DNA of 37,459 nucleotides. It comes from Candidatus Sifarchaeum marinoarchaea (GTDB lineage: Archaea > Asgardarchaeota > Sifarchaeia > Borrarchaeales > Borrarchaeaceae). Positions 1-37,459 of the stretch are shown here, piece by piece (positions within the stretch are counted from its first letter, which is position 1; each line of letters starts with the position of its first letter). Below the pieces are notes generated by a model. The model saw only the letters and a list, made by a program, of their open reading frames with translations. It had not been told where the DNA came from and did not search any database. Location: NCBI GenBank assembly GCA_016294985.1, contig JAECRW010000002.1:1-37459 (forward strand), read 5' to 3'. The translations under genes and the position numbers were made by a program.

Positions 1-63
1 GACTTCAAGCGCATTCGGTATAGTCACATCATCTTTTGTTAACATATAGATTAGCTCGGTCAC
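1..63 (-). CDS. 5' end of a CDS truncated by the window edge (reads MTELIYMLTKDDVTIPNALEV...), function unknown
   Basis: Minus-strand open frame from a GTG at 61-63, preceded by a GGAGGTG Shine-Dalgarno-like sequence, open to the window edge. Confidence 0.5.
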   Translation of the reverse strand, partial: MTELIYMLTKDDVTIPNALEV

Positions 64-165
64 CCGATGCACCTCCAAGATTAAGTTTAGCTAGTAGTAT
101 GGAAACAACTTACATAAAGCCTTTTTTAAAAAGAGTTCGCCAGTTAAAATTAGAGTAGGGCAGTT

Positions 166-930
166 CTACATCTTTCCTTTAAAACAAGGGAAGAACCATA
201 GATCACCACTAGCGTAACTAGAGTCATATCTTGCGATATCAGCAGCAGTTAATTCTTTAAAAGCGCGTTTAGCACGTTCTTTTGACCAACCTGCTTGCAT
301 GACGTCTGCCAGTGTCAACCAACCTTTTTCTGCTGCAAGATTAAGAACCTCACGGAGGTCATCACTTAGAGCCACATCAACAAATTCCACAAGCTTAACA
401 CCAGATTTCAGTTTTTTTATCCCTGGAATTACTTTTTGTTTCTCAAGTTTTTTAACCGTTTTTTCTACATCTTGAGGCGAACTCTTCACACCCATTGTTT
501 TTAATTCCGCCAAGAGCTCTGCAATAGAAACAAGACCTCCTGTCTCGTCTAATTTGTTCTCCCCAATCAACAAGATTTTTTCAGAGAGTTTATCAAAGTA
601 TTTTCCTTTGAAAAGTAAAGGCTTGGTTAGCTTTTCACCAGGAAGAGGAGGCAGTCCTGCTTCGACTCTCATCTGTCGATATTTTTCAAGGATTGCAGCA
701 GGCATCGTGCATACATCAGTCCCATATTTTTTTTCAATTCTTTCTAAGCCTTTTTTCAACTCTGCAATTCTTTCCATATCAGCTTCAAGATCCTGAAACT
801 GAAGTGACTTTTCAAATCCTCTGTATGCATCCTCCTTTGGCGAAATTTGTTCTATATTCGCACCGCATTTAGGACAAAATTTTGCATCATCAGGAAGTGA
901 TGTACCACATTTAGGACAATATGGACTCAT
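166..930 (-). CDS. Zinc-ribbon protein with ESCRT-II EAP30 (Vps22/Snf8-Vps36)-like tandem winged-helix body
   Basis: N-terminal CPKCG...CPKCG zinc ribbon; the rest parallels Snf8/EAP30 layout (GGLVSIAELLAEL...QDVEKTVKKLEK...GIKKLKSGVKLVEFV...LNLAAEKGWLTLADVMQAGWSKERAKRAFKELT...DLWFFPCF). Confidence 0.6.
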   Translation of the reverse strand: MSPYCPKCGTSLPDDAKFCPKCGANIEQISPKEDAYRGFEKSLQFQDLEADMERIAELKKGLERIEKKYGTDVCTMPAAILEKYRQMRVEAGLPPLPGEKLTKPLLFKGKYFDKLSEKILLIGENKLDETGGLVSIAELLAELKTMGVKSSPQDVEKTVKKLEKQKVIPGIKKLKSGVKLVEFVDVALSDDLREVLNLAAEKGWLTLADVMQAGWSKERAKRAFKELTAADIARYDSSYASGDLWFFPCFKGKM

Positions 931-986
931 TAAAATCCCTTCTTTGGCATAAATAGTATCTATAATGAATTTAATTTTGAGGGAAA

Positions 987-1583
987 TTATAATTCAGTTT
1001 CTTTTCCTTTTTTTGAGACTTCCTTACTTTTCTTGTTTGAATCTGTCACATCATCTGAATAGACAGAGTTTGTATCTTTTTCCAGAGAAGTTTCCTCTTG
1101 AAAGTCAGATTCTGTAGTCTCTCCCGTAAGAGGCGAAGGCGATACTTGAGAGTCAATTTCTGCTGGAATGGTGCCAAGTTTTTCATCAGCCTCACGAGTT
1201 TGCTTGATATGTTGTTCAAGATTGCTCATAATACCCATTACTTTTGCTGGATCGATTTCTTCAGAAGAAGAAGTTGTCCCTAAAAGTGCTGAAACCTCGG
1301 GAAGTATTATCAGATATTCAATCATACTTTCTGCCCTACTGAGCTTCATAATCTCATTTTTTATATCATTTTGTTCGTCTGTTATTAGTTGACATTCCTC
1401 TAGGAGTCTAATAGCTTCCTCCTTGTCACCTGCCGCTTTAGCTTCTTGTGCGGCAATGTATTTAGTTCGAAACTGTTTTTCCAGTTGTGCTCTTCGCTTT
1501 TCTAACTGGGCAATAGCTTTTTTGATCGAATAACTGAGTCTTATTTGCTTTTCAGTATTACTTTGACTATTCCATATTCCCAT
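987..1583 (-). CDS. Snf7/ESCRT-III-like coiled-coil protein
   Basis: Basic N-terminal helical hairpin (KKAIAQLEKRRAQLEKQFRTKYIAAQEAKAAGDKEEAIRLLEECQ), a later helix (PAKVMGIMSNLEQHIKQTREADEKL) and a low-complexity charged tail; same orientation as the EAP30-like gene. Confidence 0.5.
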   Translation of the reverse strand: MGIWNSQSNTEKQIRLSYSIKKAIAQLEKRRAQLEKQFRTKYIAAQEAKAAGDKEEAIRLLEECQLITDEQNDIKNEIMKLSRAESMIEYLIILPEVSALLGTTSSSEEIDPAKVMGIMSNLEQHIKQTREADEKLGTIPAEIDSQVSPSPLTGETTESDFQEETSLEKDTNSVYSDDVTDSNKKSKEVSKKGKETEL

Positions 1584-1636
1584 TTAAGACGCCTTTGACC
1601 GCTTTATTCAATAAAAATGAGCACACGGACCTTAAT

Positions 1637-2665
1637 TTACTTTTTGAATATTTGTTCTAATGCACGCCATAAATGATCAGATGTCGGTCTTGGTATCTCT
1701 CTGTACTCATTCTCCTTTGTATAGATCTTGCGTAATTGTGGATCTCCTACGAATTCACCAATTATACGTGCAGCTATATTTTCGTTCTCCAGTTTTTTTA
1801 CAATTGTTGGGGCCTTTTCTGGGCTTGCTGAAATGATTAAACATCCAGAACTAATTAGTTGAAATGGATCGATTCCAAAAACCTCACAGATCGCTTTTGT
1901 TTCCGAAGCTAGTGGGATTAACTCTTCGTGAATATGTAAACCAAGTTGAGAGGCATCCGCAATCTCATGGAGGCCCAAAAATATACCTCCTTCTGTGGGA
2001 TCATGCATTGCGTTGATGCCTCCCACCTTCATCGCAATTTGAGAATCTTTTACCACGCTAATTTGTTTAATGAAGTTTTTTGCCCGTTTAACAACGGTTT
2101 TTTCCAAATGTTGGCTAAGCACACTTTCCATTTCCTCAGCTAATATTGACGTGCCTTCCAACCCAACACTCTTTGTGACTATAATCTGATCGCCAGGTTT
2201 TGCTCCATGAGAAGTTACATAATGATCTATTGATGTCTCTCCAACCATAATCCCAACAACAATTGGTCTACTAATACCAGGCGTAATTTCAGTATGACCT
2301 CCAGCTACGGTTATATTCAGTTCTTTTGCTGCAGTATCAATTTGTGAAATAATTTGGTCTAATACTGCTCTATGATCGATGTCTGCTTTATCAGGCAATA
2401 AAATCGTTGTTAAGTACCAGAGTGGAGTGGCACCACAAGTTGCCACATCATTTGCATTAATGTGAACTGAAAGCCAGCCAACGCTCTCTAAGCTACCTGT
2501 TATGGGATCCGTTGTCACAACAATCACCTTTCCATTCATTTTGATAATTGCTGCGTCTTCACCTATGCCAGGCGCAAGTAGGAGACGTGGATTTTGCACC
2601 CCCAAGTGTTCAAAAACAATAGTTCGTAAGACATCCATAGGTATTTTTCCGGGAGGGAATGCCAT
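1637..2665 (-). CDS. AIR synthase-related / HypE-like protein
   Basis: HypE/PurM-type motifs (GIGEDAAIIKMNGKVIVVTTDPITG, VTKSVGLEGTSILAEE, MHDPTEGGIFLGLHEIA). ATG at 2665 has a GGAGG ~9 nt upstream, so it is preferred over the TTG at 2671. Confidence 0.8.
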   Translation of the reverse strand: MAFPPGKIPMDVLRTIVFEHLGVQNPRLLLAPGIGEDAAIIKMNGKVIVVTTDPITGSLESVGWLSVHINANDVATCGATPLWYLTTILLPDKADIDHRAVLDQIISQIDTAAKELNITVAGGHTEITPGISRPIVVGIMVGETSIDHYVTSHGAKPGDQIIVTKSVGLEGTSILAEEMESVLSQHLEKTVVKRAKNFIKQISVVKDSQIAMKVGGINAMHDPTEGGIFLGLHEIADASQLGLHIHEELIPLASETKAICEVFGIDPFQLISSGCLIISASPEKAPTIVKKLENENIAARIIGEFVGDPQLRKIYTKENEYREIPRPTSDHLWRALEQIFKK

Positions 2666-2753
2666 TAACAAGCTCCTCCATTATAATCTCTTTTTTGAGA
2701 AAGACATATGATTGAAGAAATCTTTTGAAGTATAATCGACTATCTCAACGAGA

Positions 2754-2761
2754 TTTAAAAA
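2754..2761 (+). promoter_or_regulatory. Candidate TATA box upstream of the metallo-beta-lactamase gene
   Basis: cgagaTTTAAAAAttgg; TATA centre ~29 nt before the TTG start at 2786, consistent with a leaderless transcript. Confidence 0.4.
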
Positions 2762-2785
2762 TTGGTATGGGCGTGATGAAACCAA

Positions 2786-3748
2786 TTGAAGCAGGACAAT
2801 ATTCATAGAGTTCGTCTTCCTGTTCCTTTCTTTGTTAGGCATGTTTACGCCCATTTAATTGAAAATCATGATAATTCAAGTTTGGTTTTAATCGATTGTG
2901 GCCCCGCGACTGAAGAGGCGTTTAACACACTTACCACTTATGTCCAATCTATCGGATACTCTATGGATGATATCGAGGCATGCATAGTTACACACTCTCA
3001 TTATGAACATTATGGCCTGTTTAAAAAAATTAAAGATGAGTGTAATGCACAAATCTTTGCGCATCAGGATATTATCACCTCTACGTCTGACTTAAAGGAC
3101 GATCTTTCGTTGAGATCCGAGTTACTTGTTACAAATGGGATGCCAATAGTAACGGTAAACCAGTTTCTGAAAACGTATCAAGACATTATAAAGAATACGC
3201 CCATGACTGATATTGATAGAATGTTAACTCACGAAGAATCTATTTTCACAAATTCTCTGAAATTGCGAATTATTTGGACTCCAGGGCATAGCGCAGATCA
3301 TATTTGCATATATAATGAAAAATCAAGGACAATGTTTACAGGAGATCATATTATCTCAAATGTTACGCCTCAAATCGGTCACAGATGTATAGAACAACTA
3401 GAAGATCCTCTAAAAACGTATCAACAATCTCTTCAAGAGTTGTTAAACTATGATATTGTAATCGCTTATCCCGGTCATAACGAGACGATTGAAAATGCTC
3501 ATAAGCGAATACTAGAGATTTTAAGACATCATAATTCTCGGGAAAGGTGGATTTTAGAAACTCTAGAGAACAAAAAACTAACAGCGTTCGAAATTTCAAA
3601 AAGAGTTTTCGGAGAGAATCAACCACTTATTGGGAATATAATTTCTTGTACTGAAACAATTGCGCATCTTAAATCACTAAGGGGGCAAGGTAAGGTTAAT
3701 AAGATAAACAAAGACGGAATTTACTCGTATGAGAGGTCATACAAATAG
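2786..3748 (+). CDS. Metallo-beta-lactamase-fold hydrolase with C-terminal winged helix (LACTB2-like)
   Basis: THSHYEH, TPGHSADH, FTGDHII, YPGHNE motifs; C-terminal helical winged-helix-like extension. Confidence 0.8.
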   Translation: MKQDNIHRVRLPVPFFVRHVYAHLIENHDNSSLVLIDCGPATEEAFNTLTTYVQSIGYSMDDIEACIVTHSHYEHYGLFKKIKDECNAQIFAHQDIITSTSDLKDDLSLRSELLVTNGMPIVTVNQFLKTYQDIIKNTPMTDIDRMLTHEESIFTNSLKLRIIWTPGHSADHICIYNEKSRTMFTGDHIISNVTPQIGHRCIEQLEDPLKTYQQSLQELLNYDIVIAYPGHNETIENAHKRILEILRHHNSRERWILETLENKKLTAFEISKRVFGENQPLIGNIISCTETIAHLKSLRGQGKVNKINKDGIYSYERSYK

Positions 3749-3799
3749 GAAATTTCAAAATCAAGAAAATCCTAAATATGTTTAGATTGATATGAGCGC

Positions 3800-4219
3800 T
3801 TAAATCTTTTTCATGACACCCTTAAGGTCTCTCGGGCGTTTGCGTCGTTTTAATACCACCAGTTTTCTGGTGGACGGATTGAATATGGCGAGATTCACAT
3901 GATTATTAAGAAATCGTTTGAGCGAATCAGGAATCATCTTCCATGTTTCGTCAAGAAGACCTAAGTGAATGTTAGCGCCCATAAAAGATGCATAAAAAAG
4001 TGTTTGACCCACAGATTCAAAAACATCGGATAATGACCCCATTTGAACTCTCAAAATGATACCCATAGCAATTTTATCTCGATGATCATACGCAACGAAG
4101 ATAGATCTGTCACTTAGATATTCTTCTTCTATTTTCGAAAAGTTATGCATTAGGGTTTTTTTCAAGCCTTCGTGCAACAGTTGTCGGTGCTTTTCATCTG
4201 GAGGCATGTACATCATCAT
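3800..4219 (-). CDS. Hypothetical protein, possible PD-(D/E)XK-like fold
   Basis: 139 aa ORF with conserved-looking block LRVQMGSLSDVFESVGQTLFYASFMGANIHLGLLDETWKMIP. Confidence 0.55.
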   Translation of the reverse strand: MMMYMPPDEKHRQLLHEGLKKTLMHNFSKIEEEYLSDRSIFVAYDHRDKIAMGIILRVQMGSLSDVFESVGQTLFYASFMGANIHLGLLDETWKMIPDSLKRFLNNHVNLAIFNPSTRKLVVLKRRKRPRDLKGVMKKI

Positions 4220-4583
4220 ATGAAGTTTACATACACTAATATAAATATCCTTTTTTTAAAACGAATTTCAAGAAAGTCCACAGCGTGGTAGAATATCTGC
4301 TTAGTGAAATGTTAAAAACCTATGAATATTCTAATTCATAACTTTTTAATTCCGAGAAATAAGCGCTGTAAGAAATGGTTTTATACGTGGTTTTAATGTT
4401 GAAAATGTTTGAGTAGAATTAGTTCATATCAGAATTCAATGAAAAAAGACAGAATGAGCAAATTTCGTAATTTTTCTAAAAACGCAGTTAAACAAAAATT
4501 ACGGGTAAATCCGTTTAAGAGAATTTCTTTATAGACTAAGATGTAATCTTTGCCCTATAAATTTTTAATTTCTTAAGCAGTAA

Positions 4584-4805
4584 TTATAGAGCATTATTTT
4601 CGACGACGTACTGCGTGCTTCCCTTTATACGAACCAACGATGTTAAATAACCTGCGATCCTATTACGCAGTTTTTTTGATTGAAAATCAAGGATTTCATC
4701 TAATACCATTTTATTTTTTTCAAAATCATCGTTAATTAAATCACCGTACTTTTCCAAAAGATTCTTGGCAATTCGTTTGATATGTGAAGGCCTAATCTTT
4801 CCCAT
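4584..4805 (-). CDS. rps17e: 30S ribosomal protein S17e
   Basis: MGKIRPSHIKRIAKNLLEKYGDLINDDFEKNKMVLDEILDFQSKKLRNRIAGYLTSLV matches the S17e family pattern. Confidence 0.9.
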   Translation of the reverse strand: MGKIRPSHIKRIAKNLLEKYGDLINDDFEKNKMVLDEILDFQSKKLRNRIAGYLTSLVRIKGSTQYVVENNAL

Positions 4806-4956
4806 TTATTTATTCCTCAGGTGTTGTATTTGTTCGTCCATGCACAATTCAGTTTAATAACTTTTTCTTTGAAGGAATGATTGAAAGGATTGCCCTTACT
4901 TTTTTAAATGAATGCATCGACTTGCAAGTATGAAAAATTTTGTGGCGTGAGAGTCT

Positions 4957-6123
4957 ATGAGGATCATTTCAGAGAGAATGAAGGATATTCCTCCATCTGG
5001 AACATTAAAAATGCTTGCAAAGTCCAAAGAACTGGAACAAAAAGGAAGAAAAATTATACATTTAGAGATAGGCCAGCCGGATTTTGACACGCCCCCACAT
5101 ATCAAAGAGGCTGCAATCAATGCGTTGAAAGAAGGATTCACAAAATATACCTCAAGCCAGGGAATCCCACAATTATTAGCGGCAATTGCGGAAGACACAA
5201 GCATGGGAGGTGTATCCATCACACCAAAAAATGTTATTGTAACCCCTGGTGCAAAACATGCAATTCTTCTGACTATGCTTGCAACTTTGAACCCTGGAGA
5301 TGAAGTTTTAGTTCCAACACCAGCTTGGCCCACGTATTTTACTACTATAAAAATGGCAGGTGGCGTTGATATTCAAATTCCAGTTGATACTTATGATGAA
5401 AGTATTGTGGATAAATTAAGGGATGGGATTACAAGAAAAACTAAAATGATTCTTATTAACTCACCAAATAATCCATTAGGAGACGTTATGGACAAAGAAG
5501 TATTGAACGCAATCTATCAACTTGCAATAGAACACGATCTGTTGATTCTTTCTGATGAAATCTATCAAAAACTTGTTTATGATATTGGTGAAAGAGCAGT
5601 TAGCATATTATCTATAGACAAAGCGTGTGAAAGAACGATAATTATCAATGGTTTTTCGAAAGCGTATTCTATGACGGGCTGGCGATTGGGATATGCTGTA
5701 ACATCCCCAGAGATAGTACAAAATATGATTCGAATTCAACAAAATTCTACTACATGCCCAACTAGTTTCGTACAGGCCGCTGGCATTGTTGCTTTGCAAG
5801 GCTCTCAAGAGCCGGTGAAACGTATGATAGAGCGATTTAATGAACGGAGAAAAGAAATAACGCGTTTATTAAATAGTATAGACGGTGTAAAATGTAGTCT
5901 CCCAAAAGGTGCGTTCTATGTATTTCCTGACTTCTCCGAACTGAAACTTCCATCAGAAATATTTGCATTGAAACTACTTGAAAACAAAGGAGTAGCTACA
6001 GCGCCAGGTGTAGTATTCGGAAAAGGTGGCGAATATCATCTAAGATTATCTTATGCCAATGCGCTAGAAGAAATACGTCGCGGAGCAGGGCTTATTAAAG
6101 AACTCGTAGAAGGTGAAATTTAG
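4957..6123 (+). CDS. Class I/II PLP-dependent aminotransferase (AspC-like)
   Basis: INSPNNPLG, SDEIYQ, NGFSKAYSMTGWRLGY (PLP-lysine motif). Confidence 0.9.
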   Translation: MRIISERMKDIPPSGTLKMLAKSKELEQKGRKIIHLEIGQPDFDTPPHIKEAAINALKEGFTKYTSSQGIPQLLAAIAEDTSMGGVSITPKNVIVTPGAKHAILLTMLATLNPGDEVLVPTPAWPTYFTTIKMAGGVDIQIPVDTYDESIVDKLRDGITRKTKMILINSPNNPLGDVMDKEVLNAIYQLAIEHDLLILSDEIYQKLVYDIGERAVSILSIDKACERTIIINGFSKAYSMTGWRLGYAVTSPEIVQNMIRIQQNSTTCPTSFVQAAGIVALQGSQEPVKRMIERFNERRKEITRLLNSIDGVKCSLPKGAFYVFPDFSELKLPSEIFALKLLENKGVATAPGVVFGKGGEYHLRLSYANALEEIRRGAGLIKELVEGEI

Positions 6124-6241
6124 AAATATGAGTTTCTCGAGTTTCGCAAAGTAAGTTAATGCTATATCGCGTTAAATTATCATATATTTCGATTAACCGA
6201 TAAACAGTGCATTCAGTAAGCAAATTTTTGAGGAAATTTCT

Positions 6242-6448
6242 GTGAAATCGGTAGATGAAAACAATAATTCATTGGGCGATGAAGACGGAATTCTAATAGA
6301 GGAACAAGAGGTATCTGGTTTTAAGTGTGGAGTTTGTGGGACAAATTTGAAAGTAAAAGTCTTTTATAAAGATGATAAATACTACAGAAGAATTTACTGC
6401 CCAAAATGTAAGTATAGTATCGCTCCATCTGAAAGACCGCCTCTTTGA
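6242..6448 (+). CDS. Small zinc-ribbon protein
   Basis: CGVCG...CPKC motif in a 68 aa ORF. Confidence 0.6.
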   Translation: MKSVDENNNSLGDEDGILIEEQEVSGFKCGVCGTNLKVKVFYKDDKYYRRIYCPKCKYSIAPSERPPL

Positions 6449-6575
6449 ACAATTTAGGCAGCCTTCTGTGTTCTTATTAATAAAAACAGTAAAGACATAG
6501 ACTAATGTCGATTAAAATTTAATCAACGAAAACAAAGTCGTAATCCTTGTGGTGTCATTACAAAGGATCTTTTAT

Positions 6576-7106
6576 CTAATCTTTTCTTAATTTCAAGATT
6601 TTTTTAATAATGAGAGAAGAACTATTTAATTCTTCGCTACCGAATTTTGATAGCCTCACAATTTTACAATCAATATTTCTCTCTTTTAGCTCTTCTTCAA
6701 GCCAAGTTATTGAAGGCCATTGATCATATCCAAGTGCAACAATATCTGGACGTATTTCTTCCAAAATTTTCAGTTTATCTCCTCCTTCCGTGCCTAAAAC
6801 GGCCTTATCAACGGGTTTTACTGAACTAACGAGGGCTCTTCTGTGTTCTTCAGAAAATATAGGTCTTTTTCCTTTCATTGCTTCCACGGAAGAATCTCGT
6901 GCAACAACAACTATCAAATAGGCGTTTTCTCCTCCCAATTTCTTTGCTTCTTCGAAATATTTTACATGACCATAGTGGAGAATATCAAACGTCCCAAAAC
7001 ACAAGACGCATTTCCTTTGAAGGGTTTCTGAAGGATATATTCGTTCCGACAAATTGAGCACCAAATTATTCAATAAATAAAACTTGTCATAGTCTCGAAG
7101 TATCAC
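6576..7106 (-). CDS. ribL: Cytidylyltransferase-family protein, probable archaeal FAD synthase (RibL-like)
   Basis: FGTFDILHYGHVKYFEEAKKLGG (HxGH), LGYDQW and SSSLIIKKI motifs. Confidence 0.75.
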   Translation of the reverse strand: MILRDYDKFYLLNNLVLNLSERIYPSETLQRKCVLCFGTFDILHYGHVKYFEEAKKLGGENAYLIVVVARDSSVEAMKGKRPIFSEEHRRALVSSVKPVDKAVLGTEGGDKLKILEEIRPDIVALGYDQWPSITWLEEELKERNIDCKIVRLSKFGSEELNSSSLIIKKILKLRKD

Positions 7107-7312
7107 AAGAGAGATAAGTCTGATTTATGGAAGATTTATTATGGATGAAATAACAACTTATTTGTTTAACGCGATATTGCTAATGTTTAGACAGATATGA
7201 GAGAATATTGTTTACAACGAAATTTAAAAAAGCGTCTGTAAGTATGATAAATGTAAGTTATTCTAATGAATGTAGTAGAATTGTATTTATGAAATCATAT
7301 TCTTGTTATAAA

Positions 7313-7318
7313 GGAGGT
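7313..7318 (+). promoter_or_regulatory. Shine-Dalgarno of the cdc48-like gene
   Basis: aaGGAGGT, 7 nt before GTG at 7326. Confidence 0.6.
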
Positions 7319-7325
7319 ACTTTTG

Positions 7326-9509
7326 GTGGCCGATAAAACTATTACCGTGAAAACTGCGGAGGCACGACAGAGAGATGTAGGTCGTGGGAAGGTTCGTATT
7401 GATGGAGCAGCAATGCGTTCCATAGGCGTCACTACAGGTGATGTTATCGAAATACAAGGGAAAAAAACAACTGCCGCTATTGCGTGGCCAGCATATCCCG
7501 AAGATCAGGGAAGTGGGATCATTCGGATGGATGGAATCATCCGTAGAAATTGTGGTGTCACGCTAGGCGAAAAAGTAAAGATTAAGAAAGCTGATGTTAA
7601 AGCTGCGCGTTCTATCACAATAGCTCCTACTTCTATGCCACTTTCAATCGACTATGGCTTTGAGAATTTCGTTAAAAGAAAGTTGTTGGGCTATCCAGTT
7701 TGTAGAGGGGATACGGTGCTCATCCCTATTTTGGGAAGGGCAATGCCTTTCACTATAGTTTCATCCACACCAAAAGGAATCTGCTTGGTAACAGATGCTA
7801 CATCCTTAAATGTGAGTGAAAAGCCACTGGCTGACACTGAGACTGGCTTTCCAAGAGTAAGTTATGAGGATATTGGAGGACTTTCTGAGGAGATTATAAG
7901 AATTCGTGAAATGGTTGAATTGCCATTAAAACATCCAGAACTGTTTAAACGATTGGGTATTGATCCACCAAAAGGTGTTTTGTTACATGGTCCCCCAGGA
8001 TGTGGAAAAACACTTATTGCAAAGGCAGTTGCTAGTGAATCAGATGCGCATTTCATTCCAATCAATGGACCCGAAATTATGAGTAAATTTTATGGAGAAT
8101 CGGAGCAAAGATTACGCCAACTCTTTAAAGAAGCGGAAGAAAATGCGCCAAGTATAGTTTTTATAGATGAGATTGATGCTATAGCACCTAAAAGAGAAGA
8201 AGTAACTGGAGAGGTAGAAAGAAGAGTTGTTGCACAACTTTTAGCCTTAATGGACGGATTGGTGGCTCGTGGCCAAGTGATTGTGGTAGGCGCCACTAAT
8301 AGAGTTAATGCAATAGACCCCGCCTTACGGAGACCTGGAAGGTTCGATAGAGAAATTGAAATTGGTGTTCCAGATAAAATTGGCCGTCAAGAAATTCTAC
8401 TTATTCACACACGTGGTATGCCCTTAAATAAAGATGTTCAATTGAGTAAAATGTCCGAAATAACTCATGGTTTTGTAGGGGCTGATCTTACCGCATTAGG
8501 CCGTGAAGCCGCTATGAAATCATTACGAAGATATCTCCCTAGAATCAATTTAGATGAAGATGTCATCCCCCCAGAGATACTAGATACACTTGAAGTTAAT
8601 ATGGAGGACTTCTTAAATGCTTTAAAAGAAGTCCAACCCTCCGCAATCAGAGAAGTCCAGATAGAAGTTCCAAATGTCCATTGGGAAGATATTGGTGGCC
8701 TTGATGAAGCGAAGCAAGAATTAATTGAAGCTGTCGAATGGCCTTTAAAAGAGGCTGACGCATTCGTGAGATTAGGTATAGAACCACCAAAAGGGATTTT
8801 ATTATATGGCCCACCTGGATGTGGAAAAACTCTACTAGCGAGGGCTGTTGCAACAGAAAGCGAAGCGAATTTCATAAGCATCAAAGGTCCGGAGGTTCTG
8901 TCAAAATGGGTTGGCGAATCCGAAAAAGCAATAAGAGAAGTCTTCCGAAAGGCCAGAATGGCAGCGCCAGCCATTATTTTCTTTGATGAAATTGATGCAA
9001 TAGTGCCTAGACGAGGAATAGGCTATGGTGACTCTCACGTAACCGAAAGAGTCATTAGCCAGATTTTGACGGAGATTGATGGTCTCGAATCTCTACAGGA
9101 TGTCGTAGTAATCGCTGCTACTAACCGCCCTGATATAGTTGATCCTGCTGTTCTTAGACCTGGTAGAACTGATCGCCTTATCCTAGTAGGACCACCTGAC
9201 AAAAACGCACGAGTTGAGATCTTTAAAATATATACACTTGATATGCCTATCACTGAAGATGTAGATATTGAAAAAATTGCAATGGCAGCAGAAGGCTACG
9301 CGGGGTCTGATATTGAGGCATTGTGTCGGGAAGCTGCTATGCTTGCACTAAGGGAAAATATGGACGTGCAGGAAGTAGAAGCACGACATTTCACTGAGGC
9401 AATGAAGAAAATCCATCCAACAGTTACTGCCGATGTAATCCGATGGTATGAAAGACAATCAGAACACTTCAGAAGGACGAAAATAAAAGCACAACCTCAG
9501 TTCGTTTAA
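7326..9509 (+). CDS. Cdc48/VAT-type AAA ATPase (N domain plus two AAA modules)
   Basis: Two Walker A motifs (GPPGCGKT), Walker B (FIDEID / FFDEID), SRH-type RRPGRFDRE / [11 protein letters not shown] start preferred from SD spacing (ORF track starts at TTG 7323). Confidence 0.95.
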
Positions 9510-9786
9510 CTAGTTTTTTCTTTTTTCTCATCTCAAAAAACGCCTTTTTCTTTTCATACTGCAGATTAGCAACTAGTTTTTAGAGTTTTAAGCCTGGCAA
9601 CTCAGAAGAAACCTTCTAAAAAAGGAAAAGTTTAAATTTTGAGGAAAACAAAAGCCGCTCAATGCAAACAAGTCAACTAAAGTTCAAAAAGAATAAAGTG
9701 GGCTCGCAATTCTATATAACATGCGTTCTATTTACATTTTGAAAATATCTAAGAAAGTAGAGGCCTAAAGAGCGACTGGTGTATTC

Positions 9787-10953
9787 ATGAAAATCTTAAT
9801 GACGATGCCCTCATTTTTGCCCCACAGAGGTGGCAGTGAAATAATGGCATATGAGCTCGCTAAAAGGCTCGTTGAACTAGGCCATAAGGTAATAATTCAT
9901 ACCATACAAAAAAAAGGTACAAAGAAATACGAACAAACAGACGGAATCGAAATTTATCGATTCAAAGACATAAGACTTTTTCCAAAGTTATCTAAAATCA
10001 CACTCGGCAAAATCCCATCGATTTTTTCATTTTCTGCTATACCCTCATTATTTAGATTGGTAAAAAAAACACACCCTGATATAATCCACAGTCACTTCTT
10101 GGCAGATACCGGGCTCTCGGCAATAATAGTAGGAAATACTTTAAAGATACCAATAATAACTTCGCTCCTTGGAAAAGACATTTTTGACCCTGTGGATCCT
10201 GTTCCTATTAAATGGCATAATGTTCTTGCATGGCTTATGGAGAATTCTTCGATGGTAATTGCATGCAGTAGTGACCAAAAATTAAGAGCAAAAGCTATGG
10301 GTGTTTCTTCGGGCATCACAATAATACCGCACGGGGTAAACATCCAAAGATTCACTCCACAGGTAAAAGTAGATATTAAAAAGAAATTGGGTATTCAAGG
10401 CCCAATGATTCTATCTGTTCAACGTCTTCACCCTAGAAAAGGAATGGAATATTTAATCGATGCAATTCCTATAATTTTGGATAAAAAACCTTCAGCACAG
10501 TTCGTTATTGTAGGAAAGGGATCGGAAAAAGCAAAGATAGAAAAGAAAATCGAAATATTACACATTGAAAATAATGTAAAATTAGTTGGATTCGTTCCAG
10601 ACTCGGAACTTCCCCACTATTATGCAAACTGCGATCTATTCGTGCTAAACTCTCTTTATGAGGCATTTGGAATTGTTTTGCTGGAAGCAATGGCATCAGG
10701 AAAACCAGTTGTTGCAACTACAGTTGGAGGAGTTCCTGAAGTAGTAATGAATGGAAAAACCGGTTTTTTGGTGTCCCCCAGGAAACCAAAGCAACTTGCA
10801 GAGGCGAGCATTAAGATTTTACAAGATCCCGAAATGAAACAAAAAATGGGTAACTCTGGACTGAACAGAGTTTTAAAACGATTTAGTTGGGACTCGATAG
10901 TGAAAAAATATCTGAATGCATATATTATGACCCAAAAATTGAAAAGCAGATGA
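9787..10953 (+). CDS. GT4-family glycosyltransferase
   Basis: HRGGSEIMAYELAKRL N-terminus; SLYEAFGIVLLEAMASGKPVVATTVGGVPEVV GT4 motif. Confidence 0.9.
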   Translation: MKILMTMPSFLPHRGGSEIMAYELAKRLVELGHKVIIHTIQKKGTKKYEQTDGIEIYRFKDIRLFPKLSKITLGKIPSIFSFSAIPSLFRLVKKTHPDIIHSHFLADTGLSAIIVGNTLKIPIITSLLGKDIFDPVDPVPIKWHNVLAWLMENSSMVIACSSDQKLRAKAMGVSSGITIIPHGVNIQRFTPQVKVDIKKKLGIQGPMILSVQRLHPRKGMEYLIDAIPIILDKKPSAQFVIVGKGSEKAKIEKKIEILHIENNVKLVGFVPDSELPHYYANCDLFVLNSLYEAFGIVLLEAMASGKPVVATTVGGVPEVVMNGKTGFLVSPRKPKQLAEASIKILQDPEMKQKMGNSGLNRVLKRFSWDSIVKKYLNAYIMTQKLKSR

Positions 10954-11042
10954 TTGCGGTTATCAGAAAATAGCGCAGTCAAGTATATTGCATTTAGATT
11001 ACGAATGAGTTTAGTATAGTAAAAATTTATGCTAGGGATATC

Positions 11043-12608
11043 ATGAGTAACAACGATGGAACGTTAAAGGAATTATTCTATGGGACGTCCCTTGTTACTA
11101 TAGGCGGAATAATAAGAGACGTTATTAGATTTATTACCATAGCGTTATTAAGTATTCTTTTAACGCCTACCGGTTACGGAATATACGTTCTAGCTTTTAC
11201 AGTTCCAGGGATAATCTTCAACCTTGCATTGAATGGTCTAATTGAAGGGATAGTGCGATCTGTTTCTGTTTATTACGGCAAAGCTGAATATTATCAAATC
11301 CGAAATGTGATAATCAAAATCCTGGGGATTCATTTTTTTGTTGGTATATGCATTAGTACAACCCTATACTTCTCTTCAGGTTTTATTAGTGAATCTATTC
11401 TGCTAAAACCGGAAATAACAGAACCACTTCGCCTTGCGTCATTTGCTGTATTACTTTTATCACTTTTCGGAGGAGTAATTAATGTTTTTAGGGCTCTTCA
11501 ACGAATAAATTATTATGTTGCACTTCATCTCACACAGGTAGTCACATATCTTGCTGTGGTTTCGGTTTTCCTAAATATCGGGCTGGGAATAATAGGTGCA
11601 ATTCAGGCAAGAATATTAACTGGGTCTGCTACATTATTAACAGGTCTGCTACTTTGTATAAAGGTCTATAAAGACATTGTTGCCACTGCTAAGATAGATG
11701 CCAGTTCTACAACCTCTGATTCACTAAAGGATGTTATCCTGTTTAGTTCTCAAATTAATATTATTAATGCGTTAAAATTATCAAGAGCAGAATTAATCAC
11801 TATATTTCTGGGAAGATTCAGTTCTACTGCGGAAGTAGCTTATTTCTCTATTGCAAATAGTGTCATGCAGGTAATTGGTTATTCTGGATCTGGATCCCTG
11901 GCGATTATGCTCTTCCCAGAATTTTCAAAATTACACGCAAAAAATGATCAACCTATGATAAGAAGGCTATTTAGAATCACACTCAAGGTGTCGTTAGTTC
12001 TTGCAGCCTTCGTTGGAGGTCTTATCATAATTGGCTCTAGACCACTTTTGATGGAATTTGTTCCTTCATATCTGCCCGCATATCCAGTCATAGTCCTCAT
12101 AGTCATTGTAGCAATTGTCAACTCAATTTCGGGTAGTCTTGGCTCTATTATTCGTGGACTTGATAAACTAAATATTTCAATTAAATACGGATCAATTGCA
12201 GCAGTTGTGAGTCTTATCTTAAACCTCTTCTTATCTTATATGGGTATTTATAATTCGGTGATTGGAGGACTCATATATGTTGTAATAATGGTGATTTGGA
12301 ATATTCCTCCCCTATTCGAAGTCTCAAGATTATTAGAAATCTCAATGCCGTTAGACTTCTTTTTAAAATTAAGTTTTGCTTTTCCTTTATCCATTTTCAT
12401 TCCTTATATGGTAACAAGTCTCTTAGGGAATGTATATCTTCAAATAATTTTGATTGCACTTTTTGTAGGCCTCTTTGGAATATTCTGTGTAATCTTGGGA
12501 GTCTTTAAGAAAGAAGAATTAGACTATTTAATTATTAATTTAACAAGGAATGAACTGACAAAAAAATTGATACCACTATTAAAGTTCTTCAAGCTTCTTG
12601 GAAGGTGA
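11043..12608 (+). CDS. Polysaccharide flippase (MOP/Wzx-like membrane protein)
   Basis: 521 aa, many TM segments, MATE/Wzx-like pattern (GTSLVTIGGIIRDVIRFITIALLS). Confidence 0.8.
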   Translation: MSNNDGTLKELFYGTSLVTIGGIIRDVIRFITIALLSILLTPTGYGIYVLAFTVPGIIFNLALNGLIEGIVRSVSVYYGKAEYYQIRNVIIKILGIHFFVGICISTTLYFSSGFISESILLKPEITEPLRLASFAVLLLSLFGGVINVFRALQRINYYVALHLTQVVTYLAVVSVFLNIGLGIIGAIQARILTGSATLLTGLLLCIKVYKDIVATAKIDASSTTSDSLKDVILFSSQINIINALKLSRAELITIFLGRFSSTAEVAYFSIANSVMQVIGYSGSGSLAIMLFPEFSKLHAKNDQPMIRRLFRITLKVSLVLAAFVGGLIIIGSRPLLMEFVPSYLPAYPVIVLIVIVAIVNSISGSLGSIIRGLDKLNISIKYGSIAAVVSLILNLFLSYMGIYNSVIGGLIYVVIMVIWNIPPLFEVSRLLEISMPLDFFLKLSFAFPLSIFIPYMVTSLLGNVYLQIILIALFVGLFGIFCVILGVFKKEELDYLIINLTRNELTKKLIPLLKFFKLLGR

Positions 12609-12637
12609 CCCCCTCTAACAATTTTTAATTTAATTTT

Positions 12638-13894
12638 TTGTACAATATGCTCATAGGAAGGAAAAACATGTACATTTGCATGCTGGCACGGGAATTTCGA
12701 GAAGGTGGAGGAGGCGTCTTTACTCATACTCGCAAAATTTCGAAAAAATTGATTGAGCTTGGTCACAAAGTCACAGTTATTGCAACAAGGAAAAAAGGAG
12801 AACCGAAACGGGACGCGATAGATGAAATTCCTATAGTTCGCGTGCGTACAACAACCATCCCATTGTATTTTGTAAGCGAATTATATGCACGAGCCACAAG
12901 AATTTTTAGCTATAGCCTTTCTGCTGCAATGAAAATTAAGGAACTACAAACACAACAAAGATTTGATGTAATTTGTGGACAAGGCGTTTCTGGTTTTGCA
13001 GGCGTTTTAGTTCGGCAAATACATTCATTACCTCTCATGATTAGGACCGCATGGCCATATATTGGCATAAAAAACATCTGTCTATCTGAAAGAGGTAATA
13101 GTCTGGATAGATGGAGAATAGAAGCAACACATTTTCCTTTAGTTATTATGGATAAATTAGCGTGCACATCAGCAGAAAAAATCACAGCATTATCGAAATC
13201 ATTGGCATACGAAATCTCAGAGGGATATAACATACCTTATGAGCGTATTGAGATCATTCCAAATGGAATTAGTGTTAAAGAATATGAAAACGTAGCATGC
13301 GATGAGATTAAAGAGAAATATAATTTGTGGGACACAATAAACGTATTGTTTGTCGGAAGGATCAATCAAAGAAAGGGTGTAGATTATCTTATAGACGCAA
13401 TACCTAAGGTACTTCAAAACGTGAAAAATATACGATTTCTTTTAGTAGGAAGCGGAAACACAATTTTTTATAAAAAAAGAGCTCGTGAACTAGGAATTGA
13501 GCAGTACATAAACTTCGTAGGACATATTTCTCACGAAGATGTAAGCAAGTATTATGCAAGTGCAGATATTTTCATTCTTCCCAGTTTATATGAAGGCATG
13601 CCTTTTGTAGTTTTAGAAGCGATGGCGGCAGGTAAACCTGTTATCTCAACTAATATAGCAGGTATACCCGATATAATTAATAACGGGCATACAGGATTCT
13701 TGATAGAACCAAAAAACGTAAATGCAATTGCCAAATATATTACTATGTTAGCAAAGAATGAAAAACTTAGGAAAAATGTAGGGAATAATGGAAAGGAGAA
13801 CATTAAAAAATTCTTTAATATTGAAAATGTTTCTAAACGACTGCTTTCTGTGTTTGAACAGACTATAATGCTTCATAATAAGAAAAAGGACTAG
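12638..13894 (+). CDS. GT4-family glycosyltransferase
   Basis: VGRINQRKGVDYLIDAIP; PSLYEGMPFVVLEAMAAGKPVISTNIAGIPDII. A downstream ATG at 12668 may be the true start. Confidence 0.9.
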   Translation: MYNMLIGRKNMYICMLAREFREGGGGVFTHTRKISKKLIELGHKVTVIATRKKGEPKRDAIDEIPIVRVRTTTIPLYFVSELYARATRIFSYSLSAAMKIKELQTQQRFDVICGQGVSGFAGVLVRQIHSLPLMIRTAWPYIGIKNICLSERGNSLDRWRIEATHFPLVIMDKLACTSAEKITALSKSLAYEISEGYNIPYERIEIIPNGISVKEYENVACDEIKEKYNLWDTINVLFVGRINQRKGVDYLIDAIPKVLQNVKNIRFLLVGSGNTIFYKKRARELGIEQYINFVGHISHEDVSKYYASADIFILPSLYEGMPFVVLEAMAAGKPVISTNIAGIPDIINNGHTGFLIEPKNVNAIAKYITMLAKNEKLRKNVGNNGKENIKKFFNIENVSKRLLSVFEQTIMLHNKKKD

Positions 13895-15213
13895 TCTGAA
13901 GCGTTATTAACATTGCCTATGAGTTTACTGTAAATTTTTACTATTTTGGGAATAATAATGCGTTCGCTAAACGTGTTAGTTACACTATGCAGTCCTCGTC
14001 GTCCCATCTCTTTTCTGAGCGAAACATCATTTAAAAGTGTCAACATTGCCTTCGATAATTCATTAACAGTTGGTCTCACTAACAGACCATTAACTCCGTC
14101 AATAACAACATCCACATTTCCACAGACTTTTGTTGCAATAACAGGAGAGCTTGCTGCCATAGATTCATAAAGAACACGGCTTAGGGCTTCTTCTCTAATT
14201 ACTGGGGCAACAATTATATCTGCAGCGGCATATACACTGGGCATCAACTTATATGGGAGATTTCCTGTAAAAAATATGTTATTGTTAAGCTTTGAAGTTT
14301 GAACTACACTCTGCAAGCGTTCAAAAAGGGGACCACTCCCAATAACTACAAAATTAGCATCAGTACCATTCTTGACTAGAAATTGGGCGGCTTTAATAAA
14401 AAGCACAATTCCTTTCTCGATTTTAAGGCGGCCTACAAAGATTATACTCTTTTTTTGAGGGAAACAAGGGATTAATTGTTTAAAGATCTCTTTATTTATA
14501 TTTTGATAGGATTTTGAATTGAAAAAATTGTGAATAACGTGTATTTTTTCCTTAGGGATTCCATTTTTTGTAAGTATACGCTTTACGCAGTTACTTACCG
14601 CAATAATTTTGTCTGTAAGACGCATCAATCTTCGTCTTATTGCAATTTTGAATAAAAAAATTGGTGTCAAAAAATATTTCACAAAATTAGGAAAACTTGA
14701 TGGAAAATAAAGAAACATTACACATTTACTCAGATTTTGAAAATTACACTTATAACATAAACGCCTCATTGTAAAAGGAGGTAAAATATGATTTCCATGA
14801 AAACAAGTTGACCAGTTGCTATTTGCAGAAACTATAACAGGGATATTCATTATTTTACCCGCAATCATTCCCTCAAAAAGCATATCCATGTTGTAGATAT
14901 GAATAAGATCAATAGCGTTCTTTTTAAAGAAAGAAACTAGGTGAACTACATTTTTAATTGAAAAAACTAGATTATTGCCCATTTCATTAAGGAGCAAGTT
15001 TTTTGACGTGTTGTTAGAAAGAATTCTATGAACAGATAATTTTTTCCAAGCAAAATGATTTTCCCAACTTTCTGGAAGATTTCTTATTTTTGTTGTAACA
15101 ACATGTACGCAAATATCGTATTCAGACAACATTCTTGCTGTGTGGTATGCACTAATTTCACCACCACCTACAATCTTTGGTGGAAAGAACCTTGTAAGGA
15201 AGCAAATCCGCAC
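13891..15213 (-). CDS. GT4-family glycosyltransferase
   Basis: PPKIVGGGEISAYHTARML; FVGRLKIEKGIVLFIKAAQ; ALSRVLYESMAASSPVIATKVCGNVDVV. Confidence 0.9.
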   Translation of the reverse strand: MRICFLTRFFPPKIVGGGEISAYHTARMLSEYDICVHVVTTKIRNLPESWENHFAWKKLSVHRILSNNTSKNLLLNEMGNNLVFSIKNVVHLVSFFKKNAIDLIHIYNMDMLFEGMIAGKIMNIPVIVSANSNWSTCFHGNHILPPFTMRRLCYKCNFQNLSKCVMFLYFPSSFPNFVKYFLTPIFLFKIAIRRRLMRLTDKIIAVSNCVKRILTKNGIPKEKIHVIHNFFNSKSYQNINKEIFKQLIPCFPQKKSIIFVGRLKIEKGIVLFIKAAQFLVKNGTDANFVVIGSGPLFERLQSVVQTSKLNNNIFFTGNLPYKLMPSVYAAADIIVAPVIREEALSRVLYESMAASSPVIATKVCGNVDVVIDGVNGLLVRPTVNELSKAMLTLLNDVSLRKEMGRRGLHSVTNTFSERIIIPKIVKIYSKLIGNVNNASD

Positions 15214-15441
15214 GTTTTTCTACTCCAGAAGTACTACAATTTGTTATTATGTCACGACCTTGAGAAATTGTATAGACAAACGACCATCGTAAAGACAAAA
15301 GTCTCTTTTACTTCAGTTCATATAAAAACGCTCCTTCCAAACGGGGATATTTTTGCTGTGTTTTTGTTTTCCGTTATGGATTCATAAGAATTAGATTTCA
15401 TATTTAAAAAGCGGATAGTTCGACAAACCAATACTTAGCCG

Positions 15442-16467
15442 TCATATCCACTTGAAAAGTGTTGCCTGTTTTTTATCAGAGATCTTTTCAAGCCGATCCA
15501 AAGCACGTTCAACTCTATTCTGTGAGAAATCATGCTCCTCACAAAGAAATTCGAATATTTTATCGCGATCTGGAGATTTCCATTTAATTGAGTAAGCGTC
15601 TGTCACCTCAGGTTCTAGGAAAATTGATCTTATTTGATCAAAAGGAACATCGGCTAATATATCTTTCACTTTCATTACTGATTCTAAATCACCGTGTTCT
15701 TTTATTAACTTTAATGCTGTTTTAGGCCCTATTCCTTTTACCCCCTCGTTAAAATCAGTTCCAATAAGAATGCCAATGTCAATTAACTGCTCTCTTGTTA
15801 TTTCAAGGTCTTTCAGCATTTCTTCAAGATAAATGAGTTCAGGCTTTACTTCAATGTATGTTGATTTTCTGGGCAATTTTCGACGTCCGGTAATCGTAAG
15901 ATTGCGTATCAGCCTATCAGCACCAAATAATAGGCTGTCATGATCCTGAGACCCCACACACCAACTATCGCCCTTTCTGACCATATAGGCTGCTTGAGCT
16001 TCACCTTCACCAGGAGCTTGCACGTATGGAAGTCCCATATGTGATAAGAGTATTTTACTGTCAGAAATCATCTGTTCGGTAAATCGCGAGGACGCTTGAG
16101 CGAATTTTCTAGCGTCTTCCCAGTCTCCTTTCTCAAGAGCTTCAAGCCATTTCTCAGTAGACGTTTCTCTAATTTGTTTTCGCATTTCAATTGTTTCTTG
16201 TTTTAATTCTGGAGATTTACCATCATATACGTAGAGTGGTCGAATGGTTTCTTCAAGTAAATTAATGCTACGATAAAAAAGACCGCTTAAATGAGATGTA
16301 ACCCGTTTTTGAAGATCTAATAGAGGTGTCCCATCAGGCTGACGAATTATTGCCAAAAACTGATATAAAACGTTCATTGTATCAATAGCAATAGTTTTGT
16401 CACTTAGATCTTTCAATTCAAGTGTGTGTGTAGTTTTCTCTATAAGATCTTTTATTTTGAGTCCCAT
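15442..16467 (-). CDS. fen: Flap endonuclease 1
   Basis: FEN1 signatures (AIDTMNVLYQFLAIIRQPDGTPL, PYVQAPGEGEAQAAYMVRKG, IGTDFNEGVKGIGPKTALKLIKEHG). Start MGLKIKDLIEK at 16467 preferred over the 26-aa-longer ORF-track start. Confidence 0.95.
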   Translation of the reverse strand: MGLKIKDLIEKTTHTLELKDLSDKTIAIDTMNVLYQFLAIIRQPDGTPLLDLQKRVTSHLSGLFYRSINLLEETIRPLYVYDGKSPELKQETIEMRKQIRETSTEKWLEALEKGDWEDARKFAQASSRFTEQMISDSKILLSHMGLPYVQAPGEGEAQAAYMVRKGDSWCVGSQDHDSLLFGADRLIRNLTITGRRKLPRKSTYIEVKPELIYLEEMLKDLEITREQLIDIGILIGTDFNEGVKGIGPKTALKLIKEHGDLESVMKVKDILADVPFDQIRSIFLEPEVTDAYSIKWKSPDRDKIFEFLCEEHDFSQNRVERALDRLEKISDKKQATLFKWI

Positions 16468-16666
16468 TGATATCGTCCTTATTATATTACACAATGTTTT
16501 TAAAAAGTTAAGTAGCGCATGATATAGAATTTTAAAAAATATCAATTATGACTTCCAATTCTGTATTCCTTGCAAATTTAATGCAAGAACTTTGGCCAAA
16601 GAAAAGTAAAATCATGTAAACAAGATTTGTTGGCTTAAAGATTTTCAAAGAGTTCAGGTTTAGAGA

Positions 16667-18214
16667 ATGAACAGGACAATACGCCTTTACCATAAATCAT
16701 ATCGCCACTCACGTCGCGATGCATCTATTCTTGTCGTTTTATTTGTTTTCGCTTTTATTCTAAGGCAACTTACAGTCATACATCCCTACGCCGACGTATA
16801 TGACATTTATTATTACTGGATACTGGCAAGAAATATGATTGCGGGTAAAGGTTATACGGTAATGGGCGAAGCCCATGATTGGTATTTACCTGGCTACCCT
16901 GTAATAGTTGCTATAAGTTCTTTGCTTATTGGAGATATAGAATTTTCTGCATTACTGATCTCTGCTATTTTAGGAAGTTTAACAATACCACTTACATTCC
17001 TGCTAGTAAAAACAGTAAGTAATGAAAAGGTTGCATTGCTCTCAAGTTCTTTAGTTTTAATTAATCCACAACATATAACTCATACAAGCAGAGCAATATC
17101 CGAAGGAATGGCTCTTCTTTTTGTTATTGTACTTCTCTACCTTCTTATTTTAGCAATAAGAGAAAAGTCAACTGTGCTGTTATATCTTTGTACATTTGTT
17201 TCAGGCGCTTTATTCTTAACAAGATATCCCAGTCTGATTTTTTTTCCAACTGTAATTATTTCATTACTTCTTTTGAGAAAAAGGATATCATGGCCAAGTA
17301 AACCAATATTTTTGGGTGTGCTGGTCATTTTGATTTGTTTTTCTGGTAGTTGGTTTTTGCGTAACTATATCCTTTTTGGTAATCCTTTTCATATCGAATA
17401 TTTATTTCGGCAGGAAGCCACCGCCGCGGAGTTAGGGGGATATGATCAACTTATTATGAGGAATATCACCTATTACTTCACTAAAGGCTTGGTATTATAT
17501 ACACTTACACCAATTGTAACAGTTTTTTTCATATATGGCCTATTAACTTCAATTAGAAAAGTCCATGTTAATGTGATTTTTTATATCTGGTTATTTTTTG
17601 AATTTCTATTTGTTACATTATGGGCAGGCACTCCTCAACCACGCTATTACTTTTCAGCGATTCCTGCTTTGTCATTATTCGTAGCATATGGTGTTAATGG
17701 GTTATATCATTATATCGAAGTTAAAATCGATAGATTTAGATTTATTAGCCTCAAGGACGTGTTTATTTTAGCATTTATACTTAGTACCTTTATTAGTTCA
17801 AATTACCTAACAATGAATCATAATTACTTTTTAGAACTGCAATATGATCGAATAGTCTTTAGAAGGGCAGCAACATGGCTAAACATAAACACACCAAATG
17901 ATTCCATAATAGTCACAACAAAACCAATGCTCTTTCATTATTATACTAATCGAACATGTATTTTATCAAGTACTTTCTTTAAGCAACCCTCTCTTTTTAC
18001 TGAGAAGTACATATACTATATCTTTGATAACCTTGATGGCGAAATATATGAGCAAGAAATCAATTGGGAGCAATTTATTCGGAAATCTGTAGTAACTTTT
18101 GAGCGGACAACAATAGACAAAGTCCTATATTTTAGAGATACGTTCCCATTCTTGTATTCAGAATCATACGAGAAAAACCGCGTTGTTGTTGTATATCAAA
18201 TAAGTCTTAGGTGA
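16667..18214 (+). CDS. GT-C fold membrane glycosyltransferase (PMT/ArnT-like)
   Basis: Multi-TM N-terminal half with an acidic first loop and a soluble C-terminal domain. Confidence 0.75.
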   Translation: MNRTIRLYHKSYRHSRRDASILVVLFVFAFILRQLTVIHPYADVYDIYYYWILARNMIAGKGYTVMGEAHDWYLPGYPVIVAISSLLIGDIEFSALLISAILGSLTIPLTFLLVKTVSNEKVALLSSSLVLINPQHITHTSRAISEGMALLFVIVLLYLLILAIREKSTVLLYLCTFVSGALFLTRYPSLIFFPTVIISLLLLRKRISWPSKPIFLGVLVILICFSGSWFLRNYILFGNPFHIEYLFRQEATAAELGGYDQLIMRNITYYFTKGLVLYTLTPIVTVFFIYGLLTSIRKVHVNVIFYIWLFFEFLFVTLWAGTPQPRYYFSAIPALSLFVAYGVNGLYHYIEVKIDRFRFISLKDVFILAFILSTFISSNYLTMNHNYFLELQYDRIVFRRAATWLNINTPNDSIIVTTKPMLFHYYTNRTCILSSTFFKQPSLFTEKYIYYIFDNLDGEIYEQEINWEQFIRKSVVTFERTTIDKVLYFRDTFPFLYSESYEKNRVVVVYQISLR

Positions 18215-18222
18215 AGAGCTAC

Positions 18223-18930
18223 TTAATGACCATATTTTCCTATCAATGGAACAAAAGAAACGCCGCCTCTTTTTTCTTTCTTTATTTTTCCGTCCAGGTC
18301 TTTTGTCAGAAGTATTAATGTTTGAAAGAAGTATACACCACCTATAGGGATTACTAATTTTCCGCTATTCTTCAATTGATCTATTAATGGCTCTGGTATC
18401 TTCGGACCCGCAGCTGTGACAAGGATTCTATCATAGGGTGCGTGTTCAGGATGTCCGAGTGTTCCGTCACCATGAATAACAGTAACTCTATCAGAATATT
18501 TTGCCCGCTCTAAGTTTTTGCGGGCGGATTCACTGAGCCTCTTGACTCTTTCTATCGAAAAAACGTGTCCAGATGCTTGACTGTCAATTGGGGCAACAAT
18601 TTCTGCGATTAATGCAGCGTGGTATCCTGAGCCTGTGCCTATCTCTAATACTTTCATTCCAACCTCTAGATCTAAAATTTCAGCCATAATCACACACATA
18701 TGAGGTGCTGAAATCGTTTGGCCATTCCCAATCGGTAACGGTGTATCGTTATAGGCACTGTCTCTAAGGGAGTCTGGCAAAAACAATTCTCTAGGAACTG
18801 TTCTGAATGCACGAATAACTTTATCAGTTTTAAGGGTGTCTGAAGCAATGAAATGCTTTATCAGTGCTTCTTTCTTTTTCAATAAATGCTGATTACTTTG
18901 ACTTTCGTCAACCATTATAAAATCACTCAA
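18223..18930 (-). CDS. pcm: Protein-L-isoaspartate O-methyltransferase
   Basis: PLPIGNGQTISAPHMCVIMAEIL; VLEIGTGSGYHAALIAEI. Confidence 0.92.
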   Translation of the reverse strand: MSDFIMVDESQSNQHLLKKKEALIKHFIASDTLKTDKVIRAFRTVPRELFLPDSLRDSAYNDTPLPIGNGQTISAPHMCVIMAEILDLEVGMKVLEIGTGSGYHAALIAEIVAPIDSQASGHVFSIERVKRLSESARKNLERAKYSDRVTVIHGDGTLGHPEHAPYDRILVTAAGPKIPEPLIDQLKNSGKLVIPIGGVYFFQTLILLTKDLDGKIKKEKRGGVSFVPLIGKYGH

Positions 18931-19057
18931 AAAGTCTATTATTTGCGTTGAGTTATTGCTATACCTTATATTTAGAGTTTTTTTATTTGAATAAATGCGT
19001 TAAAGAAAGCGATTTATTGTCTATTATGAATAGAAATAGAATGGAGGCCGCTTATCT

Positions 19058-19483
19058 TTGCCACAAGTAATTGAGACAATTATTGCACGAGGCCACAAAA
19101 ATATTCGTGCAACGCATAAAACAACATTTGAAATAACTCGCGAACAAGAGATCAGTACTTGTGCCGATTGTATTATTGCAGTTAATGCAAATGCAGCAGC
19201 AAAGGATTTAAAAGAAGAATTTAAGAACAAAGCTAAGAAACTAGATTCAATTATAGAAGTTCTCATTGAGGTAGATGGGTTAGTCGAACAAATCATGGGA
19301 AAAGGCTCACCAAAATTGATTCTTAGTCATCCAACAGATCTTGTAGGACGAAAAAGCACTTTTATTTCTGATAGAACCTTTTTAATCAATTCAAATAAAG
19401 CTGCTATAGATTTAAATAGACATCTTGTTGAAAAACTCAAAAAGCCGGGTATTGAGATAAAGATCACTTTGAAGATAGATTGA
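19058..19483 (+). CDS. DUF371-family protein
   Basis: ETIIARGHKNIRATHKTTFEITREQEISTCADCIIAVNAN...DLVGRKSTFISDRTFLINSNKAA; probable TTG start. Confidence 0.75.
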   Translation: MPQVIETIIARGHKNIRATHKTTFEITREQEISTCADCIIAVNANAAAKDLKEEFKNKAKKLDSIIEVLIEVDGLVEQIMGKGSPKLILSHPTDLVGRKSTFISDRTFLINSNKAAIDLNRHLVEKLKKPGIEIKITLKID

Positions 19484-19491
19484 AGTAAAAA

Positions 19492-20562
19492 TTATTTAAT
19501 TTTAAGATCTATTACAACCTGATAAGTATGAGGTGCAATTTGACGTACGATTTTCTTTGCAAATATCTTTTCAACTTGTCGTGAGTACTTCATTATCTTT
19601 TTGATTATCTTTTTTTCCAGAGGTTCTTCTAATTCCTCTGTTTTAAGAAAATCATAGAAATGAAGAACACCCCCTTCTTTTTTGAGGGCTTTACATGCAA
19701 CGTCTATAAACTTGTTGGCCGCTACAGGATGATTCATTATAACTCTATCAGCGATCCCGACAAGATTATTTTTAATAACAACCTCTCTGGCATCACCTAC
19801 ATAAGACACAAGTGTTCCTCGAAGTTTGTTGAGTTTAATGTTTTTTTTAAGATACTCAATTGCATTGGGATTAACATCAATTGCATATACGCTTGAAATC
19901 ACTTTGCTGGCAATTAAAATAGAAAATGGACCAATTCCGCAAAACATATCGAGTACAACTTCATTTGGGTTAACTAAGGACGCAACTCTATTATGTTCTG
20001 TGCTTAAACGAGGGCTAAAAAAGGCTTTTGTAACATCCACCACAAACCGACAACCGTGTTCTCGATGAATAGTTTCAGTACGATTTTCTCCTGCGATAAC
20101 TTCATATCTTCCTAAGCGATATAGGTCTTTTATGACCTCCTTTTTATCTAAAACAGTTTTAATGTGTTTATGGCTTTTTAATAAGGCTTCTCCTATAATT
20201 TGCACGTGCTGTGATAGAGACGAAGGAATATCTAATATTGCGATATCACCCACAACATCGTAACTATGAGGTAGAGATGCAAGTTCATATGGTTGCAAGA
20301 TTCCCTCAAGGGCGTCAACAAGATTCTTAGGGCCTTCATGTTTAACTTGAAAAGCTTTTTTTCCGATCGAGAAGTCTTGCACAGTAGAGTTGATTATATC
20401 CATCTCATTATCTGATGGAAGTTTAATCAAAGGAAAATAAATAAAAGTCTCATTTCGTTCGATTAGTAAGTTTGTATTGATGAACGAATGGCGTATTAAT
20501 AACTTTCTTGCAGATTCACCTTCGGTTTTATGCACGCGAAGATAATATGCAATGGACATCAT
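19492..20562 (-). CDS. trm5: tRNA (guanine37-N1)-methyltransferase Trm5-like
   Basis: YEVIAGENRTETIHREHGCRFVVDVTKAFFSPRLSTEHNRVA; LDMFCGIGPFSI; NHP motif (RVIMNHPVAANKFID). Confidence 0.9.
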   Translation of the reverse strand: MMSIAYYLRVHKTEGESARKLLIRHSFINTNLLIERNETFIYFPLIKLPSDNEMDIINSTVQDFSIGKKAFQVKHEGPKNLVDALEGILQPYELASLPHSYDVVGDIAILDIPSSLSQHVQIIGEALLKSHKHIKTVLDKKEVIKDLYRLGRYEVIAGENRTETIHREHGCRFVVDVTKAFFSPRLSTEHNRVASLVNPNEVVLDMFCGIGPFSILIASKVISSVYAIDVNPNAIEYLKKNIKLNKLRGTLVSYVGDAREVVIKNNLVGIADRVIMNHPVAANKFIDVACKALKKEGGVLHFYDFLKTEELEEPLEKKIIKKIMKYSRQVEKIFAKKIVRQIAPHTYQVVIDLKIK

Positions 20563-20602
20563 ACAGCTCTCACTTAATTTGTATCTGTTGCAAAGTTAAA
20601 CA

Positions 20603-21538
20603 CTATGTCTTTTTAGCTTGGATGAAGCAATTAGGTCCAAATTTATTGAGGATAGGCAAAGAACTAATTACTGACGCAATTGCTTTGGCTAATGGATGCG
20701 CTTTTCGTATAACGTAACTCGAAGAGAAAAGGATAGTCAAACCTAACCTTTTAACAAAATGTTCAATCTCAATTATATTTGATAAATACACTAAATCATC
20801 CTTATCACCACAAGCGAAGGCGGGGTCTTTCGAAAGGCGAGGTTTTAAAACTAATGAAAAGGTGTGGTTTTTTAATAGATTGAGTTGAATATACATGATA
20901 AGAAACATAAAAAGGCGTTTTAATTGATTTTTACTACATATTGCACTAATAAAAGCAATGAAGGCTGTTTTTAGATCTTTTCTTCCCTTTTCAACCCCTT
21001 TTTCTGAGACTACAACAAAAGGGCTTGCAAAATTCGGTGTCTGAATGAGGACAGCGCCGTCTTGTTTAGTTATTCTTGAAAGTTCAGAAATGCACGAACC
21101 AGGATTCGGAAGATGTTCAAGTAATTCCTGACACTCCACAATAGTAAATGCTTCATTTTTAAAAGGTAATTGCGTTGCATCTCCTATTAGAAACTCTGTC
21201 ATATGGTCAATTTGTTCGGAGATGGCCATTTTCTTTCCGAGAAGAATTCCCGCTCGTGAAATATCTATACCCACTGAAAAGAGCCCTTCTGTCGCAACCT
21301 TTCTTACGATGACACCACTACCGGTGCCAACGTCAAGAAACATACCACTTTTTGAATTTTTCATAAGAGACTTGAGTCCAGGAAAAAAGAGTTTACCCAC
21401 AGTATCTTCTTCCTTCCGATGACGTTCTGCATTTTCAAAATACCTTTCATAAGTGTCATAATAGGTAAACAAACGCCTTCTCAGAGCTCTAGACAGCGAA
21501 TTACCCTCCATGGCATCAAATAACAGAAAGTTTAACAC
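20603..21538 (-). CDS. SAM-dependent methyltransferase (class I, UbiE-like)
   Basis: MFLDVGTGSGVIVRKVATEGLFSVGIDIS; ELLEHLPNPGSCISELSRITKQDG. Confidence 0.8.
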   Translation of the reverse strand: MLNFLLFDAMEGNSLSRALRRRLFTYYDTYERYFENAERHRKEEDTVGKLFFPGLKSLMKNSKSGMFLDVGTGSGVIVRKVATEGLFSVGIDISRAGILLGKKMAISEQIDHMTEFLIGDATQLPFKNEAFTIVECQELLEHLPNPGSCISELSRITKQDGAVLIQTPNFASPFVVVSEKGVEKGRKDLKTAFIAFISAICSKNQLKRLFMFLIMYIQLNLLKNHTFSLVLKPRLSKDPAFACGDKDDLVYLSNIIEIEHFVKRLGLTILFSSSYVIRKAHPLAKAIASVISSLPILNKFGPNCFIQAKKT

Positions 21539-21631
21539 AGCAAGTTAAATACAAAACGTTTTTATAATTTTCAGCGATAATTCCCTTTTATCTTATTACT
21601 TGTGTTATGGGCCCGTAGCTCAGCTAGGTAG

Positions 21632-21655
21632 ACCAACAAAATAGTTGAGGCCAAT
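21632..21655 (+). other. tRNA-Lys intron 1 (D-arm, 24 nt)
   Basis: ACCAACAAAATAGTTGAGGCCAAT interrupts the 3' half of the D-stem (GCTC/GAGC restored on removal); relaxed BHB (GGT/GCC core, CAAC/GTTG intron hairpin); boundary ambiguous by 1 nt. Confidence 0.8.
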
Positions 21656-21670
21656 AGCGTCGGGCTCTTA

Positions 21671-21688
21671 TATCCTTCAAATAGAGAA
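21671..21688 (+). other. tRNA-Lys intron 2 (canonical 37/38, 18 nt)
   Basis: TATCCTTCAAATAGAGAA; core helix CTCT/AGAG with 3-nt bulges TA^T and AA^A. Confidence 0.9.
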
Positions 21689-21710
21689 ACCCGATGGTCG
21701 TGGGTTCAAA

Positions 21711-21740
21711 GGATCCAAGCAAAACGATTGGATCTGAAAT
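21711..21740 (+). other. tRNA-Lys intron 3 (T-loop 59/60, 30 nt)
   Basis: GGATCCAAGCAAAACGATTGGATCTGAAAT; core helix TTCA/TGAA, bulges AA^G and AT^T, intron stem GATCCAA/TTGGATC (7 bp). Confidence 0.92.
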
Positions 21741-21813
21741 TCCCACCGGGCCCGCCATCATTTTATCAAATATATTCTAATAATAATCTATTTTAGAAGA
21801 TCTTAATACTTTT

Positions 21814-22935
21814 TTACGTTTTGGGTCTTTTAAACAGAGTTTTTTTATATATTCTAATGAGTCTTTCGGATATTTTTTCAAGAGCGTAGACTTCTTCGAT
21901 TCGTTTTCTCGAATTTTTTCCGAATTGCTGAATTATTTCAGGAGATTTAGTAAATTTTCTTAGCAGTAAAGATAATTCTTTGTAGTTATTGGGCTTGAAC
22001 AAGTAACCTGTCTCTCTATCAATGAGCACCTCTTCGATTCCACCTACTTTAGAGCCTATAACAGGTTTTCCACAAGCCATTGCTTCCAAAATTACAGAAG
22101 GTGAGGGATCAATTAAGCTAGGTAATATAAGGGCATCACAAGCATTATAAAACTCGGGCAGGCGTTCATATGGTACATTTCCTATAAATGTGACAAAATC
22201 AGTTAAATTTAGAGAGGAAACTAGTGTTTTCAAATTCCCTTCTTCGGTGCCTCTTCCAATAATAAACAACTTAACATTCAACTTACTTTGTAATAGATGT
22301 TTCATGGCATGAATAAGGCAATAGACACCTTTTGACTTTTCTAACCGCCCTACAAAAAGAAATTTGATTTCATCGCCTGAGAGGTATTTATTAAGGGCAT
22401 TACTTCTTCTCGGTGCAAAAAGACGAGAATCGACTGGATGATAAAGAATATCGATAAACCTAGGTTTTGCGCCTTGGTTGATTAAATATTCGCGTGACTT
22501 TTTTGTTTGTGCTATATATCTATCACATCCACGTACCACAATTTTACCGATGAAGGTATTGGTTAATGATCGAAGAAGTCTCCAACCAATATGATCAATT
22601 ACATAACCATCATAATGCTCAGTAAGGATCGTTGGAATGTCAGTCTTAATCCTTGAAAGAAGCGAACTATAGAGTGAATTTAATTGGTAATCTTCATGGA
22701 GATGTAAAATGTCAAATCTCTCGAATGCTGTCACTTTTGGTATTGATATTGGAAAATATGGTCTTAATTTGAATAAATAAGGAGTATGAATGATTTCTAC
22801 ACCCTGTAAGTTTCTTATTTCATTTTTATGAGGGCAACAAAAAACTGTAATCTTACAACCTCTTTCAACAAGTCCCTTACAAAGAGAGTGCGAACTTGGA
22901 TGATCAAAGTACGGATAGACCATTAGAATCTTCAA
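21814..22935 (-). CDS. GT4-family glycosyltransferase
   Basis: FVGRLEKSKGVYCLIHAM; PSLIDPSPSVILEAMACGKPVIGSKVGGIEEVL. Confidence 0.9.
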   Translation of the reverse strand: MKILMVYPYFDHPSSHSLCKGLVERGCKITVFCCPHKNEIRNLQGVEIIHTPYLFKLRPYFPISIPKVTAFERFDILHLHEDYQLNSLYSSLLSRIKTDIPTILTEHYDGYVIDHIGWRLLRSLTNTFIGKIVVRGCDRYIAQTKKSREYLINQGAKPRFIDILYHPVDSRLFAPRRSNALNKYLSGDEIKFLFVGRLEKSKGVYCLIHAMKHLLQSKLNVKLFIIGRGTEEGNLKTLVSSLNLTDFVTFIGNVPYERLPEFYNACDALILPSLIDPSPSVILEAMACGKPVIGSKVGGIEEVLIDRETGYLFKPNNYKELSLLLRKFTKSPEIIQQFGKNSRKRIEEVYALEKISERLIRIYKKTLFKRPKT

Positions 22936-23013
22936 AATTCTGTCACTGGTTTTCTGTTATTTTACAAATATGGATGCTCTAAATATATTGTCCAAAGGAC
23001 AAAGTTCTACTTT

Positions 23014-24504
23014 CTATTGATTCACTTTATAAATATGAATAGAGAAATCACTGTCATAGACTTTGGTAAACTTAGTAGATGTATCAATTAGTTCTATCGT
23101 GCCTTCCTTTAAACCGAAGGATTCCTGAAATAGAAGGTATGAAATATTATACTTTTGGATTTTTTGTAAGATTTGAGAAAGATTTGAATTCCCACCTGAA
23201 TAAACCGTGTATCTTTTGGAAAGAAATTCTACATCATCTCTCCAACCATCATTAAGTAACTTTGCTGAATTTGAAGTATATCGATCAATCCAAATGCAAG
23301 CGTTCTCAATTATTTCGATATCGGATGACACGGTATATGTTTTTTCGTATATCGCATAAGTAGATGATGCACAAATAAGCGAAAACAGAAAAGTAAGTAA
23401 ATAAAGTCTCCAAGAGTAGAGGATATTTATTTTTTCACTAAAAAACAATTTCAAAACGCCAAAAGCAATAATCCCAGATAGAGCAGGGAGCATTGGCAGA
23501 CTTAATCTAATTCCATGAATTTCCATATGATCAAGAAGATAAACAATTACTATAGCTGTAAAAACAAATACAATTGCTATTAGAATAGTATCAGAATCAT
23601 GTCGTCTTCGTAAGAGTTCTAAAAGCCCATATAAAAAAGTCAGGGATAGCGCAATAGGTGTAATAAACGAAATAATAGAACTATTTCTACTAAGGACCCA
23701 AAAGTATGCGAGCATTCTATCCGGCTGATTGAAAAAAATTAGGTACGATCTTTCAGTGATTATGATTTCCAAAATATTTCTTCGAGAAGTAGATCCAAAT
23801 AAGAACGCAGCAGGACCAAAAGGGTTACCATATGCAAGATATGGTCTTATATACCAAAGAATACCGACTAGGAAACCAATGAACATTGTCAATAGTAAAT
23901 ATAATACTTTAACTTTCTTCTTCTTGTAGTAAAGCCCAAAAATAATCACCAAAATGAAAACTATGGCAAAGCCAGTAGCTTTCGTGAGGATCGAAAGTCC
24001 AAAACTTAATCCTGAAAGAATCAGCATCTTCTGATTCTCATCAGATATTCCCTTAAGATAAAGAAAAACACAAAAAACTGTAAGGAACGTAATTGCAGTA
24101 CCAACATAGCTTATTATACTAAAATATAAATTTAGGGGAGTAATTGCAAGGAAAAACGTAGTGAGTAGGGCTATATCTGTTCTGAATAGATATCTAATGA
24201 ATGCAAATGAAATGAAAAGAGTCATTATTCCAAACATTGGTGATAAGAATTTCATGATCAAGGCATTAGATGTTGTTTCATAGAGTTGTGCTGCAATTAA
24301 GTGAAAAAGTGGTGGATGCCAGAGGAATGGGTAATGACGAAAGGTATCGGCCTGGGGAATATGACCTAATTTAGCTATATTTTCTGCAATTGCTAAATGC
24401 CATGCGGCATCAGAATTCACTGGATGAATAAATGCAAAATAAAGTCGTAAGAGAGCGCCAAAAAAAATTATCAATATAAAAATTAGTTTTTCGGTTAATT
24501 TCAC
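23014..24504 (-). CDS. GT-C fold membrane glycosyltransferase (PMT-like)
   Basis: Multi-TM; first-loop HPVNSDAAWHLAIAENIAKLGHIP...HPPLFHL typical of PMT/GT39-like proteins. Confidence 0.75.
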   Translation of the reverse strand: MKLTEKLIFILIIFFGALLRLYFAFIHPVNSDAAWHLAIAENIAKLGHIPQADTFRHYPFLWHPPLFHLIAAQLYETTSNALIMKFLSPMFGIMTLFISFAFIRYLFRTDIALLTTFFLAITPLNLYFSIISYVGTAITFLTVFCVFLYLKGISDENQKMLILSGLSFGLSILTKATGFAIVFILVIIFGLYYKKKKVKVLYLLLTMFIGFLVGILWYIRPYLAYGNPFGPAAFLFGSTSRRNILEIIITERSYLIFFNQPDRMLAYFWVLSRNSSIISFITPIALSLTFLYGLLELLRRRHDSDTILIAIVFVFTAIVIVYLLDHMEIHGIRLSLPMLPALSGIIAFGVLKLFFSEKINILYSWRLYLLTFLFSLICASSTYAIYEKTYTVSSDIEIIENACIWIDRYTSNSAKLLNDGWRDDVEFLSKRYTVYSGGNSNLSQILQKIQKYNISYLLFQESFGLKEGTIELIDTSTKFTKVYDSDFSIHIYKVNQ

Positions 24505-24668
24505 GCTGATACGCCCTTGTAACAGTTACATGCACGTATTTTCAATTTTTTTTCGCTATTAAATCTGTAAGTGATTCTATTCAATTCTTGTTAGTAAATG
24601 AATAAATCATTCGTCCACCTTTGGTGGATTGAGTGTTACGACACTGAAGTAGAGTTTTTTAAATCTTT

Positions 24669-26438
24669 TTAGGAGCTTTCACTTCTTTCGATATAGTAAA
24701 TTAGAGTTCTTGGATTTTCCACTTTATAGATTAGCGTAAAGTTATTTGGGGAATCTCTTTCAAAGTATAACTCGGGAAAATACTCTCTTGATTCTGGGGA
24801 CATTGAGTCTAGAACGAGATAACTAACATTAGAATCTACAATCCTGTATTCCAATGTTTGGTTCTGATAAATATTAGGAAACCCAACTGCTTTTAATCTA
24901 GAGAAATAATGAAACACAAGGGGTTTATGTGCAATAACAACAGACCTAGGACCTGCTTGATCTTTTAACCACTCTGCAGCTTTTACATATTCCTCCGAAG
25001 CGGGACTGGGTATAACTCGATACTTAATTAATTGCGTTTCAGCAATTTCATTTATTGGGGTTAAATATCCTATATTAAGAGAAGAATATGGATTTTGTGG
25101 AGTAGTTAACGAAAAAATCAAAAGAATGCTGTATAAATTGATCGAAATGATGAATGTTAAAGCAAGTCCTCCTAGAACTTTCGAGAGCTGGATTTTTTTA
25201 GAGGACTGAAAGATCCACGAGTTTTTTAAATTAAAAATTCTTGAGATCGCCATTGCAGCGAATATAGAAATCAGAGGGACAAGAGGAAGTAGATACCTAT
25301 GATATCGAGTGGGATACCAAATGAAAAACATCATGTACACCACTAAATAAGAATAAATAAGACGAATATTTTCTCGTTTGCCAGTAAAATAAAACCCAGG
25401 AATTGCAAAAAATAGTATTGTAATTGGAAAGATGAAGATAGACAAGAACGCGTAAGAAACTAAGCCGCCCCATAATCTTAACAGAATGTCTAGGAAGGAG
25501 TGGGTTCGGAGATATTCAAATATGTTTTGAGTTCCAGAGTATTCTGCGGATATTCCAGTTGATGTAGGATCCCTCCACAGGTCGGCTATATATCTAGTGC
25601 TCAAAGGATTACCAAACAAAATTGTATTCCTTAAGAACCACGGAAATGTTACAATTAAAAGGCCAATTATAAACCAAAGACATACGGAGAGTAAGTCTCG
25701 CGCTTGCTTCTTTTTTATTATTTCAAAAGCGATCAAAACTATATAAGCGACTATTATTAAGACACCGACATAGCGACTTAGATACGCGAGTCCAGTAAGT
25801 ATTCCCCCAATAAATTGATTTCGTTTTTCTCTTTCAATTGATAAGTAGTAAAGTGCACACAGCGAGAAAAATGTGAAAATCGTTTCACTCATTGGAATGC
25901 CAGAAAACAACCAAAGCGCTGGGTTTACTGCAATAAATATTGCAGCAATAACACCTGTGCGATAATCGAATAGTCTTTTTCCTAAGAGGTATACTGGGAT
26001 TATTGTTAAACTACCTATTATGATCAAAGGAACTAATGCACTTTGATAACTAATCCCTCCAAGCATATAAGAACAAGCGATAATCAATGAACTCAATGGT
26101 GGAAATTTGTCTTCTGGATGACCAAATCTTGTAAACCCAAGTCCAAGGGAGAGGCTTTCACTTAGTAACAGAACACGTACTGCATCAGGGATAAGCAAAC
26201 CTATTAAGGGATTTATCCCGAAGCATAATAGTCTTAACGAAAATGCAAAGACAAAAATAAGGAGAACAATTTGAACTTTTCGTTCAGAGAATAGTTTAAG
26301 GAATTCTTCTATGTTTTTCCTTATACTAAACGTAAGCACCACATCACCACTATCTATACGCCTTAAGAGATTAATGAATAGCTTTAAGTGGTTTTCGTAT
26401 AAACGTATCTCAATACTCACTGAAGTGAAGACACCCAA
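24669..26438 (-). CDS. GT-C fold membrane glycosyltransferase (PMT-like)
   Basis: Multi-TM, LLIPDAVRVLLLSESLSLGLGF...FPPLSSL loop, RYVGVLI/TFPWFLRN segments; N-terminus uncertain. Confidence 0.75.
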   Translation of the reverse strand: MGVFTSVSIEIRLYENHLKLFINLLRRIDSGDVVLTFSIRKNIEEFLKLFSERKVQIVLLIFVFAFSLRLLCFGINPLIGLLIPDAVRVLLLSESLSLGLGFTRFGHPEDKFPPLSSLIIACSYMLGGISYQSALVPLIIIGSLTIIPVYLLGKRLFDYRTGVIAAIFIAVNPALWLFSGIPMSETIFTFFSLCALYYLSIEREKRNQFIGGILTGLAYLSRYVGVLIIVAYIVLIAFEIIKKKQARDLLSVCLWFIIGLLIVTFPWFLRNTILFGNPLSTRYIADLWRDPTSTGISAEYSGTQNIFEYLRTHSFLDILLRLWGGLVSYAFLSIFIFPITILFFAIPGFYFTGKRENIRLIYSYLVVYMMFFIWYPTRYHRYLLPLVPLISIFAAMAISRIFNLKNSWIFQSSKKIQLSKVLGGLALTFIISINLYSILLIFSLTTPQNPYSSLNIGYLTPINEIAETQLIKYRVIPSPASEEYVKAAEWLKDQAGPRSVVIAHKPLVFHYFSRLKAVGFPNIYQNQTLEYRIVDSNVSYLVLDSMSPESREYFPELYFERDSPNNFTLIYKVENPRTLIYYIERSESS

Positions 26439-26501
26439 TCTAGAGGAAAATATGCTAACTTCCTACAGTTCGCAAATCCGCGATATACAGAGGTTTGAAA
26501 A

Positions 26502-27752
26502 GTGAACATCTGTTTTATTACGTATCGTTTTCCACCAGATGTCACAGGAGGCGGAGAAATTTCGAATTATGTTCTCATAAAAAATCTTGCAAATTTGAAC
26601 CACAAGGTAGTTGTACTCACAAGAAAACTAGATAATTCGAAGCCTCTAAAGCAAGAAGATAATATAGAAGTACACCGAATAATACCAACCCCCTTTCCAG
26701 CAACAGGATATCCTCTTGAGCCGTATTCCTTATTTTTAGCGAAAAAGATAATTTCAATTCTAAAATATAAACATGTTGAACTTATCCATGCTTTAGACTT
26801 TAGAACAACACCTGGAGCAATAATCGCTGCAAAAATTTTAAGAAGGCCTATTTTGGTTACAATAAGAAATTATTGGCCAATCTGTCCACGTTTAACCATG
26901 TTTATACCAAATCAAGGGGAATGTGCTGAATGTTCTCCCTCATCGATAATAAATTGCTTAGGTAAATGGAAGACTGGACTTCATCATTATATCTTTATGG
27001 TGTTGAGACGTTTTTTTCTAAAAAAGGCTGACAAAATAATCTGTGTGAGTAAATATGTGAGAAATATTCTTTTTCAGACATTAAAAATTAACAAGAGTAA
27101 ATTAGCGACGCTCTATAACCTACCTGACTATCACACATTTGAGATAACAAGTACTTATAAAAAAAACCTCAAACAAGACTATGGACTTTCGGAAGAAGAT
27201 TTCATTGTAGGATATGTGGGTCGCATCACTTTCGAAAAAGGAATCGAGTATCTCATCAGAGCGTTCGTTAATGTTGTGAAGATAACGGATCAAATAAAAC
27301 TTGTGATCGCTGGAGATGGAAACAAGAAAATCGAACTGCAACAACTTGTGAAAGAATTAAAACTTAATAAATCTGTTACTTTCGCTGGATTTATCGCGCA
27401 TGAAGATATCCCTTCATTTTATGAACTTTGTGATGTTATTGTACTTCCCTCTATATGGGATGAGCCGTTAAGTCGCGTTTTACTAGAAACATTTCATTTT
27501 AGTAAACCTGCGATTGCTACAAAAACTGGTGGAACTCCAGAAATCATAAGCGATGGCGAAAATGGGCTATTGGTAGAGCCAAAAAACTCTGATCAAATAG
27601 CCGATAAAATTTTATTCCTCTATAAGAATCCGGATATACGTCAACGAATTCAGGAAAATGCTCAAAGTTATTCAAACAAAAACTTAGATTCAAGAACCTT
27701 GACAAAAAAATTCCTTGATTTATATAAAACAGTACTCGGTAAAAGGGGCTGA
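26502..27752 (+). CDS. GT4-family glycosyltransferase
   Basis: RFPPDVTGGGEISNYVLIKNL; GYVGRITFEKGIEYLIRAF; EPLSRVLLETFHFSKPAIATKTGGTPEII. Confidence 0.9.
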   Translation: MNICFITYRFPPDVTGGGEISNYVLIKNLANLNHKVVVLTRKLDNSKPLKQEDNIEVHRIIPTPFPATGYPLEPYSLFLAKKIISILKYKHVELIHALDFRTTPGAIIAAKILRRPILVTIRNYWPICPRLTMFIPNQGECAECSPSSIINCLGKWKTGLHHYIFMVLRRFFLKKADKIICVSKYVRNILFQTLKINKSKLATLYNLPDYHTFEITSTYKKNLKQDYGLSEEDFIVGYVGRITFEKGIEYLIRAFVNVVKITDQIKLVIAGDGNKKIELQQLVKELKLNKSVTFAGFIAHEDIPSFYELCDVIVLPSIWDEPLSRVLLETFHFSKPAIATKTGGTPEIISDGENGLLVEPKNSDQIADKILFLYKNPDIRQRIQENAQSYSNKNLDSRTLTKKFLDLYKTVLGKRG

Positions 27753-27804
27753 AATTTATCAACCGATTATAGATGGTTTTTCAACTGAATATTTTATAAA
27801 AAGG

Positions 27805-28002
27805 TCAGACTTCGACAATATTACAACGTACACGCTTTAGAATTTCTTCAGCTACATCTGGTGTTGCTTTCATAACATAAAGATATTTTGGTGTACGAAT
27901 TTTAATTTTGACAACGTCTTTTAATCTTTTAATACGTGCTTCAATGGCAGTTTCGGAAAGTTTTAAGAGTTCATCTGGGTCAGTAATTTGTTTTGGCATC
28001 AT
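27805..28002 (-). CDS. rpl38e: Ribosomal protein L38e
   Basis: MPKQITDPDELLKLSETAIEARIKRLKDVVKIKIRTPKYLYVMK.. fits archaeal/eukaryotic L38e. Confidence 0.82.
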   Translation of the reverse strand: MMPKQITDPDELLKLSETAIEARIKRLKDVVKIKIRTPKYLYVMKATPDVAEEILKRVRCNIVEV

Positions 28003-28049
28003 TATCTCCTCTCGATCTCTTTATGTACTATTTGGTGGGCGGGGTGAGA

Positions 28050-28080
28050 TTTTCAGAAAGAGAAATTATATCTCTTTTCC
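28050..28080 (-). other. tRNA-Val intron 2 (T-loop 59/60, 31 nt)
   Basis: GGAAAAGAGATATAATTTCTCTTTCTGAAAA; core TTCA/TGAA, bulges AA^G and AA^T, intron stem GAAA(A)GAGA/TCTCTTTC. Confidence 0.92.
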
Positions 28081-28094
28081 TTTGAACTCACGAC

Positions 28095-28124
28095 TTCCAG
28101 ACCCTTACAGAGATTGTAAAGATA
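28095..28124 (-). other. tRNA-Val intron 1 (variable loop 45/46, 30 nt)
   Basis: TATCTTTACAATCTCTGTAAGGGTCTGGAA; 9-bp intron stem ATCTTTACA/TGTAAGGGT, relaxed BHB core CGG/CTG; removal restores variable loop AGGTC. Confidence 0.85.
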
Positions 28125-28186
28125 CTCCGCCGCGTGAGGGCGGCGTCATAGCCAGCTAGACCACCCGCCCAAAGAGTTATTGGAAA

Positions 28187-28348
28187 TTATCCGGTTAATT
28201 CACGCTTTTTCCATCTAAGGTCCTTTGAGCGACATCGCCGACATTTCTTTGCGCCTGGTGGGTTTCTTGCATAACATTTCCTGCATATCATGTGATGAAG
28301 TAAATGTTTTCTTGCAAGTGCTCTTAGTTCTGGATCTGCAACTGGCAT
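28187..28348 (-). CDS. rpl40e: Ribosomal protein L40e (53 aa, absent from the supplied ORF track)
   Basis: Minus-strand translation MPVADPELRALARKHLLHHMICRKCYARNPPGAKKCRRCRSKDLRWKKRELTG*, with the CxxC..CxxC L40e zinc ribbon. Confidence 0.92.
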   Translation of the reverse strand: MPVADPELRALARKHLLHHMICRKCYARNPPGAKKCRRCRSKDLRWKKRELTG

Positions 28349-28486
28349 TCATATGTCTCCTTTTCAAAGAATTTCAAGTGTATTGATTCATTTGTGACTC
28401 AATGCTGTCAAGTTTAGATTTTTCATTGATTTATAATCCTTTCGTTGCAGAATTTAAGTTAAAATTTGAACCCTACAGAAGGTGCT

Positions 28487-28879
28487 CTATTCTTTAGGTT
28501 CTTTAAGTTTTATGGATTCTGCGATTGAATCTATCTTCTCTTCCAGAAGTGCTAGATGGCGTACAATTGTTGTAATTTCTTTATCGGTATTTGCCTTTGA
28601 GAGATATAGTTCATATGTGGCGAAGAACAACACTATAACGGCAAGAATAAGTGCTGCATTTAGCGGCAGCTCGGTCATAAATATAACGCTTAAAAATTCC
28701 AAAACAAGAGGTTCAATTGAAATAAGTACCATGGACACCAAGAGCAAAATCCATATAAATATCCAAAACAGCATCCCTGACAAGCCAATTTTTTGGTGTG
28801 TGTACTGCCGGAACGTATGTGCCACCAAAACAATCGCTACTATTACTGCAATAAGTTGAATACTACGAAATACCAACAT
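28487..28879 (-). CDS. DUF2304-like membrane protein
   Basis: About three TM helices plus C-terminal helix; next to a DPM1-like GT2 as is common for DUF2304. Confidence 0.65.
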   Translation of the reverse strand: MLVFRSIQLIAVIVAIVLVAHTFRQYTHQKIGLSGMLFWIFIWILLLVSMVLISIEPLVLEFLSVIFMTELPLNAALILAVIVLFFATYELYLSKANTDKEITTIVRHLALLEEKIDSIAESIKLKEPKE

Positions 28880-28969
28880 TTGAGTAACCCCATCGATATT
28901 TTCAATTTATAATGATGAATCTCTTGTGAATTATTTTATTAAAAATCCTGTGGCTTAATTAGTTGATTA

Positions 28970-29671
28970 TTGATGAATTCTAATACTTATTCAGCGCAAA
29001 TACTGTCGATTGTTATTCCTGCATACAACGAAGAACACACCCTCAGAAATGTAATTAATTCAATATCACTCGATTTTCCGCATGAAATCATTTTAGTTGA
29101 TGATGGATCTTCTGATAATACATTTGAGATAGCGAAAGCTAATCCTCATGTAAGAGCCATCCGCCATATCTTAAACAGAGGTTATGGAGCAGCAGTCGCT
29201 ACAGGATTCGAAATTGCGAAAGGAGATATCATTGTTACAATTGATGCTGACGGCCAAAATGATCCCCAGCAGATTTCTGAATTAATACAACCTATTCTAT
29301 CAGGCGAGGCTGATGTAGTTGTTGGGTCTCGATATCTTGATGAATCTAATGGATTTAGGATATCACTAATTAAACGCATTGGAGAAAAACTCATTGGATT
29401 TGTATTACAAAAAAAGTACGGAGTTAAAATCACAAATTCTCAAAGTGGATTTAAAACGATAAGAAAAGAAGTAATAAAAAACCTTTTGCCGTTAACTGAG
29501 GAACGTTTCGGTTTCAATACTGAGTTGCTCGTATGCGCACTTAAAAACGGCTTCAGAGTTGTAGAACTCCCGAAGAAAGAAATTCCGCGTAAATACGGCA
29601 AATCAAAAATTAAATTGTTTAGGGATGGCTTCAGGATCCTTTATGCACTTATTAAATCAATTCTTGGATAA
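28970..29671 (+). CDS. GT2-family glycosyltransferase (dolichyl-phosphate mannose synthase-like)
   Basis: SIVIPAYNEEHTLRNVI; ILVDDGSSDNT; DADGQNDPQQI; GSRYLDESNGF. Confidence 0.9.
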   Translation: MMNSNTYSAQILSIVIPAYNEEHTLRNVINSISLDFPHEIILVDDGSSDNTFEIAKANPHVRAIRHILNRGYGAAVATGFEIAKGDIIVTIDADGQNDPQQISELIQPILSGEADVVVGSRYLDESNGFRISLIKRIGEKLIGFVLQKKYGVKITNSQSGFKTIRKEVIKNLLPLTEERFGFNTELLVCALKNGFRVVELPKKEIPRKYGKSKIKLFRDGFRILYALIKSILG

Positions 29672-29686
29672 AAAGAGCTGAATTCC

Positions 29687-30988
29687 GTGAATGATTTTGA
29701 ATTTCGCTTTCAAATAAAAAAAACCCATGTTCTTCTTGCTTTATTCATTTTGGTAGGTTTAATACTCCGTATGATAAATTTAAATGGTCCATTGGTATGG
29801 GATGAAACATATTATATAACTCACTCAGAAGAAATAAAACTTAATCCTTTTAAACACCCCGTTTGGGGAGGTCATCCCCCTCTATTTGCTTATCTCCTTT
29901 TTAGTGTATATCTTATTTTTGGTTCATCGATTTTCGCATATAGAATGCTGTCGGTCGTTCTAGGTAGTCTGACTATAGTTATAACATTTTATTTTGGAAG
30001 ACTGCTCTACGATGAAACAATAGGTGTATTTGCCGCCTTTGTTTTGAGTATCCTTCCACCACACGTCATTATGAGTCGTCTTATAATGATAGATGTAACC
30101 CTTACATTTTTTGGTACTCTTACTTTGTATGGTTGGGTAGCTGGTGAAATGAATGATTCCCGCAAACTAATGCTTTTAGGTGCTCTATCAGGTGTTCTAT
30201 CAGTTTTAAGCAAAGAACCTGCTATTATAATTCCCATGATTTTTATTTTGTGGTGTCTCTTAAGAAGAAAACTTTCATTCTATAATGTACTATCAATAGT
30301 ACCTCCTTATCTTGTGTATGCGATTTGGAAGATTTGGGCAGCTTTGACCAACTATAGTTACTCTGCACATGGCGTAAATTATACTGCCCTAGATCTGCTT
30401 ACCCAGCGTGCTCAATTCGAATCACTACCTATTAGTTACGTCAAAATCTTCGGAGAGGATCATCTATTTCTATTCTTTATTATTTTGTTACTTACGACAT
30501 ATATGTTCCGTATCAAAATTCAAAATAAAAGCATTTTCAATATGCTGCTTCCTATTATTCTCATAATACTTCTGGGAATTCCTCTTGGATTCTTTTTCTT
30601 ACAACAGTTCTTCCCTCTTCCTTCCACGACAAATTTTATAGATATTATCGCCCTTTCCTTATGTTTTTGCTTGTGGGGAATTCTTGCTATTCATGGCCTA
30701 CAAAATGATGTTTCTGAAAAATTCTTGCTCATTTGGAGTCTGTTTTGGCCTGTTGTGTTTATGTTAAATCCCAAAGTCAGTTGGCAATATCTTATTCCTA
30801 TCTCCCCCGCGTTAGCCCTCCTAATTGGCAAAGAGTTGTTTTTTTCTTTTACAAAAAACTGGAATTGGAGGTTATTCGGCATCGCCACAATTTCTGGGAG
30901 CATGTATTTATTTCTCGCCTATGACCTATTCGCATCGTATCTTATATTTTCGCAGAACGATCTCTTAACATTCCTTTTTGTCTTTTGA
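29687..30988 (+). CDS. GT-C fold membrane glycosyltransferase (PMT/ArnT-like)
   Basis: NGPLVWDETYYITHSEEI...HPPLFAYLLFSVY with acidic WDE loop. Confidence 0.8.
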   Translation: MNDFEFRFQIKKTHVLLALFILVGLILRMINLNGPLVWDETYYITHSEEIKLNPFKHPVWGGHPPLFAYLLFSVYLIFGSSIFAYRMLSVVLGSLTIVITFYFGRLLYDETIGVFAAFVLSILPPHVIMSRLIMIDVTLTFFGTLTLYGWVAGEMNDSRKLMLLGALSGVLSVLSKEPAIIIPMIFILWCLLRRKLSFYNVLSIVPPYLVYAIWKIWAALTNYSYSAHGVNYTALDLLTQRAQFESLPISYVKIFGEDHLFLFFIILLLTTYMFRIKIQNKSIFNMLLPIILIILLGIPLGFFFLQQFFPLPSTTNFIDIIALSLCFCLWGILAIHGLQNDVSEKFLLIWSLFWPVVFMLNPKVSWQYLIPISPALALLIGKELFFSFTKNWNWRLFGIATISGSMYLFLAYDLFASYLIFSQNDLLTFLFVF

Positions 30989-31072
30989 CGCAACTCAACT
31001 AGTATTCGCATAAAATACAATAAATTAAAGACGTTTATTAAAAAAGAAATGTGTAAAAGTGACGATATTGTG

Positions 31073-31546
31073 TCATTCCATGATAGTTTCAAGGATAACA
31101 TGGGCAGAAGTCTGTTTAACCCCCCCGATTCCCGAGAGGTCCTTTAGAAAAGAATCTAACTTAGCACGTCCGACCTGTGCAATCAAATCTATTTCACCTG
31201 TTACCCGAAATAGCCGTTGTGCTCTTAAGGCCTTAATTTTGTCGTAAGCTTCAATTCGTCGTTCAGGATCAATCTTTATGAACACGAATGACTCCGTTAC
31301 AGATTCACCTAGAGCTTCGAGGGCTTTATTTGTGAGATCTATAAAACCTCGCCCTGTACGAATGAAATCAATATCTCTTAGTTTTCGTAAATGGTTACTG
31401 AGAGCTTGACGAGTAATTCCAAGGCCATCACTTAGTTCATTTTGTGTTAGGATGATTGTGTGAACTTTTACGCTTTTTCCCGAATTATATAATCTTTTCA
31501 AGATTTGTAACTGTCTTTCTGTAATCTTAACAACATTACTGGCCAT
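31073..31546 (-). CDS. Transcriptional regulator: N-terminal HTH plus Lrp/AsnC-like RAM domain
   Basis: LTQNELSDGLGITRQALSNHLRKL HTH; C-terminal FVFIKIDPERR...FRVTGEIDLIAQV...TSAHVILETIME RAM-like fold. Confidence 0.75.
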   Translation of the reverse strand: MASNVVKITERQLQILKRLYNSGKSVKVHTIILTQNELSDGLGITRQALSNHLRKLRDIDFIRTGRGFIDLTNKALEALGESVTESFVFIKIDPERRIEAYDKIKALRAQRLFRVTGEIDLIAQVGRAKLDSFLKDLSGIGGVKQTSAHVILETIME

Positions 31547-31569
31547 GCTATGTCCTCCATTATACTAGT

Positions 31570-31639
31570 TTACATGGCATTAAAACAAAATTTACATATT
31601 TATATAATTACTTATTTGTTTGCAAAAAAAAGCTTACAT
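31570..31639. promoter_or_regulatory. Three direct TTACAT repeats upstream of the Lrp-like regulator
   Basis: TTACAT at 31570, 31592 and 31634, spaced 22 and 42 nt (close to 2 and 4 helical turns). Confidence 0.35.
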
Positions 31640-31972
31640 ATTAAAAAGGTTTCGCAAGTATTTTCTATAAAAATTCTTTCGATGTCAATACTAGTTACTT
31701 CCAATTGACCCTCTATTTTTGAGATTTTTGTAAATGATGGTTTTCCTCTCTTCCTAAACGACGATGCATCCCATTAATAATCATTAAAAGAGTTTTAAAC
31801 TTAAAAAAAATGATAGGATTGCGAAGAGTGTTAAAATAATCCAGTATGTCAAGTTATCTAACTGTACAATAAGATTCGCATGAGAACCACACTTAACAAA
31901 AGATTGATAAGGGGATTGAACTATACGGAGAGCAAAGCAAATACATCGAACACGAAATCGAGGTAATCGGTA

Positions 31973-32254
31973 ATGCCAGAGTCTAATGTAATTTTCGTCG
32001 GATCGAAACCAGTCATGAACTATGTGCTTGCAGCCATCACTTTGTTTCATGGTAATATAAAAGAAATCCTTATCAGAGCTAGAGGGCGTGCAATCAGTCG
32101 CTCCGTAGACGTTTCAGAAATTATTCGCAACAAATTTTTAACTGATGTCAAGGTAAAAAGTATAACTACAGGAACAGAAAAACTAAAAACGGACGATGGG
32201 CATGAACTGAATATATCCACAATCGAAATTGTCCTTGAGCGCGGAGGCGACTGA
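31973..32254 (+). CDS. alba: DNA/RNA-binding protein Alba
   Basis: [48 protein letters not shown]. Confidence 0.95.
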
Positions 32255-32313
32255 CAGATTTTCGAAATATCCAATGAATTGATATGCAACTTCTGTGGCG
32301 GGAGACAGTTGAC

Positions 32314-32820
32314 ATGAAAGGACCCCTTTGCAATTTTTGTTTACAAACAGGCATTCTCTGTGGCAAATGCCAATCGCTTCTTGATTCAGGAGAACTTACT
32401 AACCTTGATATCACAGTGGCCATGGAACTCAACAAATTAGAAAAAAGCTATCCCGCTTTAAAAGACATTACATTTTATCGTGCAGTCGAAGTTGGCCCAT
32501 TAGTCGTTGTATTAGTTGGAGAAAGTGATTTGCCAACTATTCTTGGACAACGTGGGAAAATTATTAGAGCACTGGAACAAAGTCTTAAGAAAAGGATTCG
32601 TGTTATCGAAACATCATCCTCTACAGGGAAAATGGTTGAGGATTTGTTAACCCCTGCTGAAGTGGCAGGCATTAACACTATCTGGTTACCAGACGGATCT
32701 ACAGTGAAAAAAGTTAGAATACGTAATTTTGACAAGAAGAAATTACCTGCATCTATCGACACACTTGAAGATGTTATATTACAGTTAACAAATGAACCTA
32801 TTCGCATTGTCCTAGAATAG
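32314..32820 (+). CDS. Zinc-ribbon plus KH-domain protein, archaeal NusA-like
   Basis: CNFCLQTGILCGKC four-Cys motif; KH-like GESDLPTILGQRGKIIRALEQSLKKRIRVIE; start MKGPLCNF preferred. Confidence 0.65.
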   Translation: MKGPLCNFCLQTGILCGKCQSLLDSGELTNLDITVAMELNKLEKSYPALKDITFYRAVEVGPLVVVLVGESDLPTILGQRGKIIRALEQSLKKRIRVIETSSSTGKMVEDLLTPAEVAGINTIWLPDGSTVKKVRIRNFDKKKLPASIDTLEDVILQLTNEPIRIVLE

Positions 32821-32991
32821 CGTTACTTTTCTGTTCATCAAAAACATTATAAGAACATTCTAAAATCCCAATTTAATGACCAGACTTTCCTAGAATTTTG
32901 AATAGCTTTATGAGTAATTTATTCTAAATACCGCGGTTTTAGATTGGTTAAAAGTAGGTTGTTTTCACAAATTGTACAGTGAGGGACTTTC

Positions 32992-34314
32992 ATGCAGTTA
33001 GAAAAACTTGAGAATTGGCGACGGACTCACTATAGCGATCAAATTGACCTTGAAACACTTGAAGGAAAAGAAATAACAGTTTGCGGATGGGTCAAACAAA
33101 CTCGTGATCTTGGAGGCTTAAAATTCGTTATCTTGCGTGATAATTTTGGAGAAATTCAAATCACATTTCCTAAAGCAAAGCTGGAAGAGCATTTATTTGA
33201 TAAGGCAAATTCTCTAAAAAATGAGATGCCTATCGCAGTTAAAGGTAAGGTCAAAGAGGACAAACGTTCTCCAACTGGATTCGAATTAATCCCGAATGAT
33301 CTTAAAATACTAAATAGTGTATTAGCGAATTTACCACTAGATTCTACTGGCAAAGTGAAAGCCGATCTTGATACCCGTTTAGATAATCGTATTTTAGATT
33401 TACGTTCATCTATATCTCATGCGATTTTCATTATACGACATAGAGTAACAACTGCAATGCGACAATTTTTTGTAGAACACCGCTTTATCGAAATTAATAC
33501 ACCTCGAATTATAGCTACAGCTACAGAAGGCGGAACTGAACTTTTTCCAATAGCTTATTTTGAGAAAGAAGCGTTTTTAGCTCAAAGTCCACAGCTCTAT
33601 AAAGAACAACTCACAACGGTCTTTGATAAGGTTTATGAAATTGCGCCTATCTTCAGAGCCGAAGAACATTCAACAACCCGCCATCTTAATGAATTGATGA
33701 TGGTTGATATCGAGATGGCATTTGCCAATTATAATGACGTTATGAATGTACTTGAGGAATTAATTCATTTTGTTATTTCAGATGTAAAAAACAATTGTGA
33801 GGAGGAACTAAATACCCTGAAAAGTGAAATAAAAATTCCAGAACTGCCATTTCCCAAGTACACGTACACAGAAACCCTTGATCTTCTAGGGAAAAATGAC
33901 TATGAACTAACCTGGGGAGACGATATAGGAACCGACGCTAGTCGAAAACTTGGATCAATTATTGATGGTCCCTATTTCATTACAGAATGGCCTTCTGAAG
34001 GGAAACCCTTTTACATACAACCAAGGGTTGATAAGCCCGAAATTAGCGAATCTTTTGACCTTATGTACAGTTGGATCGAGTTAGCCTCTGGCGGGACTCG
34101 TGTTCATAAAAAAGAAACGTTAATCCAACGGTTAATTAATCAAGGACTAACTCCAAGCTCATTTGATTTTCATCTCAAGGTTTTCGATTGGGGGATGCCT
34201 CCTCATGCAGGATGGGGTCTTGGTTTAGCTCGTCTCATCATGGTTCTAACTGGAAGACAGAATATTCGCGAAGTAGTGATTTTCCCGCGTGACAGAACAC
34301 GACTAACTCCTTAA
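32992..34314 (+). CDS. aspS: Aspartate--tRNA(Asp/Asn) ligase
   Basis: Class II motifs (DTRLDNRILDLRS, FRAEEHSTTRHLNE, GLGLARLIMVLTGRQNIREVVIFPRD). Confidence 0.95.
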   Translation: MQLEKLENWRRTHYSDQIDLETLEGKEITVCGWVKQTRDLGGLKFVILRDNFGEIQITFPKAKLEEHLFDKANSLKNEMPIAVKGKVKEDKRSPTGFELIPNDLKILNSVLANLPLDSTGKVKADLDTRLDNRILDLRSSISHAIFIIRHRVTTAMRQFFVEHRFIEINTPRIIATATEGGTELFPIAYFEKEAFLAQSPQLYKEQLTTVFDKVYEIAPIFRAEEHSTTRHLNELMMVDIEMAFANYNDVMNVLEELIHFVISDVKNNCEEELNTLKSEIKIPELPFPKYTYTETLDLLGKNDYELTWGDDIGTDASRKLGSIIDGPYFITEWPSEGKPFYIQPRVDKPEISESFDLMYSWIELASGGTRVHKKETLIQRLINQGLTPSSFDFHLKVFDWGMPPHAGWGLGLARLIMVLTGRQNIREVVIFPRDRTRLTP

Positions 34315-35645
34315 TTTCTGTAGATTGGAGTCACCAAATCTGTTTTCATCAACTCGCGTAGGAGTATAGTTGCATACGATCCTTTTCCTAGTGAGAAAGT
34401 TACTTTCAACATCTTTTTACCATCGTTTAAGGGATCGTCATTAATTTCTAACGCCTGAAAGTCTTTTATTGGCATGATGACGGGGCGATATCCTCCCTTG
34501 GAACTCGCTTCTGGATAAGATTTTATACGAAACATTGATGGTTGTATTCCTTCCTCTGTAAGGATTTCATCAAATAATTTACCAACAATTCCTGTTGGAA
34601 ATAAAGGGAGCTGATATCCAATTAATGGGGCAACTAAAGTGGATTCATCATCAAGATTTTCTTTGAAAAGGTGAACACTGCCATTTGCAGTTTGCACTAT
34701 ATCCTCATATGTAGGTTTTAAGGAAAGTCCTTTTTGGAAACGTAAACTTAGAAATTTATTGAATATATATGACTGGAATGCATGTACAAACATAAGGCGA
34801 AGACCTTTTGATATTTTTCTAAACGCATTAATAAAATCATTTGGATGATTCAATAAATGGTTTATCATTGCTAATTCAGGTTTATAGCCTTTCGGAAATT
34901 TTTTCACAGCATTTCGATAGTCTTCAGTTTCAGCAAGTTCTTTTCTCGCTGTTGTAACCTCCTTTGATTCTAATGGTGATGTTGCCGTTAAAAAAATCTC
35001 CGATGCTTTTTTAAAATCACCCTGAATGAATGATTTTCCCACAAGATGTGTGATTGGACGAAGTGAACCAAAACGTTGATGTCCAAAGAAATTGACTAGC
35101 CCACCAATTTCTTGAATATTCTCTAAAAACAGATCAATGATCTGTTCTATCTTCACAGTTGATTCACTTATATCCCGTATAATAATTGTAAAATTGTTGC
35201 CCCATAGATCTCCTAACGAAATTGGCGTTTTTGCATAGATAGGATTTAAAATCTTTACGTCTTTAATACGAAGTTCCAATAACTTCGAAGGATGGATTTT
35301 CCATACACTCATTCGTTGAACAGTTAATGCTCGCCGATCTTTTGTTCCTGCAAAAGAAAATCGTTTTCTACTAACCCTCAATCTTCGCCTTAATTTGTGA
35401 ATTAATCGATGTGTATCCCAGTCCTTTTTGACAATATTGAATTCAGTATATTCTCCGTTTAGGGAATTGCTTTGCTCGATTTCTTGGGAAGCATTGATTG
35501 ACAGGATTTTACCATCAGGAGTAATTTCTCGTACAATAAAATCTTCAATTAATTGCTTAATCCTTCCGCCAAGTCCAGGTTGTGGCGTGATATAGCGCAT
35601 TAATCCTATATCTCTTTTAGATGAGAATACCGATGGTTCAGTCAA
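34311..35645 (-). CDS. truD: tRNA pseudouridine(13) synthase TruD
   Basis: FSFAGTKDRRALTVQRMSVWK; NFFGHQRFGSLRPITHLVGK. Confidence 0.95.
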   Translation of the reverse strand: MTEPSVFSSKRDIGLMRYITPQPGLGGRIKQLIEDFIVREITPDGKILSINASQEIEQSNSLNGEYTEFNIVKKDWDTHRLIHKLRRRLRVSRKRFSFAGTKDRRALTVQRMSVWKIHPSKLLELRIKDVKILNPIYAKTPISLGDLWGNNFTIIIRDISESTVKIEQIIDLFLENIQEIGGLVNFFGHQRFGSLRPITHLVGKSFIQGDFKKASEIFLTATSPLESKEVTTARKELAETEDYRNAVKKFPKGYKPELAMINHLLNHPNDFINAFRKISKGLRLMFVHAFQSYIFNKFLSLRFQKGLSLKPTYEDIVQTANGSVHLFKENLDDESTLVAPLIGYQLPLFPTGIVGKLFDEILTEEGIQPSMFRIKSYPEASSKGGYRPVIMPIKDFQALEINDDPLNDGKKMLKVTFSLGKGSYATILLRELMKTDLVTPIYRN

Positions 35646-35682
35646 TTATGTCCCTTCCTTTCTAGAAAAATAGAAGAAGACT

Positions 35683-36063
35683 CTATACAAGTTGAAGATG
35701 TCCTGTTATTTTATCTACAATTTCAGATCTATCAGGACCAATTCCTAAAGCCGTAGTCGTTCCTGGTGGTAGCTCTGTGAGCCCAGCATCTTTAATTAGT
35801 ACACAAGGAACTTTAAGCTGAAGTGCTTTATCATAAAGATCCAGGAGTTCATTAAGTGTTTCAGCACGAAGGGCTACCTTCTTAGAATTGCCTATTCTTT
35901 TCCATTTTTCCCATATCTCTCTGTTTTCTCTTTTTGCCACTTCAGAGGACTCTACGGCTGCATGACAAGCTTGAACTATCATTTTTCCTTTGCTCATTTT
36001 CAGATCAGTCCTTATAACCATGACCATTTTGTATTCGTATGTTTTTGAACTTGACAATGTCAT
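35683..36063 (-). CDS. pth2: Peptidyl-tRNA hydrolase Pth2
   Basis: VMVIRTDLKMSKGKMIVQACHAAVES; IKDAGLTELPPGTTTALGIGPD; internal Met start possible at residue 13. Confidence 0.95.
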   Translation of the reverse strand: MTLSSSKTYEYKMVMVIRTDLKMSKGKMIVQACHAAVESSEVAKRENREIWEKWKRIGNSKKVALRAETLNELLDLYDKALQLKVPCVLIKDAGLTELPPGTTTALGIGPDRSEIVDKITGHLQLV

Positions 36064-36159
36064 TTCGCTTACACATCTGAAATTTGTTCTAACAATATCT
36101 CATCTATTAGAATATGGACTTTCTTTCTTATTTTTAAAACATCTTAGGAAAAAAATGGT

Positions 36160-37281
36160 TTATTCCAATTTTCTGAGCATCTCTTGATTCTCTTGAATTA
36201 CATCTATAATATAGTCTTGATCTTCCCGCTTTAGAGACGCATGAATCGGTATACATAATACTGTTTCAGATGCATTTTCTGCAACAGGGAATTGACCATA
36301 TCTAAACCCATAGAGCCTTTGAAATATAGGCTGAAGATGGAGTGTAGGAAAGGCAATTCTCGTTTCAACGCCCGCGGTCTCAAGAATGGATTTTAATGCG
36401 TCTCGCTGTGCTTGAGTAGTTGTAAGTATTGGATACAACATATATGTATGGACATTGTAAGATCTCACGGTTTGTGGATAAATGAAGTCAAATTTGCTTA
36501 TGTGTTTGTTATAATACTCAGCTTGCGCCAATTTTAGTTTTAAAATAGTATTAATTCGCTTTAGTTGAACTAGTCCTATAGTGGCTACAAGATCCATCAT
36601 TTTATAGTTCCAACCGATATCGACATGATGGTATCTCCCATCTTGTCCATGATTTCTCAGAATTCGTGTCTTTCTTGCAAGTTCTTTATCGTTAGTTGTC
36701 AACATTCCTCCCTCTCCTGTAACTATATTCTTATTTGGGTAGAATGAAAAAGTCCCAGCATCTCCCAAACTTCCTGCCATCTTACCTTTATATGAAGACC
36801 CGTGTGCTTCAGCGGCATCTTCCAGGATAAATAAATCGTGATCTTTTGCTATGTTAATTATTTCATTCATTTCGACACATTGCCCCGCATAATGAACTGG
36901 GATTATGGCCTTTGTATTGGATGTTACGGCTCCTTCTATAGCATAAGGATCGATATTTAGTGTTTCGGGATCTATATCAACAAAGACTGGTTTTGCTCCA
37001 AGAAGAACAATGATGTTTGCAGTTGCGGCGAAAGTAAATGGTGTAGTTATGACCTCGTCTCCTGGCTTTATATCCTTTGCAGCAAGGCCGCAGTGCAAAG
37101 CTGCCGTTCCCGAATTGAATGCAACAGCATATTTAGTTCCCACATATTCAGCAAAGTCTTTTTCAAACATTTCAACGTATTTTCCTTGACTTAATCTCTT
37201 TTCTTTCAATGCTTGAACAACAGCATTTATTTCTTCTTCTTCAATAAAAGGTTCAGCCAAATAAACACGAAAAGAGTTCAT
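36160..37281 (-). CDS. DegT/DnrJ/EryC1/StrS-family aminotransferase
   Basis: FNSGTAALHCGLAA; LEDAAEAHGSSYKGKMAGSLGDAGTFSFYPNKNIVTGEGGM. Confidence 0.93.
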   Translation of the reverse strand: MNSFRVYLAEPFIEEEEINAVVQALKEKRLSQGKYVEMFEKDFAEYVGTKYAVAFNSGTAALHCGLAAKDIKPGDEVITTPFTFAATANIIVLLGAKPVFVDIDPETLNIDPYAIEGAVTSNTKAIIPVHYAGQCVEMNEIINIAKDHDLFILEDAAEAHGSSYKGKMAGSLGDAGTFSFYPNKNIVTGEGGMLTTNDKELARKTRILRNHGQDGRYHHVDIGWNYKMMDLVATIGLVQLKRINTILKLKLAQAEYYNKHISKFDFIYPQTVRSYNVHTYMLYPILTTTQAQRDALKSILETAGVETRIAFPTLHLQPIFQRLYGFRYGQFPVAENASETVLCIPIHASLKREDQDYIIDVIQENQEMLRKLE

Positions 37282-37459
37282 AAAATCGCCTCACGTTTTT
37301 ACTGAAAAAAGCGCATCTATGGTGGAATTCTTAATCTTAAGTACTTTAAATTATTGCTCAGGTTTTTTCACGAACTTTGAAGTCGGATTCTTTCAGTTAT
37401 AAATTTCGTTTAAAGAACGTTGACATATGAGAATAACTTTTGCAAGATTAAGGGGTTTG

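Follow-up and report, generated by a model that had tools for sequence, protein, structure and literature searches.

ESCRT-II and ESCRT-III proteins of Asgard archaea, the diversity of their paralogues and the occurrence of winged-helix proteins with zinc ribbons are already part of the published record (PMC10936438). In that work, Makarova and colleagues reported further ESCRT-II paralogues and patchy domain fusions in Asgards, found Asgard ESCRT-II genes to travel with those of ESCRT-III and Vps4, and described cog.002441, a protein with two winged helices, a steadiness box and three zinc ribbons (PMC10936438). In yeast two-hybrid assays, Asgard Vps25 binds ESCRT-IIIB (PMC9192718).

Here, we describe two neighbouring genes, one for an EAP30 protein that opens with a zinc ribbon and one for an ESCRT-III-like protein, in a DNA stretch of 37,459 nucleotides (the window); no published description of such a pair was found in the open-access literature. 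The window belongs to an Asgard genome of Candidatus Borrarchaeum, estimated to be 69% complete, and an Asgard origin had been hinted at in an earlier reading of the letters alone (the sequence-only reading). Orthologues are present in named records of Candidatus Borrarchaeum weybense and Ca. B. yapensis and in one Borrarchaeota MAG, and Sun and colleagues have placed the lineage in class Sifarchaeia (PMC9723677).

The two proteins and their genes

The two genes are co-directional and separated by 56 bp (Table 1), and both open reading frames are found where the sequence-only reading had put an adjacent, same-strand pair. The start codon of the EAP30 gene is ATG in the window and TTG in the other three Borrarchaeum genomes; since a Shine-Dalgarno-like motif precedes it in all four, the zinc ribbon is translated as part of the EAP30 product.

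Table 1. Features of the gene pair; positions are counted from the first letter of the window
Feature	Position	Strand	Description
EAP30-protein gene	166..930	-	254 aa; Vps22/Vps36-type ESCRT-II paralogue with zinc ribbon
Winged helix 2, EAP30 protein	187..363	-	residues 190-248; AF2 model
Winged helix 1, EAP30 protein	385..591	-	residues 114-182; AF2 model and PF04157 match (residues 42-232)
N-terminal helical domain, EAP30 protein	658..840	-	residues 31-91; AF2 helices 31-75 and 78-91
Zinc ribbon	856..921	-	residues 4-25; C5-x2-C8-x10-C19-x2-C22; cysteines intact in 4/4 orthologues
Shine-Dalgarno-like GAAGGGA (AAAGAAGGGAT)	936..942	-	directly 5' of the EAP30-gene start codon; conserved in 4/4 genomes
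Gene for a probable divergent ESCRT-III (ESCRT-IIIB/Vps20-32-60-like)	987..1583	-	198 aa; upstream neighbour of the EAP30-protein gene
Acidic disordered tail, ESCRT-III-like protein	990..1160	-	residues 142-198; pLDDT <50; net charge -8; without MIM1-like motif
Helical hairpin, ESCRT-III-like protein	1305..1577	-	AF2 model; block pLDDT 96-98, residues 21-80

The product of the first gene is a genuine EAP30 protein, of the Vps22/Vps36 type within ESCRT-II, with an N-terminal zinc ribbon, and the sequence-only reading was right on both counts. The 254-aa protein scores 50.9 bits against Pfam EAP30 (PF04157; cut-off 26.8) and 40.8 bits against Zn_Ribbon_1 (PF13240; cut-off 25); the EAP30 match takes in the helical domain as well as the two winged helices and is thus not one to a generic winged helix. 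Among PDB sequences, the best hit was SNF8/Vps22 (3.7e-8), followed by yeast Vps22 (2.2e-5) and VPS36 (0.0015), and a profile built from the four orthologues gave 35 bits to SNF8 versus 18 bits to VPS36. In the AF2 model (mean pLDDT 80), the ribbon is followed by a pair of helices and then by the two winged helices. The top five PDB matches of this model in Foldseek are all Vps22/Vps36 chains (best 6.2e-10); as the model was built on an alignment of EAP30 relatives, this corroborates the fold but is no independent discovery of it.

The ribbon itself does not carry the signature of a ubiquitin-binding finger. The consensus of the NZF ubiquitin-binding finger is W-x-C-x2-C-T-F-x-N-x6-C-x2-C; on inspection of the sequence (PYCPKCGTSLPDDAKFCPKC), the C-x2-C-x10-C-x2-C spacing fits, but the W, TF and N residues that define an NZF (Npl4-type) finger are absent. 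No GLUE domain is found among the Pfam matches listed, and as only about 30 residues, those of the ribbon, precede the helical domain in the AF2 model, there is no room for one. Orthology to eukaryotic Vps36 is therefore rejected, on the missing GLUE domain and the lower VPS36 score: the two share the EAP30 fold, and yeast Vps36 also has an N-terminal zinc module, yet the N-terminal placement is the sole analogy between the ribbon and the GLUE/NZF part of Vps36. The same placement is all that would speak for the idea, put forward in the sequence-only reading, that the ribbon might take over from a ubiquitin- or membrane-binding N-terminus such as GLUE. Going by its published domain description, Asgard cog.002441 is similar in combining zinc ribbons with EAP30-type winged helices in one protein, and differs in having three ribbons where the Borrarchaeum protein has one.

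For the 198-aa neighbour, the sequence-only reading had proposed an ESCRT-III (Snf7)-like protein, of which the ESCRT-III character is upheld by profile-profile comparison and predicted fold, whereas the Pfam Snf7 match stays below the cut-off (18.1 bits, E 0.002; cut-off 27.3), with two orthologues scoring 14.9 and 12.2 bits over the same profile span, 3-128. In hhalign, the profile of the protein reached 94.0% probability to Asgard ESCRT-IIIB (residues 1-139) and 31-40% to the IIIA set, each reference set being labelled through the PDB match of a single member (IIIB/Snf7 and CHMP1B/CHMP2A). None of 40 column shuffles exceeded 4.8%, and the reversed profile gave 1.4%. The ESCRT-IIIA class was rejected on these figures. 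The AF2 model, built from four sequences, predicts helices at residues 3-51 and 54-93 that form the long helix 1-helix 2 hairpin core, and the best Foldseek match is Asgard ESCRT-IIIB (9ftl; E 5.8e-3, probability 1.00), followed by Snf7, CHMP, CdvB2 and PspA/Vipp1 filaments. Every one of these matches had an E above 0.001; the profile-profile comparison is the stronger test of identity. Taken together, profile and model support a divergent ESCRT-III whose closest class is Asgard ESCRT-IIIB (Vps20/32/60-like).

Besides its low Pfam score, the neighbour departs from Asgard ESCRT-IIIB in its C-terminus. A MIM1-like motif was found in none of the four tails, versus 54 of 65 canonical tails and a mean of 12.3 after shuffling; the pattern had initially matched 38 of 66 canonical tails, and the figures come from a looser version, tuned once on the canonical tails and run with the shuffled control. 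An LPSP in three orthologues is only a hint of a MIM2-type proline motif.

Distribution, descent and conservation

The sequence-only reading had pointed out that archaeal EAP30 proteins are chiefly known from Asgard lineages. In this phylum, ESCRT-II as such is no surprise: EAP30 proteins occur in 208 of the 232 genomes, and their presence alone is thus ordinary. What is restricted is the combination. Among the matches listed for the 232 Asgard genomes, ribbon and EAP30 were covered together only in the four Borrarchaeum copies, and among 87 EAP30 sequences inspected over their whole length, the same four alone have the C-x2-C...C-x2-C pair. For the 198-aa protein, the matches that a phylum-wide search gave beyond Borrarchaeum were unconvincing, with E values of 8e-4 or worse. 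A genome scan for relatives beyond Borrarchaeum returned the three Borrarchaeum records and unrelated ribbon proteins, and an NCBIfam search returned no useful match. Viral carriage was rejected as well: in two scans of viral contigs, the single match was to a generic ribbon, and the neighbour had none.

Within the genus, the pair is adjacent and co-directional in all four genomes. The copies are separated by a synonymous divergence of about 1, across which the pair, the ribbon cysteines and the ribosome-binding site have been retained, and dN/dS is 0.13-0.19 for the ribbon-EAP30 gene and 0.19-0.37 for its neighbour (0.09-0.13 for Vps22), which indicates purifying selection on both. Close linkage alone does not set the pair apart, however: a canonical Vps22 gene adjoins a canonical ESCRT-III gene in three genomes of another Asgard family (f8; L005, L006, L007).

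The ribbon-EAP30 protein is 43% identical to Borrarchaeum Vps22 and shares with Asgard Vps22 the helical domain and two winged helices, but it has the additional ribbon and a different genomic setting, Vps22 adjoining Vps28/UEV genes and the ribbon-EAP30 gene adjoining that for ESCRT-III. In the tree, the four ribbon-EAP30 proteins group together (100/100) and fall outside the clade of Asgard Vps22. The AU test rejected their grouping with Borrarchaeum Vps22 (p-AU 0.032) and did not reject their joining to second EAP30 proteins that other families have without a ribbon (p-AU 0.206 and 0.136), with the caveat that the tested groups were named only after the tree had been seen and that the deep branches are weak; the position of the clade among the second EAP30 groups has a support of 48/31 at the deepest fork. 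This is moderate evidence that the protein lies outside the Vps22 clade and is probably no recent Vps22 copy; a recent duplication was rejected as its origin on the same test, in a tree whose branches are long. In other Asgards, these second EAP30 proteins (e.g., G083, L195:9365-10072) have a similar N-terminal part (AYKKFADKL... YGTDIKLMPAEMQNKYREMR) but, unlike those of Borrarchaeum, carry no ribbon and, at the loci read, have no ESCRT-III neighbour. In several of these families, the second EAP30 gene has a recurrent neighbour of its own (L082, L100, L091, L101; nearby in L092), whose product has an N-terminus resembling the metallo-beta-lactamase fold (LDCGI... SHAHIDHSGY).

The window also bears traces of mixing. 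Across positions 160-9600, informative sites pair it with genome G180 almost throughout, apart from sharply bounded tracts at about 300-650 and 2600-3750, where they pair with G181; one such G181-like tract lies within the EAP30 gene, where it covers winged helix 1. The mosaic looks like recombination between Borrarchaeum species.

The canonical ESCRT set alongside

The sequence-only reading had suggested looking for Vps4, Vps25 and Vps28 elsewhere in the genome, and all three turned up on a single contig (C46): Vps4 with MIT, AAA and Vps4_C matches, Vps25 (PF05871, 73 bits) and Vps28 (45.9 bits), together with the canonical Vps22 and a ubiquitin-conjugating/UEV protein with a weak match to the Vps23 core. 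A strong Snf7-family ESCRT-III protein is encoded on another contig (C2). Given this canonical set, the ribbon-EAP30/ESCRT-III pair is an addition and not a replacement.

Three sister Borrarchaeum genomes encode yet another EAP30 protein (386 aa; PF04157, 62.5 bits; L070:7823-12093, also L073 and L067), the gene of which sits between those for an SPFH/Band 7 zinc-ribbon protein and a 495-aa zinc-ribbon protein. FtsZ-family genes are present in Borrarchaeum, and cell division need not, therefore, depend on ESCRT; besides the FtsZ-like genes, the genus has a divergent frame of the tubulin family, about 475-515 aa long (PF00091, 66-68 bits; G000:C117:757-1311, G181:C6:161789-162343). One genome of the same class (G183, 80% complete) has a tubulin/FtsZ-family gene but no EAP30 match and no ESCRT-III above the cut-off, possibly through loss of ESCRT or through the incompleteness of the genome.

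Proposed role and competing explanations

We consider it somewhat probable (about 0.55) that the pair is a Borrarchaeum-specific accessory ESCRT-II/ESCRT-III unit, a reading based on family and fold, conserved adjacency, purifying selection and the complete canonical set alongside; from family and position, its role would be in ESCRT-II/ESCRT-III nucleation. The ribbon-EAP30 protein would enter ESCRT-II assembly via its helical domain and winged helices, either as a partner of Vps22 or as a dimer of its own, and would recruit and nucleate the Vps20-like ESCRT-IIIB neighbour, much as ESCRT-II does with ESCRT-IIIB/Vps20. The ribbon is a putative adaptor that would connect the unit with a specific cargo, with a protein or with a site on the membrane. 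As the usual Vps4-docking tail is absent, we propose that the neighbour seeds or caps the canonical ESCRT-III filaments rather than serving as a main Vps4 substrate. The pair may form a side branch in which the ribbon is a separate input and the neighbour a dedicated first ESCRT-III subunit; such a step would fit the binding of Asgard Vps25 to ESCRT-IIIB (PMC9192718) and the joint travel of ESCRT-II and ESCRT-III genes (PMC10936438). It counts against the proposal that contact with ESCRT-III is made chiefly by Vps25, and not by an EAP30 protein, in the ESCRT-II of both Asgards and eukaryotes; the neighbour's Snf7 score below the cut-off and its fold matches at E above 0.001 weigh against it, too.

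Other explanations have to be weighed against this. A zinc ribbon joined to winged helices is a frequent design among archaeal transcription factors, and the protein is mildly basic (pI 8.6), as might be expected had it left ESCRT to become a nucleic acid-binding regulator. We find this very improbable: the match to EAP30 spans its helical domain and the two winged helices, all of the best folds come from ESCRT-II, winged helix 2 is neutral and the canonical Vps22 just as basic (pI 9.2), and the gene is coupled to one of ESCRT-III type in four genomes. It is also quite improbable that we are looking at an ordinary lineage-specific pair of redundant ESCRT-II and ESCRT-III copies, one of which picked up a ribbon by chance. 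Asgard ESCRT families are indeed patchy, with many domain combinations that include winged helices and zinc ribbons (PMC10936438), and similar ribbons occur in many Asgard proteins; against this, synonymous sites have diverged without any of the four genomes losing the pair, the cysteines or the ribosome-binding site, and the AU test speaks against a recent copy of Vps22.

The reading that comes closest to the eukaryotic system is that of a functional Vps36 counterpart, in an obligate heterodimer with the canonical Vps22 and with the ribbon recruiting in the manner of GLUE/NZF. The canonical Vps22 does coexist with another EAP30 protein that has a zinc module at its N-terminus, and Odinarchaeal Vps22 was found to be monomeric by authors who allowed for an undiscovered partner (PMC9192718). 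Still, the sequence is nearer to SNF8/Vps22 than to VPS36, the space before the helical domain cannot hold a GLUE domain, and the ribbon is devoid of NZF-type residues; the 386-aa EAP30 protein would be an equally good candidate for the partner, and a gene that adjoins ESCRT-III and not Vps22 favors a separate unit. We therefore regard a Vps36 counterpart as unlikely. A two-subunit EAP30 stalk of Vps22 and the zinc-module protein, parallel to eukaryotic Vps22-Vps36 and with a dedicated Vps20-like ESCRT-III alongside, strikes us as doubtful, too; if true, it would mean that heterodimeric ESCRT-II is not a eukaryotic invention alone.

The accessory unit that we favor is of interest in the wider evolution of ESCRT. 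Borrarchaeum has three EAP30 proteins in one genus, one of them zinc-tagged and positionally coupled to an ESCRT-III of its own, and these provide an expressible set for asking whether archaea had already split ESCRT-II into specialized EAP30 subunits. The pair bears on whether a zinc module can substitute for the GLUE/NZF part of Vps36 and on how eukaryotes acquired their additional ESCRT-II subunits.

Follow-up and report, generated by a model that had tools for sequence, protein, structure and literature searches.

We analysed a stretch of 37,459 nucleotides, here called the window. It comes from a genome of the genus Borrarchaeum (Asgard archaea), which it shares with Ca. B. weybense and Ca. 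B. yapensis. A tRNA-Val(CAC) gene lies on the minus strand between genes for the ribosomal proteins eL40 and eL38, and it is probably co-transcribed with both. The genus was identified by a search with eL40. The positions of the exons, introns and neighbours are listed in Table 1. Glycosyltransferase and mannosyltransferase-like genes flank the eL40-tRNA-eL38 group (window 24669-30988), which suggests a surface-polysaccharide cluster.

Table 1. Features of the tRNA-Val(CAC) locus and two further tRNA genes (window positions unless another contig is given)
Feature	Position	Strand	Description
tRNA-Val(CAC) gene	28033..28170	-	138-nt precursor; CCA encoded at 28035-28033
Exon 1	28125..28170	-	tRNA positions 1-45: acceptor 5' strand, D arm, anticodon arm
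Anticodon CAC	28136-28134	-	within exon 1
Intron 1	28095..28124	-	30 nt, variable-loop insert at 45/46; BHB of relaxed form with 3/4 bp in the central and 9 bp in the inner helix
Exon 2	28081..28094	-	tRNA positions 46-59: GTC, T-stem 5' strand, TTCAAA
Intron 2	28050..28080	-	31 nt, T-loop insert at 59/60; strict BHB formed by the T stem and UUCA-UGAA, with bulges AA^G and AA^U
Exon 3	28033..28049	-	tRNA position 60, T-stem 3' strand, acceptor 3' strand, discriminator A, CCA
eL40 gene	28187..28348	-	Pfam PF01020; upstream of the tRNA gene, same direction
eL38 gene	27805..28002	-	Pfam PF01781; downstream of the tRNA gene, same direction
tRNA-Lys(CUU) gene	21609-21757	+	three introns (D arm near 23/24, 37/38, 59/60); 77 nt when spliced, called Lys(ctt)
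Sifarchaeum tRNA-Val(UAC) gene	G004:C24:4100-4700, start about 4185		four apparent introns (D arm, 37/38, 45/46, 59/60); boundaries placed against the Borrarchaeum mature tRNA

Neither ARAGORN nor Rfam found any tRNA in the unspliced window. When 28124-28095 (30 nt) and 28080-28050 (31 nt) were excised, the resulting sequence was GGGCGGGTGGTCTAGCTGGCTATGACGCCGCCCTCACGCGGCGGAGGTCGTGAGTTCAAATCTCACCCCGCCCACCA, 77 nt including CCA. The double excision restored a standard cloverleaf, called tRNA-Val(cac) by ARAGORN in its default mode; only the doubly spliced form gave this call. The three exons follow one another in tRNA order on a single 138-bp stretch, so the gene is neither split nor permuted. 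The inserts are not group I introns either: they have 30-31 nt, whereas a group I core has more than 200 nt, and no Rfam match was found in the window.

The original prediction, made from the window alone, had placed a 138-bp gene on the minus strand with inserts of 30 and 31 nt and a mature tRNA of 77 nt. Our coordinates, strand and lengths all agree with it. The predicted anticodon CAC in an unbroken loop, CTCACGC, is what the sequence contains. The claim that all introns are noncanonical, with none at 37/38, is right for the window gene; the orthologue in Ca. Sifarchaeum subterraneum does have a 37/38 intron. The plus-strand ORF that had been called spurious (27908-28159, 83 aa) runs antisense to tRNA-Val(CAC) and eL38 and is indeed spurious.

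Conservation of the gene and its introns

We compared the window's genome (G000) with the Borrarchaeum genome G001, B. weybense (G002), B. yapensis (G003) and Ca. Sifarchaeum subterraneum (G004). The last is distinct from the window's genome and is meant wherever we write Sifarchaeum. The order eL40, tRNA-Val(CAC), eL38 is kept in B. weybense, B. yapensis and Sifarchaeum. By eye, Val(CAC) precedes apparently the same downstream gene in several other Asgard genomes. In B. weybense and B. yapensis the gene keeps both introns, with 90-91% identity over its full 138 bp.

This conservation bears on the quality of the assembly. The window's genome was assembled from a metagenome and is fragmented (69%-complete, 301 contigs), and inserts in such a genome could be assembly errors or chimeras. 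However, B. weybense and B. yapensis were assembled separately and show the same architecture in copies that are not identical. We regard an assembly artefact as extremely improbable.

The Val(CAC) genes of the window's genome, B. weybense and B. yapensis have introns at 45/46 and 59/60. That of Sifarchaeum has introns in the D arm, at 37/38 and at 45/46 and lacks the T-loop intron. Similar introns at 45/46 and 59/60 also occur in the paralogues Val(GAC), Val(UAC) and Pro. Val(GAC) carries both in the window's genome, B. weybense and B. yapensis, only the 45/46 intron in G001 and only the 59/60 intron in Sifarchaeum. Val(UAC) carries both in B. weybense and B. yapensis and only the 45/46 intron in G001. 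Intron presence therefore differs among orthologues, and the T-loop intron is missing from Val(GAC) and Val(UAC) of G001 as well as from Val(CAC) of Sifarchaeum.

Splice sites and splicing enzymes

Random double excisions of the locus also gave a tRNA call with ARAGORN in 199 of 2000 trials. Because about 10% of random double excisions pass too, an ARAGORN call alone is weak evidence for the splice sites, and we set it aside as a splice-site test.

Archaeal tRNA splicing usually cuts each 3-nt bulge of a bulge-helix-bulge (BHB) after its second nucleotide. We slid the excision from -3 to +3 nt at each site and scored the BHB by this 2/3 bulge-cleavage rule. Only register 0 gave a BHB at both sites, and this register corresponds to the originally predicted junctions, AG^GTC and TTCAAA^T. 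At 59/60, register 0 alone has a central helix of 4/4 bp (UUCA/UGAA), an inner helix of 4 bp and an outer helix supplied by the T stem (5 bp). With its 3-nt bulges and 4-bp central helix this is a strict (3-4-3) BHB. At 45/46, register 0 alone has three of the four central pairs joined to a 9-bp inner helix. The outer helix is nearly absent. This BHB is of the relaxed form, and it competes with the anticodon stem. Shuffled versions of intron 2 equalled the observed pairing in 50 of 100000 trials; for intron 1 the number was 5 of 100000.

The same pairing was found across related introns. In 13 T-loop introns, the BHB was paired in 89.9% of cells, compared with 39-63% for slid partners, a score that partly reflects the T stem, whose conservation does not depend on a genuine intron. 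Twenty-three cells had changed on both sides (0/500 shuffles). The informative change in the T-loop central helix is one pair, A-U to G-C in Sifarchaeum. In 12 variable-loop introns, 81.4% of cells were paired, compared with 12-44% when slid; the Pro 45/46 intron cannot be matched to the Val alignment in every column, so its inner-helix counts are conservative.

A real gene could also have intron 1 removed in an adjacent register, such as GGCGGA^...^AGTC, which would give the variable loop AAGUC. The sequence permits such a shifted excision of equal length, and in other Asgard families some Val(CAC) genes have AAGTC. Yet the bulges adjoin the 9-bp inner helix only in the AG^GTC register. Moreover, the Val(GAC) paralogues yield AGGTC even where their introns end in ..CAT or ..TAG, and Val(GAC) of Sifarchaeum has an uninterrupted AGGTC, the sequence that the AG^GTC splice predicts. 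The mature variable loop of the relatives is thus the one expected from the original junctions, and we consider a shifted register improbable.

The locus could also be a decayed tRNA pseudogene with neutral inserts that are never removed, and it is indeed missed by standard tRNA finders. Against such decay, three genomes have kept the exons, the CCA and the BHB pairing undamaged, and compensatory changes are seen; many other tRNA genes carry similar inserts at the same positions; and no other Val(CAC) gene was found among the matches in B. weybense and B. yapensis. A pseudogene is in our view highly improbable.

Each of the four Borrarchaeum genomes (G000-G003) has two PF01974 genes, alpha and beta. 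The alpha subunit matches that of Aeropyrum pernix (PDB 3p1z) with an E value of 2.6e-39. It aligns over the whole catalytic part, with the catalytic Tyr/His/Lys and a lysine aligned to K44 of the crenarchaeal specific loop (CSL). The beta subunit is without the His in the three Borrarchaeum genomes inspected, which did not include B. yapensis. Broad intron specificity goes with the crenarchaeal specific loop and the (alpha-beta)2 form (PMC6379350). From these sequences, Borrarchaeum is predicted to encode an (alpha-beta)2 splicing endonuclease that can process noncanonical sites. An RtcB-type ligase is present in G001-G004, that is, in three Borrarchaeum genomes and Sifarchaeum; it was not found in the 69%-complete assembly of the window's genome.

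We conclude that the locus is almost certainly a functional Borrarchaeum tRNA-Val(CAC) gene whose precursor has two protein-spliced BHB introns, at 45/46 and 59/60. We infer that pre-tRNA-Val(CAC) is transcribed, cleaved and ligated. The (alpha-beta)2 heterotetrameric endonuclease would cut both bulges of each BHB, intron 1 at AG^U and AA^G and intron 2 at AA^G and AA^U. RtcB would then join the exons into the 77-nt tRNA with a normal T-loop, UUCAAAU, and the variable loop AGGUC.

The T-loop intron family and four-intron genes

To find the 59/60 family, we ran a covariance model that combined the T arm with the intron over Asgard genomes. Matches at E<=0.01 were obtained in 72 of 232 genomes. 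At E<=0.05, the model matched 14 genes of B. weybense and 19 of B. yapensis; G001 had 8 such genes, and the window's genome had 6. A near-complete Borrarchaeum genome thus has 14-19 tRNA genes with a T-loop intron of this one family, and T-loop introns are unusually common in this lineage. We checked 51 places in the class. At 45 of them a 5' acceptor strand that matched was present together with U8 and A14, and at 49 the central helix at 59/60 had all 4 bp. Val, Pro, Lys and Trp genes are among the hosts, along with various others; Val and Lys are the only ones verified by splicing.

The tRNA-Lys(CUU) gene of the window (Table 1) is likewise missed by standard finders. The Rfam tRNA model placed only four genes above its cut-off in the whole assembly of the window's genome. 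In this genome the T-loop introns of Lys(CUU) and Lys(UUU) are identical, whereas their D-arm and 37/38 introns differ. Within B. weybense, and likewise within B. yapensis, the 45/46 introns of Val(CAC) and Val(GAC) have the same loop variant, and this variant differs by one base between the two genomes (CTTGA versus CGTGA). The identical Lys introns and the genome-shared Val variants point to copying of introns between isoacceptors. More generally, copying or gene conversion may underlie the gain, loss and exchange of introns among tRNA genes.

The Val(UAC) gene of Sifarchaeum appears to carry four introns. ARAGORN called a tRNA only when all four inserts were removed, and none of the 14 partial removals worked. 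We propose that in Sifarchaeia (Borrarchaeum and Sifarchaeum) a lineage-wide family of 59/60 BHB introns has spread through a large part of the tRNA genes, is still copied between isoacceptors by conversion and, together with other introns, yields four-intron genes that exceed the maximum of three given in the literature consulted. We consider the chances of this proposal evenly balanced.

Some further tRNA loci were noted. By eye, tRNA-Trp of B. yapensis (G003:C95, end near 21330) has a four-intron look, with inserts in the D loop, at 37/38 (long), in the variable loop and in the T-loop. The T-loop intron is absent from the B. weybense orthologue. A candidate split tRNA-Trp in B. weybense (G002:C5, near 181318-181364) was rejected, as a complete Trp gene lies on the same contig at 182207-182454 or slightly beyond. 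The 3' piece, flanked by the end of a 23S rRNA and a 5S rRNA, includes the 3' half of a T-loop intron and is likelier a remnant or a misassembly than part of a split gene. A 179 kb contig of B. weybense (G002:C1) has clustered intron-free tRNAs for Lys, Glu, Ala, Gly, Met, Tyr, Pro, Leu, Thr, His and Trp and a second, different RtcB. This contig is possibly a large phage or another contaminant binned with the genome.

Comparison with known tRNA introns

The introns in the window are archaeal BHB tRNA introns, a kind already known at many positions, including in other Asgard classes. The T-loop family and the four-intron relative are more interesting than the single Val(CAC) gene. Genomes of this sort look nearly empty of tRNAs to standard searches, and the annotation of Asgard decoding and recoding depends on recognising such introns. 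Because close relatives differ in whether a given site carries an intron, gain, loss and conversion can be tested directly. The genus Borrarchaeum offers an Asgard endonuclease together with many natural T-loop substrates. T-loop introns may also shield the 3' halves of tRNAs from integrating elements, an idea that the Borrarchaeum set is suited to test.

Literature searches, which for PMC11291895 covered the main text, gave no usable report of four-intron archaeal tRNAs and none giving both 45/46 and 59/60. The closest published case is that of the Asgard groups Atabeyarchaeia and Freyarchaeia, described in 2024. According to the main text of PMC11291895, 92-95% of their tRNA genes have introns, often noncanonical, with several per gene in over half. 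These are BHB introns in intron-rich Asgard archaea, as here, at noncanonical positions and several to a gene. However, the two groups belong to other classes, and the relevant passages of that main text describe neither T-loop introns nor introns of Borrarchaeum or Sifarchaeum.

Among the enzymes, the (alpha-beta)2 endonuclease of A. pernix (PDB 3p1z; PMC6379350) is similar in its catalytic part, triad and loop lysine. In contrast, the Borrarchaeum enzyme comes from an Asgard archaeon and is known here as a sequence. The tRNA-Ile(UAU) gene of Cyanidioschyzon merolae has three introns, in the D, anticodon and T arms of one gene (PMC9602550), but this red alga is a eukaryote, and its gene is a parallel to the Borrarchaeum gene and not a relative. 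Thermoproteales and Thaumarchaeota have tRNA genes with up to three introns (PMC8450103, PMC4033280). They share with Borrarchaeum short BHB introns at many positions, similar introns across tRNA genes and an (alpha-beta)2 endonuclease, which in Borrarchaeum is predicted from sequence. By contrast, a large proportion of the Borrarchaeum tRNA genes carry an intron of one 59/60 family, and in a relative one gene apparently has four introns.
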